From contig NZ_NEVK01000003.1 of the NCBI RefSeq assembly GCF_002261265.1, positions 124,001 to 188,000 on the forward strand: 64,000 bases of DNA. Reading direction: 5' to 3'. The stretch comes from Bordetella genomosp. 7. Lineage in GTDB: Bacteria > Pseudomonadota > Gammaproteobacteria > Burkholderiales > Burkholderiaceae_B. The position numbers were made by a program, and so were the translations under genes. This document shows, piece after piece, positions 1 to 64,000 of the stretch; the first letter of the stretch is position 1; each line of letters begins with the position of its first letter. The notes below the pieces were generated by a model that worked only from the letters and a program-made list of their open reading frames with translations, did no database searches and was not told where the DNA came from.

Positions 1-285
1 CAGCGCGGGCGTGGGCTTGCCGTCGGCGTCCAGGCCCACTTTGACGGGCATGAGCTTCTCGGCGTAGGCCTGGTCGGGCGCCTGGCCGCGCACCTGCGAC
101 AGCCGCACCGCCAGGCGGCGCGGCGTGGCGTAGGCGGCCACGTCGCAGCCATCGGCCAGCAGGCCATGCTTGTGCAGTGTGGCGCGCAGGCCTTCGGCAA
201 ATGCCTGGCCCAGTTTCTGCAGGGCCTTGGGCGGAAGCTCTTCGGTCAACAGTTCGACCAGCAGGGGGTTGAGGTTTGTTGTCAT
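1..285 (-). CDS. glyS: Glycine--tRNA ligase beta subunit, N-terminal part (cut by window edge)
   Basis: This is the first 95 codons of the beta subunit of the heterotetrameric (alpha2beta2) glycyl-tRNA synthetase, which charges tRNA-Gly in the cytoplasm. The frame reads MTTNLNPLLVELLTEELPP from the ATG at 283-285 and continues with the family-typical YATPRRLAVRL segment at about residues 52-62. The LLVELLTEELPPKAL opening is characteristic of GlyS. The gene runs off the left edge, so the rest of the protein is not visible. It lies 62 bp downstream of glyQ on the same strand, the usual glyQ-glyS order. Confidence 0.95.
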   Translation of the reverse strand, partial: MTTNLNPLLVELLTEELPPKALQKLGQAFAEGLRATLHKHGLLADGCDVAAYATPRRLAVRLSQVRGQAPDQAYAEKLMPVKVGLDADGKPTPAL

Positions 286-347
286 GTCAGTGTCCATGCT
301 GCGCGGCGGCGTTCGCGTCGCGGGTAGCGTCGGGAATGGATTTCAGT

Positions 348-1238
348 TCAACGGCCAGCCAGCATGGGAAAGCCCAGTCGTTCGCGGGAATCGTAATAAG
401 CCTGCGCCACGGCGCGCGACAAGTTACGGATGCGGCCGATGTACGCCGCGCGTTCGGTGACGCTGATGGCGCCGCGCGCATCCAGCAGGTTGAAGGTATG
501 CGCGGCTTTCAGGGTGGCCTCGTAGGCGGGCAGGGCCAGCGGCACTTCCATCAGGCGCCTGGCCTCGGCCTCGTAGTCGTTGAAGTGCGAGAACAGCATG
601 TCGGCGGACGCATGCTCGAAGTTATACGTGGACTGTTCGACTTCGTTCTGGTGGAACACGTCGCGATACAGCACCCGGTTGCCGTGCGCGCCTTCGGTCC
701 AGACCAGGTCGTACACGCTTTCGACGCCCTGCAGGTACATGGCCAGGCGTTCGAGGCCGTAGGTGATTTCGCCGGTGGTGGGCGTGCAGTCCAGGCCGCC
801 GACTTGCTGGAAGTACGTGAACTGGGTGACTTCCATGCCGTTGAGCCAGACTTCCCAGCCCAGGCCCCAGGCGCCCAGCGTGGGGTTTTCCCAGTCATCT
901 TCGACAAAGCGGATGTCGTGGCGGGCCGGGTCGATGCCCAGCGCCTTCAGCGAACCGATGTACAGGTCGAGGATTTCGGGGGGCGCGGGCTTGAGCACCA
1001 CCTGGTACTGGTAATAGTGTTGCAGGCGATTGGGGTTTTCGCCGTAGCGGCCGTCCTTGGGGCGGCGCGAGGGCTGCACGTAGGCCGCGCGCCAGGGCTC
1101 GGGGCCGATCGCGCGCAGGAACGTCGCGGTGTGAGAGGTGCCGGCGCCGACTTCCATGTCGTACGGCTGCAGCAGGGCGCAGCCCTGCTTGTCCCAGTAG
1201 TCCTGGAGCGTGAGGATGATTTGCTGAAAGGTGAGCAT
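348..1238 (-). CDS. glyQ: Glycine--tRNA ligase alpha subunit
   Basis: Alpha subunit of the bacterial-type glycyl-tRNA synthetase, 296 residues, the usual length. It holds the class II catalytic core that activates glycine with ATP. The protein begins [20 protein letters not shown] and contains [20 protein letters not shown] and the conserved [20 protein letters not shown] segment. The frame is open 45 nt further upstream, but MLTFQQ is the conserved N terminus, so the start at 1238 was chosen. It is probably co-transcribed with glyS downstream. The 267 bp between its start and the divergent RidA-like gene must hold both promoters; no clear motif was recognised there. Confidence 0.97.
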
Positions 1239-1505
1239 AGGATTCTTGGAATTCGGAGCACCGTGCGGAATCGGCCGCCGCACGGGCGTGCGGCAAGCCC
1301 GTGGCGCGGGAAACCGGCCATTTTAACTGGCCCGGGCCGGTGCGGGGTTGACGAAGGGCCTGCGGCTTGCGCGATGAGGATCGCGCCGCGGGCCGGCCGC
1401 CATAATCGCGCCATTCGCGCGCGGCCGCGGATTTTTCGTTGGCCAGGCGGCGGCGGGCCGGCTAGCATCGGAACTCGATCCATCAATGTGCAAGAGGTAC
1501 GACAC

Positions 1506-1976
1506 ATGTCTTCAGCAATCAGCGCACGGGTCCAGGCGCTGGGCCTGGCCCTGGAGCCGGCCGGCAGCCCGGCCGCCAATTACGTGTCCAGGGTGCAGGT
1601 GGGCGACCTGCTGTTCATTTCCGGCCAGGTGCCGCGCAAGGGCGACCAGGCTGTCTGGCTGGGCCGCGTGGGCGACACGCTGACCGAGGATGAGGGCCGC
1701 CAGGCGGCGCGGCAGGCCGCCCTGGGCGTGCTGGCGCATCTGGCCGACGCGGTGGGCGACGACCTGGCGCGGGTGCTGCGCGTGGTGCGGCTGGGCGTAT
1801 TCGTGGCGTGTACGCCGGAATTCAACCGGCAGAGCGCGGTGGCCGACGGCGCGTCCGACCTGATGGTCGAGGTGCTGGGCGAGGCCGGCCGCCATGCGCG
1901 CACCGCCGTGGGAGTCGCTTCGCTGCCGCGCGGCGTCGCGGTCGAGGTCGAAGCCATCATCCAGATCGAGTCCTAG
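1506..1976 (+). CDS. RidA/YjgF/UK114 family protein
   Basis: A 156-residue protein of the RidA (YjgF/YER057c/UK114) superfamily. RidA proper hydrolyses reactive enamine/imine intermediates released by PLP enzymes; many paralogues have other or unknown roles. The sequence shows the family's GDLLFISGQVPRKG motif near residues 34-47 and the C-terminal RTAVGVASLPRGVAVEVEA pattern of the trimer core. It resembles the longer LPS-type branch rather than the 128-residue RidA. An AAGAGG stretch precedes the ATG at 1506; the open frame extends upstream but without family similarity. The stop is one base from the start of the PLP aminotransferase gene, so the two are probably translated together, which suits a clean-up role for that enzyme. 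Confidence 0.85.
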   Translation: MSSAISARVQALGLALEPAGSPAANYVSRVQVGDLLFISGQVPRKGDQAVWLGRVGDTLTEDEGRQAARQAALGVLAHLADAVGDDLARVLRVVRLGVFVACTPEFNRQSAVADGASDLMVEVLGEAGRHARTAVGVASLPRGVAVEVEAIIQIES

Positions 1977-1977
1977 C

Positions 1978-3186
1978 ATGGGCGCGCGCCAGGCCGGCGT
2001 GTCCGACGCCGATGTCGAACGCCTGCGGCAAGCCACCCCGGGCGTGTCGAGCGTGGTGCATTTCAATCATGCGGGCGCCTCGTTGCCATCGGCGGCCACG
2101 GTGGACGCCATGGTCGAGCATTTGCGGCGCGAAGCCATACGGGGGCCCATGGAGGCGGCACAGGCCGTGCGAGACACGCTGGATGCGGCGCGCACCCGCG
2201 CGGCCCGGCTGGTTGGCGCTGGGCCGGACGAAATCGCCTTCGCCTCGGGCTGCTCGGACGCCTGGGGCCGCGCTTTCGCGGCCTTGGGCCCCTGGGCCCC
2301 GGGCGACCGCATCCTGACGGGGCGCCATGAATGGGGCGGCAACCTGGCCACGATGCAGCAGGTGGCGGGGCGCGCCGGCGCCCGCATAGAACCCATTCCT
2401 TGCGATGCCGATGGGCGCGCATCGCCCGAAGCATTGCTGGCCATGCTGGACGAACGGGTGAAACTGATTTCGCTGACCTGGATGCCCGCCAATGGCGGGT
2501 TGGTCAACCCGGCGGCCGAGATCGGCGCCATAGCGCGCCGCCACGGCATTCCCTATATCGTGGACGCGGCGCAGGCGCTGGGGCAGTGGCCGGTGGATGT
2601 TCGCGCCCTGGGCTGCGATGTGCTGGTGGCGCCGGTCCGCAAGCATCTGCGCGGGCCGCGCGGACTGGCACTGGCGTACGTGCGCGCCGAGACCGTCGCG
2701 CGCCTGACGCCGGCGTTCGTCGACACCCTGTCGGCGCCCGTGGGGCAGGATGGCGTGGCCGTGCCGCATGCCGGCGCCCGGCTCCTGGAAAGCAGCGAAA
2801 AGCCGGTGGCCCTGGTGTGCGGGCTGGCCAATGCGCTGCAAGAGGCGCTGGATGTGGGCGTGGACGCCATCCGCGCGCGCGTGGATGCCCATGCCGGCCT
2901 GTTGCGCGAGCGGCTCCGGGGCATTCGCGGGGTAACGGTGCATGACCTGGGGCCGGTGTGCTCGGGGCTGGTGTCGTTCAACATCGACGGCTGGATGGCG
3001 GCAGACGTAAGCCAGGCGTTGGCCTTGCAAGGTATCAACACGACTGCCAATGGCGTGCCGTACACACCGCTGGATATGCGGGCGCGCGGCCTGCACAGCG
3101 TGGCGCGCGCCTCGGTCAGCTACCTGACCACGCCAGCGGAAATCGACCGCCTGGCGGCCGCCGTGGGCGGGCTGGCGCGACGCTGA
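1978..3186 (+). CDS. Class V aminotransferase / cysteine desulfurase-like PLP enzyme
   Basis: A 402-residue fold-type I PLP enzyme of the aminotransferase class V family (isopenicillin-N epimerase / cysteine desulfurase-like). FNHAGASLPSAATVDAM near the N terminus is the typical opening. PYIVDAAQALGQWPVDV carries the PLP-binding Asp, and the Schiff-base lysine is probably Lys222 in APVRKHLRGPRG, an unusual surrounding compared with the common SxHK. The C-terminal SVSYLTTPAEIDRLAAAV matches the family. The substrate cannot be told from sequence. It starts one base after the RidA-like stop, so translational coupling is likely. Confidence 0.85.
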   Translation: MGARQAGVSDADVERLRQATPGVSSVVHFNHAGASLPSAATVDAMVEHLRREAIRGPMEAAQAVRDTLDAARTRAARLVGAGPDEIAFASGCSDAWGRAFAALGPWAPGDRILTGRHEWGGNLATMQQVAGRAGARIEPIPCDADGRASPEALLAMLDERVKLISLTWMPANGGLVNPAAEIGAIARRHGIPYIVDAAQALGQWPVDVRALGCDVLVAPVRKHLRGPRGLALAYVRAETVARLTPAFVDTLSAPVGQDGVAVPHAGARLLESSEKPVALVCGLANALQEALDVGVDAIRARVDAHAGLLRERLRGIRGVTVHDLGPVCSGLVSFNIDGWMAADVSQALALQGINTTANGVPYTPLDMRARGLHSVARASVSYLTTPAEIDRLAAAVGGLARR

Positions 3187-3297
3187 AGCAGGGCGCGCGC
3201 GGGGCGCCTGCCGCCACCCGTCGCGGATGGTCGTATGATTAGGCATCCCCCACTCTTATACATAACCGCGGGTACCCATGCCCGCCAGGAGCCCTGC

Positions 3298-4065
3298 ATG
3301 TCCGAGCTGATCAAGGTGGAAGTGGTCGACGGTATCCAGATCATTACCATCAACCGTCCCGAAGCCAAGAACGCCATCAACCTGGAAACGGCGCAAGCCA
3401 TGGCGGCCGCGCTCGATCAACTGGACAGCCGCGACGACATCCGCATCGGCATCCTGACCGGTGCGGGCGGCACGTTTTCGTCGGGCATGGATCTGAAGGC
3501 GTTTGCGCAGAGCCGCCAGCGTCCGCTGGTTGAAGGCCGTGGCTTTGCGGGCCTGAACGAGCGTCCGCCGCGCAAGCCGCTGATCGCGGCGGTAGAAGGC
3601 TACGCGCTGGCGGGCGGCTGCGAAATGGCGCTGGCCGCAGACCTGATCGTCGCGGCCAATAACGCCAAATTCGGCCTGCCCGAAGTCAAGCGCGGCCTGG
3701 TGGCCGGGTCCGGCGGCATGCTGCGCCTGCCGCGCCGTCTGCCGTACCACATCGCCATGGAAATCATCCTGACGGGCGATATGTTCAGTGCCGAACGCGC
3801 CCATGGGTATGGCCTGGTAAACCGCCTGACCGAACCCGGCAAGGCGCTGGAAGGCGCGCTGGAGCTGGCCCGGGTCATCGTCGAAAACGGCCCCCTGGCC
3901 GTGCAGACCGCCAAGAGCATCGTGTCGCAAGCCACCGACTGGGAGCAGGACGGCATGTTCGACCGCCAGCGTCCGCTGATCGCGCACATTTTCGAGTCTG
4001 CCGACGCCAAGGAAGGCGCCACGGCCTTTGCCGAAAAACGCAAGCCCGTGTGGCAGGGCAAATAA
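3298..4065 (+). CDS. Enoyl-CoA hydratase/isomerase family protein (crotonase)
   Basis: A 255-residue crotonase-fold protein. Members hydrate or isomerise 2-enoyl-CoA thioesters, among other reactions. It starts MSELIKVEVVDGIQIITINR after an AGGAG site; the N-terminal INRPEAKNAI, the oxyanion-hole segments FSSGMDLKAF and EGYALAGGCEMALAAD, and PEVKRGLVAGSGG are all present. The second segment keeps the Gly-Gly pair and the Glu expected in hydratases. The frame opens 63 nt earlier but without a ribosome site. The precise substrate is unknown; similar proteins are often annotated as crotonobetainyl-CoA or general enoyl-CoA hydratases. Confidence 0.9.
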   Translation: MSELIKVEVVDGIQIITINRPEAKNAINLETAQAMAAALDQLDSRDDIRIGILTGAGGTFSSGMDLKAFAQSRQRPLVEGRGFAGLNERPPRKPLIAAVEGYALAGGCEMALAADLIVAANNAKFGLPEVKRGLVAGSGGMLRLPRRLPYHIAMEIILTGDMFSAERAHGYGLVNRLTEPGKALEGALELARVIVENGPLAVQTAKSIVSQATDWEQDGMFDRQRPLIAHIFESADAKEGATAFAEKRKPVWQGK

Positions 4066-4177
4066 CCGCTACGCGCAGCGGCCATAAAATAAGACGTTTG
4101 TCGCGGGCGGCCTGGCCGCCCGCCGGCCTTGCGCCGCTGCGCCTTTCCTTTACTTTTTTGATCCCGCCCTTATCGTC

Positions 4178-5701
4178 ATGTCCGTCCTCATTAAAGAAGA
4201 AGACTTCATCCAGTCTATTGCCGATGGCATCCAGTTCATCAGCTACTACCATCCCGTCGATTACATCCGTCATCTGGCGCGCGCCTACGAGCGCGAAGAA
4301 AGCCCGGCGGCGCGCGACGCGATGGCGCAGATCCTGACCAACTCGCGCATGTGCGCCGAAGGCAAGCGCCCGCTGTGCCAGGACACGGGCATCGTGAACG
4401 TGTTCCTGAAAGTGGGCATGGACGTGCGCTTCGATACGCGCCGCACCTTGCAGGAACTCTGCGACGAGGGCGTGCGGCGCGGCTACACCAATTCCGACAA
4501 CCCGTTGCGCGCTTCAGTGCTCGACGACCCCATCTTTGCGCGCAAGAACACGCGCGACAACACGCCCTGTATCCTGCACGTCGAGCTCGTGCCGGGCGAC
4601 AAGGTCGACGTGCAGATCGCTTCCAAGGGCGGCGGCTCGGAGAACAAATCGAAGTTCGCCATGCTCAACCCCAGCGACTCGCTGGTCGACTGGGTGCTGA
4701 AAACCGTGCCCACCATGGGCGCCGGCTGGTGCCCGCCGGGCATGCTGGGCATCGGCGTGGGCGGCACGGCTGAAAAGGCCATGCTGATGGCCAAGCAGTC
4801 GCTGATGGAAGACATCGACATGTACGAGCTGCTGGCCCGCGGCCCGCAGAACAAGCTCGAAGAATTGCGCATCGAACTCTACGAGAAGGTGAATGCGCTG
4901 GGCATAGGCGCCCAGGGCCTGGGCGGCCTTACTACTGTGCTCGACGTCAAGATCAATACATTCCCCACGCATGCGGCGTCCAAGCCGGTGGCCATGATCC
5001 CGAACTGCGCGGCCACGCGCCACGCGCACTTCGTGCTCGACGGTTCGGGCGTCGCGCGGCTGGATCCGCCGTCGCTGTCGGAATGGCCCGAAGTGCACTG
5101 GGCGCCCGACTACAACAAGTCCAGGCAGGTAAACCTGGACACCCTGACGCCTGCCGAGGTTGCCAGCTGGAAGCCGGGCCAGACGCTGCTGCTGTCGGGC
5201 AAGATGCTGACCGGCCGCGACGCCGCCCACAAGCGCATCCAGGACATGTTGGCCAAGGGCGAGCCCCTGCCGGTGGACTTCACGAACCGCGTCATCTATT
5301 ACGTGGGGCCGGTGGATCCGGTGCGCGACGAGGTGGTGGGCCCCGCCGGCCCGACCACGGCAACGCGCATGGACAAGTTCACCGACATGATGCTGGCCCA
5401 GACGGGCCTGATCGCCATGATCGGCAAGTCCGAGCGCGGGCCGGTGGCCATCGAGGCGATCCGCAAGCACAAGTCGGCCTACCTGATGGCAGTGGGCGGC
5501 GCGGCTTACCTGGTGTCCAAGGCCATCCGCGAAGCGCGCGTGCTGGCCTTCGAAGACCTGGGCATGGAAGCCATCTATGAGTTCGACGTGAAAGACATGC
5601 CGGTGACGGTGGCCGTCGATTCGGAAGGCACGTCGGTGCATACGACCGGGCCGCAGGAATGGCAGGCACGAATCGGCAAGATCCCGGTTGCCGTGGCCTG
5701 A
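4178..5701 (+). CDS. fumA: Fumarate hydratase class I (iron-sulfur)
   Basis: Class I fumarase, 507 residues, the single-chain [4Fe-4S] type that interconverts fumarate and malate in the TCA cycle. Three cysteines in the right settings are candidates for cluster ligands: Cys67 in RPLCQDTG, Cys185 in GWCPPGMLGIGVGG and Cys277 in MIPNCAATRH. The C-terminal beta domain has GKMLTGRDAAHKR and FTDMMLAQTGLIAMIGKSER. A class II, iron-free fumarase (fumC) is also in this window, so the cell can swap enzymes under iron limitation or oxidative stress. A strong hairpin plus T-run follows the stop. The gene could equally be named fumB; class I membership is certain. Confidence 0.95.
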   Translation: MSVLIKEEDFIQSIADGIQFISYYHPVDYIRHLARAYEREESPAARDAMAQILTNSRMCAEGKRPLCQDTGIVNVFLKVGMDVRFDTRRTLQELCDEGVRRGYTNSDNPLRASVLDDPIFARKNTRDNTPCILHVELVPGDKVDVQIASKGGGSENKSKFAMLNPSDSLVDWVLKTVPTMGAGWCPPGMLGIGVGGTAEKAMLMAKQSLMEDIDMYELLARGPQNKLEELRIELYEKVNALGIGAQGLGGLTTVLDVKINTFPTHAASKPVAMIPNCAATRHAHFVLDGSGVARLDPPSLSEWPEVHWAPDYNKSRQVNLDTLTPAEVASWKPGQTLLLSGKMLTGRDAAHKRIQDMLAKGEPLPVDFTNRVIYYVGPVDPVRDEVVGPAGPTTATRMDKFTDMMLAQTGLIAMIGKSERGPVAIEAIRKHKSAYLMAVGGAAYLVSKAIREARVLAFEDLGMEAIYEFDVKDMPVTVAVDSEGTSVHTTGPQEWQARIGKIPVAVA

Positions 5702-5721
5702 TGGCTTGATGGCGGGATTGG

Positions 5722-5751
5722 CGGGCGCCCTTGATGGGCGCCCGTTTTTTT
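5722..5751 (+). terminator. Rho-independent terminator after class I fumarase
   Basis: Nine-base-pair stem CGGGCGCCC / GGGCGCCCG with a TTGAT loop, followed directly by seven T. It lies 20 bp after the fumarase stop and ends the forward run that starts at the RidA-like gene. Confidence 0.9.
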
Positions 5752-5920
5752 GTTTGGTGCGAACGAGCCCGATCTGGCGAAATCGCGCACAATGGGGCGC
5801 CATGCCGCATCGGCTTGGCCGCGAGCGGCCATATGCCCTACCATGCCATATGGGTTTTCGGCCGGCGCATCGGCGCGTCCAGGCCGGATGCCTTGTGCCC
5901 TTCTTGATGGGGATGATCAC

Positions 5921-6373
5921 ATGGCAGACAAAACGTCTTCGCGCGCATCCGGGGCGGCGAAACCCGGCAAGCCGCCCAAGCTGTTGTCCGGCGGCAACCC
6001 GCAGATTCCCAAAGGCTACGGGGATGAGCCGGTCCAAGCCTATATCGCCGCGATGCCGGGCTGGAAGAGCGCGGTGGGCCGTCGCCTGGACGAGCTTATC
6101 GTGCGCGCGGCGCCCAAGGTCAGCAAGGCAGTGAAGTGGAATTCGCCTTTGTATGGCATGGAAGGGCAGGGATGGTTCCTGAGCATCCATTGCTTCAACA
6201 AGTACATCAAGGTGGCGTTCTTTCGCGGCGCGTCGCTGGATCCGGCGCCGCCCGTCGAATCGCGCATGGCCGAGACGCGCTATTTCCACATACACGAGGG
6301 TGAGGCGCTGGATGAAAAGCAGTTCATGAACTGGGTGCGTCAGGCCAGCAAGCTTCCGGGCGAGAAGATGTAG
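5921..6373 (+). CDS. DUF1801 (YdhG-like) protein
   Basis: A 150-residue cytoplasmic protein of the DUF1801 family, function unknown. The conserved pattern is present: PKVSKAVKWNSPLYGMEGQG, then CFNKYIKVAFFRGASLDP. The N-terminal 30 residues are Lys/Pro/Gly rich and probably disordered. The ATG at 5921 gives the best match to the family start; the open frame runs further upstream without similarity. The last codons (Glu-Lys-Met-stop) are part of a 63-bp tandem duplication that also carries the repeat hairpin downstream. Confidence 0.75.
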   Translation: MADKTSSRASGAAKPGKPPKLLSGGNPQIPKGYGDEPVQAYIAAMPGWKSAVGRRLDELIVRAAPKVSKAVKWNSPLYGMEGQGWFLSIHCFNKYIKVAFFRGASLDPAPPVESRMAETRYFHIHEGEALDEKQFMNWVRQASKLPGEKM

Positions 6374-6577
6374 TGCTGACGTTTTGGTGTCAGACACCAT
6401 GCGGGTGTCAGACACCTGGAACACCAGAAGATGTAGTGCTGACGTTTTGGTGTCAGACACCCTGCGGGTGTCAGACACCTGGAGCACCTGGAAATGGCCG
6501 AACGCCGTGTTCGGTGTCAGACTCCCGCAGGGTGTCTGACACCATCCCGTGCGTGATCCCTCAGGGTGCCTGACACC
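6363..6577. repeat. Repeat cluster with 63-bp tandem duplication and 13-bp REP-like hairpins
   Basis: Copies of GGTGTCAGACACC or close variants lie at 6386-6398, 6404-6416, 6449-6461, 6467-6479, 6513-6525, 6531-6543 and 6565-6577. Each 13-mer is near-palindromic around one central base, and neighbours 5 nt apart can pair into 31-nt hairpins. The block from 6363 (last codons of the DUF1801 gene, including its stop) to about 6425 is repeated 63 bp further on with two changes. The cluster fills the space between two convergent genes and may serve as a two-way terminator or REP-like element. Confidence 0.85.
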
Positions 6578-6603
6578 ATGCCCTGCGTGACGGCCGCGCG
6601 GCG

Positions 6604-7965
6604 CTAGGCGGCCCGCGCTATGGCGGCAAGAAGGTCTTCGGGGTGCACCATCAAATCGCGGGCCTGCCGCAGCAATGGATACTGGTGCAATACGCAGCGC
6701 CATGCCGGCGTGTGCAGCAACAGGCGCCAGACCGGTTCCAGGGCGCTGGCCTCGACTGGCTGGCCCTGGGCCAGGCGGCCTGCGTAGTCCAGGCTGGCGG
6801 GCGCGGACAATAATTGCATGCGGCTGGCCGCGCTCAGCAGGCGCGCGCCGGCGTCGGCGGGGGCGTTGCAGCAATACAGCACGGTTGCGGCCAGAGTCTC
6901 GATGCCGGTGGGTAATGCGGCAAGCGAGCTGCCGCGCAAAGCCATCGTTCCTTGGCGGGTGGCGAAGGTATAGGTCGTGTCGGGGCGGGCTTCGGCCATC
7001 AGGCGCAGGCCGCGCAACAGCCGCGGCAGGTCCGTGGCCGCGGCGTCTGCCGACGCCTTGGCCTCCACCAGCACACATATGTCCCACGCCGAATCGGCGT
7101 GCGGCGCGCCGCGCAGCAACACCGCGTCCCATTCGCTCTTGGCGCGGCGGGCGCTGGCAGGCATCGAGGCGGGCACGCGCATCGAGGTCACGACGCGGTA
7201 TGCGTTCTCATCGCGATTCAACAGATCGGCCAGCGCTTGCAGTGCGCGGGCGGCCAACGCTTCGACCTCGTCGCCACGTTGGCGCGAGGCCGCGCCCTGG
7301 GCCGCGGCCGCGGCGCTGCCTTGGGCGGGCCCGTTCTGGTCCCAAAGCTGCCGGTATCGCTGTACCTGGGGGGCGGCTTGCAGAGACTCCATGCGGCACA
7401 GCCGCGCCAGCGCAGGGTCGTCCAGCAGGCGGCCGAGCGCTTGCGAGATATGCGGATGCATCGAACTGGCGGGCATGGCGCGTACGGCGCGAGCCATGTC
7501 GGCCAACTGCGTCCATGTTGGCGCGGCGTGCAGGGCGGCCAGCGCGTCGCGCAAGGGCGTGTGCGCCATGCGCGCCAGGCGCGCCGGGTGTGCCACCGCA
7601 TCTGCCGCGATGCGTATCGCTCGCCGGTCGCGCCGCGCCCGCGCCTGCAGCGACGCGTACTCCCGTACGGGTGCGGCGATGTGGCGCAGCACCAGGGCCT
7701 GGTATGCGGCGTCGCCCGGCGCATCGCCCATGGCTTCATCTATCAGCCTGGCCAGCGCGGCAACGAAGCCGCGCTGCAGATCGTCGTCGGGCGGCGCACC
7801 CGCTTCAACGGCAAGACGGGCGTTTTCGATGATGGCGGCCAACGCCGTCGAAGGCGGGGCATGCTGCCGCGCCGCCGGCGGCTGCATAGCGTGCGGCAGG
7901 CGGAAGCGCCGCTTCACGCTGCGCAGCACGCCTTCCAGGCGCGCGGAGGTCGTTGGTGGGCACAT
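6604..7965 (-). CDS. Hypothetical protein with possible PD-(D/E)xK nuclease-like core
   Basis: A 453-residue protein not recognised as a named family. The first 200 residues are Ala/Arg-rich and helical. From about residue 228 the pattern RQRGDEVEALAARAL, then SEWDAVLL with Asp280, then DICVLVEAKAS with Glu301 and Lys303, resembles the D...ExK active site of PD-(D/E)xK nucleases, with the upstream helix carrying Glu232. This is a motif reading, not a confirmed assignment. The protein has no signal peptide or membrane segment. It is convergent with the DUF1801 gene, and its own start is 1-2 operon-lengths away from the MaoC gene that ends at 8020; no partner gene is evident. Confidence 0.6.
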   Translation of the reverse strand: MCPPTTSARLEGVLRSVKRRFRLPHAMQPPAARQHAPPSTALAAIIENARLAVEAGAPPDDDLQRGFVAALARLIDEAMGDAPGDAAYQALVLRHIAAPVREYASLQARARRDRRAIRIAADAVAHPARLARMAHTPLRDALAALHAAPTWTQLADMARAVRAMPASSMHPHISQALGRLLDDPALARLCRMESLQAAPQVQRYRQLWDQNGPAQGSAAAAAQGAASRQRGDEVEALAARALQALADLLNRDENAYRVVTSMRVPASMPASARRAKSEWDAVLLRGAPHADSAWDICVLVEAKASADAAATDLPRLLRGLRLMAEARPDTTYTFATRQGTMALRGSSLAALPTGIETLAATVLYCCNAPADAGARLLSAASRMQLLSAPASLDYAGRLAQGQPVEASALEPVWRLLLHTPAWRCVLHQYPLLRQARDLMVHPEDLLAAIARAA

Positions 7966-8019
7966 AGCGGCTAAGCATACGCCACGCGCCGGCCGCCGTG
8001 GCGGGCCCGTGCCGCTTCG

Positions 8020-8484
8020 CTATCCGCCCAGCCCCTGGCGTTTCAGCACCAGGACCTCGCTGCTGCCGTCCTGCGCGGTTTCGCCGCGCTGGTTGATCAG
8101 TCGCAGGCGGCGGTCGATGGCGCCGACGCGGGCGCTGGCGCCGGGGTTGACGGCCAGGATGTCCAGCACCAGGTGCAGCGTATCGCCCACCAGAATGGGT
8201 TTCAGGAATTTCCATTCACGCAGCGACAGCATGGCCACGACCGATCGGTGGAAGATGCCCAGCTCGTGCATCATGCCCGTGGCGATGGCGATGCCCAGGG
8301 CGCCGTGCACCAGCCGCTGGCCCGCCTTGGTGCCGGCGGCGTACACGGCGTCGGCGTGGATGGGGTTCCAGTCGCCCGAAATCATCGAGAACATCGTCAG
8401 GTCGGCCTCGGTGATGGTGCGGCCCCCGCTCTGGAAGCTCTGGCCGGGCTGAAAGTCTTCGTAGTACAGCGAATGGTCTGTCAT
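8020..8484 (-). CDS. MaoC-like hotdog dehydratase
   Basis: A 154-residue single-hotdog protein of the MaoC family, expected to hydrate enoyl-CoA (R-specific) or a related thioester. The hydratase-2 pattern is seen as SGDWNPIHADAVYAAGTKAG followed by LVHGALGIAIATGMM, which keeps the catalytic Asp/Asn and His positions. It is the last gene of the long reverse-strand run that encodes the LIV-type importer and follows the acyl-CoA ligase by 23 bp, so it probably acts on the CoA ester made by that ligase. Confidence 0.88.
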   Translation of the reverse strand: MTDHSLYYEDFQPGQSFQSGGRTITEADLTMFSMISGDWNPIHADAVYAAGTKAGQRLVHGALGIAIATGMMHELGIFHRSVVAMLSLREWKFLKPILVGDTLHLVLDILAVNPGASARVGAIDRRLRLINQRGETAQDGSSEVLVLKRQGLGG

Positions 8485-8507
8485 GGCGTAGCGGTTCAGG
8501 CCGGGCG

Positions 8508-10121
8508 TCAGGCCGGCGTTTCCTGTCGCAGGCGTTCTTCGGCCATCTGGCGCAGGCGCACCCGCTGGATCTTGAACCCGTTGGCGCTGGCGGCCATGGG
8601 GAACTCATCTACCAGCCAAAGCCGGGCCGGCACCTTGAACGGCGCGAGCGTGGCGCGCAGGGGGGCCAGCAAGGCCTCGGGGTTGGTGTCCGCCTGCGCG
8701 ATGACGAATGCCGCCGCCCGCGGCTGGCCGTCCAGCGTGATGCCCACCACCTGCGCGTTCTGTACGCCGGGCTGGCTGGCCAGCGCGTGTTCGATCTCGG
8801 CGGGGTCTACCAGGAAACCGCCCAGGCGCAATGCGTCTCCCATGCGCGCCAGATAGACGAAGCTGCCGTCAGGGCGCAGGTAGCCCAGGTCGCCGGTGCG
8901 GAAGTAGCCGTCCGGCGTCAGGGCAGCGGCGGTCGCTTCCGGGTTGTCCAGGTAGCCGATGAAATTGCCGGGCGCGCGGATTTCGATTTCGCCCTGCACG
9001 CCGGCGGCGCACAGTTCGCCCGTGGCCGGGTCGCGCACCCGCACTTGCGCGTCGCGCGCCGCGGGCATGCCGCCGCCCAGCGCCCGTTCGGCCACCGGCA
9101 GGTGCGCCGCCTGCAAGGCAAACAGGGCCTGCACCTCGCTGGACCCGTACAGGCCGCGCAGCGGCATTCCGCGTTGCTGCAGGGATTCGACCAGTTCGGC
9201 GGCGCCGGGGCTGAAGCTGGCAAAGCCGATCACGCGCGCGTGCGGAAACGGGCGTTCGTCGGGTAGGGCTTCGGCGATGCGGCGCATCATTTCGTCGCTG
9301 CCGAAGGTGTGCGTGATGCGCTCATCGCGCAGCAGGTTCGCGGCGCGGGGCGCGTCGAACAGGTCCATCATCACGATGGCCGCGCCGGCGTGCAGGGCGG
9401 CCAGCACCCCGTTCAGGCCGAACACGCCGCACAGCGGCAGCGCCGCCAGCAGGCGCGCGCCGGGCGCGCCCAGCTCGTAGGCGGCGGCAACGGCGACGTT
9501 GTGGGCCAGCAGCGTGGCGGCGCTGTGCATGACAAGCTTGGGCCCGCGCGTGGTGCCCGACGTGGTGAACAGAATCACGGGGCGCATGGGCTCGCGCGCA
9601 GCCGCGGGCGGCATGGCGTGCGTCTGTGCGTCGAGCCGGCACGCTACGGTGGGCAACCCCAGCACGGATACGGGGGTGTCGCCGCCGGCGTCAAGGACGG
9701 CCACGCTGCGAAGCTCGGGCAGCTTGCCGGTGTCTACGCCGGCCAGCACTGCCGGGAAATCGATCTTGCGGAATGACGGTTGCATGACAAGCATGCGCGC
9801 GCGCGAGCGGCCCAGGATGTATTCGAGCTCGCCGCTGCGATAGCGCGTGTTGACCGCCACCAGCGTGCCCCCCAGCCGGTCCAGCGCAAACAGCAGCGCC
9901 AGCCATTCGCGGCGGTTGGGCAGCCACACGGCCACCCTGTCGCCGGCCGCGATGCCTTGCGCGGCCAGCCATTGCGCAGTGCGGGCGGCCAGCGCGTCGA
10001 ATGCGCGGTAAGTCAGCGGGCCGGTCTCGTCGATGAGTGCGACTTCGTCGGGCCGCATCCGCAGGTGTGTCTCATACAGATCCGCCAGGGCGGCGGCCGC
10101 TGGCGCGGCATCGGCCTGCAT
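8508..10121 (-). CDS. Class I adenylate-forming acyl-CoA ligase
   Basis: A 537-residue AMP-binding enzyme that should activate a carboxylic acid as acyl-AMP and pass it to CoA. The P-loop reads TTSGTTRGPK; RGLYGSSEVQ stands for the YGxTE motif, DGYFRTGDLGYLRPDG is the hinge region, and the C-terminal catalytic Lys is in NGFKIQRVRLR rather than the usual SGK context. The start overlaps the livF stop as TGATG, showing coupling, so the frame extension upstream into livF is not used. The substrate is probably the compound brought in by the adjacent LIV-type transporter. Confidence 0.9.
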   Translation of the reverse strand: MQADAAPAAAALADLYETHLRMRPDEVALIDETGPLTYRAFDALAARTAQWLAAQGIAAGDRVAVWLPNRREWLALLFALDRLGGTLVAVNTRYRSGELEYILGRSRARMLVMQPSFRKIDFPAVLAGVDTGKLPELRSVAVLDAGGDTPVSVLGLPTVACRLDAQTHAMPPAAAREPMRPVILFTTSGTTRGPKLVMHSAATLLAHNVAVAAAYELGAPGARLLAALPLCGVFGLNGVLAALHAGAAIVMMDLFDAPRAANLLRDERITHTFGSDEMMRRIAEALPDERPFPHARVIGFASFSPGAAELVESLQQRGMPLRGLYGSSEVQALFALQAAHLPVAERALGGGMPAARDAQVRVRDPATGELCAAGVQGEIEIRAPGNFIGYLDNPEATAAALTPDGYFRTGDLGYLRPDGSFVYLARMGDALRLGGFLVDPAEIEHALASQPGVQNAQVVGITLDGQPRAAAFVIAQADTNPEALLAPLRATLAPFKVPARLWLVDEFPMAASANGFKIQRVRLRQMAEERLRQETPA

Positions 10122-10843
10122 CAGTACAGCTCCATCAATTCCGCATTGTTGGCGAAATCGGCCGGCACGCCGCTGCGGATCAGCGCGCCGGATTTCATCA
10201 CGATGACGCGATCGGCGATCTTGAGCGCCTCGCGCACATTCTGTTCCACGATCAGGATCGACATGCCGCGCTGTTGCTGCAGCGCGCGGATGGGCCCCAT
10301 CAGGTCCTGGAACAGTTTGGGGGCCAGGCCGATGGAAGGCTCGTCCAGCAGCAGGCAGCGGGGCTGGCTGAGCAGCGCGCGGGCCAGCGACACCATCTGC
10401 TGTTGCCCGCCCGACAGGGTGCCGGCGCGTTGCCCGTAAAAATTGCGCAGCGCGGGCAGTACCTGCATGACCCATTCCAGGCGTTCGGCGTGGTCCGCCT
10501 TGGGTACGCCGGCAGACCACAGGCCCAGGCGCATGGTCTCGGCCACCGTCAGGCCGGGGAAGATCCCGCGGCCTTCCGGCACCATCGAGATGCCGGCGGC
10601 GGCCAGCCGGCGCGGATCCGGTCGCGAGACGGGCTGGCCGTCCAGCAGCACGCTGCCGCCTTCGGGAACGATCAGGCCGAACAGCGCTTTCAGCAGGGTC
10701 GACTTGCCGGCGCCATTGTGGCCGATCAGGCAGAGCACTTCGTTGGCGTCGAGCCGCATGTCCAGGCCGTCGAGCACGGGACGTTCGCCATAGCCGGCGC
10801 GCAGGCCGCGCGCTTCCAGCACCGGGGGCGTGGCGGCGCTCAT
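10121..10843 (-). CDS. livF: Branched-chain amino acid-type ABC transporter, ATP-binding protein LivF
   Basis: 240-residue ATPase of the HAAT importer family, one of two that power the LivHM permease. Walker A is GHNGAGKST, the signature is LSGGQQQM, Walker B is CLLLDEP followed by SIGLAPKL, the LivF hallmark, and the H-loop position is Gln in IVEQN, also typical for LivF. The start overlaps the livG stop (ATGA), and the gene ends on the start of the ligase gene. The transporter set lies with acyl-CoA genes, so the cargo is likely a carboxylate rather than an amino acid. Confidence 0.95.
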   Translation of the reverse strand: MSAATPPVLEARGLRAGYGERPVLDGLDMRLDANEVLCLIGHNGAGKSTLLKALFGLIVPEGGSVLLDGQPVSRPDPRRLAAAGISMVPEGRGIFPGLTVAETMRLGLWSAGVPKADHAERLEWVMQVLPALRNFYGQRAGTLSGGQQQMVSLARALLSQPRCLLLDEPSIGLAPKLFQDLMGPIRALQQQRGMSILIVEQNVREALKIADRVIVMKSGALIRSGVPADFANNAELMELY

Positions 10844-11622
10844 GTGCGTTCTCCGAAGTAAATCGCGGCCAGGTCCGGGTCGGTGAGAATGTCGCCCGGA
10901 TCGCCGCAGGCCAGCAGCTTGCCCTGATCCAGGAACGCCACCCGGTCGGACAGTTGGGTGACGAGGTCCAGGTTGTGTTCGATGATGCAGATGGTGATGC
11001 CGCGCGAGGCATAGTCGCGCAGCAGCGCCACGAAGCGGTCGAAAGAGCGGGGGTCCAGCCCGGATGCGGGCTCGTCCAGCAGCCATAGCGAGGCGTCGCA
11101 GGCCATGATGCGCGCCAGGCTCAGAAATTTGCGCTCGGCATAGGCAAGGTCGGCCGCGCGCTCATGCCGCTTGTCCCACAGGCCGGCGTCCTGCAGCACG
11201 GCCTGTATGCGGGCCGGATCGGTGCGGCGTTGCCACAGCCAGCTGCCGCGCTCGGTGACCGTGGCCACGTTTTCCTGCACGCTCATGTGGGTAAACAGCC
11301 GCAAGTCCTGGAAGGTGCGGCCGACGCCGCGCCGCGCAATCTGCCAGGGCGCCATGCCGGCCAGCGGCCTGCCGTGCAGGTGCACGGTGCCGGCGGTGGG
11401 CGGCAGATGGCCGGTAATGACATTGAAGAGCGTCGTCTTGCCCGCGCCGTTCGGGCCCACCAGCGTGGTGATCATTCCGGCCGGCAAGTCCAGGGTGACG
11501 TCGGTCAGGGCCTGCAGGCCGCCGAACCGCTTGGACACGCCCTGCATGCGCAGCAGCACCGGCGCGGCGCCGTCGGGGGCTGCCGCGCCCGCGGCCTGGG
11601 ATACGTGCGGCGCCGCGCTCAT
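10840..11622 (-). CDS. livG: Branched-chain amino acid-type ABC transporter, ATP-binding protein LivG
   Basis: 260-residue partner ATPase of LivF. Walker A is GPNGAGKTT, the Q-loop region is VGRTFQDLRLF, Walker B is LWLLDEPASGLDP, and the H-loop is IIEHN. The ABC signature is LAYAERKFLSLAR in place of the classic LSGGQ; LivG proteins commonly have a divergent LxYGxQR form, and this one departs further. About 25 Ala-rich residues precede the domain. The gene overlaps livF by 4 nt and livM by 4 nt. Confidence 0.95.
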   Translation of the reverse strand: MSAAPHVSQAAGAAAPDGAAPVLLRMQGVSKRFGGLQALTDVTLDLPAGMITTLVGPNGAGKTTLFNVITGHLPPTAGTVHLHGRPLAGMAPWQIARRGVGRTFQDLRLFTHMSVQENVATVTERGSWLWQRRTDPARIQAVLQDAGLWDKRHERAADLAYAERKFLSLARIMACDASLWLLDEPASGLDPRSFDRFVALLRDYASRGITICIIEHNLDLVTQLSDRVAFLDQGKLLACGDPGDILTDPDLAAIYFGERT

Positions 11623-12503
11623 GCCTTGCCCTCCATGCGGCGGCCGCCCACCAGGCCGCCGGGGCGGAACATCATCAGCAGCACCATGGTGGCGCCGTAG
11701 ACAATCTGCTGCACAGTGCCCAGTTCAGACGGCGGCAGGAAGGGCAGGTAGGTCAGCGCGGCAGGCAGCAGCATCAGCAGCGCCGCGCCGATGATGGGGC
11801 CGGCGACGGTGCCGGTGCCGCCGATGATGACCATGGCCATCAGCAGGATGGAGGTCTCCAGCATGAAGCCCTCGACGTTGATGAAGCTCATGTAGAACGC
11901 ATAGATGGCGCCCGCCACGGCCGCCAGCCCCGCCGACACTGCGACCGACAGGGTCTTGATGGCGGCCACCCACTTGCCGGCGGCCTGCGCGGCAGATTCG
12001 CTGTCGCGGATGGCCATCAGGCTGCGCCCGAAACTGCCCCGCAACAGCGCCGTGGTGATCAGCAGTACGGCCGCCAGGCCCGCCACGGCCAGGCACAGGA
12101 ACGCCGCGGGCGTGGCGAGCGTGTAGCCGAAAAGTGTCGGCGGCGGTATGCCCACCAGCCCGCCCAGTCCGCCGGTGACGCCTTTCCATTCCGAAAAAAT
12201 GGTCACGCCGATGACTTGCAGCCCGAGCGAGGCCGCCACGAAGTACTCGCCGCGCACGCGCAGGGCGGGCAGGGCCAGCACCATGGACAATGCGCCCGAC
12301 ACCAGCATTGCCGCGCCTATGCACAGCAGCAGGGAATCGCTGAAATGCATGGCGATGTTCGCGGCGGTGTAGGCGCCCACGCCAAAGAAAATGGCATGGG
12401 CCAGCGAGAAAATTCCCGCGTAGCCCATGATGAAGTTCAGCGTCACCGCCAGCATGGCGTTCACGCAGAAGAGCACGGCGATGTTCAGCAGATATGCCAG
12501 CAT
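11619..12503 (-). CDS. livM: Branched-chain amino acid-type ABC transporter permease LivM
   Basis: 294-residue inner-membrane permease with about eight hydrophobic segments. It has the family motif around GVTGGLGGLVGIPPP and the EAA-like cytoplasmic loop LMAIRDSESAAQAAGKWVAA. The C-terminal YGATMVLLMMFRPGGLVGGR is the standard LivM end. It lies 21 bp after livH and overlaps livG by 4 nt, so the importer genes form one transcript. Confidence 0.94.
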   Translation of the reverse strand: MLAYLLNIAVLFCVNAMLAVTLNFIMGYAGIFSLAHAIFFGVGAYTAANIAMHFSDSLLLCIGAAMLVSGALSMVLALPALRVRGEYFVAASLGLQVIGVTIFSEWKGVTGGLGGLVGIPPPTLFGYTLATPAAFLCLAVAGLAAVLLITTALLRGSFGRSLMAIRDSESAAQAAGKWVAAIKTLSVAVSAGLAAVAGAIYAFYMSFINVEGFMLETSILLMAMVIIGGTGTVAGPIIGAALLMLLPAALTYLPFLPPSELGTVQQIVYGATMVLLMMFRPGGLVGGRRMEGKA

Positions 12504-12524
12504 GGGGTTGCCTTGTTGACGTGC

Positions 12525-13397
12525 CTAGGACGTGATTGCGCGCCCATAGACGCCACCGGGTCGGAACAGGATGAACAGGAACAGCACCACGAATGTGACT
12601 GCCTCGCTCCATTGCGGGTCGATCCAGGCCAGCGACAGGTTCTCGGCCATGCCCAGCAGCAGGCCTGCGACGGCCGCGCCGCGCAGGCTGCCCACGCCGC
12701 CGACGATCGTGGCGGCGATGCTGATCAGCATGATGTGGTGTCCCATCGACGGATTCAGGCCCGAGGTCGTCGCCGTCAGGATGGCGGCAGGCACGGCCAG
12801 CAGCGAGCCGATCAGGAACACATACTGCGACAGGCTGCGCGGGGTGAGCCCGTAGACGCGCACCAGTTCGGGGTTTTCGCCCAGCGCGCGCAGCGCCAGC
12901 CCCAGGTTGGTGTGCGTCAGCAGCCAGTGCAGGGCGCCGAAGGCCAGGATGGCGCACAGCACGGCCACCGCCGCCATGGGCGCGACGTACAGGCCGGGTA
13001 GTACTTCCAGGCTCTTGCTCAGGGGCGTGGGCACGGTGACCAGCCCGCGGCCGAAGCCGATGGCAATCAGGTTCTGCACGACGATGGCAATGCCGAACGA
13101 GGCCACGAACACGGTGAAGAATGCGGCCTCGTGGCGCTGGATCACCGAATACACATAGCGGTCGACCAGCACGCCGAATGCGGCGGCCGCCAGCGCCGCG
13201 CCAGTGGCCGCCAACGGCCAGGCCCACCCCAGCACCGTATACAGCTCATAGAACACGAAGCCGGCAAGCGTGAACGTGGCGCCGTGGGCCACGTGGAAGA
13301 CCCGCGTGGTGCCGAAAATCAGCGAGAAACCCGCGGCGATCAGCGCGTACAGCGCGCCCGTCTGTATGCCGTTGATGAACAGCTGGATGAACAGCAT
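12525..13397 (-). CDS. livH: Branched-chain amino acid-type ABC transporter permease LivH
   Basis: 290-residue inner-membrane permease. The N terminus LFINGIQTGALYALIAAGFS and the loop LRALGENPELVRVYGLTPRS are diagnostic for LivH, as is the closing FLFILFRPGGVYGR. It follows the binding-protein gene by 15 bp. It forms the translocation pore with LivM. Confidence 0.94.
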   Translation of the reverse strand: MLFIQLFINGIQTGALYALIAAGFSLIFGTTRVFHVAHGATFTLAGFVFYELYTVLGWAWPLAATGAALAAAAFGVLVDRYVYSVIQRHEAAFFTVFVASFGIAIVVQNLIAIGFGRGLVTVPTPLSKSLEVLPGLYVAPMAAVAVLCAILAFGALHWLLTHTNLGLALRALGENPELVRVYGLTPRSLSQYVFLIGSLLAVPAAILTATTSGLNPSMGHHIMLISIAATIVGGVGSLRGAAVAGLLLGMAENLSLAWIDPQWSEAVTFVVLFLFILFRPGGVYGRAITS

Positions 13398-13412
13398 GGC
13401 CGGGCCGGGCGA

Positions 13413-14534
13413 TTATTGGGCGGCGTCGGCAATGGGCTTGGCGCCGCCTTCGCCGATTTCGTTGATCTGTATGGGCGCCTGGATGGTGCCGTTATCGGCG
13501 AACGATACGGTGGCCCCCACGAAGTCGAAGGTCTTGGTGGCCTTGCGCTGCGCCAGCAGGTTTTCGCCGGTGACGGGCTTGCCGGCCTTTTCCAGCGCCG
13601 CGGCCAGCACACCGAAAGTACGTACGGCGTTGTAGTAGTTCAGCACGTACATATTGGGCTCTTTGCCATGCTGTTTCTTGTAGTCTTGCAGCATGCGCTT
13701 GGTGATGTCGTCGGCCTTTTCCCAGTCGACCTTCTGGCTGGTGAAGATCGCCCCCTTTGCTTCGGGAAGCGACAGCGTCGACGGGATGGCGAACGCCGAA
13801 TAGCTGGCGATCTGCTGCGACACGCCGTTGTCGCGCAACTGCTTCACGATCTGCCCTTGCTGGCTGCCGTACGAGGCAATGTAGACGGCGTCGGGCTTGA
13901 CGTCGCGCACGCGGGCCGCCACGCCTGAAAATTGCTGCGCCGTGGCGGGCACCGAGAAGCTGCCCACCAGTTCGCCTCCCACCTTGCCCAGTTCTTCCTG
14001 GAGTTCTTTCACCACCGACTGGCCCAGGGGGTCGTCCACGTATACCAGCGCGACGCGCTTGAGGCCGCGTTCCTTGACCAGGTAGGGCACGACGGCCCGC
14101 ACTTCGAAGTCCACCAGCGGGATCGTGTTCCAGAAGTAATCGCCCAGCTCCGCCAGGTCGGGGCCCACGCCGCCGCCGTTGACCATCACCGTCTTCGAAC
14201 GCGTGCCGATGGGCGCGATGGCTTTGGATACGCCGGTGAACGCGCTCAGCACGAACGGCACCTTGGTCACGTTGACCAGCTTGTTCATGCCGATCACGCC
14301 CTGCATGGGTAGCGCCTGGCTGTCTTCGTACACGATGGAAAGCTTGCCCGACAGCATCTTGTCGGCATTGATGTGCTCGACGGCCAGGTTGGCCCCGGAG
14401 CTGAAGATCTGCCCGTATTCGGCATTGCTGCCGCTCAGGGGGAACAGGGCGCCGATGGCAAGATCGGTTGCGTGGCCCAACGAGGACAGGGTAAGGCCTT
14501 GGCACAGAGCCAGTCCGGCGAGCAGCTTTTTCAT
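13413..14534 (-). CDS. livK: LivK-type periplasmic substrate-binding protein
   Basis: 373-residue type I periplasmic binding protein that feeds the LivHMGF importer. Translation most likely starts at the ATG at 14534 (MKKLLAGLALCQGL), preceded by GGAG; a start four codons upstream would swallow that site. A Sec signal peptide ends near GHA-TDLAIGALFPLSG. The mature protein shows the family opening and the VALVYVDDPLGQSVVKEL segment. The ligand is unknown; surrounding CoA-transferase, ligase and beta-oxidation genes argue for an acyl or aromatic carboxylate. Confidence 0.9.
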   Translation of the reverse strand: MKKLLAGLALCQGLTLSSLGHATDLAIGALFPLSGSNAEYGQIFSSGANLAVEHINADKMLSGKLSIVYEDSQALPMQGVIGMNKLVNVTKVPFVLSAFTGVSKAIAPIGTRSKTVMVNGGGVGPDLAELGDYFWNTIPLVDFEVRAVVPYLVKERGLKRVALVYVDDPLGQSVVKELQEELGKVGGELVGSFSVPATAQQFSGVAARVRDVKPDAVYIASYGSQQGQIVKQLRDNGVSQQIASYSAFAIPSTLSLPEAKGAIFTSQKVDWEKADDITKRMLQDYKKQHGKEPNMYVLNYYNAVRTFGVLAAALEKAGKPVTGENLLAQRKATKTFDFVGATVSFADNGTIQAPIQINEIGEGGAKPIADAAQ

Positions 14535-14647
14535 TGATGTCTCCACACGTTGTCGTGGTTATTGTGCGCCGCAGCGGCAAGCAGGCGCCCGGCCGGCGGC
14601 TTCAAAAATGCTAGCGACACTCCATGATGCGACCTATTCGGATTTGC

Positions 14648-15880
14648 TTAACTGCGGGTTTTCCCTCCCGCGCCATTGGTCTGGCCTGCGGTTCTGCCCA
14701 GCACGTCGCGCAGGATCTCGGCGGTGTGTTGCCCCAGCAACGGCGGCGCGCTGCGATAGACGACGGGCGAGGCGGAAAAGCGCAGCGGGCTGGCCGTGAC
14801 GCTGGCGGTGCCGCCCAGGGGGTGCGGCATTTCGCGGCGCAGCTGGCGCGCCTGGGCCTGCGGGTGGGCGAATGCCTGGGCGATGTTGTTGATCGGGCCG
14901 CATGGCACGCCGGCGGCTTCCAGCCTGGCGATCCAGTCGTCGCGCCGACCCTGCTTCATGATGCCGGCAAGCAGCGGAACAAGTTCGTCGCGGTGGGTGA
15001 CGCGCAGCTTGTTGGTCGCAAAACGGGGGTCGTCGCCCAACTCGGGCGCGCCGATCGCATTGCAGTAGGCGCGGTATTGCGATTCGTTGCCGGTGGCCAC
15101 GATCAGGTGCCCGTCGCTGGCCGCAAACACCTGGTAGGGCACGACGTTCTGGTGGGCGTTGCCCGCCCGGGCGGGCGCCACGCCCGACGTGAAATAGTTG
15201 GAATTCTGGTTGGCCAACATCGCCACGTGGCAGTCGAACAGGGCGATATCCAGGTGCTGCCCCAGTCCGCTGCGGTGACGCTCTTGCAGCGCAGCAAGAA
15301 TCGCCACGCTGGCATACATGCCGGTAATGATGTCCGTGACCGCCACGCCGGCTTTCTGCGGGCCGCCGCCCGGCAGGTCGTCGCGTTCGCCGGTAATGCT
15401 CATCAGCCCGCCCAGGCCTTGGATCATGAAGTCGTAGCCCGGCAGGTGCGCGCAGGGGCCGTCCTGGCCGAATCCCGTAACCGAACAATATATGAGCCGC
15501 GGGTTGATCGTGCGCAGGCTTTCGTAATCCAGCCCGTACTTGCGCAGGCCGCCCACCTTGAAGTTCTCGACCAGAATGTCGCAGTGCGCCACCAAGTCGC
15601 GTACCAGGCCGGCGCCGGCCGGCGTGGCGATGTCGGCCTCCAGCGAGCGCTTGTTGCGATTGGCGCTCAGGTAGTAGGCAGCTTCCGCCGTGTCGTGGCC
15701 TTGCGGGTCTTTCAGGTAGGGCGGGCCCCAGTGGCGCGTGTCGTCGCCTGTGCCCGGACGTTCCACTTTGATGACGTCGGCGCCCAGGTCCGCCAGGTTC
15801 TGGGTGCACCAGGGGCCGGCCAGGATGCGGCTCAGGTCGAGCACGCGGATGCCATCCAGCGGTGGGGGTCGTGTAGCCAT
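14648..15880 (-). CDS. Family III (CaiB/BaiF) CoA-transferase
   Basis: A 410-residue family III CoA-transferase, which moves CoA between carboxylates through an aspartyl-anhydride intermediate. It begins with the usual LDGIRVLDLSRILAGPWCTQ, has VIKVERPGTGDDTRHWGPP, and the nucleophile is probably the Asp in GVAVTDIITGMYA. NSNYFTSGVAPARAGNAH and the HPQAQARQLRREMPHP end region fit the family. It sits between the hydratase gene and the importer genes on the same strand, 113 bp before livK, and may activate the imported acid in parallel to the ligase. Confidence 0.92.
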   Translation of the reverse strand: MATRPPPLDGIRVLDLSRILAGPWCTQNLADLGADVIKVERPGTGDDTRHWGPPYLKDPQGHDTAEAAYYLSANRNKRSLEADIATPAGAGLVRDLVAHCDILVENFKVGGLRKYGLDYESLRTINPRLIYCSVTGFGQDGPCAHLPGYDFMIQGLGGLMSITGERDDLPGGGPQKAGVAVTDIITGMYASVAILAALQERHRSGLGQHLDIALFDCHVAMLANQNSNYFTSGVAPARAGNAHQNVVPYQVFAASDGHLIVATGNESQYRAYCNAIGAPELGDDPRFATNKLRVTHRDELVPLLAGIMKQGRRDDWIARLEAAGVPCGPINNIAQAFAHPQAQARQLRREMPHPLGGTASVTASPLRFSASPVVYRSAPPLLGQHTAEILRDVLGRTAGQTNGAGGKTRS

Positions 15881-15910
15881 GGGTAGCCTGCTCTTTGCGC
15901 GGCGGCGCAG

Positions 15911-16765
15911 TCAAGGGGTAATGGTGGCCGTGCCGTGGCTCATGACCACGACGTCTCGCGCGGCGGCCCGTACGATGAATTGCAGCCCGGCGGACTCGCC
16001 GCGCCACATGTCGACCTGCAGCGTCTCGCCGGGGTACACCGGCGCCGAAAACCGCGCATTCAGGCTGGTGAGCCGCGCGGCGTCGTAGTCGCACCAGGTT
16101 TTCACGATGGCGTGGGCAGCCATGCCGTAGGTGCACAGGCCATGCAGGATGGGCTGCGGATAACCCGCGTCGCGCGCCACGTCGGGGTCGGCATGCAGCG
16201 GATTGCGATCGGCGCTCAGGCGATACAGCAGGGCGGCGTTGGGCGCCGCGGCCAGCGTGCAGCTGCGGTCGGGCGCGCGTGTGGGCGCGGCAGGCAGGGC
16301 GGGCGGGCTCGCATCGCCGTTTCCGAAGCCGCCGTCGCCCCGGCAGAAGGTGGTTTGCTGCAGCGTGGCCAGGTGCGCGCCGGCCTCGTCGTGCAGCGTG
16401 CGTTCGGTAATGACCAGCGCGCCCTTGTCCGCCCCTTTGTCGATGACGTGTGTGACGCGGCTCTTGCCTATTACCGTGCCGCTGGCCGGCAGCGGGGCGT
16501 GCATCGTCAGGCGCTGTTCGCCGTGCACCAGCCGCACCCAGTCGATGCCCGCGCGCGGGTCGCTCATCCAGAAGCCGGGGTAGCCCAGCACCGTGGCCTG
16601 GGTGGGAAAGCACTGCAAGTCCTTCTCGTAGACGTAGCGCAGCTGCCCTGCGTCCAGCGGGTCTTGCCCCAGCCCGATGCCCAGGGCATAGAGCATGGTG
16701 TCTTTCTCGTCGTAGCGATGGCGGACATCGTCGAACCGCCAGTTCTTGATGGTGGCGTAATCCAT
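15911..16765 (-). CDS. (R)-specific enoyl-CoA hydratase 2 (MaoC, double hotdog)
   Basis: A 284-residue double-hotdog hydratase of the MFE-2 / hydratase-2 type, which adds water to 2-enoyl-CoA to give (R)-3-hydroxyacyl-CoA. The catalytic motif is seen as ADRNPLHADPDVARDAGYPQ followed by PILHGLCTYG. The N-terminal WRFDDVRHRYDEKDTMLYAL and the KDLQCFPTQATVLGYPGFWM segment are typical of the peroxisomal-type enzyme. The start at 16765 fits the family; the open frame continues upstream inside the dehydrogenase gene and is not used. It lies 11 bp after the short-chain dehydrogenase gene, and the two together make the equivalent of a split MFE-2. Confidence 0.9.
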   Translation of the reverse strand: MDYATIKNWRFDDVRHRYDEKDTMLYALGIGLGQDPLDAGQLRYVYEKDLQCFPTQATVLGYPGFWMSDPRAGIDWVRLVHGEQRLTMHAPLPASGTVIGKSRVTHVIDKGADKGALVITERTLHDEAGAHLATLQQTTFCRGDGGFGNGDASPPALPAAPTRAPDRSCTLAAAPNAALLYRLSADRNPLHADPDVARDAGYPQPILHGLCTYGMAAHAIVKTWCDYDAARLTSLNARFSAPVYPGETLQVDMWRGESAGLQFIVRAAARDVVVMSHGTATITP

Positions 16766-16776
16766 GTGGCGCGGCC

Positions 16777-17691
16777 TCAGATGGGGTCCCAGTCGATGAC
16801 GTCCGGCGAGCGCTCCAGTGCATAGAACTGCTTGCGCATGGCCGGAATGGCGATGTCGGCGATGAGTTCCGGCGTCCAGCCCTCGCTCTGGTGCACGCTG
16901 CGCACCGGGCGCGGCTGGCTGAAAAGCATGATTTCGTTGGCGCGCACGGCGAAGATCTGCGCCGTGACCTCGCTGGCTGCGTCGCTGGCCAGGTATACCG
17001 CCAGCGGGGCAACCTTGCCCGCCTCCATTTTCTTGAGTTTTTCGACGCGCGCTTTTTCGGCGTCGGTCTCGGCGGGGATGGAGCTGGTCATGCGGCTCCA
17101 GGCGAACGGCGCGATGCAGTTCGAGCGCACGTTGTAGCGCGCCATGTCCAGGGCGATGGACTTGGACAGTGCCACGATGCCCAGTTTTGCCGCGGCGTAG
17201 TTGGCCTGGCCGAAGTTGCCGATCAGGCCCGAGGTGGACGTCATGTGCACGAAAGCGCCCGATTCCTGCTCGCGGAAATAGGGCGCCGCCGCGCGGCTCA
17301 TGAAGAAGGTGCCGTTCAGGTGCACGTCGAGCACCTGCCGCCATTCTTCTTCGCTCATCTTGTGAAACACCCGGTCGCGCAGGTTGCCGGCGTTGTTGAC
17401 CACCGCGTCGATGCGGCCATAGGTGTCGACCGCCGTCTTGATGATGTTGTGCGCGCCTTCATACGAGGCGACACTGTCGGTGTTGGGGCATGCCTGGCCG
17501 CCTGCGTCCAGGATTTCCTGCGCCACCGACTGCGCGGGGCCCGCGCCCCCGCCTTCGCCCTGCAGCGATACGCCGATATCGTTGACGACCACCTTGGCGC
17601 CCGCGGCCGCCATGGCCAGCGCGATGCCGCGCCCGATGCCGCCGCCGGCGCCCGTTACGACCACTACTCTCCCTGCAACAATGCCGCTCAT
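16777..17691 (-). CDS. Short-chain dehydrogenase, MFE-2-type 3-hydroxyacyl-CoA dehydrogenase
   Basis: A 304-residue NAD(P)-dependent short-chain dehydrogenase. It shows VVVTGAGGGIGRGIALAMA for the cofactor, VVNNAGNLRDRVFHKMSEEE, the serine in MTSTSG and the YAAAK active site. The NNAGNLRDRxFxKMS pattern and the long C terminus are like the dehydrogenase domain of multifunctional enzyme type 2, so it probably oxidises (R)-3-hydroxyacyl-CoA made by the neighbouring hydratase 2. It is the first gene of the long reverse operon and is divergent from a LysR gene 109 bp away. Confidence 0.88.
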   Translation of the reverse strand: MSGIVAGRVVVVTGAGGGIGRGIALAMAAAGAKVVVNDIGVSLQGEGGGAGPAQSVAQEILDAGGQACPNTDSVASYEGAHNIIKTAVDTYGRIDAVVNNAGNLRDRVFHKMSEEEWRQVLDVHLNGTFFMSRAAAPYFREQESGAFVHMTSTSGLIGNFGQANYAAAKLGIVALSKSIALDMARYNVRSNCIAPFAWSRMTSSIPAETDAEKARVEKLKKMEAGKVAPLAVYLASDAASEVTAQIFAVRANEIMLFSQPRPVRSVHQSEGWTPELIADIAIPAMRKQFYALERSPDVIDWDPI

Positions 17692-17707
17692 GGTGTCTCC
17701 TTAAGAG

Positions 17708-17721
17708 GGGCGTATACGCCC
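17708..17721. promoter_or_regulatory. 14-bp perfect palindrome in divergent promoter region
   Basis: GGGCGTATACGCCC is a perfect palindrome lying 16 bp upstream of the dehydrogenase start, in the region shared with the divergent LysR gene. Its position suits an operator for that regulator or another dimeric repressor. No classical -10/-35 pair was picked with confidence. Confidence 0.4.
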
Positions 17722-17800
17722 AGGTTATGCTGCATGGTAGATTTCACGACAGGGCAGCGGAATTCAAAATTAAAGACCCCCCCCTTTTGCGTGCTGGAAC

Positions 17801-18700
17801 ATGAGACATGACCTCACCGACCTGCGTCTATTTGTAAACGTAGGCGAGACCCTTAATCTGACGCGTGCCGCCGAGCGCACGTTTCTTTCCCTGCCTGCCG
17901 CCAGCGCGCGCATCAAGAACATGGAAGAAGCCTTCAAGGCGCGCCTGCTGGTGCGCCAGGCTACCGGCGTGTCGCTCACGCCCGCCGGCGAAGTGCTGCT
18001 TCGGCACGCGCATGCGGTCTTCCGCCAGCTCGAATGCCTGAACGCCGACCTGCAGCCCTATGCCAGCGGCATCAAGGGGCGATTGCGGCTGCTGGCAAAT
18101 ACTACCGCCACGAACTCGTTCCTGGCTGACGCCATGTCCACTTTCCTGGCCGGGAATCCCGACGTGGATATCGAGCTCGAAGAAAAGATCTCGGGCGATA
18201 TCGTGCTGGCCATCCGGGCCGGCGCGGCCGACCTGGGCATTGTGGCGGGCAATATCGATGTCGAAGGCCTGGACGTGATGCCTTTGTTCCGCGATGAGCT
18301 GGCCATCGTCACATCGCTCACCCATCCGTTGGCGCAGCTCGCGTCGGTACGTTTCGTGGACGTGGTCGACGACTACCAGTTCGTGGGCATACACCCCAAC
18401 AGCGCGATCCAGACTTTCCTGGAAGACATTGCATCGGGCCTGGGCAAGCGCCTTTGCCAGCGTGTGCACGTAGGCAGTTTCGAGGCGGTGTGCCGCATGG
18501 TCGAGGCGGGAGCGGGCATCGCCGTGGTGCCGCGCGCCTGCGCGGCGCGCTACAGCAGGGCCCAGGCCCTGCATGTGGTGCGTCTGCAAGACGCGTGGGC
18601 GCAGCGCGACCGCCTGCTGTGCCGCCAGCGCGGCCGCGACATGCCGCGTTTTGTCGAAGAGTTCATCACCCACGTACAGGCAGCCGCCCGCGCCTCGTGA
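17801..18700 (+). CDS. LysR-type transcriptional regulator
   Basis: A 299-residue LysR regulator. The winged helix is in residues 1-62 (LRLFVNVGETLNLTRAAERT, then SLPAASARIKNMEEAFKARL and LTPAGEVLL), followed by a type 2 periplasmic-like effector domain with GRLRLLANTTATNSFLADAM at about residue 88. It is divergent from the ten-gene acyl-CoA and LIV transporter run, so it most likely controls that run in response to the substrate or a CoA intermediate. Its end is followed by a repeat cluster and the insertion sequence. Confidence 0.92.
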   Translation: MRHDLTDLRLFVNVGETLNLTRAAERTFLSLPAASARIKNMEEAFKARLLVRQATGVSLTPAGEVLLRHAHAVFRQLECLNADLQPYASGIKGRLRLLANTTATNSFLADAMSTFLAGNPDVDIELEEKISGDIVLAIRAGAADLGIVAGNIDVEGLDVMPLFRDELAIVTSLTHPLAQLASVRFVDVVDDYQFVGIHPNSAIQTFLEDIASGLGKRLCQRVHVGSFEAVCRMVEAGAGIAVVPRACAARYSRAQALHVVRLQDAWAQRDRLLCRQRGRDMPRFVEEFITHVQAAARAS

Positions 18701-18703
18701 AGG

Positions 18704-18747
18704 CCTTTGTCAGCTGCGTTGCTTTTTTTGGGGGGGTGTCTGACACC
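18704..18747. repeat. Left half of a repeat hairpin split by the insertion sequence
   Basis: GGTGTCTGACACC at 18735-18747 is the left arm of a 29-nt hairpin whose right arm is at 20178-20190 beyond the insertion sequence. The preceding bases (about 18706-18728, with GCTGCGTTGCTTT) resemble those before the third 13-mer on the other side (GTTGCGTTGCTTT at about 20259-20271), so the flanks are parts of one older repeat family. Confidence 0.8.
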
Positions 18748-18786
18748 TTTGTGAACTGACCCCACAAAGTTGGACGGTTTTGACCG

Positions 18787-19623
18787 TTATGTGGCCAGGA
18801 GCTGAGTTCTGTATTGCACGGGGCTCAGCCCGTTGAGTTTAAGCTTGATGCGCTCGTGATTGTAGTAATGGATATATCGGGCGATTCCGTCCTTTAGCTG
18901 CTCAATGGTCTGGAAGGTGCTCAGGTGGTAGAACTCGGCCTTGAGAGTGCCGAAGAAGCTCTCGATGGCCGCATTGTCCAGGCAGTTGCCTCGTCGTGAC
19001 ATGCTAGGGGTCACGCCGTGTTGCGCCAACAGTTCGCGGTAGGCGGGCATCTGGTACTGCCAGCCCTGATCCGAGTGCAGGATGGGACGCTCGGACGGGC
19101 CCAGCCGCGTGCAAGCCTGTTTGAGCATGTTGGCAACCATGGCAAAGCTTGGCCGGGTGGCCATTTCGTAGGCAAGGATCTCGCCGTTACAAAGGTCCAT
19201 CACCGGCGAGAGATACAGCTTCTGCGCGCCGACTTTGAACTCGGTCACATCGGTGGCCCACTTCTTGTTCGGCTGCGCGGCCTGGAATTGGCGTTGCAGC
19301 ACATTGGGGGCAAGCTGGTTGAGTGCGCCACGATAAGAGCGATATTTCTTGACCCGCACGCAAGACTTCAACCGCAGCAAGCCCATCAAGCGCTGCACGG
19401 TCTTGTGATTAACCGGCCAGCCTTGCTGGCGCACGACTTCGGTGATGCGCCGATAGCCATAGCGTCCTTGGTGCTGTTCAAAAATGGCGCAAATCCGGGC
19501 CTTCAACGACGCATACTTGTCACCGGCTTGCCCGGCCCGCCACTGGTAATAAAAGGTGCTGCGCGGCAGGCCTGCCACCGACAACAGGTCGGCCAGGGGA
19601 AAGTGTTGCCTTAGTTCAAGCAC
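18787..19623 (-). CDS. IS3-family transposase OrfB (DDE integrase domain)
   Basis: 278 residues from a GTG at 19623, normally made as the C-terminal part of an OrfAB fusion. It has the HTH_21-like segment QGRYGYRRITEVVRQQGWPV and an rve integrase core: first Asp in KKWATDVTEFKV, second in ILHSDQGWQYQ, Glu in DNAAIESFFGTLKAEF. The end HYYNHERIKLKLNGLSPVQY is the standard IS150 type. The catalytic residues are intact, so the element may be active. Confidence 0.93.
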   Translation of the reverse strand: MLELRQHFPLADLLSVAGLPRSTFYYQWRAGQAGDKYASLKARICAIFEQHQGRYGYRRITEVVRQQGWPVNHKTVQRLMGLLRLKSCVRVKKYRSYRGALNQLAPNVLQRQFQAAQPNKKWATDVTEFKVGAQKLYLSPVMDLCNGEILAYEMATRPSFAMVANMLKQACTRLGPSERPILHSDQGWQYQMPAYRELLAQHGVTPSMSRRGNCLDNAAIESFFGTLKAEFYHLSTFQTIEQLKDGIARYIHYYNHERIKLKLNGLSPVQYRTQLLAT

Positions 19624-20129
19624 TATTTGCGCTTTTTCTGCTGCGCCGATTTCTGTTTGGCTTGAACCAAGGCATCGAGCTTTTTTAGGTACGCGTTCTC
19701 CGTGCGCAAGAACTGCAGCTCCTTGAGCAGGTCTTCGCGGGTGCGTGCGGCGTCAGGCAGCGCCGGCTTCTTGGGTAAAACCATCCTGGGAGGCCCTCCT
19801 GTATATGTTCGGGCTGAACCCTGTACATCATACTGGCGCTCCCAGCGAGCGATGATATTGAAGTTACGGATGTCGAACCACGCCGCCGTCTGGCGGTACG
19901 ACAGCTCATGCTGCTTCATGTGCAGCAGAACCTTCCATTTGAACGCCTCGTCATAGCGGACACGCTTGGTACGGAGGCCGGCCACACCATGGATCCGATA
20001 GGCCGCCACCCAGCGGCGCAGCGCATGTCGACTCACACCATGACGTTGCGCTACCGCCGCAATCCCGGCATTGCCCTCGCAATACTCCTGAGCCGACGCC
20101 AGTTTGACCGATTCACTGTACTTCTCCAT
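19623..20129 (-). CDS. IS3-family transposase OrfA (helix-turn-helix protein)
   Basis: 168 residues with two helix-turn-helix units (AAVAQRHGVSRHALRRWVAA and LSYRQTAAWFDIRNFNIIARWE) and a Leu/Lys-rich C-terminal coiled coil, the usual IS150 OrfA plan. It binds the IS ends. It ends one base into orfB. An AAAAAG run about 10 nt before the stop lies where a -1 ribosomal slip would join it to orfB and read on as KAQIVLELRQ. Confidence 0.93.
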   Translation of the reverse strand: MEKYSESVKLASAQEYCEGNAGIAAVAQRHGVSRHALRRWVAAYRIHGVAGLRTKRVRYDEAFKWKVLLHMKQHELSYRQTAAWFDIRNFNIIARWERQYDVQGSARTYTGGPPRMVLPKKPALPDAARTREDLLKELQFLRTENAYLKKLDALVQAKQKSAQQKKRK

Positions 20130-20177
20130 GAAATAACCCCAAAGTTGATATCCAACTTTTGGGGGTCACTTCACTTT

Positions 20178-20284
20178 GGTGTCAGACACCGTCAAGAGCG
20201 GAGAGGCCTTTTCACCCTTGGTGTCAGACACCGTCAAGAGCGGAGAGACCTTTTGTCGGTTGCGTTGCTTTGGTGTCAGACACC
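20178..20284. repeat. Repeat cluster right of the insertion sequence
   Basis: GGTGTCAGACACC occurs at 20178-20190 (right arm of the split hairpin), 20220-20232 and 20272-20284. The first two are followed by the same GTCAAGAGCGGAGAG sequence, a 42-bp tandem unit. The remaining gene-free bases up to the TctC start at 20442 hold only a GGAGA ribosome site; no promoter was recognised. Confidence 0.8.
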
Positions 20285-20441
20285 GGCAAATGATGGCGGG
20301 CGTCTGGGGGCGTCCCTCCGGGCCGAACTGAACGGGGGGTTCGGCAAAAAAGAATCGGAATTTCGATCTTCCGCGCGAATAATATCCGGCAAGCGCGGCG
20401 CGGCAGCGACTGCGCGCACCAAGAAAATCGGAGACTCCCCT

Positions 20442-21425
20442 ATGCAAAATGTGCAACGCCGGCGCCTGGTCACTGCATTGGGCGCCGCCTGGGCGGCCGC
20501 CTGCCTGCCGCTGCAGGCCCATGCAGCCAAATGGCCCGAGCGCCCCGTCAATTTCATCGTGCCCTTTCCGCCTGGCGGCCCGGTGGACACCACCGCGCGC
20601 CTGACGACCCAGCCCATGGCGCAGGCCTGGAACGTGGCGGCGGTGGTCGACAACAAGGCGGGGGCGGGCGGCATTGTGGGCGCGCAGGCCGCGGCCAAGA
20701 CCGAGCCCGATGGTTATCACTACTTCTTTGCGTCGATCCACCACGCGGTGCTGCCCAGCCTGCGCGGCAATCTGAGCTACGACATCACGAAAGATTTCGT
20801 GCCGGTAGGCATGGCGGCGGTGTTTCCCATTGTGCTGGTGGTGCACGAGTCGCTACCGGTAAACACCGTGCAGGAACTGATCGCCTACGCCAAGCAGAAC
20901 CCGGGCAAGCTGTCGTTCGGCTCGTCCGGCACGGGCGGCGGCACGCATCTGGCGGGCGAGCTGTTCAACAGCATGACGGGCACTCGGATCCAGCACGTGC
21001 CGTATCGCGGCAGCGCGCCCGCAATGCAGGACCTGCTGGGCGGCCAGGTGCAGGTGATGTTCGCAGACGGCCCCTCGGCCCGTCCGCACCTGCAGGGCGG
21101 CAAGATCCGCCCGCTGGGCGTGGGCAACCCGCAGCCCTCGGCACTGTTCCCCGGCATCCCGACCATCGCGTCATCCGGCGTGCCGGGATACGAGGCGTAT
21201 TCGTGGTCGGGCCTGCTTGCTCCGGCCGGCACGCCCGCCGATATCGTCAAGCAGGCCAATGCCGACATGGTGCGCGTGCTGCGCGATCCGGAAGCCGCCA
21301 AGAGCATGCTGGCCGCCGGCGCGGAGCCCAAGCCCGGCACGCCCGCGGAATTCGGCGCTTTCCTGCAGGCCGAAATCGATAAATGGGGCAAGGTGATCAA
21401 AGAGGCGGGAATCAAGGTGGAATAA
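20442..21425 (+). CDS. Bug/TctC-family periplasmic substrate-binding protein
   Basis: A 327-residue tripartite tricarboxylate receptor of the Bug family, which binds small carboxylates or amides in the periplasm. A Sec signal peptide covers about 28 residues (ending QAHA-AKWPERP). The mature part has the hallmarks NFIVPFPPGGPVDTTAR, VDNKAGAGGIVGAQAAAK and YGSSGTGGG-like FGSSGTGGGTHLAGELF. The ATG at 20442 follows GGAGA by 8 nt. No TctA/TctB membrane genes are near, so it is an orphan receptor like most Bug proteins of Bordetella. It stands alone after the IS. Confidence 0.9.
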   Translation: MQNVQRRRLVTALGAAWAAACLPLQAHAAKWPERPVNFIVPFPPGGPVDTTARLTTQPMAQAWNVAAVVDNKAGAGGIVGAQAAAKTEPDGYHYFFASIHHAVLPSLRGNLSYDITKDFVPVGMAAVFPIVLVVHESLPVNTVQELIAYAKQNPGKLSFGSSGTGGGTHLAGELFNSMTGTRIQHVPYRGSAPAMQDLLGGQVQVMFADGPSARPHLQGGKIRPLGVGNPQPSALFPGIPTIASSGVPGYEAYSWSGLLAPAGTPADIVKQANADMVRVLRDPEAAKSMLAAGAEPKPGTPAEFGAFLQAEIDKWGKVIKEAGIKVE

Positions 21426-21474
21426 CCGGCGGGCCGGCGGCAAAGCCGGCGCGGGCGCCCATTCGCATTGCGTC

Positions 21475-21507
21475 GGCGCCTGGCCTCCAGCCTGGGGGCC
21501 AGGCGCC
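21475..21507. terminator. Candidate terminator hairpin between convergent genes
   Basis: An 11-bp perfect stem, GGCGCCTGGCC / GGCCAGGCGCC, with an 11-nt loop, between the ends of the TctC gene and the nitronate monooxygenase gene. Only a short T-poor tail follows, so termination strength is uncertain. Confidence 0.5.
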
Positions 21508-21552
21508 TGTCGTTTGCGGGGTGGCGACGGGCCGGCCGGGCCGGCGCATCGT

Positions 21553-22521
21553 TCAGGCCGGCGCCAGCGCGCCGATGGCCTGGCGGGCCTCGTTGAACTC
21601 GCCGGCCAGCTGGTCTACCAGGGCCCGAGTCGAAAGGATTTCCTGCACCGCGCCCACGCCCTGGCCGGCGCTCCATATATCTTTCCAGGCCTTGGGCCGA
21701 TTGCGCTTGTCCAGGTCCACCGTGTCGTTCTGGCGTGTGCGCACATTGTCGGGGTCGAGTCCCGCGGCGGCGATGCTGGGAATCAGGTAATTGGCCGGAA
21801 CCCCCGAGAAGAACGGCGTGTAGAGCACGTCGTCCACGCCGGCCTGCAGCACCATCTCACGGTACCGATCCGAGGCCAGCGATTCCTGCGTCGCAATGAA
21901 GCGCGTGCCCATATAGGCGAAGTCGCATCCCATGGCCAGCGCCGCAAGCACATCCTTGCCGTGGCTGATGCAGCCCGACAGGGCCAGCGGGCCATCGTAG
22001 AAAGAGCGGATTTCGTTCACCAGCGCCATCGGATTGAGCACGCCGGCGTGGCCGCCCGCACCGGCGGCCACCAGGATCAGCCCGTCTACGCCCGCGTCCA
22101 GCGCACGACGCGCGTGGCGTACGGTGGTGACGTCGTGGAACACCAGGCCGCCATAGGGCCGCACGGCCTGCACGACGGCATCGGGCGCGTGCAGCGATGT
22201 GACGATCAACGGCACCTTGTGGTCTACGCAGATCTGCAGGTCGCCTTGCCAGCGGGCGTTGCTGGGGTGCACGATCAAGTTGACGCCGTAGGGCGCCACC
22301 AGCGCGCCGGGATGCTCCCGGCGGTGCGCCGCCAGCCCGGCTTCGATGCGGGTCAGCCAGTCGCCCAGTGCATCCTGGGGGCGCGCATTGAGCGACGGAA
22401 ACGTGCCGACGATGCCCGCGGCGCACTGTGCAATGACCAGGTCCGGCCCGGACACCAGGAACATGGGCGCGCCGATAACCGGCAGGCGGGTGCAAGATCG
22501 CAGGAATTGCAAGGCGGACAT
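21553..22521 (-). CDS. Nitronate monooxygenase / 2-nitropropane dioxygenase-like flavoprotein
   Basis: A 322-residue TIM-barrel FMN protein of the NMO family. It has LPVIGAPMFLVSGPDLVIAQ near the N terminus, LILVAAGAGGHAG and LALSGCISHGKDVLAAL for phosphate binding, and MGCDFAYMGTRFIATQES, a family signature. Members oxidise nitronates, but many related enzymes are enoyl reductases or of unknown role. It is the third gene of a reverse set: ligase, TctC protein, then this gene 15 bp later. Confidence 0.85.
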   Translation of the reverse strand: MSALQFLRSCTRLPVIGAPMFLVSGPDLVIAQCAAGIVGTFPSLNARPQDALGDWLTRIEAGLAAHRREHPGALVAPYGVNLIVHPSNARWQGDLQICVDHKVPLIVTSLHAPDAVVQAVRPYGGLVFHDVTTVRHARRALDAGVDGLILVAAGAGGHAGVLNPMALVNEIRSFYDGPLALSGCISHGKDVLAALAMGCDFAYMGTRFIATQESLASDRYREMVLQAGVDDVLYTPFFSGVPANYLIPSIAAAGLDPDNVRTRQNDTVDLDKRNRPKAWKDIWSAGQGVGAVQEILSTRALVDQLAGEFNEARQAIGALAPA

Positions 22522-22536
22522 CGGCAGCAGGCGGGG

Positions 22537-23517
22537 TCAGTTGGTCTGGATGTTGGCCGACTTGATGACGTCGGCCCACATGGCGTATTCGCGCTCGATA
22601 CGGTCTTGCACGGCCTTGCCGTCGCCGTCATTGACGGTGTAGCCGCCGTCGACCATGGCCTTGCGGAAGGCGGGATCCTGCGACACCGCCGACAAAGCCT
22701 CCGCCAACCGGTTCCTGACGTCATCGGGCAGCTTGGGCGGGGCCATCAGCGCATACCAGCCGACCACTTCGTAGTCTTTCAGGCCGGCTTCGATCATGGT
22801 GGGCACGTCGGGAAGTTCCGGGTTGCGCGTGCGCGAGGTCACCGCCAGCGCGCGCGCCTTGCCGCTCTGGATGAACGGAATGGCCGTGCTGGTGATGTCG
22901 AACATGAAGGTGATCTTGCCGCTTACCACGTCCATCATGGCTGGCGAGTTGCCGCGATAGGGCACATGCAGCATTGGCGCGTCGGCCTGCAGCTTCAGCA
23001 GTTCGGCCGACAGATGGTTCGATGCGCCCACGCCGGCCGATCCGAAGCTGACCGCTTCCGGGTTCGCCTTGGCGAACTGGATCAGTTCTTCAACCGTCCT
23101 GGCCTTGACTTGCGGGCCCACCAGCAGCACGTTCGTATAGTCGACCACCATGCCGATGGGGGTGAAATCCTTGCGGGGATCGAACAGCTTGCTGTTCTGC
23201 ACCAGGGGCGAGATCGTCAGCGACGGGCTGGCGGCAAAGCTGAGCAGATAGCCGTCGGGCGAGGCCTTGGCGACGGCGTCGGACGCGATCATGCCGCTGG
23301 CGCCTGCGCGGTTTTCAACGACCACCGACTGGCCGAGCTTGTCGCCCAGGTATTTGGCGAACACGCGCGCCGTGGTGTCTACCGGCCCGCCCGGCGCGTA
23401 GCCCACCAGCAGCCTGATGGGCCGCTCGGGATACTTGCCTTGGGCCTGGGCCGCGGTGCCCATGGCGCACAGCGTCATGGTAAGCGCGGTGGCGCGCAGC
23501 AGGTTTCTGATGTTCAT
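22537..23517 (-). CDS. Bug/TctC-family periplasmic substrate-binding protein
   Basis: 326 residues, with a signal peptide ending near AAQAQG and the Bug motifs IRLLVGYAPGGPVDTTARV, VVENRAGASGMIASDAVAK and HVPYRGNSPAMMDVVSGK. A GGAGA site precedes the ATG at 23517. It is between the ligase and the nitronate monooxygenase genes, so it may deliver the acid that the ligase activates, if a partner permease is encoded elsewhere. Confidence 0.9.
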   Translation of the reverse strand: MNIRNLLRATALTMTLCAMGTAAQAQGKYPERPIRLLVGYAPGGPVDTTARVFAKYLGDKLGQSVVVENRAGASGMIASDAVAKASPDGYLLSFAASPSLTISPLVQNSKLFDPRKDFTPIGMVVDYTNVLLVGPQVKARTVEELIQFAKANPEAVSFGSAGVGASNHLSAELLKLQADAPMLHVPYRGNSPAMMDVVSGKITFMFDITSTAIPFIQSGKARALAVTSRTRNPELPDVPTMIEAGLKDYEVVGWYALMAPPKLPDDVRNRLAEALSAVSQDPAFRKAMVDGGYTVNDGDGKAVQDRIEREYAMWADVIKSANIQTN

Positions 23518-23561
23518 GATTGTCTCCTTGTTGTGCTGTTATTGCGGGGAGTGTTGCTCTG

Positions 23562-25061
23562 TCATCCCAGCCGTTCCCGCAGCGGCTGCTTGAGTATTTT
23601 TCCGCTTACCGTCGTAGGCATGGCTTCGATGGAAATGATGCGCGCGGGGCGCTTGTACGGCGCGAGCTGGCTGCGCAGGTGTGTCATCAGGGCGTCGGTA
23701 TCCACCGGTGCGCCGGGTTGAGGTTCCACGAACGCCACCACCTCTTCGTTCTGGTCGGCTTCCAGGCGGCCCACCACCGCCGACATGCGTACGCCCGGAA
23801 AGGCGTTGATGACGGCTTCTACCTCGGCCGGATACACGTTAAAGCCCGAACGGATGATCAAGTCCTTGGACCGCCCCGCGATGAACAGCGCGCCTTCTTC
23901 GTCCACGTAACCGATATCGCCGGTATTGAGCCAGCCGCCGGGCAGCAGCGCCTTCGCCGTCTGCTCCGGGTTGCGGTAATAGCCCAGCATCACGCCCGGC
24001 CCGCGCACCAGGATGTCGCCCTTTTCGCCTGCCTTGGGAGGGCCCGCATCGGGCGAGCCGAGCCGCAGTTCCACGCCCTCTACCGCATAGCCGGCGGTGC
24101 AGTCGTCGCGCGGTGCGTCGGCGCGGGTAATGAAGAGCGACCCCGCGTATTCGGTGATGCCATAGCCATGGTGCAGCGGCAGGCCGAAGTAATTTTCCAT
24201 CTGGCGCTTGAGCGTGGGGTCCAGCGCGGCGCCGCCCGCATACAGGTAACGCAGGCGCGGGGCGGGTACGCCCTGCTCGGGCGCCACGGCAAGCAGGCGG
24301 GTGAACATCGTGGGCACGCCCTGCAGGATGCTCAGGCCGGGCGCCTGCAGCGCGCCGAGCACGTCCTGGGGGTCGTAGCGGCTGCGCAGCACCAGGCGTG
24401 CGCCGGCATGCACCGTGGCCAGCAGCACCGTGGCAATGCCGAAAATATGCGACATCGGCAGCGCTGCGTAGCTGATGTCTTCCGGCCCCAGGCGGCGCGA
24501 GGTGGCCGACACGCGCGCGAAATGCAGCAGGCCGCGATGCGGAACCATGACGCCCTTGGGCGCGCCGGTGGTGCCCGATGTGTAGATCAGGGTGGCGACC
24601 TGGCCTGCCAGGTCGCCGGTTTCGGGGGCAGGGCGCTGCGCCGGCAAGGCGTATTCGATGTCGCCGTTCCATACTTGCGCGTCGGCGGGGCGCGCCCCGG
24701 CCGCGCGCGCGTGGCTCGCAGCGGCGCTGGAGATATGGCTGGTGTACAGGGTCAATGCCGGTTCGGCATGCGTCGCGATGACATCGATCTCGCGCGGGCT
24801 CAGTCGCGCGTTCAGTCCCAGGGGCCACGCGCCCAGCAGGCTGCAGGCGAACAGCGCCTGGATCATCTGGGCGCAGTTCTCGCCCACGACGGCCACGCGG
24901 TCGCCGGGCTGCACGCCCTGGCCGGCCAGCCATTCCCGCGCCGCCTGTACGCGGGCCCACATTTCGCCATAGCGCACCGTGGCGCCGCTTTCTTCGTACA
25001 GGAAAATGGCCTGCTGGCGCTCGGCCTGTTGCTGCAACAAATGATGAATACGATCGGACAT
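23562..25061 (-). CDS. Class I adenylate-forming acyl-CoA ligase
   Basis: A 499-residue AMP-binding enzyme. Motifs: YTSGTTGAPKGVMVP P-loop, YGITEYAG, LNTGDIGYVDEEG and the C-terminal SGKILKQPLRERL lysine. The start at 25061 (MSDRIHHLLQQQAERQ) matches the family N terminus; the frame opens 34 codons earlier but with unrelated sequence and in the divergent promoter region. It likely makes the first CoA ester for the divergent acyl-CoA dehydrogenase, hydratase and lyase genes. Confidence 0.9.
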   Translation of the reverse strand: MSDRIHHLLQQQAERQQAIFLYEESGATVRYGEMWARVQAAREWLAGQGVQPGDRVAVVGENCAQMIQALFACSLLGAWPLGLNARLSPREIDVIATHAEPALTLYTSHISSAAASHARAAGARPADAQVWNGDIEYALPAQRPAPETGDLAGQVATLIYTSGTTGAPKGVMVPHRGLLHFARVSATSRRLGPEDISYAALPMSHIFGIATVLLATVHAGARLVLRSRYDPQDVLGALQAPGLSILQGVPTMFTRLLAVAPEQGVPAPRLRYLYAGGAALDPTLKRQMENYFGLPLHHGYGITEYAGSLFITRADAPRDDCTAGYAVEGVELRLGSPDAGPPKAGEKGDILVRGPGVMLGYYRNPEQTAKALLPGGWLNTGDIGYVDEEGALFIAGRSKDLIIRSGFNVYPAEVEAVINAFPGVRMSAVVGRLEADQNEEVVAFVEPQPGAPVDTDALMTHLRSQLAPYKRPARIISIEAMPTTVSGKILKQPLRERLG

Positions 25062-25266
25062 CGAAAACCACAAAACCAGGGTTGAAGACAATGGCGGAAG
25101 TGTCCGGCCCGCCGGCAGGCTTGACCATTCTTCATTGCCGAAGCAGGGGTTTTGTGTGGCCATACGCTGCGGCCCCGTGCTTCATTTGCGCAAAACCCCC
25201 GGTTCCAGAGAGCCAGATTGCCGCGGCGCCTGCGTCGTGGCTAGATATGGCTTGAAGGAGACAAAC

Positions 25267-26457
25267 ATGGACCTGAGCTGGACGCCGGAAGAACGCAGCT
25301 TCCGCGAAACCGTGCGCGCGTTCGCGCAAGGAAAACTGCCGCAAGATATCCGCGACAAGGTGCTGCGCCACCAGCGCCTGGAGCGCGACGACTATGTGCG
25401 CTGGCATCGCGTGCTGGCCGACCATGGCTGGGGCGCGCCCACCTGGCCCGTAGCGTTCGGCGGCACGGGCTGGAACGCCATCCAGCGCCTGATCTTCGAG
25501 GTCGAGTGCTTCAAGGCGGGGGCGCCCCGCCTGCTGCCGTTCGGCCTGACCATGATAGGCCCGGTGCTTATGAAATTCGGCAGCGCCGAGCAACAGCGGC
25601 GCCTGCTTCCCCGCATCATCCGCGTAGACGACTGGTGGTGCCAGGGCTACTCCGAACCGGGGTCGGGGTCCGACCTTGCCTCGCTGAAAACCCGCGCCGA
25701 ACTCGACGGCGACCATTACCTCGTCAATGGCCAGAAAACCTGGACTACATTGGCGCAGTATGCCGACTGGATGTTCTGCCTGGTGCGCACCGACCTGCAG
25801 GCCAAGCCGCAGCGCGGCATATCCATGCTGCTCATCGACATGCGTTCGCCGGGCGTTAGCGTCAGGCCGATACGCACGCTGGACGGCGGTCACGACGTCA
25901 ACGAAGTCTGGCTCGAAAACGTGCGCGTGCCGGCGGCGAACCTGGTGGGCGAGCCCGGCCAGGGCTGGACCTACGCCAAGTACCTGCTGGGCCACGAGCG
26001 CACCGGCATCGCCGGCCTGGGGCATTGCTATCGCGAGCTCGGAATCCTGAAAGACATGGCCGCGCGCACTCAGCTGCGCGGCCGGCCCATTCTGCAGGAC
26101 AGCCGCATGCGCGACCGCATCTCGCGCGTCGAGACCGACATCATGGCGCTGGAAATGCTGTTGCTGCGCGTGGCGGCGGCGCGCGGCGACACGCCGGGGC
26201 CGGAGGCCTCGGTGCTGAAAATCCGCGGATCCGAGATCCAGCAGGACCTCGCGATGCTGCAGATGGAAATCGCCGGGCCGGATGCCTGGCCCTACGATCC
26301 CGACTGGATGTTCGCCGACGCGACATTCCAGGGGCCCGGCCCCGATATGGCGGCCGCGTCGGGGGCGGGCTACGCCGACATGCGCAAGACTTCGATCTAT
26401 GGCGGCACCACCGAGGTGCAGAAGGGCATCATCGCCCGCATGATGCTGGGCCTGTAA
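25267..26457 (+). CDS. Acyl-CoA dehydrogenase family protein
   Basis: A 396-residue FAD enzyme expected to introduce a 2,3 double bond into an acyl-CoA. It shows WWCQGYSEPGSGSDLASLKT for the substrate/FAD region, GQKTWTTLAQYADWMFCLVR, and the closing YGGTTEVQKGIIARMML. A GAAGGAG site lies just before the ATG at 25267. It pairs with a second, shorter dehydrogenase 26 bp downstream; such pairs often form heterotetramers (as in steroid and branched-chain catabolism), which is a possible arrangement here. Confidence 0.92.
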   Translation: MDLSWTPEERSFRETVRAFAQGKLPQDIRDKVLRHQRLERDDYVRWHRVLADHGWGAPTWPVAFGGTGWNAIQRLIFEVECFKAGAPRLLPFGLTMIGPVLMKFGSAEQQRRLLPRIIRVDDWWCQGYSEPGSGSDLASLKTRAELDGDHYLVNGQKTWTTLAQYADWMFCLVRTDLQAKPQRGISMLLIDMRSPGVSVRPIRTLDGGHDVNEVWLENVRVPAANLVGEPGQGWTYAKYLLGHERTGIAGLGHCYRELGILKDMAARTQLRGRPILQDSRMRDRISRVETDIMALEMLLLRVAAARGDTPGPEASVLKIRGSEIQQDLAMLQMEIAGPDAWPYDPDWMFADATFQGPGPDMAAASGAGYADMRKTSIYGGTTEVQKGIIARMMLGL

Positions 26458-26483
26458 GGCCCCTATCGCAACGGGACACGACT

Positions 26484-27602
26484 ATGGATTTCGCGTATAC
26501 CGAAGAACAGCGCATGCTCGCAGACAGCCTGCGGCGGCTGATGCAGGAAGAATGGAATTTCGCGGCGCGCCGCGCCCGCGCCGCGAGCCCGGGGCTGGAC
26601 ATGCGCGCCTGGAACCAGCTGGCCGGGCTGGGCGTGCTGGGCCTGAACGTTGCGGCCGAGCATGGCGGCTTCGGCGAGCCGCCGGCGAGCCTGCTGCCGG
26701 TGCATCTGGAACTGGGCCGCGGCCTGGTGTCCGAACCGGTGATTCCCAGCGCCGTCATGGGGGCCAGCCTGATTGCGGCCTGCGCCGGCGCCGCCGCGCA
26801 GCGCGACTGGCTGCCGGCCGTGGCCAGCGGACAGGCCATTGTGGCGCTGGCTTACCAGGAACCCGGCCGGCGCTACGACACCGAACCCGAACTGTGCCGC
26901 GTGCAGCCGGCCGCCGACCGCATTCTGCAGCTATCCGGCGTGAAGCATCTGGTCTGGCATGGCGCGGCGGCGCACGCGTGGATCGTATCGGCCCGCGACC
27001 TCGACGACGAACCGGTGCTGTTGCGCGTGCCGGCCGACGCGCAGGGCGTCACGGTGCTGGACACGCCCACACTGGACCGCACGCGATGCGCGCGCATCGA
27101 GTTCAACGCCACGCCGCTGGATGCGGACGCGTTGCTGGCGCAGGGCCAGGCCGCGCGTGACGCGCTGGCCTGCGCGCTGGAATGGGGCACGGCGGCCCTG
27201 TGCGCGCATGCGGCCGGCGCCATGGAGCGTCTGCTCGAGATCACCATCGACTACCTGAAGACGCGCCGCCAGTTCGGCCAGCCATTGGCCGCGTTCCAGG
27301 TGTTGCAACATCGCCTGGCCGACATGCTGGTCGCCAAGGAAATGGCCCTTTCCATGGCCTATGTGGCGGCTGCCGCGCTGAGCGAACCCGATGCCCGCCA
27401 GCGCCGGCGCATGCTGGCTGCGGCCAAGCTCGAAGCTGCGCGTGCCGGGCGCTTCGTGGCGCAAAGCGCCGTGCAGCTGCATGGCGGCATGGGCATGACC
27501 GACGAGCTCGAAGTCGGCGACTACTTCAAGCGCCTGACGATGATCGACCAATTGCTTGGCGATACGGCCGAACAGTACGCGCTACTCGAGGAGCTGGCAT
27601 GA
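26484..27602 (+). CDS. Acyl-CoA dehydrogenase family protein, second subunit of a pair
   Basis: 372 residues of the acyl-CoA dehydrogenase fold. FAYTEEQRMLADSLRRLM starts it, and YLKTRRQFGQPLAAFQVLQH plus AVQLHGGMGMTDELEVGDYF mark the FAD-binding C-terminal part. The middle region is less conserved, with AYQEPGRRYD in place of the usual TEPxxGSD, and the expected catalytic Glu near the C terminus is not obvious. This fits a partner subunit that shares active sites with the preceding gene product. Its stop overlaps the next start as ATGA. Confidence 0.88.
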   Translation: MDFAYTEEQRMLADSLRRLMQEEWNFAARRARAASPGLDMRAWNQLAGLGVLGLNVAAEHGGFGEPPASLLPVHLELGRGLVSEPVIPSAVMGASLIAACAGAAAQRDWLPAVASGQAIVALAYQEPGRRYDTEPELCRVQPAADRILQLSGVKHLVWHGAAAHAWIVSARDLDDEPVLLRVPADAQGVTVLDTPTLDRTRCARIEFNATPLDADALLAQGQAARDALACALEWGTAALCAHAAGAMERLLEITIDYLKTRRQFGQPLAAFQVLQHRLADMLVAKEMALSMAYVAAAALSEPDARQRRRMLAAAKLEAARAGRFVAQSAVQLHGGMGMTDELEVGDYFKRLTMIDQLLGDTAEQYALLEELA

Positions 27603-28396
27603 CGCAGGCATATGAGCAGATCCGTTTTGCGCTGGAAAACGGGGTGGGCGTCATCACCCTGAACCGCCCCGAGCGCCTGAACAGCTTTACCGCCGTCATG
27701 CACGCGGAGCTTGCGCGCGCGCTGGACGCCCTCGAGGCTTGCGCCGGGCTGCGCGGCCTGGTCATTACCGGCGCGGGGCGGGGCTTTTGCGCGGGGCAGG
27801 ACCTGGGCGAACGCAAGCCCTTGCCGCAAGGGCAGCGCCGCGATCTGAGCCTGGGCCTGCGCAATCATTATCAACCCCTGATCACGCGACTGCGCGCGCT
27901 GCCCGTGCCCGTGGTGTGCCTGGTCAATGGCGTGGCGGCCGGGGCAGGGGCCAGCCTGGTCCTGGCCTGCGATGTCGTTTATGCCGTGGAATCGGCGCGT
28001 TTTGTACAGGCCTTCAGCAAGATCGGGTTGCTGCCCGATGCCGGCGGCACCTGGTTCCTGCCCCGGCTGGTGGGTTCGGCGCGCGCGATGGGCATGGCGC
28101 TTTTCGGCGACGCGGTGTCGGCGCGCCAGGCCGAGCAATGGGGGCTGATCTGGCGCTGCATACCCGATGACGCGCTGGACGCCACGCGCGAGCAGGTGGT
28201 GGCCACGCTTGCGGGCGGGCCCACGCGGGCATACGGGGCCGCCAAGCAGGCCCTGCATTCGGCCAGCGGCAATACCCTGGCGCAGCAGTTCGACCTGGAA
28301 TGCGAACTGCAGAAGCAGCTGGGTTATACCGATGATTATCTCGAAGGCATACGCGCTTTCGCCGAAAAGCGCGCGCCGCTGTTCCAGGGGCGATGA
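27599..28396 (+). CDS. Enoyl-CoA hydratase/isomerase, PaaG-like
   Basis: A 265-residue crotonase. It has ITLNRPERLNSFTAVMHAEL, RGFCAGQDLGERKPLPQGQR, VNGVAAGAGASLVLACDVVY and FSKIGLLPDAGGTWFLPRLV. The GQDL and LPDAGGTW patterns are like PaaG (1,2-epoxyphenylacetyl-CoA isomerase) and related isomerases, which carry Asp rather than the second Glu. No other phenylacetate genes are present, so a general enoyl-CoA isomerase or hydratase is the safer call. It overlaps the upstream dehydrogenase by 4 nt. Confidence 0.87.
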   Translation: MTQAYEQIRFALENGVGVITLNRPERLNSFTAVMHAELARALDALEACAGLRGLVITGAGRGFCAGQDLGERKPLPQGQRRDLSLGLRNHYQPLITRLRALPVPVVCLVNGVAAGAGASLVLACDVVYAVESARFVQAFSKIGLLPDAGGTWFLPRLVGSARAMGMALFGDAVSARQAEQWGLIWRCIPDDALDATREQVVATLAGGPTRAYGAAKQALHSASGNTLAQQFDLECELQKQLGYTDDYLEGIRAFAEKRAPLFQGR

Positions 28397-28528
28397 AAAT
28401 GCCGGGGCCGGTCCGGGCGCCGGCGCGGATTCCGGCCTCTTGAACCCGGCCTTGTAGAAATACGAATTCACAAATGGCCTGGGGGCGGGCATCCTTGGGC
28501 CTGCAACGACATAGCCAAGGATCCCAAC

Positions 28529-29359
28529 ATGACGTCTTCCAACCCCGCGGACTGGATCGGCCGCGGCGAGTCAGTGGCCGACAATCTCGACGCCAGCCAC
28601 GCAGCCCGTATCGCCGCCACGCTGGGCGGCCCGGCGTCGGCAGCCGGCGCGCCGCTGCCGCCGCTGTGGCACTGGGCCTACTTCATCAACCCGGTCGGCC
28701 TCGAAGGCGTGGGCCCGGACGGGCATCCGGCCCGTGGCGGCTTCCTGCCCCCCGCCGACGACCGCAACCGCATGTGGGCCGGCGGCCGCCTGGAATTCCA
28801 TGCTCCCTTGCGCGTGGGCGTGCCGGCCGAACGCCGATCCACCGTTGCCGACGTGCGCGAAAAAACCGGCCGCACCGGCTCGCTGCTGTTCGTGACCGTG
28901 CGCCACGAATACCACCAGGAAGGCACGCTGGCCATCCACGAAGAACAAGACATCGTCTACCGGCAGCCCTCGCCGCCCCGGCTGGTGGGCACCGAAGCCC
29001 CGCCGCCGGCACAATGGAGCGAAACCATCGAACCCTCGCCGGTGCTGTTGTTCCGCTATTCGGCGGTCACGTTCAATGGCCATCGCATCCATTACGATCA
29101 TCCCTACGTCACCGGCGCCGAAGGCTATCCCGGCCTGGTGGTGCATGGCCCCATGCTGGCCACCCTGATGGTCAACGCATTTCGCCACGCGCATCCGTCT
29201 GCGACGCTGCGGCACCTGTCGTTCCGCGGGTTGCGGCCGCTTATCGCGCCCGCGCCGTTCCAGGTTGCCGGCCGTGTCGGCGAACCGGGCGTGGCCGACC
29301 TGTGGGCCGAACAAGACGGCACGCTGGCCCACCAGGCACAACTGAGGTTCTCCGCATGA
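28529..29359 (+). CDS. FAS1-like dehydratase / mesaconyl- or itaconyl-CoA hydratase-like protein
   Basis: A 276-residue protein with an N-terminal FAS1-like dehydratase hotdog and a MaoC-like C-terminal half. It shows LWHWAYFINPVGLEGVGPDG, RNRMWAGGRLEFHAPLRVG, then FRYSAVTFNGHRIHYDHPYV and YPGLVVHGPMLATLMVN, which hold the catalytic His. This layout and length match mesaconyl-C4-CoA hydratase and the itaconyl-CoA hydratase (Ich) of Pseudomonas. The next two genes are a family III CoA-transferase and a CitE-type lyase, the other two steps of itaconate breakdown. The function is inferred from that context. AAGGA lies before the ATG. Confidence 0.82.
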   Translation: MTSSNPADWIGRGESVADNLDASHAARIAATLGGPASAAGAPLPPLWHWAYFINPVGLEGVGPDGHPARGGFLPPADDRNRMWAGGRLEFHAPLRVGVPAERRSTVADVREKTGRTGSLLFVTVRHEYHQEGTLAIHEEQDIVYRQPSPPRLVGTEAPPPAQWSETIEPSPVLLFRYSAVTFNGHRIHYDHPYVTGAEGYPGLVVHGPMLATLMVNAFRHAHPSATLRHLSFRGLRPLIAPAPFQVAGRVGEPGVADLWAEQDGTLAHQAQLRFSA

Positions 29360-30552
29360 GCGCCGGCATTCCCGTCCGTCCCCTCGACGGCATTACGGTC
29401 GTAAGCCTCGAGCACGCCATCGCGGCTCCCTTCTGCACGCGCCAGCTGGCCGACATGGGCGCGCGCGTCATCAAGATCGAACGCCCCGGGGCCGGCGACT
29501 TCGCCCGCGGCTACGACGAACGCGTGCGCGGCCTGTCGTCGCACTTCGTCTGGACCAACCGCTCCAAGGAAAGCCTTACGCTCGACCTCAAGCACCCCGA
29601 CGCCGCCGACGTCATGCGGCGCCTGCTGGAGTCGGCCGACGTGCTGGTGCAGAACCTGGCGCCGGGCGCCGCCGAGCGCCTGGGGCTGTCGTTCGAGGCC
29701 CTGCATGTGCGCCACCCGCGCCTGATCGTCTGCGACATCTCCGGGTACGGCGAGGGCGGGCCCTACGAACGCAAGAAGGCCTACGATCTGCTCATCCAGA
29801 GCGAAAGCGGGTTTGTCTCGGTTACCGGCTCGCCCGACGATCCGGCCAAGGCGGGCTGCTCCATTTCCGACATCGCCGCCGGCATGTACGCCTACTCGGG
29901 CATCCTCAACGCGTTGCTGCTGCGCCAGCGCACCGGCGTGGGCAGCCGCCTGGACGTGTCCATGCTCGAAAGCATGGTCGAATGGATGGGCTATCCCATG
30001 TACTACGCGTTCGACGGCGCCACGCCGCCCGCGCGCGCCGGCGCGGCCCACGCCACCATCTACCCGTACGGCCCCTTTCCGGTGGGCGACGGCGCCACCA
30101 TCATGCTGGGCCTGCAGAACGAGCGCGAATGGCGCGTATTCTGCGACCGCGTGCTGGGGCAGCCTGCCCTGGCCGACGACGAGCGTTTTGCGTCGAATTC
30201 CCGGCGCGCCGCGAATCGCGACGCCTTGCGCGCCCTGATCGTGCAGGCGTTCGCCAGCCTGACCATCGAGCAGGTCACCGAACGCCTCGAGGCCGCGCAG
30301 ATCGCCAATGCCCGCGTCAATGAAATGAAAGACGTCTGGGCGCATCCCCAGTTGCAGGCGCGCCAGCGTTGGCGCGAAATCAACAGCCCCGCGGGCGCCC
30401 TGCCATCGCTGCTGCCGCCGGCGTCCAGCAACGCCTACACGCCGCGCATGGACCCGGTTCCCGCCGTGGGCGAACACACCGATGCGGTGCTAGCATGGCT
30501 GGGGTACGCGCCCGACGCCGTGGCGCGCCTGCGCGCCTCGGAGGTCGTGTAA
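29356..30552 (+). CDS. Family III CoA-transferase, itaconate/mesaconate CoA-transferase candidate
   Basis: 398 residues. It opens LDGITVVSLEHAIAAPFCTR, has VIKIERPGAGDFARGYDERV and the nucleophilic Asp in KAGCSISDIAAGMYAYSG. SLEHAIAAPFCTRQLADMGA is the form seen in mesaconate- and succinate-type family III transferases. It overlaps the hydratase stop by 4 nt (ATGA) and shares the A of TAA with the lyase start, so the three are translated as a unit. In the proposed route it would load CoA from succinyl-CoA or another donor onto an unsaturated dicarboxylate. Confidence 0.88.
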   Translation: MSAGIPVRPLDGITVVSLEHAIAAPFCTRQLADMGARVIKIERPGAGDFARGYDERVRGLSSHFVWTNRSKESLTLDLKHPDAADVMRRLLESADVLVQNLAPGAAERLGLSFEALHVRHPRLIVCDISGYGEGGPYERKKAYDLLIQSESGFVSVTGSPDDPAKAGCSISDIAAGMYAYSGILNALLLRQRTGVGSRLDVSMLESMVEWMGYPMYYAFDGATPPARAGAAHATIYPYGPFPVGDGATIMLGLQNEREWRVFCDRVLGQPALADDERFASNSRRAANRDALRALIVQAFASLTIEQVTERLEAAQIANARVNEMKDVWAHPQLQARQRWREINSPAGALPSLLPPASSNAYTPRMDPVPAVGEHTDAVLAWLGYAPDAVARLRASEVV

Positions 30553-31376
30553 TGTCCAACGTAGTCCGTACTGCCCTGTTCGTGCCGGCCAGCCGCCCCG
30601 AACGCATCCCCAAGGCGCTGGCCAGCGGCGCCGATACCGTCATCGTCGACCTCGAAGACGCGGTCGAGCACCTGGCCAAGGCCAGCGCCCGCGAAGCGCT
30701 GTGCGATTTCCTGGGCACGCAGCCCGGCGTGCGTCTGTGGGTGCGCATCAACGACGCATCCACCCCCTGGCACGACGACGATCTGGCGGCCTGCCGCAAC
30801 CATCCCGGTGTGACGGCCATCGTGCTGCCCAAGGCCGAAACCGCCGCACATGTGCGGCATGCTGCGCAAACGGGCATTGGCATCGTGCCCATTCTGGAAA
30901 CCGCCGACGGCATCCTCAACGCGGCCGAAATCGCACGCACGCCGGGCGTGCGGCGCCTGGCCTTCGGCAGTCTCGACTACGGCCTGGACCTTGGGCTTAC
31001 CCCCGATTCCGAAGGCGCCACGGTCGTGCTCGATCATGCCCGGGTGCAGGTGCTGCTGCAAAGCCGGTCCGCCGGTCTGGCTGCGCCGCTCGACGGCGTG
31101 TTTCCCGGCGTGCAGGACACCTCCGGCATGCAGGCGGCTGCCTGCCGGTCGCGCGACATGGGGTTTGGCGGCATGCTGTGCATCCATCCCACGCAGGTCG
31201 CCATCATCCACGGCGCGTTCGCCCCGCCCGCCGCCGACCTGGAATGGGCCCGCCGAGTGGTGGCCGTGCATCGCGACAGCGGAGCGGGCACTTTCATGCT
31301 CGACGGCAAAATGGTTGACGCCCCCGTCATCGCGCGCGCGCGGCAACTGCTGCAACGCGCCGGCGAACAATCGTAA
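30552..31376 (+). CDS. HpcH/HpaI-CitE family CoA-ester lyase, citramalyl-CoA lyase candidate
   Basis: 274 residues, the CitE-like family that cleaves malyl-, citramalyl- or HMG-type CoA esters with Mg2+. Motifs: LFVPASRPERIPKALASGAD, VIVDLEDAVEH, VLPKAE, the metal ligand region PILETADGILNAAEI, then FGSLDYGLDLGLTPD and GFGGMLCIHPTQVAIIHGAF. In the itaconate route it would split (S)-citramalyl-CoA to acetyl-CoA and pyruvate. It is the last gene of the six-gene forward run and is followed by a repeat array. Confidence 0.9.
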   Translation: MSNVVRTALFVPASRPERIPKALASGADTVIVDLEDAVEHLAKASAREALCDFLGTQPGVRLWVRINDASTPWHDDDLAACRNHPGVTAIVLPKAETAAHVRHAAQTGIGIVPILETADGILNAAEIARTPGVRRLAFGSLDYGLDLGLTPDSEGATVVLDHARVQVLLQSRSAGLAAPLDGVFPGVQDTSGMQAAACRSRDMGFGGMLCIHPTQVAIIHGAFAPPAADLEWARRVVAVHRDSGAGTFMLDGKMVDAPVIARARQLLQRAGEQS

Positions 31377-31414
31377 CGCCCGCATAGCCCGTTCGCGTTG
31401 CCGAACACGTGCCT

Positions 31415-31692
31415 GGTGTCTGACACCCTACGGGAGTCAGACACCGGATGAAAGGACGTCTGCCTTCGCGTCGAGACGTATACATGGTGTCTGACTCCCT
31501 ACTGGAGTCAGACTCCGGATGAAAGGGCGTCTGCCTTTGCGTCGAGACGAATACATGGTGTCTGACACCCTACGGGAGTCAGGCACCGGATGAAAGGACG
31601 TCTGCCTTCACGTCGAGACGTATACACGGTGTCTGACTCCCGAAGGGTGTCAGACACCTTCACGTCCAAACGAATACACGGTGTCTGACATC
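31415..31692. repeat. 71-bp tandem array of REP-like hairpins
   Basis: Units begin at 31415, 31486, 31557 and 31628 (period 71 bp), with a shortened fourth unit and a last partial 13-mer at 31680. Each full unit has a hairpin made of GGTGTCTGAC(A/T)CC, a CTACx loop and GGAGTCAGAC(A/T)CC, then a conserved spacer of about 40 bp containing GGATGAAAGG and GTCGAGACG. Arms switch between ACACC and ACTCC while keeping most pairing. It fills the 376-bp gap between the convergent lyase and folK genes; nothing else was seen there. Confidence 0.9.
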
Positions 31693-31752
31693 TTCAGGTC
31701 AACACGCCGTTTCATGCCTCGCCCTGCCTGCCGCCCCCGCTCACGGTGGCTA

Positions 31753-32232
31753 CTACAGGCGTTCAATCGGCTGGTCGGTCAGCGCCGCCAGCAGTGTCGG
31801 CAACGGCCCCTGCGGCAGCACCAGCGCGGGCGTCAATTCCTGCAAGGGCGCCAGCACAAAGGCGCGCTGGTGCATGCGCGGGTGGGGCAGGGTCAGGCGT
31901 TCGGACTGCATGGCGGTGTCGCCATGCATCAGCAAGTCCAGGTCCAGCGTGCGCGGCGCATTTCTGTACGGGCGCTGCCGTCCATGACGGGCTTCCAGCG
32001 CCTGCAGCACATCCAGCAACGCCAGCGGCGCCAGCGTGGTATCCAGCGCGGCCACCGCATTGATGAAATCCGGGCCGCCGGCATCGACCGGAGCCGTGCG
32101 ATAAAACCCCGACGCCTGGCACCCCTGGATGCCGGGCGTGGCGGCCAATTCGCGCAATACGGTGTGCAGCGTACCCGCGGCGTCGCCCAGGTTGGCGCCC
32201 AGGCCCACATAGGCGCGCACCGGCGCGTTCAT
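31753..32232 (-). CDS. folK: 2-amino-4-hydroxy-6-hydroxymethyldihydropteridine pyrophosphokinase
   Basis: HPPK, 159 residues, which transfers pyrophosphate from ATP to the pterin in folate synthesis. AYVGLGANLGDAAGTLH, RNAPRTLDLDLLMHG and LTLPHPRMHQRAFVLAPL are the family signatures. The start at 32232 overlaps the pcnB stop by 4 nt, so the two are coupled; the open frame upstream lies inside pcnB and is not used. Confidence 0.96.
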   Translation of the reverse strand: MNAPVRAYVGLGANLGDAAGTLHTVLRELAATPGIQGCQASGFYRTAPVDAGGPDFINAVAALDTTLAPLALLDVLQALEARHGRQRPYRNAPRTLDLDLLMHGDTAMQSERLTLPHPRMHQRAFVLAPLQELTPALVLPQGPLPTLLAALTDQPIERL

Positions 32233-33590
32233 TCGGACGGCGTGGCGTGGGCCGCCGGCGGACGGCGCGGCCGGCGGCGCCGCTTGCGTGGCGCACTGGC
32301 TTCGGCCGGGTCGCGAGGCAGACGGGCGAGCTCTTCGATCATCTCGGCGCGGCCGGCGTCGTCGGCGTTGGCCAGGTCCATCCACCACTGCGCCAGCACG
32401 CTGTCGAACTCGCCGGCGGCGGCGCGCAGTTGCAGGAAATCGCAGGCGGCGCGAAAGCGCGGTTGTTCAATCATGCGGTAAACCGCCTTGCCCGAGCGTC
32501 GTTCGAAACGCGGCTGCATGAACCAGATTTCGCGCATGTCGGACGAGAACCGGCGCTGGATCGCCAGCTTTTCGGTCTGTTCGTCCAGCACCGAATCGGC
32601 CGCGCGCACCAGCGCGGGTATCGTGTGCTCGCCCTGGGCGCGCAATTGCTTCCACCGCGAATCGACCTGCTGCCACAGCAGCGCCGCGAACAGAAAGCTG
32701 GGGCTGATGCTCTTGCCCGCGCGCACTCGCTTGTCGGTGCGTTCCAGTGCCAGTTCGACAAAGTTCTCGCCGCCCGGCTGCTCCAGCACGACGTCCAGCA
32801 GGGGCAGCATGCCGTGGTGCAGGCCGTCGGCGCGCAACTGGCGCAGGCAGTCCATGGCGTGCCCGCAGGTCAGCAACTTGAGCATTTCGTCGAACAGGCG
32901 CGAGGCCGGCACGTTTTCGATCAGGCTTGCCATGGTGCCGATGGGTTCGCGCGTGGCCGGATCGATCGTGCCGTTGAGCTTGGCCGCGAAACGCACGGCG
33001 CGCAGCATGCGCACAGGATCTTCGCGATAGCGTTGCGCCGGGTCGCCAATAATGCGCACCTGCCGCTTTTTCAGGTCGTGCACGCCCTGGTGGAAGTCGA
33101 TGACTTCTTCCGTATGGGGGTCGTAGTACAGCGCGTTCATGGTGAAGTCGCGTCGCGCGGCGTCTTCTTCGTGGCTGCCGAACACGTTGTCGCGCAGGAT
33201 GCGGCCGTGCTCATCGGTTTCCTGGTCCTGGGACGCGGGCGCCCGGAAGGTGGACGTTTCGATGATTTCCGGGCCAAACACCACGTGCACCAGCTGGAAG
33301 CGCCGGCCGATGATGCGGGCGCGCCGGAACAGCGGGCGGATCTGTTCGGGCGTGGCGTCGGTGGCCACGTCGAAGTCCTTGGGCTCCAGCCCCACGATCA
33401 GGTCGCGCACCGCGCCGCCCACGATATACGCCGAATAGCCATGCTGGCGCAATACGTCGCATACCTTGATGGCATGCCGCGATACGTTGCGGCGGTCAAT
33501 GCCGTGCTTGTCGCGCGGGATGCGTTGCGGCCCGCGGGCTACCGGCTTGAACAGCCGGCCGACGAATTTTTTTATGGTTTCGGTGATCAT
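32229..33590 (-). CDS. pcnB: Poly(A) polymerase I
   Basis: A 453-residue nucleotidyltransferase that adds 3' poly(A) tails and promotes RNA decay. The head domain has YIVGGAVRDLIVGLEPKDFD with the catalytic Asp pair and FDVATDATPEQIRPLF. The RRDFTMNALYYDP motif follows, and the C-terminal tail ends in a basic RKRRRRPRRPPAA stretch, typical of PcnB and not of CCA-adding enzymes. It directly abuts the upstream HAD gene stop and overlaps folK. Confidence 0.96.
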   Translation of the reverse strand: MITETIKKFVGRLFKPVARGPQRIPRDKHGIDRRNVSRHAIKVCDVLRQHGYSAYIVGGAVRDLIVGLEPKDFDVATDATPEQIRPLFRRARIIGRRFQLVHVVFGPEIIETSTFRAPASQDQETDEHGRILRDNVFGSHEEDAARRDFTMNALYYDPHTEEVIDFHQGVHDLKKRQVRIIGDPAQRYREDPVRMLRAVRFAAKLNGTIDPATREPIGTMASLIENVPASRLFDEMLKLLTCGHAMDCLRQLRADGLHHGMLPLLDVVLEQPGGENFVELALERTDKRVRAGKSISPSFLFAALLWQQVDSRWKQLRAQGEHTIPALVRAADSVLDEQTEKLAIQRRFSSDMREIWFMQPRFERRSGKAVYRMIEQPRFRAACDFLQLRAAAGEFDSVLAQWWMDLANADDAGRAEMIEELARLPRDPAEASAPRKRRRRPRRPPAAHATPSE

Positions 33591-34289
33591 TTAGGATTTG
33601 GCATCTTCCATGTGCTCGAACAGATCGAGCACCTGCCAGCCGCGTGCCCGCGCGATTTCTCGCAACGACGGGCTGGGATTGGTGGCTACCGGCCGGGTCA
33701 CGGCCTCGAGCAGCGGGACATCGTTGGTGGAATCACTATAAAAGTACGATTCGGAAAAATCGGCAAGCTTCAACCCCATGCCGGCCAGCCATTCGTTGAC
33801 GCGCACGACCTTGCCATGCTGGAAACTGGGCGTGCCGTGGATGCGGCCGGTGTAGCGTCCGTTGCGGTATTCGGGCTCGGTGGCGATCAGGTGGGGCACC
33901 CCGAATGCGCGGGCAATGGGCGCGGTGACAAAGCTGTTGGTGGCCGTGACCAGTGCGCACAGGTCGCCTGCGCCCAGGTGCTGGTCGACCAGTTGCAGCG
34001 CCTGCGGCGCGATGTCGGGGCGCACGACTTCGGCCATGAATTCTTCGTGCCATGCCGCCAGGTCGAACGGCGTGTGGGCCGCCAGCAGGCCCAGCATGAA
34101 TTCGGCCGCCTGATCGGCGCTGAGCTGCCCCTGGTTGTAGCGCACCATCAGGTCATCGTTGCGGCGGCGCGCTTCTTCGGGGTCGCCCGCCCGGCCGGTG
34201 CGCGCCAGGAAGTCGGCCCATTGATAGTCGCTGTCCAGCGGCAGCAGCGTATGGTCCAGGTCGAACAGCGCGAGTCTTCGGGGCGTCAT
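33591..34289 (-). CDS. HAD-superfamily IB phosphatase (SerB-like)
   Basis: 232 residues, HAD subfamily IB. The nucleophile motif is LALFDLDHTLLPLDSDYQWA, motif II is LVTATNSFV and motif III/IV is YFYSDSTNDVPLLEAV, consistent with a Mg2+-dependent phosphohydrolase. Several beta-proteobacteria carry it between hda and pcnB, but the substrate is not known. It overlaps hda by 4 nt and abuts pcnB with no gap. Confidence 0.9.
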   Translation of the reverse strand: MTPRRLALFDLDHTLLPLDSDYQWADFLARTGRAGDPEEARRRNDDLMVRYNQGQLSADQAAEFMLGLLAAHTPFDLAAWHEEFMAEVVRPDIAPQALQLVDQHLGAGDLCALVTATNSFVTAPIARAFGVPHLIATEPEYRNGRYTGRIHGTPSFQHGKVVRVNEWLAGMGLKLADFSESYFYSDSTNDVPLLEAVTRPVATNPSPSLREIARARGWQVLDLFEHMEDAKS

Positions 34290-34987
34290 GGTGTTTGTGT
34301 GTCGGGGTCTGCAAGCATGGCGCGCAGCAGCGGAATGGTAATGGCCCGGCCGGTGGCCAGGGAATAGCGGTCCAGGGCGTCGAGCAGCGCGGCAAGCTTG
34401 CGGATGTCGCGTTCGCGGTGCGTCAGCATCCACTGTATGACTTCGGGCGCAAGTTGCAGCCCGCGTTCGGCGGCCTGCGTAGCCAGTGCTGCCAGTTTGT
34501 CGGCATCGGAAAGCGGCTCGAGCCGGAAGACCAGGTCCCAGCCCAGGCGCGTGCGCAGGTCTTCGCGCAACGGCATGGACAAGGGTGCGCGATCGCCCGC
34601 AACGGCCAAGGCGAATGCGCGGCTGGTGGCCGCGCATTCGCGCCACCGATTGTACAAGGCGAACAGCGCGGCCTGTTGTGCGTCGCTCATGCGATGCACG
34701 TCGTCTACCGCGATGCGCGGCGGCATGGGGGTCGCGGAATCGGCATCGGCCAGACGGCGAAGCGCCCGGGGGTCTTGCGACGCATCGATATACACCGCGC
34801 CCGGCAAGGCGGCCAGTCCGCGCAGCAGATGGCTGCGGCCGCAGCCTGCGGCGCCCCACAAATACAGCGCGCGGCCCGGTTCCAGCCCGATGGCGGCAGC
34901 CAGGGCTTGGCTGTTGGGGCCGGCGATATAGTTCTGCAGCGTGGGGGCGGGGGCGGGCAGTACGTCGAGCAGCAGCTGGCGGGTCAT
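34286..34987 (-). CDS. hda: DnaA regulatory inactivator Hda
   Basis: 233 residues, AAA+ protein homologous to DnaA domain III, which with the beta clamp stimulates ATP hydrolysis by DnaA after initiation. It starts MTRQLLLDVLPAPAPTLQNY, the clamp-binding QLLLDV motif. The Walker A form LWGAAGCGRSHLLRGL has Arg-Ser for Lys-Ser/Thr, as is common in Hda. IAVDDVHRMS is Walker B, and LTHRERDIRKLAALLDALDR is the sensor II region. It is first in hda-HAD-pcnB-folK and divergent from purM, the same hda-purM neighbourhood known in other proteobacteria. Confidence 0.94.
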   Translation of the reverse strand: MTRQLLLDVLPAPAPTLQNYIAGPNSQALAAAIGLEPGRALYLWGAAGCGRSHLLRGLAALPGAVYIDASQDPRALRRLADADSATPMPPRIAVDDVHRMSDAQQAALFALYNRWRECAATSRAFALAVAGDRAPLSMPLREDLRTRLGWDLVFRLEPLSDADKLAALATQAAERGLQLAPEVIQWMLTHRERDIRKLAALLDALDRYSLATGRAITIPLLRAMLADPDTQTP

Positions 34988-35124
34988 GGACGAAAATAAG
35001 GACGAAGCGGGACGGTCAGGCCGTTGCCGGCCGCATCGCACGATAACAAACGCCAGGGCATCGTAAAATGCCGGCTCGGCACCCCGTAAACCCCGCAATT
35101 GTTACATACCCCACGGTTTTTCTC

Positions 35125-36174
35125 ATGACTAATCAACCTTCCGCCCCCTTGACGTACCGCGACGCCGGCGTCGATATCGATGCCGGCGACGCCCTGGTCG
35201 ACCGCATCAAGCCCCTGGCTGCGCGCACCATGCGTCCCGGCGTGCTGGCCGGCATAGGCGGATTCGGCGCCTTGTTCCAGGTGCCCGGGAAGTACCGCGA
35301 GCCGGTGCTGGTGTCGGGCACCGACGGAGTCGGCACCAAGCTGCGGCTGGCCTTTGAATGGAACCGCCACGACACCGTGGGCATCGACCTGGTCGCCATG
35401 AGCGTCAACGATATCCTGGTGCAGGGTGCCGAGCCGCTGTTCTTCCTGGACTACTTCGCCTGCGGAAAGCTGGCGGTGGACACCGCGGCTGCCGTGGTCG
35501 GCGGTATCGCGCGGGGCTGCGAACTCGCCGGTTGCGCCCTGATCGGCGGCGAAACCGCCGAAATGCCGGGCATGTATCCCGATGGCGAATACGACCTGGC
35601 CGGCTTTGCAGTAGGGGCGGTGGAAAAGTCCGAAATTCTCGACGGCAAGTCGATTCAGCCGGGCGATGTGGTGCTGGGCCTGGCGTCCAGCGGCGCGCAT
35701 TCGAACGGCTATTCGCTGGTGCGCAAGATCATCGAGCGGGCCGGCGCACGTGCCGACCAGGATTTCCACGGCCAGCCGCTGGCCGACGTGGTCATGGCGC
35801 CCACGCGCATCTACGTCAAGCAGGTGTTGGCGGCCATGGCGGCGCATCGCGGCGGCATCAAGGGGCTGGCGCACATCACCGGCGGCGGCCTGCTCGAGAA
35901 CGTGCCGCGCATTCTGCGCGCCGGCCTCTCGGCCCGGCTGCATCGCGATGCGTGGCAAATGCCGCAGCTGTTCCAGTGGCTGCAGCAGCAGGGCAACGTG
36001 GCCGATACCGAAATGCACCGCGTCTTCAACTGCGGCATCGGCATGGTGATCGTGGTCGCCGCCGACCAGGCCGACGCAATTGCCGCCACCTTGACGGCGC
36101 AAGGCGAAACAGTCAGCCGCCTTGGCGAGATCGTCGACCAGCAGCCCGGCATGGCCCCGACCGTGGTGGTCTGA
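35125..36174 (+). CDS. purM: Phosphoribosylformylglycinamidine cyclo-ligase
   Basis: AIR synthetase, 349 residues, closes the imidazole ring in purine synthesis with ATP. Seen: [59 protein letters not shown], the [11 protein letters not shown] motif and the [19 protein letters not shown] motif. The ATG at 35125 matches the conserved N terminus, though no clear Shine-Dalgarno is seen. It is divergent from hda across 137 bp, and convergent with miaA. Confidence 0.96.
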
Positions 36175-36236
36175 CGGGCATAAATGGCGTGCGCGGTGCC
36201 CGCAGGCGCTTGGGCCGCGCCGTGCACACAGCAGGC

Positions 36237-36370
36237 GGTGTCTGACACCTTCGGAGTCAGACACCTGGTTGAGAAGCTGACGTTGATGACGGTACCCTGT
36301 TCGGTGTCTGACTCCGAAGTGCACTGACCTCACAAAGTTTCGGTGTCTGACTCCGAAGGTGTCAGACACC
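36237..36370. repeat. Two 29-nt REP-like hairpins between purM and miaA
   Basis: Hairpin one is at 36237-36265: GGTGTCTGACACC, TTC loop, GGAGTCAGACACC. Hairpin two is at 36342-36370: GGTGTCTGACTCC, GAA loop, GGTGTCAGACACC. A third left arm, GGTGTCTGACTCC, lies at 36303-36315 followed by GAA and an insertion-sequence end remnant. The 13+3+13 layout equals the reconstructed empty site of the insertion sequence at 18751. Confidence 0.88.
36319..36339. mobile_element. 21-nt remnant of the IS3-type element's left end
   Basis: GTGCACTGACC then TCACAAAGTT matches the left end of the element at 18751 in 19 of 21 positions. It follows a repeat arm plus GAA (36303-36318), the same position relative to the hairpin as in the complete copy (arm plus TTT). 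It appears to be what is left after insertion in a hairpin loop and later deletion. Confidence 0.75.
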
Positions 36371-36408
36371 CTCCGGCAAGCATCAGGCGCCGAAGCGCGC
36401 CACGCGGT

Positions 36409-37377
36409 TCAGGCGCGGTCGGGCTCCGCGCCGATGTTCAGGGCTGCTGCCACGGCATCGACTGCGCGGGCCGCCGCGTCGGCCGCCAGGCAATCCACGA
36501 TGGTTCGTTGGGGCTGGGCGCGCAGCCAGGTCAGCTGGCGTTTGGCCAGTTGCCTTGTGGCGGCGATGGCCTGCTCTCGGGCCGCGGCCAGATCTGTCGC
36601 GCCGTCCAGATGCTCCCACATTTGCCGGTAGCCCACGCAGCGTATCGATGGCAGCCCGGGATGCAGGTCGCCCCGCGCATGCAGGGTGCGCACCTCGTCC
36701 AGCAGGCCGCGCGCCAGCATGGCGTCGAACCGTTGCGCAATGCGCGCATGCAGCGCGGCTCGGTCAGACGGCTCCATGCTGACGGTGACGTACCGGTACT
36801 CTGACGAAGGGTCCGTCCGGCCTGGCCGGCCGGTCAACAGCGCCGACATGGGTTGGCCGCTCAGTATGCAGATTTCCAGTGCGCGCTGGATGCGTTGGCT
36901 GTCGTTGGGCGCCAGGCGCGCCGCCGTCGGCGGATCGAGCGCGGCGAGCTCGGCATGCAGCGCCGGCCACCCCAGCCGACCCGCCCTGTCTTCGAGTTCG
37001 GCGCGCAGCGTCGGGTCCGCCTGCGGCAGGTCGTCCAGGCCGTCGCGCAACGCCTTGTAGTAGAGCATGGTGCCGCCGGCCAGCAGCGGCATGCGGCCGC
37101 GCGCGCGGATATCGGCGATCAGTCGCAGCGCATCGGCGCGGAACTCCGCCGCCGAATACGATTGCGCGGGGTCGCGGATGTCGAGCAAATGTTGCGGCAC
37201 CCGGGACTGTTCGGCGGGCGTAGGCTTGGCCGTGCCGATATCCATGCCGCGGTAGATGGTGGCCGAATCGACGTTGATGATTTCTATCGGCCAGCGTTGC
37301 GCAAGCGCCAGTGTCGCCGCGCTCTTGCCGGCCGCGGTGGGTCCGGCCAGGCAGATGATGGGCGCGCCGGCGTTCAT
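36409..37377 (-). CDS. miaA: tRNA dimethylallyltransferase
   Basis: 322 residues; transfers dimethylallyl to A37 of tRNAs that read UNN codons. The P-loop is [17 protein letters not shown], followed by [19 protein letters not shown] and [29 protein letters not shown] and [15 protein letters not shown] are also family motifs. The start at 37377 ([15 protein letters not shown]) is the conserved one; nine codons more are open upstream. It lies downstream of mutL on the same strand, an arrangement seen in many proteobacteria. Confidence 0.95.
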
Positions 37378-37423
37378 GAGGGCATGGCCGCTGCGAGCGG
37401 GCAAGTCAGATGATCGGGCATGG

Positions 37424-39313
37424 CTATTGCCCGCGCAGGAACAGTTTGTCGAGGTCGGATAATGACCACTGCACCCATGTAGGGCGTCCGTGATTGCACT
37501 GATCGGCGCGCTCCGTCGTTTCCATCTGGCGCAACAGCGCGTTCATTTCTTCGATGGTAAGGCGGCGGTTGGCGCGCACCGAACCATGGCAGGCCATGGT
37601 GGCCAGGAGTTCGTTGCGCTGCTCGGTCATCAGGCGCGATACGCCCACGGTGGCCAGGTCGCGCAATACGGCGCGCGCCAGCGTTTCGATGTCGCCGCGC
37701 GCGAGCAGGGCGGGTACGGAGCGCACCGCGATCGACGCGGGCCCCGACGGCCGCATGTCGAACCCCAGGCCGGCGAGCTGTTCCTGGTTTTCTTCGACCA
37801 GCGCCACGTCCTTTTCGTGCGCGTGGAATACCACGGGCACGAGCAAGTCCTGGCGGGGCAGTTCCCGGGCATCCAGTGCATTCTTGAGCTGTTCGTACAC
37901 CACCCGTTCGTGCGCTGCATGCATGTCCACCAGCACCAGGCCCCGGCGGTTCTGCGCCAGAATGTATATGCCATGCAGCTGCGCCAGCGCCATGCCCAGC
38001 GGATGTTCCTCGTCCATCGGCAGCGAGGCCGGCGCCGGCTGCGGTTCGCGCGTGGTGGCGGCTTGCGGGGGCGGCGCCGCATCGAGTGGCCGGTACAGCG
38101 AGCGCCAGTCGGCGGCGGGCACGCCGGCGGGTTCGGCATGCAGGCGGAATGGCACCTGGGTGTGCGGGCGTGCGGCGCGCCCATCCGTCGACGTCTGCGC
38201 ATGGGGGCGATCATGCGTCGGGGCAAGGGGTTGTTCGCCCGGCACGAGACGCCGCGCGTCAGCCGCGGTTTCCGCGGCCGGCTGCGCTGGCAGCGCGGTT
38301 GCCGGGGCCGCGACGGCCGAGGCGCCGCCAGTCTGCGCCAGCGCCTGCGCCACCACCTGGCCCACGAACCGATGCACCGCCCCGCTGTCGCGGAAGCGCA
38401 CTTCGTGCTTGGCCGGATGCACGTTGACATCCACGGCGCCGGGGTCGATATCCAGGTACAGCACATAGGCCGGCTGCCGGTCGCCATGAAGCACATCGGC
38501 ATAGGCGGCGCGCAATGCGTGGCTGACCGTGCGGTCGCGCACAAAACGCCCGTTGACGTACAGGTACTGGCGGTCGGCCCGCGCACGGGCCGCGGTGGGG
38601 CGGGTGATCATGCCGGCCAGGCTGATGGCGCCGGCCGCGGCGCTGAGCGGCAGGCCATGCTCGACGAATTCGGCGCCCAGCACGTCGCGGATACGCTGCC
38701 CCGCGTCGGCGGGCAGCCACTGGCGTTGCGCGCGGTCGTGGTGAAACAGCCGGAACGCAATGCCGGGATGGGCAAGCGCGATACGTTCCAGCGCGTCGAC
38801 ACAGTGGCCGAACTCGGTGGCTTCGGCGCGCAGGAACTTGCGTCGCGCCGGCACGGAATCAAACAGTTGGCGCACGTCCACGGTGGTGCCCGGCGGGCCG
38901 GATGCGGGGGTCACCTGAAGGCTGTGGCCGTCGATCTGCCAGGCGTGCTGCGCCTGGCGCGTGCGCGAAATCAGCGTAAGCTGCGCCACCGAGGCAATCG
39001 AGGCCAGCGCCTCGCCGCGAAACCCCATAGAACCGACGGATTCCAGTTCGTCCAGCGAGCGAATCTTGCTGGTGGCATGGCGGGTCAGCGCCAGCGGCAG
39101 TTCTTCGGGCGGGATGCCTGCGCCGTCGTCAGTGACGGCAATGCGCCGGATACCGCCGCCTTCCAGCCGCACCTCGATGGCACGGGCGCCGGCATCAATA
39201 GCGTTTTCGAGTACTTCTTTCAGCACCGACGAAGGCCGTTCGATGACTTCGCCTGCGGCGATCTGGCTGATCAGCAGGTCGGGCAGGGCGGCGATCGCGC
39301 GGCGTTCTGACAT
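37424..39313 (-). CDS. mutL: DNA mismatch repair protein MutL
   Basis: 629 residues from the ATG at 39313 ([20 protein letters not shown]); nine further codons are open upstream. GHKL ATPase motifs: [35 protein letters not shown] and [17 protein letters not shown] long Pro/Ala linker (about residues 330-430) joins the C-terminal dimerisation domain. That domain has [12 protein letters not shown], which fits the DxHA(x)2E(x)4E endonuclease motif found in MutL of bacteria without MutH, unlike E. coli. It probably shares a transcript with miaA. Confidence 0.96.
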
Positions 39314-39433
39314 GGAATGCGGCTGGGTGGAATCGGGCATGTGGTGATTTTAGCCGCCCGCCGGCGCGGGCCCGCCACGAGGCGCCGACGGACCGCCCGC
39401 GGGCCTTGCGCTATAGTCTGCACGCCCGGTGTC

Positions 39434-40093
39434 ATGATCTACGGTAACGGCATGCTCGACTTTCTTCAGATGGTGCTGCACATCGACCAGGCGCTGGGCG
39501 TCTGGGTGCAGCAGTATGGCGCGGGTGTTTACCTGGCGCTGTTCGTGATTGTTTTCGCCGAGACCGGGCTGGTCATCGCGCCATTCTTGCCGGGGGATTC
39601 GCTGCTGTTCGTCGGTGGCGCGTTCGGGGCCACAGGCGCGCTCGACCCCTTGTGGCTGGGCGGGTTGCTCATGATGGCGGCAGCCGCGGGCAATACGGTG
39701 AACTACTTCATCGGACGCGCCATCGGGCCGCGCGTGTTCAGTCAGAACGCGCGCCTTCTGGACCGCGCCGCGCTGCTGCGTGCGCGCCTGTTCTGCAGAA
39801 GGCACGGCGGCAAGGCCATCGTGATGTCACGCTTCGTGCCCGTGGTACGCACGTTCGCGCCGTTCGTGGCGGGCGTGGGCCGCATGAACCTGCTGCGCTT
39901 CCAGTTGTTCAATGCAGGGGGCGCGGCGCTGTGGGTGGGCGGGCTGGTTGCGGCAGGGTATTTTTTCGGCAATATCCCGCTGGTCAGAGATCACTTGAAC
40001 ACGATCGTGCTGGCGGGGCTGGCGGCGGCCATGGCGCCGGTGACGGGCGCGGCATTGTTCAGGCTGGCGCGAGCCCGCCGCTTGCGAGACTGA
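39434..40093 (+). CDS. DedA-family (SNARE-associated/VTT domain) membrane protein
   Basis: 219 residues, a DedA membrane protein with about five hydrophobic segments. FAETGLVIAPFLPGDSLLFV and FCRRHGGKAIVMSRFVPVVR followed by TFAPFVAGVGRM are the signature regions, including the conserved Glu and Arg residues. DedA proteins act in membrane homeostasis and lipid (undecaprenyl phosphate or phospholipid) flipping. A second ATG 18 nt downstream is a possible start. It is convergent with the VOC gene 19 bp away. Confidence 0.9.
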   Translation: MIYGNGMLDFLQMVLHIDQALGVWVQQYGAGVYLALFVIVFAETGLVIAPFLPGDSLLFVGGAFGATGALDPLWLGGLLMMAAAAGNTVNYFIGRAIGPRVFSQNARLLDRAALLRARLFCRRHGGKAIVMSRFVPVVRTFAPFVAGVGRMNLLRFQLFNAGGAALWVGGLVAAGYFFGNIPLVRDHLNTIVLAGLAAAMAPVTGAALFRLARARRLRD

Positions 40094-40112
40094 CCGGGCG
40101 CGACAAGCGCGC

Positions 40113-40544
40113 TTATTGCTGTGCCGGCGGGTTGCCGGTCTTGGGCCAGTAAGTGCCGAACGTCCACAGGTTGAGTTCCGGGTCGCGGCACGAAAATTCG
40201 CGGCTGCCGAAATCGGTGTCGGCGATTGCCCTTTCGATGTGCGCGCCCGCACCCCGCAGGGTTTCGTATAGGGCGTCGGCGTCGTCCACCGCCAGGTACA
40301 GCGAATCGGTGCGGCGTCCTTCCAGGCTGCCGACCAGTTGGCTGTACGCATGATCGCGATGCTGGCCCAGCATCAATATCGACGATCCGAAGGCCAGTTC
40401 GGCGTGCACGACCACGCCGCCATGCCGGTACACCACATGTTCCGTGAAACCCACTGTGTCGACCAGCCACTGGATCATCCGTTCGGCGTCATTGCATAGC
40501 AGGGTGGGAAAAAGACGCGGCGGCTCGCTGGCAGGCGATGTCAT
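40113..40544 (-). CDS. VOC-superfamily (glyoxalase/PhnB-like) protein
   Basis: 143 residues with the vicinal-oxygen-chelate beta-alpha-beta-beta-beta repeats: LFPTLLCNDAERMIQWLVDT in the first module and SLYLAVDDADALYETLRGAG with FSCRDPELNLWTFGTYWP in the second. It resembles PhnB/glyoxalase-like proteins that may be metal-dependent isomerases or resistance proteins. The function is unknown and no partner gene is evident. Confidence 0.85.
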   Translation of the reverse strand: MTSPASEPPRLFPTLLCNDAERMIQWLVDTVGFTEHVVYRHGGVVVHAELAFGSSILMLGQHRDHAYSQLVGSLEGRRTDSLYLAVDDADALYETLRGAGAHIERAIADTDFGSREFSCRDPELNLWTFGTYWPKTGNPPAQQ

Positions 40545-40630
40545 GATCAGTCTCCGGCTGGGGAAATGATGTCAGTCGTCGGCTCTGCGTCCGCGCGCGT
40601 CTTGCGTCTTGGACGATTATTTTGCGGGCG

Positions 40631-42007
40631 CTAGCTGGCGTCGGCAATATGCGCGATGGGAGGATTGGCAACGAAGTATTGCTGGATGCCCGTCATCATC
40701 GCCTCGGCCAGTTTCTGCTGGTGGCTGGAAGAGCGCAACAGCGCTTCTTCGCGCGGATTGCTGATGAACGCTGTTTCAACCAGGATAGAAGGGATGTCGG
40801 GAGCCTTGAGCACCGCGAAACCCGCTTGCTCGACCTGGCGCTTGTGCAGCCGGTTGATTTTCTTGATTTCGTCCAGGAAAGCCGCGCCCAGCCGTAGCGA
40901 ATCGTTGATCTGCGCCGTGGTGGACAGATCAAGCAGCACCTTGGCGACGTTTTTGTCGTGGCTGCCCAGATTGACGCCGCCTATCAGGTCGGCGGCGTTT
41001 TCTTTGTTGGCCAGCCAACGTGCCTGCGTGCTCGAGGCGCCCCGCTGTGACAGCGCAAATACCGACGAGCCGCTGGCGGTGGGCTTGATCCACGCATCGG
41101 CATGGATGGAAATGAACAGGTCGGCGCGCACGCGGCGCGCCTTCTGGACGCGCACATGCAGCGGCACGAAATAGTCGTCGTCGCGCGTCAGGTAGGCCCG
41201 CATATTGGGCTGTGCGTCGATCAGCGTTTTCAGGCGCCGGGCAATGCGCAGCACCACGTCTTTTTCGCGCAGGCCGCTCTTGCCGATGGCGCCCGGATCT
41301 TCGCCGCCATGGCCGGGGTCCAGCGCGATGGTGAGCATGCGCTTGCGGCGCGCCGGACGGGCGGGCTCGGGCGCCGGCTTGGGCATGGCGATGGCCGGCG
41401 GCGGTTCCTGCCCCTGCGCCTGCGGGGCGGGAGCGGGGGGCGCGCCGGGATTGCGTGCGATGTCTTCGAGAATGCGCGCCAGCGGATCGTCGACGTCGGG
41501 GCCGGCCTGCTTTTTCAGCATCGCCATCAGGGGGTCTTGCGCCACCTTGGGATACAGGTCGAGCACCAGGCGGTATTGATAGTCGCCCACCGGCTTGAGC
41601 GTGAATACCTGGGGCGCCACGCCCTGTTTCAGGTCGAAGACCAGGCGCACGACATTGGGGCGGTTCTGCGCCACCCTGAGCGCCTGGATGTACGGGTCGT
41701 CGGGGCGCACCTTGGAGATCAGCTGGTTCAGCGCGCTGCTGACTTGCAGGCCTTCCAGGTCGACCACCAGCCGGTGCGGATTTTCCAGCGTGAAATGTTC
41801 TGCCTTGAGTTCGCTGTCGAGTTCAAGGGTGACGCGGGTGTATTCCTCGGCCGGCCAGGTGCGCACGGCCAGGATGGTGGCGGCGCTGGCCAGCCGCGGC
41901 AGTACGGGAAGGACGAGCAGCGTGGTGGCGACGCTGATCAGGCGTCGGCGCTGGGCGCCGCGGGAGGAGAGGGCGCCTGGGGCGTTGGGACAATCGCGTT
42001 CAACCAT
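40631..42007 (-). CDS. amiC: N-acetylmuramoyl-L-alanine amidase AmiC (AMIN + Amidase_3)
   Basis: 458 residues; a periplasmic Zn amidase that splits septal peptidoglycan in cell separation. The N terminus has a Tat-like signal (QRRRLISVATTLLVLPVLPR), then an AMIN domain (about 45-150) for septal targeting and a Pro/Ala linker. The Amidase_3 domain shows LDPGHGGEDPGAIG, REKDVVLRIARRLK, ISIHADAWI and VETAFISNPREE, covering the His, Glu, His, Glu positions. The start at 42007 lies 70 nt inside tsaE. An internal promoter in tsaE may drive it. Confidence 0.93.
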   Translation of the reverse strand: MVERDCPNAPGALSSRGAQRRRLISVATTLLVLPVLPRLASAATILAVRTWPAEEYTRVTLELDSELKAEHFTLENPHRLVVDLEGLQVSSALNQLISKVRPDDPYIQALRVAQNRPNVVRLVFDLKQGVAPQVFTLKPVGDYQYRLVLDLYPKVAQDPLMAMLKKQAGPDVDDPLARILEDIARNPGAPPAPAPQAQGQEPPPAIAMPKPAPEPARPARRKRMLTIALDPGHGGEDPGAIGKSGLREKDVVLRIARRLKTLIDAQPNMRAYLTRDDDYFVPLHVRVQKARRVRADLFISIHADAWIKPTASGSSVFALSQRGASSTQARWLANKENAADLIGGVNLGSHDKNVAKVLLDLSTTAQINDSLRLGAAFLDEIKKINRLHKRQVEQAGFAVLKAPDIPSILVETAFISNPREEALLRSSSHQQKLAEAMMTGIQQYFVANPPIAHIADAS

Positions 42008-42474
42008 GTTTGTCCTCGGGCGGTATGGGCGGTGAGGGTGGCATCGCGGCCCGGGCCGGCATAGGCCAGGGAAATCTGCATGTCCGGAGGGGGTAATAAG
42101 CCTTCGGCACGCTCGGGCCATTCGATCAGGACAACCGCGTCATCGCGCAGCAAATCGCGAAAACCTGCGTCCAACCATTCGCGCGGATCGCTAAATCTAT
42201 AAAAATCAAAGTGATAGAAGTATAAGTTAGAAACTTTATAAGATTCAAGCAGGGCATAGCTTGGGCTCTTGATGCGGCCCTGGATGCCGCATGCACGCAA
42301 CAGTGCCCGGGTGAACGCGGTTTTGCCTGCGCCCAGGTCGCCCTGCAGATGAATGCGCCCGCCTGCCGGCAGGCCGCCCGCGCCACCCACCAGCGGCGCA
42401 AACTGGCGCGCCAGCGCCTCGGTGGCGGCCTCATCGGGCAAATGCAGGGTCAGGTTGCGCGGCGGAACGGACAT
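41938..42474 (-). CDS. tsaE: tRNA threonylcarbamoyladenosine biosynthesis ATPase TsaE
   Basis: 178 residues; ATPase of the t6A synthesis complex with TsaB/TsaD. Walker A is LQGDLGAGKTAFTRALLRA, switch-like PSYALLESY follows, and the conserved YHFDFYRFSDPREWLDAGF and VVLIEWPERAEGLLP are present. Codons around 42187-42248 are strikingly AT-rich (TTA, AGA, AAA, TAT), unlike the rest of the gene. The C-terminal 23 codons overlap amiC in another frame. It is divergent from fumC. Confidence 0.95.
   Translation of the reverse strand: MSVPPRNLTLHLPDEAATEALARQFAPLVGGAGGLPAGGRIHLQGDLGAGKTAFTRALLRACGIQGRIKSPSYALLESYKVSNLYFYHFDFYRFSDPREWLDAGFRDLLRDDAVVLIEWPERAEGLLPPPDMQISLAYAGPGRDATLTAHTARGQTWLNAIVPTPQAPSPPAAPSADA
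42219..42248 (-). promoter_or_regulatory. Candidate sigma70 promoter inside tsaE, upstream of amiC
   Basis: On the reverse strand TTGAAT (42248-42243) and TATACT (42224-42219) are separated by 18 bp, in the only strongly AT-rich patch of this high-GC block. It would start transcription about 200 nt before the amiC ATG. This is a sequence-based guess. Confidence 0.4.
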
Positions 42475-42616
42475 GGCGTGGGCGGAGTGGTAAAACGGAT
42501 GGACGTGCCCGGATTATAGGTAGCCAGGCGGTCTGCTATCATCGTATTGATTTTTATTCTCGTTTGAGCTCGGCTCGCGGCGTTCGTTCCGTGGGCGATC
42601 CCAGGAAGCCTCCGAC

Positions 42617-44008
42617 ATGAAAACCCGTATCGAGAAAGACACCTTTGGTCCCATTGACGTTCCCGCCGACCATCTGTGGGGCGCCCAGACGCAACGCTCT
42701 TTGCAGTTCTTCGCCATTTCAACCGAGCGCATGCCGGCGCCGCTGGTACACGCCATGGCCAGCCTGAAGCGGGCAGCCGCCAAAGTCAACGCCGATCTGG
42801 GCGAGCTCGACCGCCAAATTGCCGACGCGATCGTCAAGGCGGCCGATGAAGTCGTCGCCGGCAAGTGGCCCGACGAGTTTCCGTTGTCGGTCTGGCAGAC
42901 AGGCTCGGGCACGCAGAGCAACATGAACATGAACGAGGTGCTGGCCAACCGCGCGTCCGAGTTGCTGGGCGGCGAGCGAGGCGAAGCGCGCAAGGTGCAT
43001 CCCAATGACCACGTCAACCGCGGGCAATCGTCCAACGACACCTTCCCCACGGCCATGCATGTGGCCGCGGCGCTGCAGATCGAACATCACCTGTTGCCGG
43101 CGCTGAAGGCGCTGCGCGGCACGCTGGCCGCCAAGAGCGCGGCGTTCTACGACATCGTGAAAATCGGCCGCACGCACCTGCAGGACGCAACGCCCCTGAC
43201 GCTGGGGCAGGAATTGTCCGGGCACGTCGCGCAGCTTGACCTGGCCGAACAGCAATTGCGCGCAACGCTGCCCGGACTGCACCAGCTGGCCATCGGCGGC
43301 ACGGCGGTCGGCACGGGGCTGAACGCGCATCCCGAATTCAGCGCGCGCGTGTGCGCCGAACTGGCGCACGACACCGGATCGGCCTTCGTATCGGCGCCCA
43401 ACAAGTTCCAGGCGCTTGCGTCCCACGAGGCCTTGCTGTTCGCCCACGGCGCGCTCAAGGCGCTGGCGGCCGCGCTGATGAAAATCGCCAACGATGTGCG
43501 CTGGCTGGCCAGCGGACCGCGGTCGGGCCTGGGTGAAATCAGCATTCCCGAGAACGAGCCGGGCAGCTCGATCATGCCGGGCAAGGTCAACCCCACCCAG
43601 TGCGAAGCCATCACCATGCTGGCCGCGCAAGTCATGGGCAACGATGTCGCCATTAACATAGGCGGAGCCAGCGGCAATTTCGAGCTCAACGTATTCAAGC
43701 CGCTGGTGATCCACAACTTCCTGCAATCCGTGCGCCTGCTCGCCGACGGCATGGCAAGTTTCGACCAGCACTGCGCCGCCGGCATCGAACCCAACCGCGA
43801 ACGCATCGCCGAACTCGTCGAACGCTCGCTGATGCTGGTGACCGCCCTGAACCCCCACATCGGCTACGACAAGGCCGCCCAGATCGCCAAAAAAGCGCAC
43901 AAAGAAAACCTATCCCTCAAAGACGCCGCACTGGCCCTGGGCTACGTCACAGAAGAACAATTCGCGCAATGGGTCGTACCGTCCGCAATGACAAACGCCG
44001 GCAGGTAG
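42617..44008 (+). CDS. fumC: Fumarate hydratase class II
   Basis: 463 residues, iron-independent homotetrameric fumarase. [20 protein letters not shown] starts it; [36 protein letters not shown], the [20 protein letters not shown] motif and the signature [16 protein letters not shown] are all present. It backs up the Fe-S class I fumarase encoded at 4178. The last 11 codons are the beginning of a 135-bp tandem duplication running into the repeat-rich gap downstream. Confidence 0.97.
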
Positions 44009-44243
44009 GGGCGGCGCACGTTGTCGGTTGGGAACAGCGCGGAGAGGCGGAAGGTGTCTGACACCCCTGTCGGGGAGTCAGACACCGGCCCGGCCCCGGC
44101 TCCGGCCCCCGTACCGTCGGCAATGACAGACGCCGGCAGGTGGGGGTGAGGTACGTCGTCGGTTGGGAGCAGCGCGGAGATGCGGAAGGTGTCTGACACC
44201 CCTGTCGGGGAGTCAGACACCGATCTCGCCGGCTCCGGCACCG
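43976..44243. repeat. 135-bp tandem duplication of fumC 3' end plus REP-like hairpin
   Basis: The block from 43976 (GTACCGTC in the last fumC codons) through the stop and a hairpin at 44053-44086 is repeated from 44111, with the second hairpin at 44188-44221. Each hairpin has GGTGTCTGACACC and GGAGTCAGACACC arms with an 8-nt loop. The second copy carries an altered, untranslated version of the fumC tail (11 codons). Both copies end in CCGGCTCCGGC-like sequence. Confidence 0.88.
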
Positions 44244-44444
44244 GCCCAGGCACCGACCGCAGCGCCAGCCCCAGCACCCGCCACCCCTTCATACTCCCGC
44301 CATCCCGCTTCATTTATGCCTGCGCGGGCCGCGGGGGGCGGCGCGCGCGGGCGGCCCTGTACTGTCTTTCCTTGCACCCTGCTGGAGCCTAATGGGGCAA
44401 GAACTCCACTCTACCCGGCGTTGTGGGTCATTGAGATTCTGCGA

Positions 44445-44553
44445 GTCTGGGTGGGGGCGGGGGCGGGCGGAGGCGCCTCGGGGCCGGGCCCGGGCGCGCG
44501 GGGCGCCCGGACGGCACCGTGAAGCCGATGCCCGCCCCCGCCCCCACCCAGAC
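44445..44553. repeat. 24-bp perfect inverted repeat, G-quadruplex-prone
   Basis: Arms at 44445-44468 and 44530-44553 are perfect inverted copies, separated by 61 nt that hold a further CCGGGCGC / GCGCCCGG stem. The left arm contains GGGTGGGGGCGGGGGCGGG, four G-runs with single-base gaps, so a G-quadruplex can form on the forward strand from the left arm and on the reverse strand from the right arm. It lies in the gene-free stretch 44009-44642. No coding sequence is credible there; bases 44244-44444 show nothing recognisable. Confidence 0.75.
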
Positions 44554-44563
44554 GCCCCACAAC

Positions 44564-44665
44564 CTCAACTCCCCACCTCAACTCCCCACCTCAACTCCCC
44601 ACCTCAACTCCCCACCTCAACTCCCCACCTCAACTCCCCACCTCAACTCCCCACCTCAACTCCAC
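44564..44665. repeat. 13-bp tandem repeat (VNTR) overlapping the transporter stop codon
   Basis: CTCAACTCCCCAC is repeated seven times exactly from 44564 to 44654, followed by a partial eighth copy. On the reverse strand the first units supply the last codons and the TGA stop of the AEC transporter gene. As 13 is not a multiple of three, slippage would change the reading frame of any read-through but leave the stop in the first unit in place. Confidence 0.9.
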
Positions 44666-45560
44666 CCTCACCCCCCACCGCCATCCAAACCGGCACCGTC
44701 ACCACCGACAGCAGCGTCCCCAGCGAAATCAACACCGACACCATCCGCCCGTCTCCCCCCATCCGCATCGCCAGCACATAAGCCGCCGACGCAGTGGGCA
44801 ACGCAGCGAACAGCAGCAGCATGCGCGCCTCGCCCGGCGGCAGGCCGCAGAACCTGGCCGCTCCCAGCGCCGCCAGCGGCAACAGCACCAGCTTCACCGT
44901 CAGCACCCACGCAATCAGCCGGCCCTGCCCCTGGCCGCCTTGCCAGAACAGGCTGGCGCCCACGCACAGGATGCCCAGAGCCAGCGACGCCGCCCCCAGG
45001 CGCGCCAGCACCGTATCCACCGGCCCCGGCAACTGCAGCCCCGCCAGATTGCCCGCCAGCCCCAGCACCGTAGCCATCAGCAGCGGATTGCGCAGCAGCT
45101 CGCGCAGCACCCCATTGCCGCCATGGCGCGCCAGCCCATACACAGCCGCGATATTTGCAATAGGCACCGCAAAGCCGACGATCAGCGCCATGGTCGTCTG
45201 CCCCTGCGCGCCACCCAGGCTGGCCGCCAACGCCAGGCCGATATAGGTATTGAAGCGGAACCCGCATTGCGCGGCGGACGCCAGCGCCAACGGTTGCGCG
45301 CGCAGGGCGCGTCCGCCCAGCCAGGTCAGCGCGATGCCTGCTCCAAGCACCAGCGACGTGGCCTGCAACAGGGTCAGCGCCGCCCCCGCGCTGATGGGCG
45401 TGCGCAGAATCGCCTGGAACAGCATGGCGGGGAACAGCACGAAATACACCATGCGCTCGGTGCCGGCGAAAAACTCGCGGGTAAAGCCCAGTTTGTGGCG
45501 CAGCAGCCAACCCAGGGCGATGAGCAGGAAATCCGGCAGGACGAGCAGCGCAACCGACAT
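44643..45560 (-). CDS. AEC-family transporter (auxin efflux carrier/malonate permease-like)
   Basis: 305 residues with about ten membrane segments. It begins VALLVLPDFLLIALGWLLRH and has RMVYFVLFPAMLFQAILRTP, AAQCGFRFNTYIGLALAAS and LPTASAAYVLAMRMGGD, which match the AEC family that includes MdcF malonate carriers. The two Asn/Pro crossover regions expected for the fold are visible. The C-terminal EGGVEVGS and the stop come from a 13-bp tandem repeat. The cargo is unknown; no malonate genes are nearby. Confidence 0.88.
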   Translation of the reverse strand: MSVALLVLPDFLLIALGWLLRHKLGFTREFFAGTERMVYFVLFPAMLFQAILRTPISAGAALTLLQATSLVLGAGIALTWLGGRALRAQPLALASAAQCGFRFNTYIGLALAASLGGAQGQTTMALIVGFAVPIANIAAVYGLARHGGNGVLRELLRNPLLMATVLGLAGNLAGLQLPGPVDTVLARLGAASLALGILCVGASLFWQGGQGQGRLIAWVLTVKLVLLPLAALGAARFCGLPPGEARMLLLFAALPTASAAYVLAMRMGGDGRMVSVLISLGTLLSVVTVPVWMAVGGEGGVEVGS

Positions 45561-45779
45561 GAAAATCCGAAAAAATTGGGGAAACTACCGCAAATCCCAC
45601 CCGCGCCAGGCGCCGATTTGCTGATATTCTCCACGAATTCGGCAGAGCGCGCGCACGACCGATAAACCGGTTTTTATATACTTCGCCTCACCCGATTCAC
45701 GGCACGCGGCCTACCGGCCGTACGCCGATGCCTGCACCATCGGCCTCAACAGGGGCCCGCACTTGGAGGAAATACAACA

Positions 45780-46766
45780 ATGATGATCAAAGCACGTACC
45801 CTCGCCACCGCTGTCGCGATGGCCTGCGGCCTGGCCGCCACGTCCGGCGCCGTGGCCGCCGACGCCTATCCGAACAAGCCTATCCGCGTCATCGTGCCGT
45901 TCGCGCCGGGCGGGTCCACCGACATCATCGCGCGCCTGGTCACCCAGCGCATGAGCCAGGAACTGGGCCAACCGATGGTGGTTGAAAACAAGGGCGGCGC
46001 AGGCGGCGCCATCGGCGCGGCGGAAGCGGCCCGCGCGGCGCCCGACGGCTACACGCTGTCGATCGCCACCGTGTCCACCATGGCGGTCAACTCGGCCTGC
46101 CGTCCGGACGATCTGCCCTACGACCCCATCAAGGACTTTCAGCCGGTTACCAATTTCGCCAACACCGCCAACGTGGTGTCGGTGAATCCCAAGTTCCCCG
46201 CCAAGGACTTCAAGGGCTTTCTCGAAGAGCTGAAGAAGAACCCCGGCAAGTACTCGTACGGCAGCTCGGGCACGTGCGGCGTGCTGCACCTGATGGGTGA
46301 ATCGTTCAAGATCGCCACCGGCACCGACATCGTGCACGTGCCCTACAAGGGGTCGGGTCCGGCCGTGGCGGACGCGGTCGGCGGCCAGATCGAGATCCTG
46401 TTCGACAACCTGCCGTCGTCCATGCCCCAGATCCAGGCGGGCAACCTGCGCGCAATGGCCATTGCCTGGCCCGAGCGCATCGACGCCATCAAAGACGTGC
46501 CCACCTTCAAGGAAGTGGATTTCGCAAAGCTGAACCAGCCGGTCTGGTACGGACTGCTGGCGCCCGCGGGCACGCCCATGGACATCGTCAACAAGCTGCG
46601 CGACGCCGCCGTGGTGGCCCTGAAAGACCCGAAGGTCGTCCAAGCGCTCGACCAGCAGGGTTCGGCGCCGTCGGGCAACACGCCTGAAGAGTTCGCCAAG
46701 GAAATCAAAGAGCAATACGACTGGGCGAAAGACATCGTCAAGCAGAGCAACATCACGCTCAACTAA
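45780..46766 (+). CDS. Bug/TctC-family periplasmic substrate-binding protein
   Basis: 328 residues, signal peptide ending AVAADAYPNKP. Motifs: IRVIVPFAPGGSTDIIARLV, VVENKGGAGGAIGAAEAAR, YGSSGTCGVLHLMGESFKIA and VPYKGSGPAVADAVGGQIEI. The pair of cysteines in VNSACRPDD and SGTCGV may form a disulfide. A strong GGAGG site lies before the ATG at 45780. It has no adjacent transporter membrane genes and ends at a clear terminator. Confidence 0.92.
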   Translation: MMIKARTLATAVAMACGLAATSGAVAADAYPNKPIRVIVPFAPGGSTDIIARLVTQRMSQELGQPMVVENKGGAGGAIGAAEAARAAPDGYTLSIATVSTMAVNSACRPDDLPYDPIKDFQPVTNFANTANVVSVNPKFPAKDFKGFLEELKKNPGKYSYGSSGTCGVLHLMGESFKIATGTDIVHVPYKGSGPAVADAVGGQIEILFDNLPSSMPQIQAGNLRAMAIAWPERIDAIKDVPTFKEVDFAKLNQPVWYGLLAPAGTPMDIVNKLRDAAVVALKDPKVVQALDQQGSAPSGNTPEEFAKEIKEQYDWAKDIVKQSNITLN

Positions 46767-46819
46767 GCCGCATGCAGGCCACGCGGGCGTCGCGGCGCCC
46801 GCAACGTGGTCGAGCGTTA

Positions 46820-46845
46820 CGGGCGCCCCTGGGGCGCCCGTTTTT
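46820..46845. terminator. Terminator between convergent TctC and LysR genes
   Basis: CGGGCGCC / GGCGCCCG stem around CCTGG, followed by TTTTT. The hairpin ends the TctC gene transcript and sits right at the 3' end of the convergent LysR gene. Confidence 0.88.
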
Positions 46846-47741
46846 CATGGGGCCAGCGGAAACTGCTGCTCGAGCTCGGCGCAGGCCTGGCGCAGGCGTT
46901 CGATGAGTTCTCGATGCAGCGCCGAAAGCGGGTCCTGGGTGCGCGTCAGGATGCTGAGCGGCACCTTGAGCGGCGGGTCCAGGCGACGCACCACCATGCC
47001 CGGCCGCAGCATGGCGCGGACGGTAATGGCGTCCACAATGGCTTCGCCGCAACCGGCCTCGGCCAGGGCGCAGGCCACATAATGTGTCTGCACCTGGATG
47101 GCGACTTCCGGATCCAGGCCTTGCGCATCCAGCGCCATCTGCAGCAGCGACCCCGACGCATCGCGAGCATCCAGCAGGATGAGCGTATCGTGCATCAGGT
47201 CGGCCAGCCGGGTACTGCCCCCGCCGGGCTTGCGGCCCAGGTGCACGAGTTCGGTATGGCCCAGCGGCGCGCGTGTCAGGCCGGGGTAGTCGTGCATATC
47301 GAACGTCACGGCCACATCGAGCTCGCGCGCCAGCAGCCCCTGCACCAGTTCCGCGCTGTGATGCGTGTGGATGTCGAAGGTGATGCCGGGCCGCGTGTCG
47401 CGGCTGGCGCGCACGACCTGCGGCAGCAGCCCCAGACCCAGCGCCGGCGCGCAGCCCACCCGCAGGTGGCCGTTCGGGCGTTCGCGCAGGTTCGCCGCCA
47501 GGCGGCGCAGGCTGCTCAGGTCCTGGTTCAGTCGCGAGACTTCCGGGGTCAGGATCTCGGCCTCGCGCGTGGCCACCAGCCGGCCCTTGACGCGGTCGAA
47601 CAGTTTGAAGCCCAGCTGGGCCTCGGCATGCGCCAGCAGCTTGCTGGCGGCCGGCTGTGAAATGTGCAGCGCCGCCGCGGCTTCTGTCAGCGAACCGGTG
47701 CGGCGTATGGCTTCGAAGATTTCTATGTGGCGCAGGCGCAT
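46845..47741 (-). CDS. LysR-type transcriptional regulator
   Basis: 298 residues. The start at 47741 gives MRLRHIEIFEAIRRTGSLTE, the canonical LysR opening; the frame upstream is open but unrelated. The helix-turn-helix is AAAALHISQPAASKLLAHAE, and the effector domain starts near GHLRVGCAPALGLGLLPQVV. It is divergent from ggt (97 bp apart), the likely target, though it could also regulate the convergent TctC gene. Confidence 0.92.
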   Translation of the reverse strand: MRLRHIEIFEAIRRTGSLTEAAAALHISQPAASKLLAHAEAQLGFKLFDRVKGRLVATREAEILTPEVSRLNQDLSSLRRLAANLRERPNGHLRVGCAPALGLGLLPQVVRASRDTRPGITFDIHTHHSAELVQGLLARELDVAVTFDMHDYPGLTRAPLGHTELVHLGRKPGGGSTRLADLMHDTLILLDARDASGSLLQMALDAQGLDPEVAIQVQTHYVACALAEAGCGEAIVDAITVRAMLRPGMVVRRLDPPLKVPLSILTRTQDPLSALHRELIERLRQACAELEQQFPLAP

Positions 47742-47838
47742 GGGGCAATCATAGGCGACACAGGCAGCGTGACGCATTCTATTGCGATAATGGCCGTGGC
47801 GGCCGCCAGCCGGCGCCGCGCAACCCTGGAGGCCAGCC

Positions 47839-49587
47839 ATGCGCATTCGATTCTGGATAGGGATAGGCGCCGCATGCGCCGTGTGGGGCGCGCCCGGTTG
47901 GGCGCAGCCCGCCGCGCACGAAAGCCTCAACCCTGAAGCGGCCTCGGGCTACGTGGCCAGGCAGGCGGTGACGGCGCAGCGGTACATGGTGGCAACCGCC
48001 AACCCGCTGGCCACCGAGGCGGGCTACCGCATGTTGCGCGCAGGGGGCAGCGCCGTGGATGCCGCCATCGCGGCGCAATTGGTGCTGGGCCTGACCGAGC
48101 CACAGTCGTCGGGCCTGGGCGGCGGCGCGTTCATGGTGCACTATGCCGCACGCGACGGCCGGATGCGTGTCTACGATGCCCGCGAGTCCGCGCCGGCGGC
48201 CGCGCGCGCCGACCGCTTCATGCGTGACGGCAAGCCGCTGCCGTTCAAGCAGGCCGTCAACAGCGGCATGTCGGTCGGCACGCCGGGCCTGCTGCGCGGG
48301 TTGGAACTGGCTCACGCGCAACAGGGCAAGCTTGCGTGGCGCACGCTGTTCCAGCCTGCCATCGAGCTGGCCATTCAAGGTTTCGAAGTGTCGCCGCGCC
48401 TGCATGCCATGCTGGCCGAATCGCGCGACGAATTGCTGGCGCAGCCGGCGGCGGCGCGTTATTTCCTGGGGCCGGACGGCCGGCCGTGGCCGGTAGGCCA
48501 CGTGCTGAAGAACCCCGATTACGCCGCCGTGCTGCGGCGCGTCGCCGACAAGGGTGCAAGCGCGTTCTATCACGGTGACATTGCGCAGGACATCGTCGCG
48601 GCGGTGCGCGCCCACGCAACCCCCGGCGACCTGAGCGTGGCCGACCTGGCCGCCTACCGTGCGCGTACGCGCGAGCCCGTGTGCGGCCTGTATCGCGGCT
48701 ACCGCCTGTGCGGGCCGCCCCCGCCCAGCAGCGGGCCGCTCGCCGTGTTGCAGATGCTGGGCATCCTGGAGCATTTTCCGATGGCCAAGCTGGGGCCGCG
48801 CAGCGTGCAGGCGGTGCATTACTTTGCCGAGGCGGGCCGCCTGGCGTTTGCCGACCGGGGCTTTTATGTGGCTGACCCGGAATTTGTCCGGGTGCCGGTA
48901 GAAGCCATGCTGGACCCGGCATACTTGGCCCGGCGCGCCGCGCTCATCCACCCGGACCGCGCGCTGGGCACGGCGCTGCCGGGCGATCCGGCGGGCTTGC
49001 TGGCGCTGCGCGGACACGGCAATGCGCTGGAAGTGCCGTCCACATCGCACATCGCGGCGGTCGACGGGCAGGGCAATGTGCTGTCCATGACCAGTTCCAT
49101 CGAATCCGCCTTCGGCAGCAAGATATTTGTGCGCGGCTTCCTGTTGAACAACGAGCTGACCGACTTTTCGCTGTCGGCGCAAGACCCGGAAGGCCGGCCC
49201 GTCGCCAATCGTGTGCAGGCCAACAAGCGACCGCGCAGTTCGATGGCTCCCATGATCGTGTTGCGCGACGGCAAGCCGTACATCGCGGTGGGCTCGCCCG
49301 GGGGCAGCGCCATCATCAACTATGTGGCCAAGACGCTGGTTGGCGTGCTGGACTGGAAGCTGGACATCCAGCAGGCGATTGCGCTGCCCAACATGGGCAG
49401 CCGCAACCAGGCCACCGAAGTCGAGCGGGGCACCGCGCTACAAGACATGCTGCCGGCGCTGCAGGGCATGGGTCACGAGACCAGGGCCGTGGACTTTCCC
49501 AGCGGTATACAGGGCATCGTCATCGACCAGGGCCGCCTGGTGGGCGGCGCCGATCCGCGCCGCGAAGGGCTGGTGATGGGCGATTAG
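47839..49587 (+). CDS. ggt: Gamma-glutamyltranspeptidase
   Basis: 582 residues, periplasmic N-terminal nucleophile enzyme that hydrolyses or transfers the gamma-glutamyl group of glutathione and related amides. A signal peptide ends near GWAQPAA. GGGAFMVHYAARDGRMRVYD with ARESAPAAA is the substrate region. Thr402 in EVPSTSHIAAVD is the expected nucleophile and cleavage site that yields large and small subunits. VGSPGGSAIINYVAKTLVGV is the conserved C-terminal loop. The stop overlaps by three bases the stop of the convergent CoA-transferase. Confidence 0.94.
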   Translation: MRIRFWIGIGAACAVWGAPGWAQPAAHESLNPEAASGYVARQAVTAQRYMVATANPLATEAGYRMLRAGGSAVDAAIAAQLVLGLTEPQSSGLGGGAFMVHYAARDGRMRVYDARESAPAAARADRFMRDGKPLPFKQAVNSGMSVGTPGLLRGLELAHAQQGKLAWRTLFQPAIELAIQGFEVSPRLHAMLAESRDELLAQPAAARYFLGPDGRPWPVGHVLKNPDYAAVLRRVADKGASAFYHGDIAQDIVAAVRAHATPGDLSVADLAAYRARTREPVCGLYRGYRLCGPPPPSSGPLAVLQMLGILEHFPMAKLGPRSVQAVHYFAEAGRLAFADRGFYVADPEFVRVPVEAMLDPAYLARRAALIHPDRALGTALPGDPAGLLALRGHGNALEVPSTSHIAAVDGQGNVLSMTSSIESAFGSKIFVRGFLLNNELTDFSLSAQDPEGRPVANRVQANKRPRSSMAPMIVLRDGKPYIAVGSPGGSAIINYVAKTLVGVLDWKLDIQQAIALPNMGSRNQATEVERGTALQDMLPALQGMGHETRAVDFPSGIQGIVIDQGRLVGGADPRREGLVMGD

Positions 49588-50723
49588 CGCGCGCCGCGGA
49601 TCTCTGCGTCGTGCTCGCCCAGGGCAGGCGGCGGGCGGCGCAGCGACGCAGGCGTGCGCGACAGCTTGACAGGCGAACCCACGCCCCGGTAGTCGCCGTC
49701 TTCCCACACCATGTCGCGATGCCGGGTGTGGGGGTGGTTCAACACGTCTTCCACGGTCTGCACGGCCGCAGCGGGTACGCCCTGGCGCAGCAGCTGTTCG
49801 GCCAGGCGGGGGGCGTCGTGGCCGGCCAGCAGCGCCGACAGCTCCGAACGCAGCGCCTGGCGATGCAGCAGGCGGTCTGCGTTGCTGGCGAAACGGGCAT
49901 CGCCGGCCAGTTGCGGGGCCTGCAGGGCCTGCGCCAGCGCGGCGAACTGGCGGTTGTTGCCCACCGCCAGGAAAATGGGCCCGGTGCGCGTGGGCAGTGT
50001 CTCGTACGGCGCGATGTTGGGATGTGCATTGCCGGTACGGGCAGGCACCTTGCCGCTGAAAAAATAATTGGACGCATGCGGGTGCAGCAGCGAAATCGCG
50101 CAGTCGTACAAGGTGATGTCCAGGAACTGCCCCAGGCCGCTGCGGGCGCGCTCGTTCAGGGCCAGCAATACGGCGACGGCCGCGTTCAGGCCCGTGACCA
50201 TGTCCACCACCGGCAGGCCCACGCGCGTGGCGGGGCCGTCCGCGTCGCCGTTGACGCTCATCAGGCCGCACATGGCCTGCGCGCAGGCGTCGTAGCCGGG
50301 CAACCCGCCCAGCGGGCCGTCGGCGCCGAAGCCGCTGACGCGGCAATGAACCAGCCGTGGAAATTCCTGGCTCAGCGTGTCGTAGCCCAAGCCCCATTTT
50401 TCCAGTGTGCCGGGCTTGAAGTTTTCCACCAGCACATCGGCGTCGGCGAGCAGCCGGCGCAGCAGTTCCTGGCCCGCCGGCGCCGACAGGTCGAGCACCA
50501 TGCCGCGCTTGCCGCGATTGACGCCTACAAAGTACGACGCCGTATCGCCCAGAAACGGCGGGCCCCATCCACGCGTTTCGTCGCCGGCCGGCGGCTCGAT
50601 CTTGATGACATCGGCGCCATGGTCCGCCAGCAATTGGGTGCAATAGGGGCCGCCCAGCACGCGCGACAGGTCGATGACCCGGCAGCCCGCCAGCGCGCCG
50701 GCCGTCAATGTGGAAACAGGCAT
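49584..50723 (-). CDS. Family III CoA-transferase
   Basis: 379 residues. LAGCRVIDLSRVLGGPYCTQ, VIKIEPPAGDETRGWGPPFL, and the probable nucleophile in LPVVDMVTGLNAAV are family marks. GGAGAG precedes the ATG at 50723. It follows a TctC gene by 13 bp on the same strand, which follows an acyl-CoA dehydrogenase, suggesting uptake, CoA loading and oxidation of one acid. It resembles the transferase at 14648 in the segment HASNYFFSGKVPARTGNAH. Confidence 0.92.
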   Translation of the reverse strand: MPVSTLTAGALAGCRVIDLSRVLGGPYCTQLLADHGADVIKIEPPAGDETRGWGPPFLGDTASYFVGVNRGKRGMVLDLSAPAGQELLRRLLADADVLVENFKPGTLEKWGLGYDTLSQEFPRLVHCRVSGFGADGPLGGLPGYDACAQAMCGLMSVNGDADGPATRVGLPVVDMVTGLNAAVAVLLALNERARSGLGQFLDITLYDCAISLLHPHASNYFFSGKVPARTGNAHPNIAPYETLPTRTGPIFLAVGNNRQFAALAQALQAPQLAGDARFASNADRLLHRQALRSELSALLAGHDAPRLAEQLLRQGVPAAAVQTVEDVLNHPHTRHRDMVWEDGDYRGVGSPVKLSRTPASLRRPPPALGEHDAEIRGAR

Positions 50724-50736
50724 ATACCGCTCTCCT

Positions 50737-51714
50737 TCAGTCCAGCGACACGCCGGCGTCCCGGATGACGGCGCGCCACTTCGGCACCTGCTCGCCAATG
50801 AAGTCGGCCAGGCCCTGCGGTGTCTGATCCTGCGCGGGCACGATGCCTTGCTTGTGCAGCGCCTCTTTAATCGATGGATTGGCCAGGGCTGCGACGAACG
50901 CGCGGTTGAGTTGCGCCACGATTTCGTCGGGCGTGCCGCGCGGCGCGACAATGCCGAAGAACACGCTGACGTCGTAGCCGTCGAGGCCCTGTTCGGCCAG
51001 GGTGGGCAGCTGCGGCAGGGCATCCGAGCGCTGTGCGCTGGCCAGGCCTATGGCGCGCAGCGAGCCGGCCTGCACGTGCGGCAGGGCGGTGAGAATGTCG
51101 GTGAATGACATGGATACCTGCCCTCCCAGCAGGTCGTTCAGGGCCGGCCCGGTGCCCTTGTAGGGCACATGCAGAATCTGCGTGCCCGCCATCTTGTTGA
51201 ACAGGATGCCCGCCAGGTGCGACGATGCGCCGTTGCCTGATGACGCGTAGCTGAGCTTGTCCGGATTCTCTTTTGCATAGGCGATCAGCTCGTCCATGTC
51301 GCGTGCGGGGACCGACGGGTGCACAACCAGGATATTGGGCAGGTGCCCGATGCGCACGACCGGCGCATAACTTTTCTGCGGATCGTATTGCTGGTTCTTG
51401 TACAGGCTGACATTGATAGCCAGCGGCCCGGATGTGCCGAACAGAATGGTGTAGCCATCAGGCTTGGCATGGGCTACGTATTCGGCGCCGATATTGCCGC
51501 CGGCGCCGCCCCGGTTTTCGACGACGACGGTTTGCCCCAGCTGGTCTTTCAAGGCATCGGCCAGCCGGCGGGCCAGCGCGTCGGTGGGGCCGCCGGGGGG
51601 AAACGGCACGACCAGCGCCACGGGCCGGTCGGGATAGGTTGGTGCGGCCGTCGACGGCAGGTGGCACAGTGCGGCGGCGCTGGCCAGGGCTAGGCAGAAC
51701 AGGCGGCGGTGCAT
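50737..51714 (-). CDS. Bug/TctC-family periplasmic substrate-binding protein
   Basis: 325 residues. The signal peptide ends near PSTAAPTYPDRP. VALVVPFPPGGPTDALARRL, VVENRGGAGGNIGAEYVAHA, YASSGNGASSHLAGILFNKM and VPYKGTGPALNDLLGGQVSM are the Bug motifs. It is in the middle of the reverse set acyl-CoA dehydrogenase, TctC, CoA-transferase. As with the other three, no TctAB genes are near. Confidence 0.92.
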   Translation of the reverse strand: MHRRLFCLALASAAALCHLPSTAAPTYPDRPVALVVPFPPGGPTDALARRLADALKDQLGQTVVVENRGGAGGNIGAEYVAHAKPDGYTILFGTSGPLAINVSLYKNQQYDPQKSYAPVVRIGHLPNILVVHPSVPARDMDELIAYAKENPDKLSYASSGNGASSHLAGILFNKMAGTQILHVPYKGTGPALNDLLGGQVSMSFTDILTALPHVQAGSLRAIGLASAQRSDALPQLPTLAEQGLDGYDVSVFFGIVAPRGTPDEIVAQLNRAFVAALANPSIKEALHKQGIVPAQDQTPQGLADFIGEQVPKWRAVIRDAGVSLD

Positions 51715-51819
51715 GATGGTCTCTCCAGGTTGGTGGGGTGCGCTCTCGCCCGTGGGGCGGGTCGGAGCACGTTGTTGTAGATGGCCGGCGCGCGGCCGAC
51801 CCTCGGGCGTCGTGCCAGC

Positions 51820-53508
51820 CTACAGTGCGTAGGCCAGCACGGCGCGGCAATCGTCGTCTTCGTCGGCCGGCACCTCGCAGGGGTCGCGCGGCATCAGCCG
51901 GTGCCGCAACACCAGATCGGCCAGCGTGGCGCGGCTGGCCAGGCCGGGCGCGCCCGCCTCGCGCCGCAAGGCGGCGACCGACAGCGCGTGGTACAGGCCC
52001 GATGCAGCCTGGCGCGCCAGATCGGGGCGGTCCTGCAACGCGGCATGGCCGGCCAGCGCGAATGCGCCATCGAATGCACGCGACTGCGCATCGGCCAGCG
52101 CGGGGTCGCACGGCGCCCCCTCGCGCAGCAGGCTTTCCGTGTGCCGGCGCAGCGCCTGCAGCGCTTCGGTCTTCTTGATCGCGCGCAGCACGTCTAGCGC
52201 GACGATATTGCTGGTGCCTTCCCAGATCGAACCCAGGTGCGCGTCGCGCACCAGGCGCGCTTCGACGAATTCTTCGATGTATCCGCATCCGCCACGCACC
52301 TCCATGGCGTCGCCCGTGACCTTGCGCGCGTCGCGGCAGGCGCGAAACTTGATCAGCGGCGTCATGATGCGGGCCAGCACGGCGGCATCGGCATCTTGTT
52401 CGGCGCGGGCCAGCGCCGCAGCGGTCTGGTACATGACGCTGCGTGCCTGCTCGGCCCAGACGATCATCTTGGCCAGTTGCCGGCGCATCAGCGGCATGTC
52501 GACCAGGCGCTGGCCGAAGGCGCGACGATGCTGCGCGAAGTACACGGCCTCTGTCGCCGCGCGCCGCATCAAGCCGGCGGCGCGCATGCCGTTGGATAGC
52601 CGCGAATTGTTGATCATGTCGGCCATCTGCTGGAACCCTTTGCCACGCTCGCCCACCAGCCAGGCTTGTGCGCCCTCCAGCCGGATTTCGCCGCTGGCCA
52701 TCGAGCGCGTGCCCAGCTTGTTCTTCAGGCGCAGAATGCGATAGGCGTTGTGCGTGCCGTCGGGCAAGTCGCGCGGCAGCAAGAACAGCGACACGCCCCC
52801 GAGGCCGGGCACGTCTTCGCTGCGGGCCAGGACCATGGCGTAGCCCGCGTCGGGATTCGAGCAGAACCACTTATCGCCGTACAGGCGCCACGTGCCGTCG
52901 TCATCCTGCTCGGCGCGGGTGGCTGTCGCACTGACGTCGGAGCCCGCGCCTTGTTCGGTCATGAACATCGCGCCCTGGCGCAGGGTGTCCAGGTCTTGGG
53001 CAATCACGTCGGGCAACACGCGTTCGACCAGTGCACGGTCGCCATAACGGCGCAGGGTGCGCGCCAGCGAGTCGGTCATGCTGACCGGGCAGCACAGGCC
53101 GAACTCGGCCTGCACGAACACATGGCTCAGCGCGTACTTGGCGGCCGGCGGCATCGCTTCCGGCCAGCCCAGCACGCCGCCGCGATGCGAAAGCGCCGCC
53201 AATCCGAACTCTTCATATGCCAGGCGCTCCAGCTCGACATACGCCGGGTGTTTGTCAATGCGAGACTCATCCTGGCCGGCGCGCGTGCGCACCGACAGAG
53301 TAGGCGGATTCCGGTCGGCCACGGCGGCCAGTTCGTCGATCGGGCCGCCGGCCAGCGCGCCCAGCCGCTCCAGGTGGGGCAACAGGTGCTTGTACAGCGC
53401 CGGCGGCAGGTACAGGGCGCACAGGGGGGCCGCATAAGGATCGGCGCAGAACAGGTTCAGGCCCCGGGAGTCGGGCACATCCTGCGGGATGGCGGAGGAT
53501 TCTGGCAT
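51820..53508 (-). CDS. Acyl-CoA dehydrogenase, AidB-like large form
   Basis: 562 residues, longer than the usual 380-400, with an extended N-terminal part and an extra C-terminal helical region as in AidB-type dehydrogenases. MTEQGAGSDVSATATRAEQD binds substrate/FAD, YRILRLKNKLGTRSMASGEI follows, then RRAFGQRLVDMPLMRRQLAK and GGCGYIEEFVEARLVRDAHL with SIWEGTSNIVALDVLRA, which holds the catalytic Glu position. The ATG at 53508 is preferred over a TTG five codons upstream. It may oxidise a CoA ester or act as an AidB-like protective flavoprotein. Confidence 0.9.
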   Translation of the reverse strand: MPESSAIPQDVPDSRGLNLFCADPYAAPLCALYLPPALYKHLLPHLERLGALAGGPIDELAAVADRNPPTLSVRTRAGQDESRIDKHPAYVELERLAYEEFGLAALSHRGGVLGWPEAMPPAAKYALSHVFVQAEFGLCCPVSMTDSLARTLRRYGDRALVERVLPDVIAQDLDTLRQGAMFMTEQGAGSDVSATATRAEQDDDGTWRLYGDKWFCSNPDAGYAMVLARSEDVPGLGGVSLFLLPRDLPDGTHNAYRILRLKNKLGTRSMASGEIRLEGAQAWLVGERGKGFQQMADMINNSRLSNGMRAAGLMRRAATEAVYFAQHRRAFGQRLVDMPLMRRQLAKMIVWAEQARSVMYQTAAALARAEQDADAAVLARIMTPLIKFRACRDARKVTGDAMEVRGGCGYIEEFVEARLVRDAHLGSIWEGTSNIVALDVLRAIKKTEALQALRRHTESLLREGAPCDPALADAQSRAFDGAFALAGHAALQDRPDLARQAASGLYHALSVAALRREAGAPGLASRATLADLVLRHRLMPRDPCEVPADEDDDCRAVLAYAL

Positions 53509-53629
53509 GGCGGGCTCGGGCAAACATTCGAAGCGCCATGGTCACGCAGGTTATCTATCTATACAAATACTGATTTTATGGTCAACAATACATCGTAAAT
53601 ATCAATCCGGCCTGGCATGCGGCACTCAA
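53509..53629. promoter_or_regulatory. AT-rich divergent promoter region
   Basis: The 121 bp between the dehydrogenase and the LysR gene are far more AT-rich than their surroundings (53552-53608, with TATCTATCTATACAAATACT). This is where LysR binding sites and both promoters should be. No single operator could be fixed from sequence alone. Confidence 0.45.
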
Positions 53630-54532
53630 ATGGATCTTGAACCCCGACTGCTGCGGTATTTCATCGCGGTGGCTGAAGAACGCCATTTCAGCCGCGCCGC
53701 GGCGCGCCTGCATTTGTCGCAGCCGCCGCTGAGCTACGCCATCCGCCAATTGGAAAGCACGCTGGGCGTAAGACTGTTCGAGCGCACCAGCCGGCACGTG
53801 GCCCTGACGGACGCGGGGCATGTGCTTTATCGCGAAGCCCAGGCGCTGCTGCGCCAGTCCGAAGCCATCGGTACGCTGGTGCAGCGCGTGAACGCCGGGT
53901 TGCGCGGACGCCTGCGCATCGGTTTTGTGGGGTCGATGTTGTATCGCGGCATGCCCGACCTTCTGGCCGCGATGAGGGCGGCGCTGCCGGATGTAGAGCA
54001 TGTGCTGACTGAACTGAATTCGCACGACCAGATCGAGGCCGTACGGCGTGGCGAACAAGACCTGGGCTTTATCCACGCCAATCCCGCGCCGCCCGAGGTC
54101 TGCACGCTGGACCTGGTGGCTGAACCCTTTGTGCTGTGCGTGCCCGCGGCGCATCCGTTGGCGAAGCGCCAGCGTGTCCGCCTGGCGGCGTTGGCAGGCG
54201 AGGACTTCATCTTTTTCGCGCGCGCGGCCTCGCCCAGCTACTACGAGACGGTGCTGTCGCTGTGCGTTACGGCCGGCTTCCACCCGGCCGTGCGCCACGA
54301 AGTGCGCCATTGGCTGAGCGTGGCCGCGCTGGTGTCGCAGGGCCTGGGCGTTTCCATTGTGCCGGCCTGCCTGGCGCGCAGCCGGCTGGCCGGCACGCGA
54401 TTCATCGCGTTCGACCATGAAGCGCGTTCGGTCAGCCGGGCCATCTGGTCCGCGCAGGCGGCATCGCCCCTGCTGCAGCGCGCGGTGGAGCTCATGCGCC
54501 GCCACTATGGGCTAGTGACGGCAGGGGACTGA
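53630..54532 (+). CDS. LysR-type transcriptional regulator
   Basis: 300 residues. MDLEPRLLRYFIAVAEERHF and LHLSQPPLSYAIRQLESTLG form the DNA-binding domain of the CbbR/CatR/BenM-like group (the QPPLS variant). The effector domain starts at RGRLRIGFVGSMLYRGMPDL. Divergent from the AidB-like dehydrogenase gene, which it probably regulates together with the TctC and CoA-transferase genes. It is also 125 bp before the TRAP operon on the same strand. Confidence 0.93.
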   Translation: MDLEPRLLRYFIAVAEERHFSRAAARLHLSQPPLSYAIRQLESTLGVRLFERTSRHVALTDAGHVLYREAQALLRQSEAIGTLVQRVNAGLRGRLRIGFVGSMLYRGMPDLLAAMRAALPDVEHVLTELNSHDQIEAVRRGEQDLGFIHANPAPPEVCTLDLVAEPFVLCVPAAHPLAKRQRVRLAALAGEDFIFFARAASPSYYETVLSLCVTAGFHPAVRHEVRHWLSVAALVSQGLGVSIVPACLARSRLAGTRFIAFDHEARSVSRAIWSAQAASPLLQRAVELMRRHYGLVTAGD

Positions 54533-54604
54533 ACTGCCCGCGCGGGTGCTTCGCGAAAGCGATGCTGCGGCGCAGGATGAAAAGTCGTTGACAGGGGGTG
54601 CCTC

Positions 54605-54652
54605 TTTGTTCGAGTATTTGTCCAGACAAACTAACAAACTAGACAAAGGAGG
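54605..54652. promoter_or_regulatory. Array of TTTGTC/GACAAA half-sites overlapping a ribosome site
   Basis: A perfect inverted repeat TTTGTC-CA-GACAAA is at 54617-54630, with further half-sites TTTGTT (54605-54610), AACAAA (54633-54638) and GACAAA (54642-54647). The last overlaps the strong Shine-Dalgarno AAAGGAGG (54645-54652) of the operon's first gene. The TTGTC..GACAA form is like operators of GntR/FadR-type repressors. No such regulator is encoded in this window. Confidence 0.55.
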
Positions 54653-54656
54653 CAAT

Positions 54657-55160
54657 ATGGAGGTCATGGCCGTCGGGCCCAAGCGGTATCGCTTCAGTTT
54701 TGGCCGCTATCTGGAAGAGTTCGAGGTGGGCGCGGTGTACGAGCACCGGCCCGGCCGCACGCTTACGGACGCCGACAACATCCAGTTCTCGTTGATGACG
54801 ATGAACTTTCATCCGATGCATTGCGATGCCGCCTACGCCGGCAAAAGCGAATTCGGCAAGCTGCTGGTCAACAGCGGGCTGACGCTGGCCGTGGTGCTGG
54901 GCATGACGGTGGCCGATATCAGCGGCAAGGCGATTGCCAACCTGGGGTGGAAAGAAATCAACCTGACCGCGCCCGTTTTCGCAGGCGACACGCTGTACGC
55001 AGAGTCCGAAGTGCTCGAGCTGCGGGAATCGCGCAGCCGGCCCACGCAGGGCATCGTCACGACCCGCACCCGCGCCTTCAACCAGGACGGCGTGGAGGTC
55101 ATGAACTTCATCCGTTACAGCCTGGTGCCCAAGCGCGGGCACGGCGTGGGCGACCAATAA
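54657..55160 (+). CDS. MaoC-like hotdog hydratase
   Basis: 167 residues, single MaoC hotdog domain. LTDADNIQFSLMTMNFHPMH followed by CDAAYAGKSEFGKLLVNSGL is the hydratase-2-like active-site region, with Asn-Phe-His-Pro-Met-His in place of the usual Asn-Pro-Ile-His. The ATG at 54657 has an excellent AAAGGAGG site. It leads the TRAP transporter operon and probably hydrates an enoyl-CoA made by the dehydrogenase at the other end of it. Confidence 0.86.
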   Translation: MEVMAVGPKRYRFSFGRYLEEFEVGAVYEHRPGRTLTDADNIQFSLMTMNFHPMHCDAAYAGKSEFGKLLVNSGLTLAVVLGMTVADISGKAIANLGWKEINLTAPVFAGDTLYAESEVLELRESRSRPTQGIVTTRTRAFNQDGVEVMNFIRYSLVPKRGHGVGDQ

Positions 55161-55231
55161 GCATTACATGCCCGTTTGTGCGCGGGCGCCGCCCGCGTTG
55201 CATTGCAGTACTCACCAGAGGAGGTATTGCC

Positions 55232-56221
55232 ATGTCGTATTCATTGTTGCGCCGTGCGGCGCTGCTGTTTGCGCTGCTGTCGCCATTGAGCTCTTACGCA
55301 GTCGAGATGGTGTTGACGTCGGAAGTCGCGGCGTCGCACTGGAAAACCAAGTACATGAACGAGTTTGCGCAGGACGTTGCCAAGCGCACGAACGGCGCGG
55401 TGCAGGTCAAGGTGTTCCCGGCCTCGCAGCTATACAACGACCAGGATGGCCTGGCCGCCATCGGCACGGGCGCCGTGCACATGGTGTGGCCGGTGTCGGT
55501 GCGGCTCGAGACGCTGGATGCCGGGCTGGGCTACGTGAACCTGCCGTTCGGCCTGTCGGACAAGCTGATGGAGAACCAATGCTTTGCCAGCGGCCTGACG
55601 GAACTGATATCCGACCGCCTGAAATCGCGCCAGCTGCAGGTGCTGGGGCTGCTGCGCACCGCCGACCTGTTCTTTATTTTTCGTGACCGCGATGTGAAGT
55701 CGCTGGCCGACATGCAGGGCGCCAAGCTGCGCGTGACGGGCGGCCGCATCTTCCTGGACATGGTGCGCAGCTTCGATGCAAGCCCCGTGTCGATGGCCGC
55801 GTCGGAAATGAGCACGGCGCTGGCGCAGGGCGCGATCGACGGCGTGCTGACGTCGCCGGCCGGCTGGGCCGAGATGATAGGCAAGACCGGCAAGTACGCG
55901 TTTCATGTGCCGGGTATGTCATTGGCCACCTATGCCGTCGTGGTGGACCGCAACTGGATGGACGCGTTGCCTGCCGACCAGCGCCAGGCCGTGGTCGACA
56001 GCCTGAACGACATTATCAAGCGCCAGTGGGATGAGGCGCGCGCCGCCGATGCCAAGGCTGTAAAGCAGATGGAAGCGCAGGGCTCGGTGTATCGCGTCGC
56101 GGACGATGCCGCCGCGGCGGAATGGAAGGCTCGCGCCGACACCGCGAAGAAGGTCTATACCGACAAGTACGGCGACGTGGTCAAGCAGGTCGACGCCATC
56201 GCGCAAGGCTGCGGAGTCTGA
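55232..56221 (+). CDS. TRAP transporter substrate-binding protein, DctP family (first of two)
   Basis: 329 residues with a Sec signal ending SSYAVEMVL. It has the DctP-family core: VKVFPASQLYNDQDGLAAIG, HMVWPVSVRLETLDAGLGYV, the conserved LRVTGGRIFLDMVRSF and TSPAGWAEMIGKTGKYAFHV. Binding proteins of this family use an Arg to hold a carboxylate; Arg in KLRVTGGR is the candidate. GAGGAGG precedes the ATG. It is clearly paralogous to the second DctP at 57839, from which it is separated only by an amidase gene. Confidence 0.92.
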   Translation: MSYSLLRRAALLFALLSPLSSYAVEMVLTSEVAASHWKTKYMNEFAQDVAKRTNGAVQVKVFPASQLYNDQDGLAAIGTGAVHMVWPVSVRLETLDAGLGYVNLPFGLSDKLMENQCFASGLTELISDRLKSRQLQVLGLLRTADLFFIFRDRDVKSLADMQGAKLRVTGGRIFLDMVRSFDASPVSMAASEMSTALAQGAIDGVLTSPAGWAEMIGKTGKYAFHVPGMSLATYAVVVDRNWMDALPADQRQAVVDSLNDIIKRQWDEARAADAKAVKQMEAQGSVYRVADDAAAAEWKARADTAKKVYTDKYGDVVKQVDAIAQGCGV

Positions 56222-56222
56222 C

Positions 56223-57842
56223 ATGGACGCTCTCATCCAGTCGGCGCGCGACTGGTCGGGGGCCCGCGGCCTGCCGCTGGACGGGGATGATCTGCCCGAT
56301 CTTGCCATGGCCGTGGCCGGGCTGGCCGCGACGCTGCAGGAAGAAGCGGCGCTGCTGGCCATGACAGAAGTGGCGGCGCCGTTCGGGCAGGTGTTGCGCA
56401 GCCTGGCTCCCGAACCATGGCCGGACGCGCCCGCGCCGGCCGATGCGCCGGCCCGGCGCGGCAGCGAAGCATGGGTGCGCGACTGCCTGGCGCAGATCGA
56501 GCGCAGCGCGCCCGGTCGGCTGGCGTGGGTGGATATCGATGCCGACGCCGCGCTGGCGCAAGCCCGCCAGCGCGATGAAGAATACCGGCAGGGCGGGCCA
56601 TGCGGGCCGCTGCATGGCATGCCGGTGGGCATCAAGGACATGTTCGACCGCAAAGGGCGCGTGGCAGGCTGGGGCACCCGCCTGCGCGATGGCAGCGCGC
56701 CGGCCGGCGCCGATTCCGCAGTGGTGGCGCGGCTGCACGCCGCAGGCGCCGTCGTGCTGGGCGCGCAGCACATGGCCGAGTTTGCCATGTCGCCCACCGG
56801 CTGGAATGCCACCCTGGGGCCCGGCCGCAATCCCTGGGACATAGGCCGCGTATCGGGTGGCAGCTCCAGCGGGGCCGCGATGTCGGTTGCGGCGGGGCAT
56901 GTGCCTTTGGCGATAGGCTCGGACACGGGCGGATCGGTGCGCCTGCCCGCGGCCTTGTGCGGCCTTACCGGCCTGAAACCCACCCAGCATCGCATCAGCG
57001 TGGCGGGCGCCATGCCGCTGTCGCCCAGCCAGGACTGCATCGGACCGCTGGCGTGGTCTGCCGAGCTGTGCGGCCATGCGTACCGCGCGCTGGCCGGCGC
57101 CGATGCGGCCGACCTTTCGTGCGTGGACGCGCCGGCCACCCTGGGCGATGCGCCCCGCGCCTTGCGCGTGGCCGTGCCGCGCTGGCGCGACGATGACCCC
57201 ATGTCCGCCGACATGCGGCGGGCCCTGGACGAGGCGGTGCGCGCGCTGCGCGACGCGGGGGTCGAGTGCCATCCCGTGGCCTCTCCGTACCCGCTGCTGC
57301 AGCGGGCCGGGCAACTGGCTTCTATCGTGCTGGCGGTGGAAGCCGCCGCCATGCACCGGCGCTGGCTGCACGAGCACGGCGACGGTTACGGGCGCCAGGT
57401 GCGTCGCCGCATCGCGCGCGGCCTGCTGGTGTCGGGAGCGGACTACTGCAATGCCCTGCGCCTGCGCGCGCCCTTTCTGCGGCATTACCTGAATGCCGTA
57501 CAGGGCGGGGCCGATGCCCTGCTGCTGCCGTGCACGCCCGATGTCGCGCCAAGGGTCGACGACACGCACGGGCCCGACCAGGCTCGCCTGGAACGCGAAT
57601 TCGCGCTTTTGTCCTCGTGGACACGCGGCATCAACTACCTGGGCCTGCCGGTGCTGACCCTGCCGGCGGGCGCCGGCGCCGGCGGCCTGCCGCTGGGCAT
57701 GCAGCTGGTGGGCCCGCCCTTGGGCGAGGACAGGGTGCTGGCGCTGGGCAGGCTGTTCCAGCGCACGACGACATGGCATGCGCGCCGTCCGGCGCCCGGC
57801 ATGCAAACAGGCGGATCAACCGCCGCGACGGAGGCGACATGA
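56223..57842 (+). CDS. Amidase signature-family hydrolase
   Basis: 539 residues, amidase signature enzyme. The Ser-cisSer-Lys triad is visible: Lys138 in GMPVGIKDMFDRKG, Ser214 in VSGGSSSGAAMSVA and Ser238 in SDTGGSVRLPAALCGLTGLK; the 76 and 24 residue spacings are right. It would release a carboxylate and an amine or ammonia from an amide. The start is one base after the first DctP stop, and the stop overlaps the second DctP start (ATGA). Being between two binding proteins suggests that it acts on their cargo. Confidence 0.92.
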   Translation: MDALIQSARDWSGARGLPLDGDDLPDLAMAVAGLAATLQEEAALLAMTEVAAPFGQVLRSLAPEPWPDAPAPADAPARRGSEAWVRDCLAQIERSAPGRLAWVDIDADAALAQARQRDEEYRQGGPCGPLHGMPVGIKDMFDRKGRVAGWGTRLRDGSAPAGADSAVVARLHAAGAVVLGAQHMAEFAMSPTGWNATLGPGRNPWDIGRVSGGSSSGAAMSVAAGHVPLAIGSDTGGSVRLPAALCGLTGLKPTQHRISVAGAMPLSPSQDCIGPLAWSAELCGHAYRALAGADAADLSCVDAPATLGDAPRALRVAVPRWRDDDPMSADMRRALDEAVRALRDAGVECHPVASPYPLLQRAGQLASIVLAVEAAAMHRRWLHEHGDGYGRQVRRRIARGLLVSGADYCNALRLRAPFLRHYLNAVQGGADALLLPCTPDVAPRVDDTHGPDQARLEREFALLSSWTRGINYLGLPVLTLPAGAGAGGLPLGMQLVGPPLGEDRVLALGRLFQRTTTWHARRPAPGMQTGGSTAATEAT

Positions 57843-58843
57843 AGACGATCTGGAGCAAGGCGGCGCCCTGGTGCGCCGCCCTGGCGATCTGCTGGGGTGG
57901 CGCGGCCGGGGCCGCAGAAATGATCATCACCAGCGAAATTCCGCTGGCCACCAACCCCAGCCCGTATATCGAGCAGTTCATTGCCGAGGTTGACAAGCGC
58001 ACCGACGGCGCAGTCAAGGGCAAGTACTTTCCGGCTTCGCAGCTGTACAACGACCGCGACGGCCTGGCCGCGCTGGGCACCGGCGCCCTCCACATGGTGT
58101 GGCCGGTGTCGTCGCGCCTGGAGCAGTTCGACGCGCGCGTGGGCGTGGCCAGCCTTCCGTTCGCGCTGACCACCGAAGAAATGACCAATGCGTGTTTCGC
58201 CGAGGGCTTCACGCGCATGATCTCCGGCTATCTGGAGCCGCGCGGCATGCAGGTGCTGGGCTTTCTGCGCACGGCCGACCTGATCTTCCTGATGAAAGAC
58301 CGCGACATCCGCCAGGTTGACGACCTGAAAGGGCAGAAGGTCAGGGTGATAGGCGGGCAGATCATGCTGGATGCCATGCGTTCGGTGCAGGCCAGCCCCA
58401 TCTCGATGGCGGCGTCCGAAATGTCTGCCGCGCTGTCGCAGGGAGCCATCGATGGCGCCATGACCTCGCCCGCAGGATGGGTAGACGTGCTGGGCAACAC
58501 GGCGCGCTATGCCACGCTGGCTCCCGGCATGGGCCTGGCGACCTCGGCCGTGACAGTGGACAAGATGTGGCTCGATGGCTTGCCGGGCGACCAGCGCAAG
58601 ATCATCCAGGACGTGCTGGCCGAGATCATCGCGCGGCAGTGGCAGGAAACCGTCGCCAAAGACCGCCAGCTGATCGACAAGATGGTGGCGCAGGGCGGCC
58701 ATTACCGCGTCATGGAGCCGGCCGAAGTCGACAAGCTGAAGGCGCGTTTCGTGGCGGCGGGCGAGGGCTTCCGCAGCAAGCATGCCGATGCCATCGTGCA
58801 GCTGGAGAAAATCCGCAAGGAGTGCGTCAATGATGGCAAGTGA
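57839..58843 (+). CDS. TRAP transporter substrate-binding protein, DctP family (second of two)
   Basis: 334 residues, signal peptide ending AAGAAEMIITSE. Core motifs run parallel to the first DctP: GKYFPASQLYNDRDGLAALG, HMVWPVSSRLEQFDARVGVA, VRVIGGQIMLDAMRSV and TSPAGWVDVLGNTARYATLA. At the ligand-binding position it reads RVIGGQ where the first has RVTGGR, so the two may differ in ligand. It overlaps the amidase and the DctQ gene. Confidence 0.92.
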   Translation: MKTIWSKAAPWCAALAICWGGAAGAAEMIITSEIPLATNPSPYIEQFIAEVDKRTDGAVKGKYFPASQLYNDRDGLAALGTGALHMVWPVSSRLEQFDARVGVASLPFALTTEEMTNACFAEGFTRMISGYLEPRGMQVLGFLRTADLIFLMKDRDIRQVDDLKGQKVRVIGGQIMLDAMRSVQASPISMAASEMSAALSQGAIDGAMTSPAGWVDVLGNTARYATLAPGMGLATSAVTVDKMWLDGLPGDQRKIIQDVLAEIIARQWQETVAKDRQLIDKMVAQGGHYRVMEPAEVDKLKARFVAAGEGFRSKHADAIVQLEKIRKECVNDGK

Positions 58844-59450
58844 CCTGAATTCGGCTTCTATACCCGCAGCGCCCGCCGCGGCGCGCGTGGCGCCCGTGTT
58901 CGGCCGGCTGGGCTGGATATCGCGCCTGGTGCTGGCGTTGGCCACCGCCCTGGCGCTGGGCGCCACGGGCATCATGATCCTGGAAGGCTTCAGCCGGTAT
59001 GTGCTGGATGTCAGCTATTTCTGGGCCGAAGAATCCGTGCGTTTCCTGATGGTGTGGGCGTTTTTCCTGACGCTGGGCATCGCGGGTTTCCGCCACTGCC
59101 ATATTCGCACCGAACTGCTGGTGCAGCGGCTGCCGCCGCCCGTGCAGCGCGCGGTCTGGCTGCTGACCTGCCTGGCGGGCATGGCGTTCGCCTTCATCCT
59201 GGCGTATTCGTCCATTCCCCAGGTGCAACGGTTCTACACCATGGGCATGGTGTCCGAGTCATCGCTCGAACTGCCGATGTGGCTGTTGTTCCTGGCCATG
59301 CCGGTGGGCGGCCTTGCGCTGTTCGTGTATTACGCGTGCGCCGCCTGGTATGCCTGGCGCTGGGGCGATCCGTTCGTGCCCGAGGCTGCAGAAGACGAAC
59401 CCGATGCCGGCGTCGTGGCCGCCATCTCTGGCAAGGAGCCGCTGCTATGA
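58830..59450 (+). CDS. TRAP transporter small permease, DctQ family
   Basis: 206 residues with four membrane segments, the small TRAP subunit. GIMILEGFSRYVLDVSYFWA and EESVRFLMVWAFFLTLGIAG followed by FRHCHIRTELLV are DctQ signatures. AAGGAG precedes the ATG at 58830, which overlaps the second DctP by 14 nt. The stop overlaps the DctM start as ATGA. Confidence 0.92.
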   Translation: MMASDLNSASIPAAPAAARVAPVFGRLGWISRLVLALATALALGATGIMILEGFSRYVLDVSYFWAEESVRFLMVWAFFLTLGIAGFRHCHIRTELLVQRLPPPVQRAVWLLTCLAGMAFAFILAYSSIPQVQRFYTMGMVSESSLELPMWLLFLAMPVGGLALFVYYACAAWYAWRWGDPFVPEAAEDEPDAGVVAAISGKEPLL

Positions 59451-60718
59451 CACTGGGACTTTCGGTTTTGGGCCTGCTGGTGCTGCTGGCCCTGGGCGCG
59501 CACGTGGGCACGGCCATGGGCCTGATGTCCAGCGCCATGGTGATGTCGGTGGACGGCGTGCCCCTGACCGTCGTGGCGCAGACCGCATTCAAGTCCATCA
59601 ACAGCTACCCGCTGATGGCCATACCGATGTTCGTGCTGATGGGCAACCTGATGATGCGCGGCAACATCGTGGCGCTGATGATCGAGCTGATCGGCAGCGT
59701 GGTGCGCTGCGTGCGCGGCGGCCTGGCGCTGACGGTGATGCTGGCCTGCGTGTTCTTCGCGGCGGTATCCGGGTCCAGCGTGGGGTCGGCAGCCGCCATC
59801 GGCGCGGCCACGGTCGATGGCCTGAAGCGCGAGAATTACCCGCCGCGCTTCTCGGCGGCCCTGGTGGCGGTGGGCGGCACGCTGGGGCTGATGATTCCGC
59901 CTTCGCTGGGTTTCATCCTGATCGGCTCCATCGTGGGCCTGCCCGTGGACCGGCTGTTCGTGGCCGGCATCGTGCCCGGCCTGATGGAAGCCGCGCTGCT
60001 GTTGCTGACCACGGCCTGGATGACGCGGCGGGGCGGCTACGGCGCCACCACGGTCAAGCCGGATTTCGCCGGCTTCGTGAAGCGTCTGCCGCGCGCCTCG
60101 GGCGCGCTGTCGATGCCCGTGCTGGTGCTGGGCAGCATCTACCTGGGCATTTTCACCCCCACCGAAGTGTCGGCCGTGGCCGCCGGCTATGCGGCGCTGC
60201 TGTGCGTCGTGGTGTACCGGACCATGAATTGGCGCACGGTCTGGCAGGTGTCGCAGGAATCCATCCTGCAATCCACCATGATTTTCATGGTGGTCATGGG
60301 AGGCAGCCTGATCGGCTTCATCCTGGCGCGCATGGGCGTATCGGCGTCGCTGATCGGCTTCATGGAACGCATGGACATGTCGGCCTGGCAGTTCCTGCTG
60401 CTGGCCAACGCGGTGCTGCTGTTGCTGGGCATGTTCCTCGATGGCGTGGCGATGATCGTGCTGACGGCGCCCTTGCTGTTTCCCATGGCCACGCACCTGG
60501 GCGTTGACCCGGTTCACTTTGCCGTGATCATGGTCGCCAACGTCGAGATCGCGACGCTTACGCCGCCCATCGGCCTGAACTTGTTCGTCATGAGCGGCAT
60601 CGCGCGCATTCCGGTCGAGCAGGTGGCGCGCGGCGTGGTGCCGTTCTATGTCACCCGCCTGGTGTCGCTGGCGTTGATTACCTTTGTGCCCGCGTTGTCG
60701 CTGGTGCTGCTGGATTGA
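59447..60718 (+). CDS. TRAP transporter large permease, DctM family
   Basis: 423 residues, about 11-12 membrane segments, the Na+-coupled large TRAP subunit. ALMAIPMFVLMGNLMMRG-like SYPLMAIPMFVLMGNLMMRG, FFAAVSGSSVGSAAAIGAAT, GTLGLMIPPSLGFILIG, SIYLGIFTPTEVSAVAAGYA and VEIATLTPPIGLNLFVMSGI are all hallmarks. It completes the transporter with DctQ and either DctP. Confidence 0.95.
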   Translation: MTLGLSVLGLLVLLALGAHVGTAMGLMSSAMVMSVDGVPLTVVAQTAFKSINSYPLMAIPMFVLMGNLMMRGNIVALMIELIGSVVRCVRGGLALTVMLACVFFAAVSGSSVGSAAAIGAATVDGLKRENYPPRFSAALVAVGGTLGLMIPPSLGFILIGSIVGLPVDRLFVAGIVPGLMEAALLLLTTAWMTRRGGYGATTVKPDFAGFVKRLPRASGALSMPVLVLGSIYLGIFTPTEVSAVAAGYAALLCVVVYRTMNWRTVWQVSQESILQSTMIFMVVMGGSLIGFILARMGVSASLIGFMERMDMSAWQFLLLANAVLLLLGMFLDGVAMIVLTAPLLFPMATHLGVDPVHFAVIMVANVEIATLTPPIGLNLFVMSGIARIPVEQVARGVVPFYVTRLVSLALITFVPALSLVLLD

Positions 60719-60733
60719 TAGGGAGGACCTGCA

Positions 60734-62131
60734 ATGAAAGACCACGCTGAGGCGCCGGCCACGCTGGCGCTGTCCGAAACACTGGCGCGCTACGCCGCCG
60801 GCTTTGAGGCCGCTGCCATTCCCGCGTCGGCGCGCGAACGTGCCCGCCTGTTGATGCTGGATTCCATCGGCATTGCGCTGGCCTCGCACGGTTATGAGTT
60901 TTCGCGACGCGCGCTGGCTGCCATCGGCGAACTGGACGGCGGCGGCGACAGCGTCGTGATAGGGTCGTCCCGGCGCATGGATCCGCGCAATGCGGCGCTG
61001 GCAAACGGCGTGTTGATCCACGGCCTGGACTACGACGATACGCACGCGCGCGGGGTGATCCATGCCACGGCGTCGGTCCTGCCCGCCGTGCTGGCCGTGG
61101 CCGCGCGCGATGACCGTTCCGGCGCCGACATGCTGGCCGCCTATGTGCTGGGCATGGAAGTCGCCACGCGCCTGGGCGCCGTGGCCAAGGGGGGGTTTCA
61201 CCAGGTGGGGTTTCATCCCACCGGACTGATCGGCGCCTTCGGCTGCACGCTGGCGGCCGGCTGGCTGCTGGGGCTGGATGCGCAGCAGCTGGTGGATGCC
61301 CAGGGCATCGCGCTTTCCACGGCCTCGGGCAGTCTGGAATTCCTGAATGATGGCGCCTGGAACAAGCGCATGCATCCCGGCTGGGCGGCGTGCGCGGGCA
61401 TCACGTCCGCCACCTTCGGCAAGCATCGCTACACCGGCACGCGGCTGGCCTACGAAGGCCGCTTCGGACTGTACGCCAGCCACCTGGGCGCGCTCGATTA
61501 CGACCTGGGCCTGGCCACGGCAGGGCTGGGCACACAGTGGGAAGTCGAACGCGTGTCGGTCAAGCCGCTGCCGGCCTGCCACTTTACGCATGCCGCGGTC
61601 GATGCGGCCGCGCGCCTGCATGCGCAGGGCGTGCGGCCGGAGCAAGTGCGCCGCATCACCGTGCTGGTGCCCGCCGAAGTCGTCAAGACGGTGTGCGAGC
61701 CGGAGGCCTCCAAGCGCAAGCCGGCCAACAGCTACGAAGCGCAGTTCAGTATTCCCTATCTGGTGGCCACCGCCTTGTGCAAAGGCCGATTGACGCTGGA
61801 CGACCTGGAAGAGGCCGCGCTGCACGACCCGGCGGTGCTGGGGCTGTGCGCCCTGACGGATTATCGCCACGACCCCGACAGCGACTTCCCGCTGCATTAC
61901 GGCGGCGAAGTCATCGTCGAGCTGCAGGACGGTCGCACGCTGCGCGAGCGCGAGGCGGTCAACCGCGGCGCCGAAGACCGGCCGCTTGGCGCTGACGACA
62001 TACGCGCCAAGTTCCACGACAACGCGCGCCGCCAGGTGTCCGCCGAGCGCGCCGCCGCGATCGAGGCGTGCGTGCTGGGGCTGGAGCAGGGGTCGGCGCG
62101 CGCGCTGGCCCAGGGCCTGGCGCAGGCATGA
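60734..62131 (+). CDS. MmgE/PrpD-family protein
   Basis: 465 residues of the MmgE/PrpD fold, whose known members dehydrate or isomerise tricarboxylates (2-methylcitrate dehydratase) or itaconate-type acids (cis-aconitate decarboxylase). ANGVLIHGLDYDDTHARGVI and HATASVLPAVLAVA hold the conserved Asp/His region; HPTGLIGAFGCTLAAGWLLG, then LNDGAWNKRMHPGWAACAGI and KPLPACHFTHAAVDAA are also present. GGGAGG precedes the ATG. No methylcitrate genes are nearby, so a novel substrate is likely. It comes directly after the TRAP genes. Confidence 0.9.
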   Translation: MKDHAEAPATLALSETLARYAAGFEAAAIPASARERARLLMLDSIGIALASHGYEFSRRALAAIGELDGGGDSVVIGSSRRMDPRNAALANGVLIHGLDYDDTHARGVIHATASVLPAVLAVAARDDRSGADMLAAYVLGMEVATRLGAVAKGGFHQVGFHPTGLIGAFGCTLAAGWLLGLDAQQLVDAQGIALSTASGSLEFLNDGAWNKRMHPGWAACAGITSATFGKHRYTGTRLAYEGRFGLYASHLGALDYDLGLATAGLGTQWEVERVSVKPLPACHFTHAAVDAAARLHAQGVRPEQVRRITVLVPAEVVKTVCEPEASKRKPANSYEAQFSIPYLVATALCKGRLTLDDLEEAALHDPAVLGLCALTDYRHDPDSDFPLHYGGEVIVELQDGRTLREREAVNRGAEDRPLGADDIRAKFHDNARRQVSAERAAAIEACVLGLEQGSARALAQGLAQA

Positions 62132-62156
62132 GCGAGATATTCACATGGAGACCGGC

Positions 62157-63311
62157 ATGAACTCACATGACGAAAGCCAGGAACGCCTGATCCTGGATAT
62201 GGTGGGCCGCTTCCTCGAACAGGAAGTCCGCCCGCACGTCTGGCAATTCGAGCACGACGATGTATACCCCGTGGAAATCGTCGAAAAAATGAAGGAAATG
62301 GGCCTGTTCGGCTGCCTGATCGCGCCCGAGTACGGCGGCCTGGGCCTGTCCACGGTGACCTACGCCCGGATCATCGAGCGCATCTCCGAGGAATGGATGT
62401 CGCTGTCGGGCATCCTGAATTCGCACCTGATCATGGCCATGTGCGTACAGCGCAATGGCACCGAAGCGCAGAAGCAGGCCTTCCTGCCGCGCTTTGCCAC
62501 CGGCGAGCTGCGCGGCGGCATCGGCCTGACCGAACCCGATTGCGGCACCGACCTGCAGGCGATCCGCACGGTGGCGCGCCGCGAGGGCGATGACTACGTG
62601 GTCAACGGCAGCAAGATGTGGATCACCAATGGCTATCACGGCAACTGCTTCGCGCTGCTGGTCAAGACCGACCCGCAGGCCGAGCCGCGCCACAAGGGCA
62701 TGAGCCTGTTCATCGCCGAAAAAGGCCCGGGGTTCACGGTCAGCCGCCAGCTGGAAAAGCTGGGCTACAAGGGCATTGATTCCACCGAACTGGTGTTCGA
62801 AAACTACCGCATTCCGGCCGACCGCCTGATCGGCGGCGCCGAAGGCCGCGGACTGCAGATGGTGCTCAACGGCCTGGAGCTTGGCCGCATCAACGTGGCC
62901 GCGCGGGGCGTGGGCGTGGCGCAGGCCGCGCTGCGCGAAGCGGTGAAGTACGCCCAGCAGCGCAAGACATTCGGCAAGCCGATCTGCGAACACCAGGCCA
63001 TCCAGACCAAGCTGGGCGACATGGCCACGCGCACCGATGCCTCGCGCCTGCTGACGTTGCGCGCGGCCGAAGCCTACGACCGCGGCGAACGTTGCGACAT
63101 GGAAGCCGGCATGGCCAAGCTGTTCGCCACCGAAACCGCTGTCGAGAACAGCCTGGAAGCCATGCGCATTCACGGCGGCTATGGATACTCCAAAGAATAT
63201 CTTGTCGAGCGCTTCTATCGCGACGCGCCGCTCCTGGTAATAGGGGAAGGCACCAACGAAATGCAGCGCATCATCATCGCCCGGCAACTGGTGCAAAGGA
63301 ACCCCATATGA
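62157..63311 (+). CDS. Acyl-CoA dehydrogenase
   Basis: 384 residues, a standard short-chain-type acyl-CoA dehydrogenase. GIGLTEPDCGTDLQAIRTVA, VNGSKMWITNGYHGNCFALL, RKTFGKPICEHQAIQTKLGD, RIHGGYGYSKEYLVERFYRD and IGEGTNEMQRIIIARQLV carry FAD and CoA binding and the catalytic Glu. The GACG-like TEPDCGTD differs from the usual TEPxAGSD. The ATG at 62157 has GGAG six bases upstream; another at 62145 is in frame but lacks a site. It overlaps the last CoA-transferase by 4 nt. Confidence 0.93.
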   Translation: MNSHDESQERLILDMVGRFLEQEVRPHVWQFEHDDVYPVEIVEKMKEMGLFGCLIAPEYGGLGLSTVTYARIIERISEEWMSLSGILNSHLIMAMCVQRNGTEAQKQAFLPRFATGELRGGIGLTEPDCGTDLQAIRTVARREGDDYVVNGSKMWITNGYHGNCFALLVKTDPQAEPRHKGMSLFIAEKGPGFTVSRQLEKLGYKGIDSTELVFENYRIPADRLIGGAEGRGLQMVLNGLELGRINVAARGVGVAQAALREAVKYAQQRKTFGKPICEHQAIQTKLGDMATRTDASRLLTLRAAEAYDRGERCDMEAGMAKLFATETAVENSLEAMRIHGGYGYSKEYLVERFYRDAPLLVIGEGTNEMQRIIIARQLVQRNPI

Positions 63312-64000
63312 CCCTGCCGTTGAACGGATTGCGCATCGTCTCGGTAGAGCAGTACGGCGCCGGGCCCTTCGGCACGCAGCACCTCGCCGACCTGGGCGCC
63401 GAAGTCATCAAGATCGAAAACCCGCGCGATGGCGGCGATGTGGGCCGCGCCGTTGGCCCGCATTACTTCGGCCCGGGCGACAGCCACTTCTACCAGGCTT
63501 TCAATCGCAACAAGAAGAGCGTCACGCTGGACCTGAAACACCCCGAAGGCCGGCAGGTGCTGCACGACCTGTGCAGGCACGCCGATGCGGTGTTCAACAA
63601 CCTGCGCGGCGACTTGCCGGGCAAGCTGGGGCTGACCTACGACACCCTGCGCGAGGTGCGGCGCGACATCGTGTGCGTGCACCTGTCGGCCTACGGACGC
63701 GACGGCGAGCGCGCGGGCTGGCCGGGCTACGACTATCTGATGCAGGCCGAGGCCGGCTATCTGTCGCTGACAGGCGAGCCCGACGGGCCGCCCGCCCGTT
63801 TCGGCCTGTCCATCATCGACTTGATGACGGGCACCACCGCCGCGCTGGGGCTGGTGTCGGCCGTGCTGGGCGCGCGCCAGAGCGGCGTGGGGCGCGACGT
63901 GGACGTCAGCCTGTTCGACGTGGCCCTGCACAACCTCTGCTACGTGGCCACCTGGTACCTGAATGGCGGCCACCAGACCGGCCGCGCGCCACGGTCGGGG
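63308..64000 (+). CDS. Family III CoA-transferase, N-terminal part (cut by window edge)
   Basis: First 231 codons of a family III CoA-transferase, running off the right edge. It opens LNGLRIVSVEQYGAGPFGTQ, then VIKIENPRDGGDVGRAVGPH and FNRNKKSVTLDLKHPEGRQV. The nucleophile is probably Asp in FGLSIIDLMTGTTAALG. It is coupled to the acyl-CoA dehydrogenase by ATGA and likely activates the acid brought in by the TRAP system. Confidence 0.92.
   Translation, partial: MTLPLNGLRIVSVEQYGAGPFGTQHLADLGAEVIKIENPRDGGDVGRAVGPHYFGPGDSHFYQAFNRNKKSVTLDLKHPEGRQVLHDLCRHADAVFNNLRGDLPGKLGLTYDTLREVRRDIVCVHLSAYGRDGERAGWPGYDYLMQAEAGYLSLTGEPDGPPARFGLSIIDLMTGTTAALGLVSAVLGARQSGVGRDVDVSLFDVALHNLCYVATWYLNGGHQTGRAPRSG

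Follow-up and report, generated by a model that had tools for sequence, protein, structure and literature searches.

An IS3-family insertion sequence of Bordetella very probably targets the axis of RAYT-linked REP hairpins, and many of its relatives lie at terminator-like hairpins

The window analysed here, a stretch of 64,000 nucleotides from Bordetella genomosp. 7 (assembly GCF_002261265.1, contig NZ_NEVK01000003.1), contains an insertion sequence (IS) that splits the hairpin GGTGTCTGACACC-TTT-GGTGTCAGACACC at its axis. It is highly probable that the element, of the IS3 family, is still active or was so recently and that its transposase selects as target the axis of symmetry in the RAYT-linked REP hairpins of the genus. 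The insertion sites of related elements suggest that the element and its relatives share a way of choosing landing sites. With less certainty, we favour the wider reading that a broad IS3 lineage, whose members were seen in Proteobacteria, in Bacteroidota and in a single metagenome assembly from Clostridia, targets hairpin symmetry, mostly that of intrinsic terminators. The lineage of the window element would have switched to the RAYT-linked REP, and the length of the target duplication would be read from the arm spacing rather than fixed by the transposase.

The element comprises 1,422 bp at positions 18752–20173 on the minus strand, with ends TG..CA assigned from the sequence, from similarity and from a comparison of copies. 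It is intact, and both of its genes are full-length open frames. OrfA (168 aa; 19623–20129, minus strand) contains a helix-turn-helix (HTH_28 and HTH_Tnp_1; PF13518, 6.9e-15, and PF01527, 2.9e-10). OrfB (278 aa; 18787–19623, minus strand) is an integrase-core transposase which, according to the ORF coordinates, lies in the -1 frame relative to the upstream OrfA. It reaches 353.5 bits against NCBIfam NF033516 for IS3-family transposases (cut-off 160) and matches the integrase core PF00665 with 1.4e-26; inspection of the translation by eye located the catalytic D, D and E, the last two 35 residues apart. The DDE integrase core, the helix-turn-helix protein encoded upstream, the terminal inverted repeats TG..CA and the short target duplication are those of the IS3 family, to which a preliminary description of this DNA had already assigned the element correctly. 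A predicted RNA hairpin at the OrfA-side end (20128–20174, minus strand; -29.5 kcal/mol for 20090–20177, z -3.64) extends into the OrfA start codon and could protect OrfA from read-through transcription. The element is flanked by a gene for a LysR-type regulator and one for a TctC-type receptor and lies inside neither. The source genome (G000) harbors five full or nearly full copies with a rounded identity of 100%; two copies are unbroken and five contig ends fall inside copies, at 99–100% identity. Because these copies are nearly identical, the element is regarded as active or recently active.

The left arm GGTGTCTGACACC (18735–18747, plus strand) and the right arm GGTGTCAGACACC (20178–20190, plus strand) form a perfect hairpin without mismatch. 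TTT is present at 18748–18750 and at 20175–20177. That TTT borders the element on both flanks, with perfect inverted copies of the 13-mer outside, had been described beforehand and was confirmed from the window sequence. TTT had furthermore been taken for the duplicated target; the TTT repeats are there, but the duplication is better read as the 5-bp CTTTG, which consists of TTT with the closing C and G (left copy 18747–18751, right copy 20174–20178, plus strand). Two sets of boundaries fit the window copy, namely GTG..CAC with a 3-bp duplication and TG..CA with a 5-bp duplication. The latter is preferred, because the copy at the ends of contigs C1 and C3 has TG..CA ends, a CGGT duplication and no constant outer G on both sides. 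This choice holds if the two contig ends belong to one insertion, the outer base differing from G on the C1 side.

For verification, the preliminary description had proposed aligning the flanks of all copies, and a majority of copies outside such hairpins was to speak against recognition of the hairpin. This outcome did not occur. When the window element is taken together with a form of 82% DNA identity from a second genome of the genus (G001), nine of ten insertions lie at a hairpin loop; two of these nine are one-sided, one is an inferred pairing of contig ends, and all ten come from two genomes only, some possibly not independent. The source genome contains two unbroken copies in a loop, with the duplications CTTTG and CGAAG. 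The ends of contigs C5 and C2, a presumed pair, give CTTCG in a loop, and the one-sided flank at the start of C7 is also at a loop. The presumed pair C1/C3 (L005 and L004), with the duplication CGGT, is located at a hairpin foot and is the only one of the ten off the loop. In G001, all four full copies are in a loop (duplications CCTGCGG, CTTCG, CTGCG and CTTGCG), and one truncated copy retains its loop-side flank. If the foot insertion is real, the specificity for the loop is not absolute. Recognition of the hairpin, as originally proposed, is thus supported by the nine loop sites but qualified by the foot insertion and by the other hairpins that relatives use. Type 1 of the IS/REP associations of Tobes and Pareja comprises elements with 100% of their copies at the same REP position, as against nine of ten here. 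Hence, the IS/REP association is very strong yet incomplete.

At the seven two-sided loop sites the duplication corresponds to all sequence between the 12-bp arms, which amounts to 5 bp at five sites and to 6 or 7 bp at the others. Consequently, each arm has its strand-joining point at a constant distance, 1 bp inside the 13-bp arm. At L090 a further C-G pair after the arms would give a 14-bp stem, and the duplication is still 7 bp, as measured from the 12-bp arms. The cut does not shift with the longer stem, so that at this one site the arms, rather than the loop edge, seem to be measured. Target duplications of 3–5 bp are usual for the IS3 family; those of the window element and its congener span 4–7 bp, some of them beyond this range. 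Given the 431 hairpins within 4.13 Mb, a single insertion would strike one exact position by chance with a probability of about 1e-4, and three insertions with one of about 1e-12; this estimate omits the insertion at the hairpin foot and the one-sided copy in the source genome.

By the stricter definition, which demands linkage to a RAYT-like gene, the repeat is a true REP. The hairpin pattern has 431 forward matches in the source genome (about 431 hairpins), compared with the more than about 100 copies of a palindrome by which a REP is recognized. Its congeners have 330 (G001), 835 (G002), 274 (G003), 222 (G004), 89 (G006) and 76 (G008) matches, and among the nine genomes of the genus searched there are none in G005 and G007. 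A RAYT-like gene (Y1 transposase, PF01797) is present in six of the nine genomes, the search giving no match in G003, G005 and G007. Hairpins occur on both sides of the gene at all six PF01797 loci. These genes are called RAYT because of the hairpins on both sides and because of their family membership, PF01797 not being a RAYT-specific model. The identity of the repeat as a REP follows from the hairpins flanking all six loci and from G005 and G007 having neither hairpins nor gene. Against a strict REP/RAYT pairing counts G003, with 274 hairpins yet no PF01797 match. The sole PF01797 match of the source genome (L099, G000:C4:169043-169381) contains one in-frame TGA and is found beside about 431 hairpins. 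In view of this in-frame TGA and of the missing match in G003, REP populations may persist after loss of their transposase.

GNA triloops, read on one strand, occur in 52 of 85 hairpins of the examined loci, a set that includes the window and in which some loci overlap. In 50 of these 52 a T.T mismatch is located at position 11, in agreement with the imperfect hairpin of a REP. GNA triloops form very stable DNA mini-hairpins. Together with the T.T mismatch they perhaps reflect selection on the single-stranded form, as for a RAYT substrate. Regular tandem arrays of REP hairpins were also observed on contig C1 of the source genome, at 92263–92671, 237880–238338 and 254296–255064, with periods of about 76, 75 and 67 bp. 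REPs of the RAYT type are described as carrying a GT(A/G)G head next to the hairpin (PMC2817692).

Within the window, the 13-mer has 43 matches where 0.07 are expected (at most one mismatch; both strands, near-palindromic copies being scored twice; maximum of 2 in 100 shuffles). Beside the split hairpin are two further single REP arms (20220–20232 and 20272–20284, plus strand). Arrays of three hairpins (6386–6543), of four (31415–31658) and of two with 8 nt between the arms (44053–44221) lie elsewhere on the plus strand. Two intact hairpins of the plus strand, at 36237–36265 (loop TTC) and 36342–36370 (loop GAA), had been likened to the split one as further examples of a 13+3+13 form. This form is indeed present, but each contains one mismatched pair (A.A and T.T). 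Of the 11 intact window hairpins found by a regular expression, no others have a 3-nt gap, the rest having 5 or 8 nt. A possible relic of 22 nt (36319–36340, plus strand) resembles the left end of the IS with 5 mismatches over 24 nt. It directly follows GGTGTCTGACTCC-GAA, which corresponds to the loop position, and looks like the remnant of an earlier insertion at a loop.

The LysR-type gene adjoining the element is present in eight of the nine genomes. In the proposed comparison with strains without the insertion, one of the seven other genomes with this gene, G002, keeps a hairpin array without IS between the LysR-type and TctC-type genes; five (G003, G004, G005, G006 and G008) have neither array nor IS at this locus, and G001 has different DNA downstream of the LysR-type gene. 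The REP array at the locus is thus itself variable, and we infer that the IS entered the array.

The preference for hairpins is not peculiar to the REP of this genus: many relatives centre on other, mostly terminator-like, hairpins. Loci of relatives were found by protein and DNA similarity, their ends were then located, and hairpins at the junction were evaluated by a fixed score with a threshold of 10. A hairpin is present at 63 of 87 scored sites, six REP sites included. Re-pairing the flanks between loci for all 87 sites yielded a mean of 6.3% and a maximum of 11.9% in 20 repeats; this control is conservative, because A/T tracts and GC cores stay in it. Random flanking 60-mers, unmatched for intergenic position, gave a hairpin in 5 of 435 cases. 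Without the REP sites, 57 of 81 sites are positive, and the other 24 have no hairpin under the fixed criterion. By OrfB identity, the positives number 36 of 47 at 60% or above and 21 of 34 below. For non-REP sites with a duplication of at least 3 bp, 51 of 64 are positive; in 42 of the 51, axis and duplication centre are at most 1 bp apart. Tracts, meaning an A-tract ahead of the stem core or a T-tract behind it and counted without a control, are found at 52 of the 57 positive non-REP sites (A and T at 39, T only at 8, A only at 5); five have neither. Such tracts are absent from all six REP sites. Judged from sequence only, the tracts are terminator-like, as befits intrinsic and often bidirectional terminators. 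Positions 1–7 of the relatives' arms carry 0.2–0.7 bits, with little in common beyond a C/G-rich core and the outer A/T tracts. A tracking of the loop by the duplication length was also considered for the terminator group; integer and half-integer axis offsets numbered 32 and 19 (n=51), which is not counted as a result.

The 87 scored sites come from 102 loci, 15 of which were excluded because of weak ends, flanks that were too short, or an odd length or duplication. This tolerant scoring was devised after the sites of a first, strict scoring had been seen. Under the strict scoring 54 of 71 sites were positive (10.8% in the re-paired control, maximum 23.9%), and 31 of the 102 loci were left out, owing to the lack of a duplication of at least 3 bp, a short flank, odd length or duplicates. 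Twelve of the 87 sites, all from Bacteroidota, with weak end scores and ending in TA, not CA, were kept by hand after their flanks had been seen. Without them the counts are 54 of 75 in total and 48 of 69 for non-REP sites, with the axis at most 1 bp away in 37 of 43. L122, L127 and the plasmid relatives L138–L140 had no usable ends and were left unscored. A later set consisted of 15 loci, five seen before and ten new plasmid loci, two of the 15 being dropped for doubtful ends. Here, 8 of 13 scored loci are positive, 4 of 8 among the newly fetched plasmid loci, and the axis is at most 1 bp away in only 4 of the 8 positives. Thus, the hairpin pattern is weaker in this set.

A survey of the family gave a strong DNA match in 14 of 268 genomes. 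The twelve besides G000 and G001 (69–72% DNA identity, at most two places each) contributed 19 loci, 17 of them hairpin-positive. Bacillota are represented by one positive locus, L059 from a Clostridia metagenome assembly, and the scored Bacillaceae loci L064 and L080 have no hairpin. A DNA search of E. coli for relatives of the IS returned no match, and a search of viral contigs for OrfA relatives found none. A beta-proteobacterial host, which the preliminary description had supposed, fits the relatives found.

In the OrfB tree the REP users of G000 and G001 constitute one clade (100/100). Nearest to it is L108 (99/88), located in a hairpin with an A-tract, followed by L021 (98/63) in a GC palindrome without tracts; neither site is a REP of the genus type. 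This tree, whose deep branches are weak, is most simply read as a move from terminators to the REP. In OrfA, the window element has 73% identity with G001, 39–48% with 11 relatives and 33% with IS150. Its OrfB is 57–58% identical to IS150/ISKpn8 (57% to IS150), and IS150 groups on a separate branch, with weak deep support. IS150 and ISKpn8, named here by NCBI annotation, share the TG..CA ends and a similar length (1,443 bp) with the window element. Unlike it, they occupy another branch and lack a compact hairpin (loop of at most 12 nt) at their sites in 14 copies (13 of IS150 and 1 of ISKpn8, several sharing a site), the best score being 6.5 against the threshold of 10. Several IS150 copies adjoin hok genes (L135, L141, L153–L157, L160, L162 and L163). 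By eye, these sites read GCC.C or similar, about 20 nt, a 3-bp duplication and then YGRGGC, perhaps an inverted repeat with a wider loop.

We propose that two transposase subunits bind both arms as a symmetric site and that the two IS ends would be joined just inside the arms, 1 bp inside each 13-bp arm, the arm spacing thereby setting the duplication length. OrfA may act as the target reader. To judge from the relatives, hairpin-axis targeting presumably predates the window element: relatives would use terminator-like hairpins, and the window lineage would have moved to the REP with its approximately 430 sites, presumed harmless. On balance, we lean slightly towards a transposase that reads a double-stranded dyad; reading of an extruded hairpin or cruciform is somewhat less probable. 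In its purest form, which concerns the mode of recognition only, the structural explanation has the transposase act on the loop of a single-stranded hairpin or extruded cruciform of any sequence. The scant sequence common to the relatives' arms beyond core and tracts agrees with this, as do the GNA triloops in 52 of 85 REP loops. We nevertheless consider it rather doubtful, since the duplication at L090, albeit one site, is counted from the 12-bp arms despite the extra C-G pair, and since IS150/ISKpn8 show no compact hairpin in their 14 copies.

Targeting of the axis also has to be weighed against explanations that require no target choice. The position of the window copy between two genes would be expected if insertion were wide and copies survived only in harmless repeat arrays. 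Such an intergenic bias, however, fails to predict a base-exact axis, which is seen in nine of the ten insertions examined and, to within 1 bp, in 42 of 51 relatives with a hairpin; survivor bias is therefore quite improbable. The arms form part of what can be read as a single 40-bp inverted repeat with 85% complementarity, as if the 13-bp arms were extended terminal repeats moving with the element. But a target duplication that varies among copies separates the arm from the IS end, and the arms themselves vary (GGTGTCTGACAC, GGTGTCTGACTC and GGTGTCAGGCAC). Moreover, about 431 hairpins exist without an IS, and in G002 the LysR-type and TctC-type genes enclose an array without IS. This explanation is refuted by the variation in arms and duplications and retains hardly any credibility. 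Finally, five contig ends of the assembly fall in copies of the element, as chance or an assembly artefact might have it. The same placement is seen in the two unbroken copies of the source genome and in the four of G001, a single-contig genome, and leaves this explanation a practically negligible probability. Insertion at the symmetry axis by choice of the transposase is thus our preferred reading.

Targeting of REPs by IS3-family elements is established (PMC1525189), and that source presents IS targeting of REPs case by case for several IS families. What is new is the REP of this host, the variability of the duplication and the relatives at terminators, the priority of the terminator pattern not being established. 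Among publications on the targeting of terminators by IS3/IS150 elements and on the specificity of the IS150 group, with subscription papers, ISfinder and TnPedia outside the scope, titles and the first lines of abstracts reveal none that reports terminator targeting; the parts of PMC3606827, PMC4133298 and PMC9208149 considered contain no report of IS3 terminator targeting either. With the 13-mer strings as a literature term, none of the matches listed appeared related by title or start of abstract. By the criteria of PMC2817692, RAYTs have been found in gammaproteobacteria, a beta-proteobacterial case in Thauera being explained by transfer. REP-like repeats have been reported from Bordetellae (PMC1590033, PMC3733652), among them the Bor repeats, abundant REP-like stem-loops of 26–30 bp (PMC1590033). 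These resemble the hairpins of the genus at the level of description, not of a compared consensus.

REP targeting by the window element appears as a special case of a hairpin-axis preference common to many relatives, for which intrinsic terminators are the usual sites. If this is true, the preference has a simple reason in plentiful, presumably harmless sites; it predicts where such elements occur and what they disturb, namely termination, and the question of sequence versus structure becomes testable with designed hairpins. The REP/RAYT pair of the genus constitutes a second mobile system on the same hairpins. One selfish repeat family would then be the landing ground for another mobile element.

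IS1397 and ISKpn1 reportedly enter the loop of palindromic units (REP/PU) of enterobacteria. The window element is like them in belonging to the IS3 family and in its insertion into REP/PU sequences and, in a comparison by description only, unlike them in the REP and the hosts concerned. According to experiments cited in PMC1525189, REPs can serve as insertion sites of IS1397, and it is apparently the transposases that determine the target. Class C group II introns use intrinsic terminators as landing sites (PMC3522654). These retroelements, however, enter the DNA downstream of the terminator rather than in the hairpin, and their mechanism is unrelated. The IS3-family element ISPsy8 of Pseudomonas syringae has five copies, all at one point, the symmetry axis of a REP hairpin (PMC1525189). 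Compared by description only, its duplication measures 3 bp, whereas that of the window element and its congener measures 5–7 bp and tracks the arm spacing.
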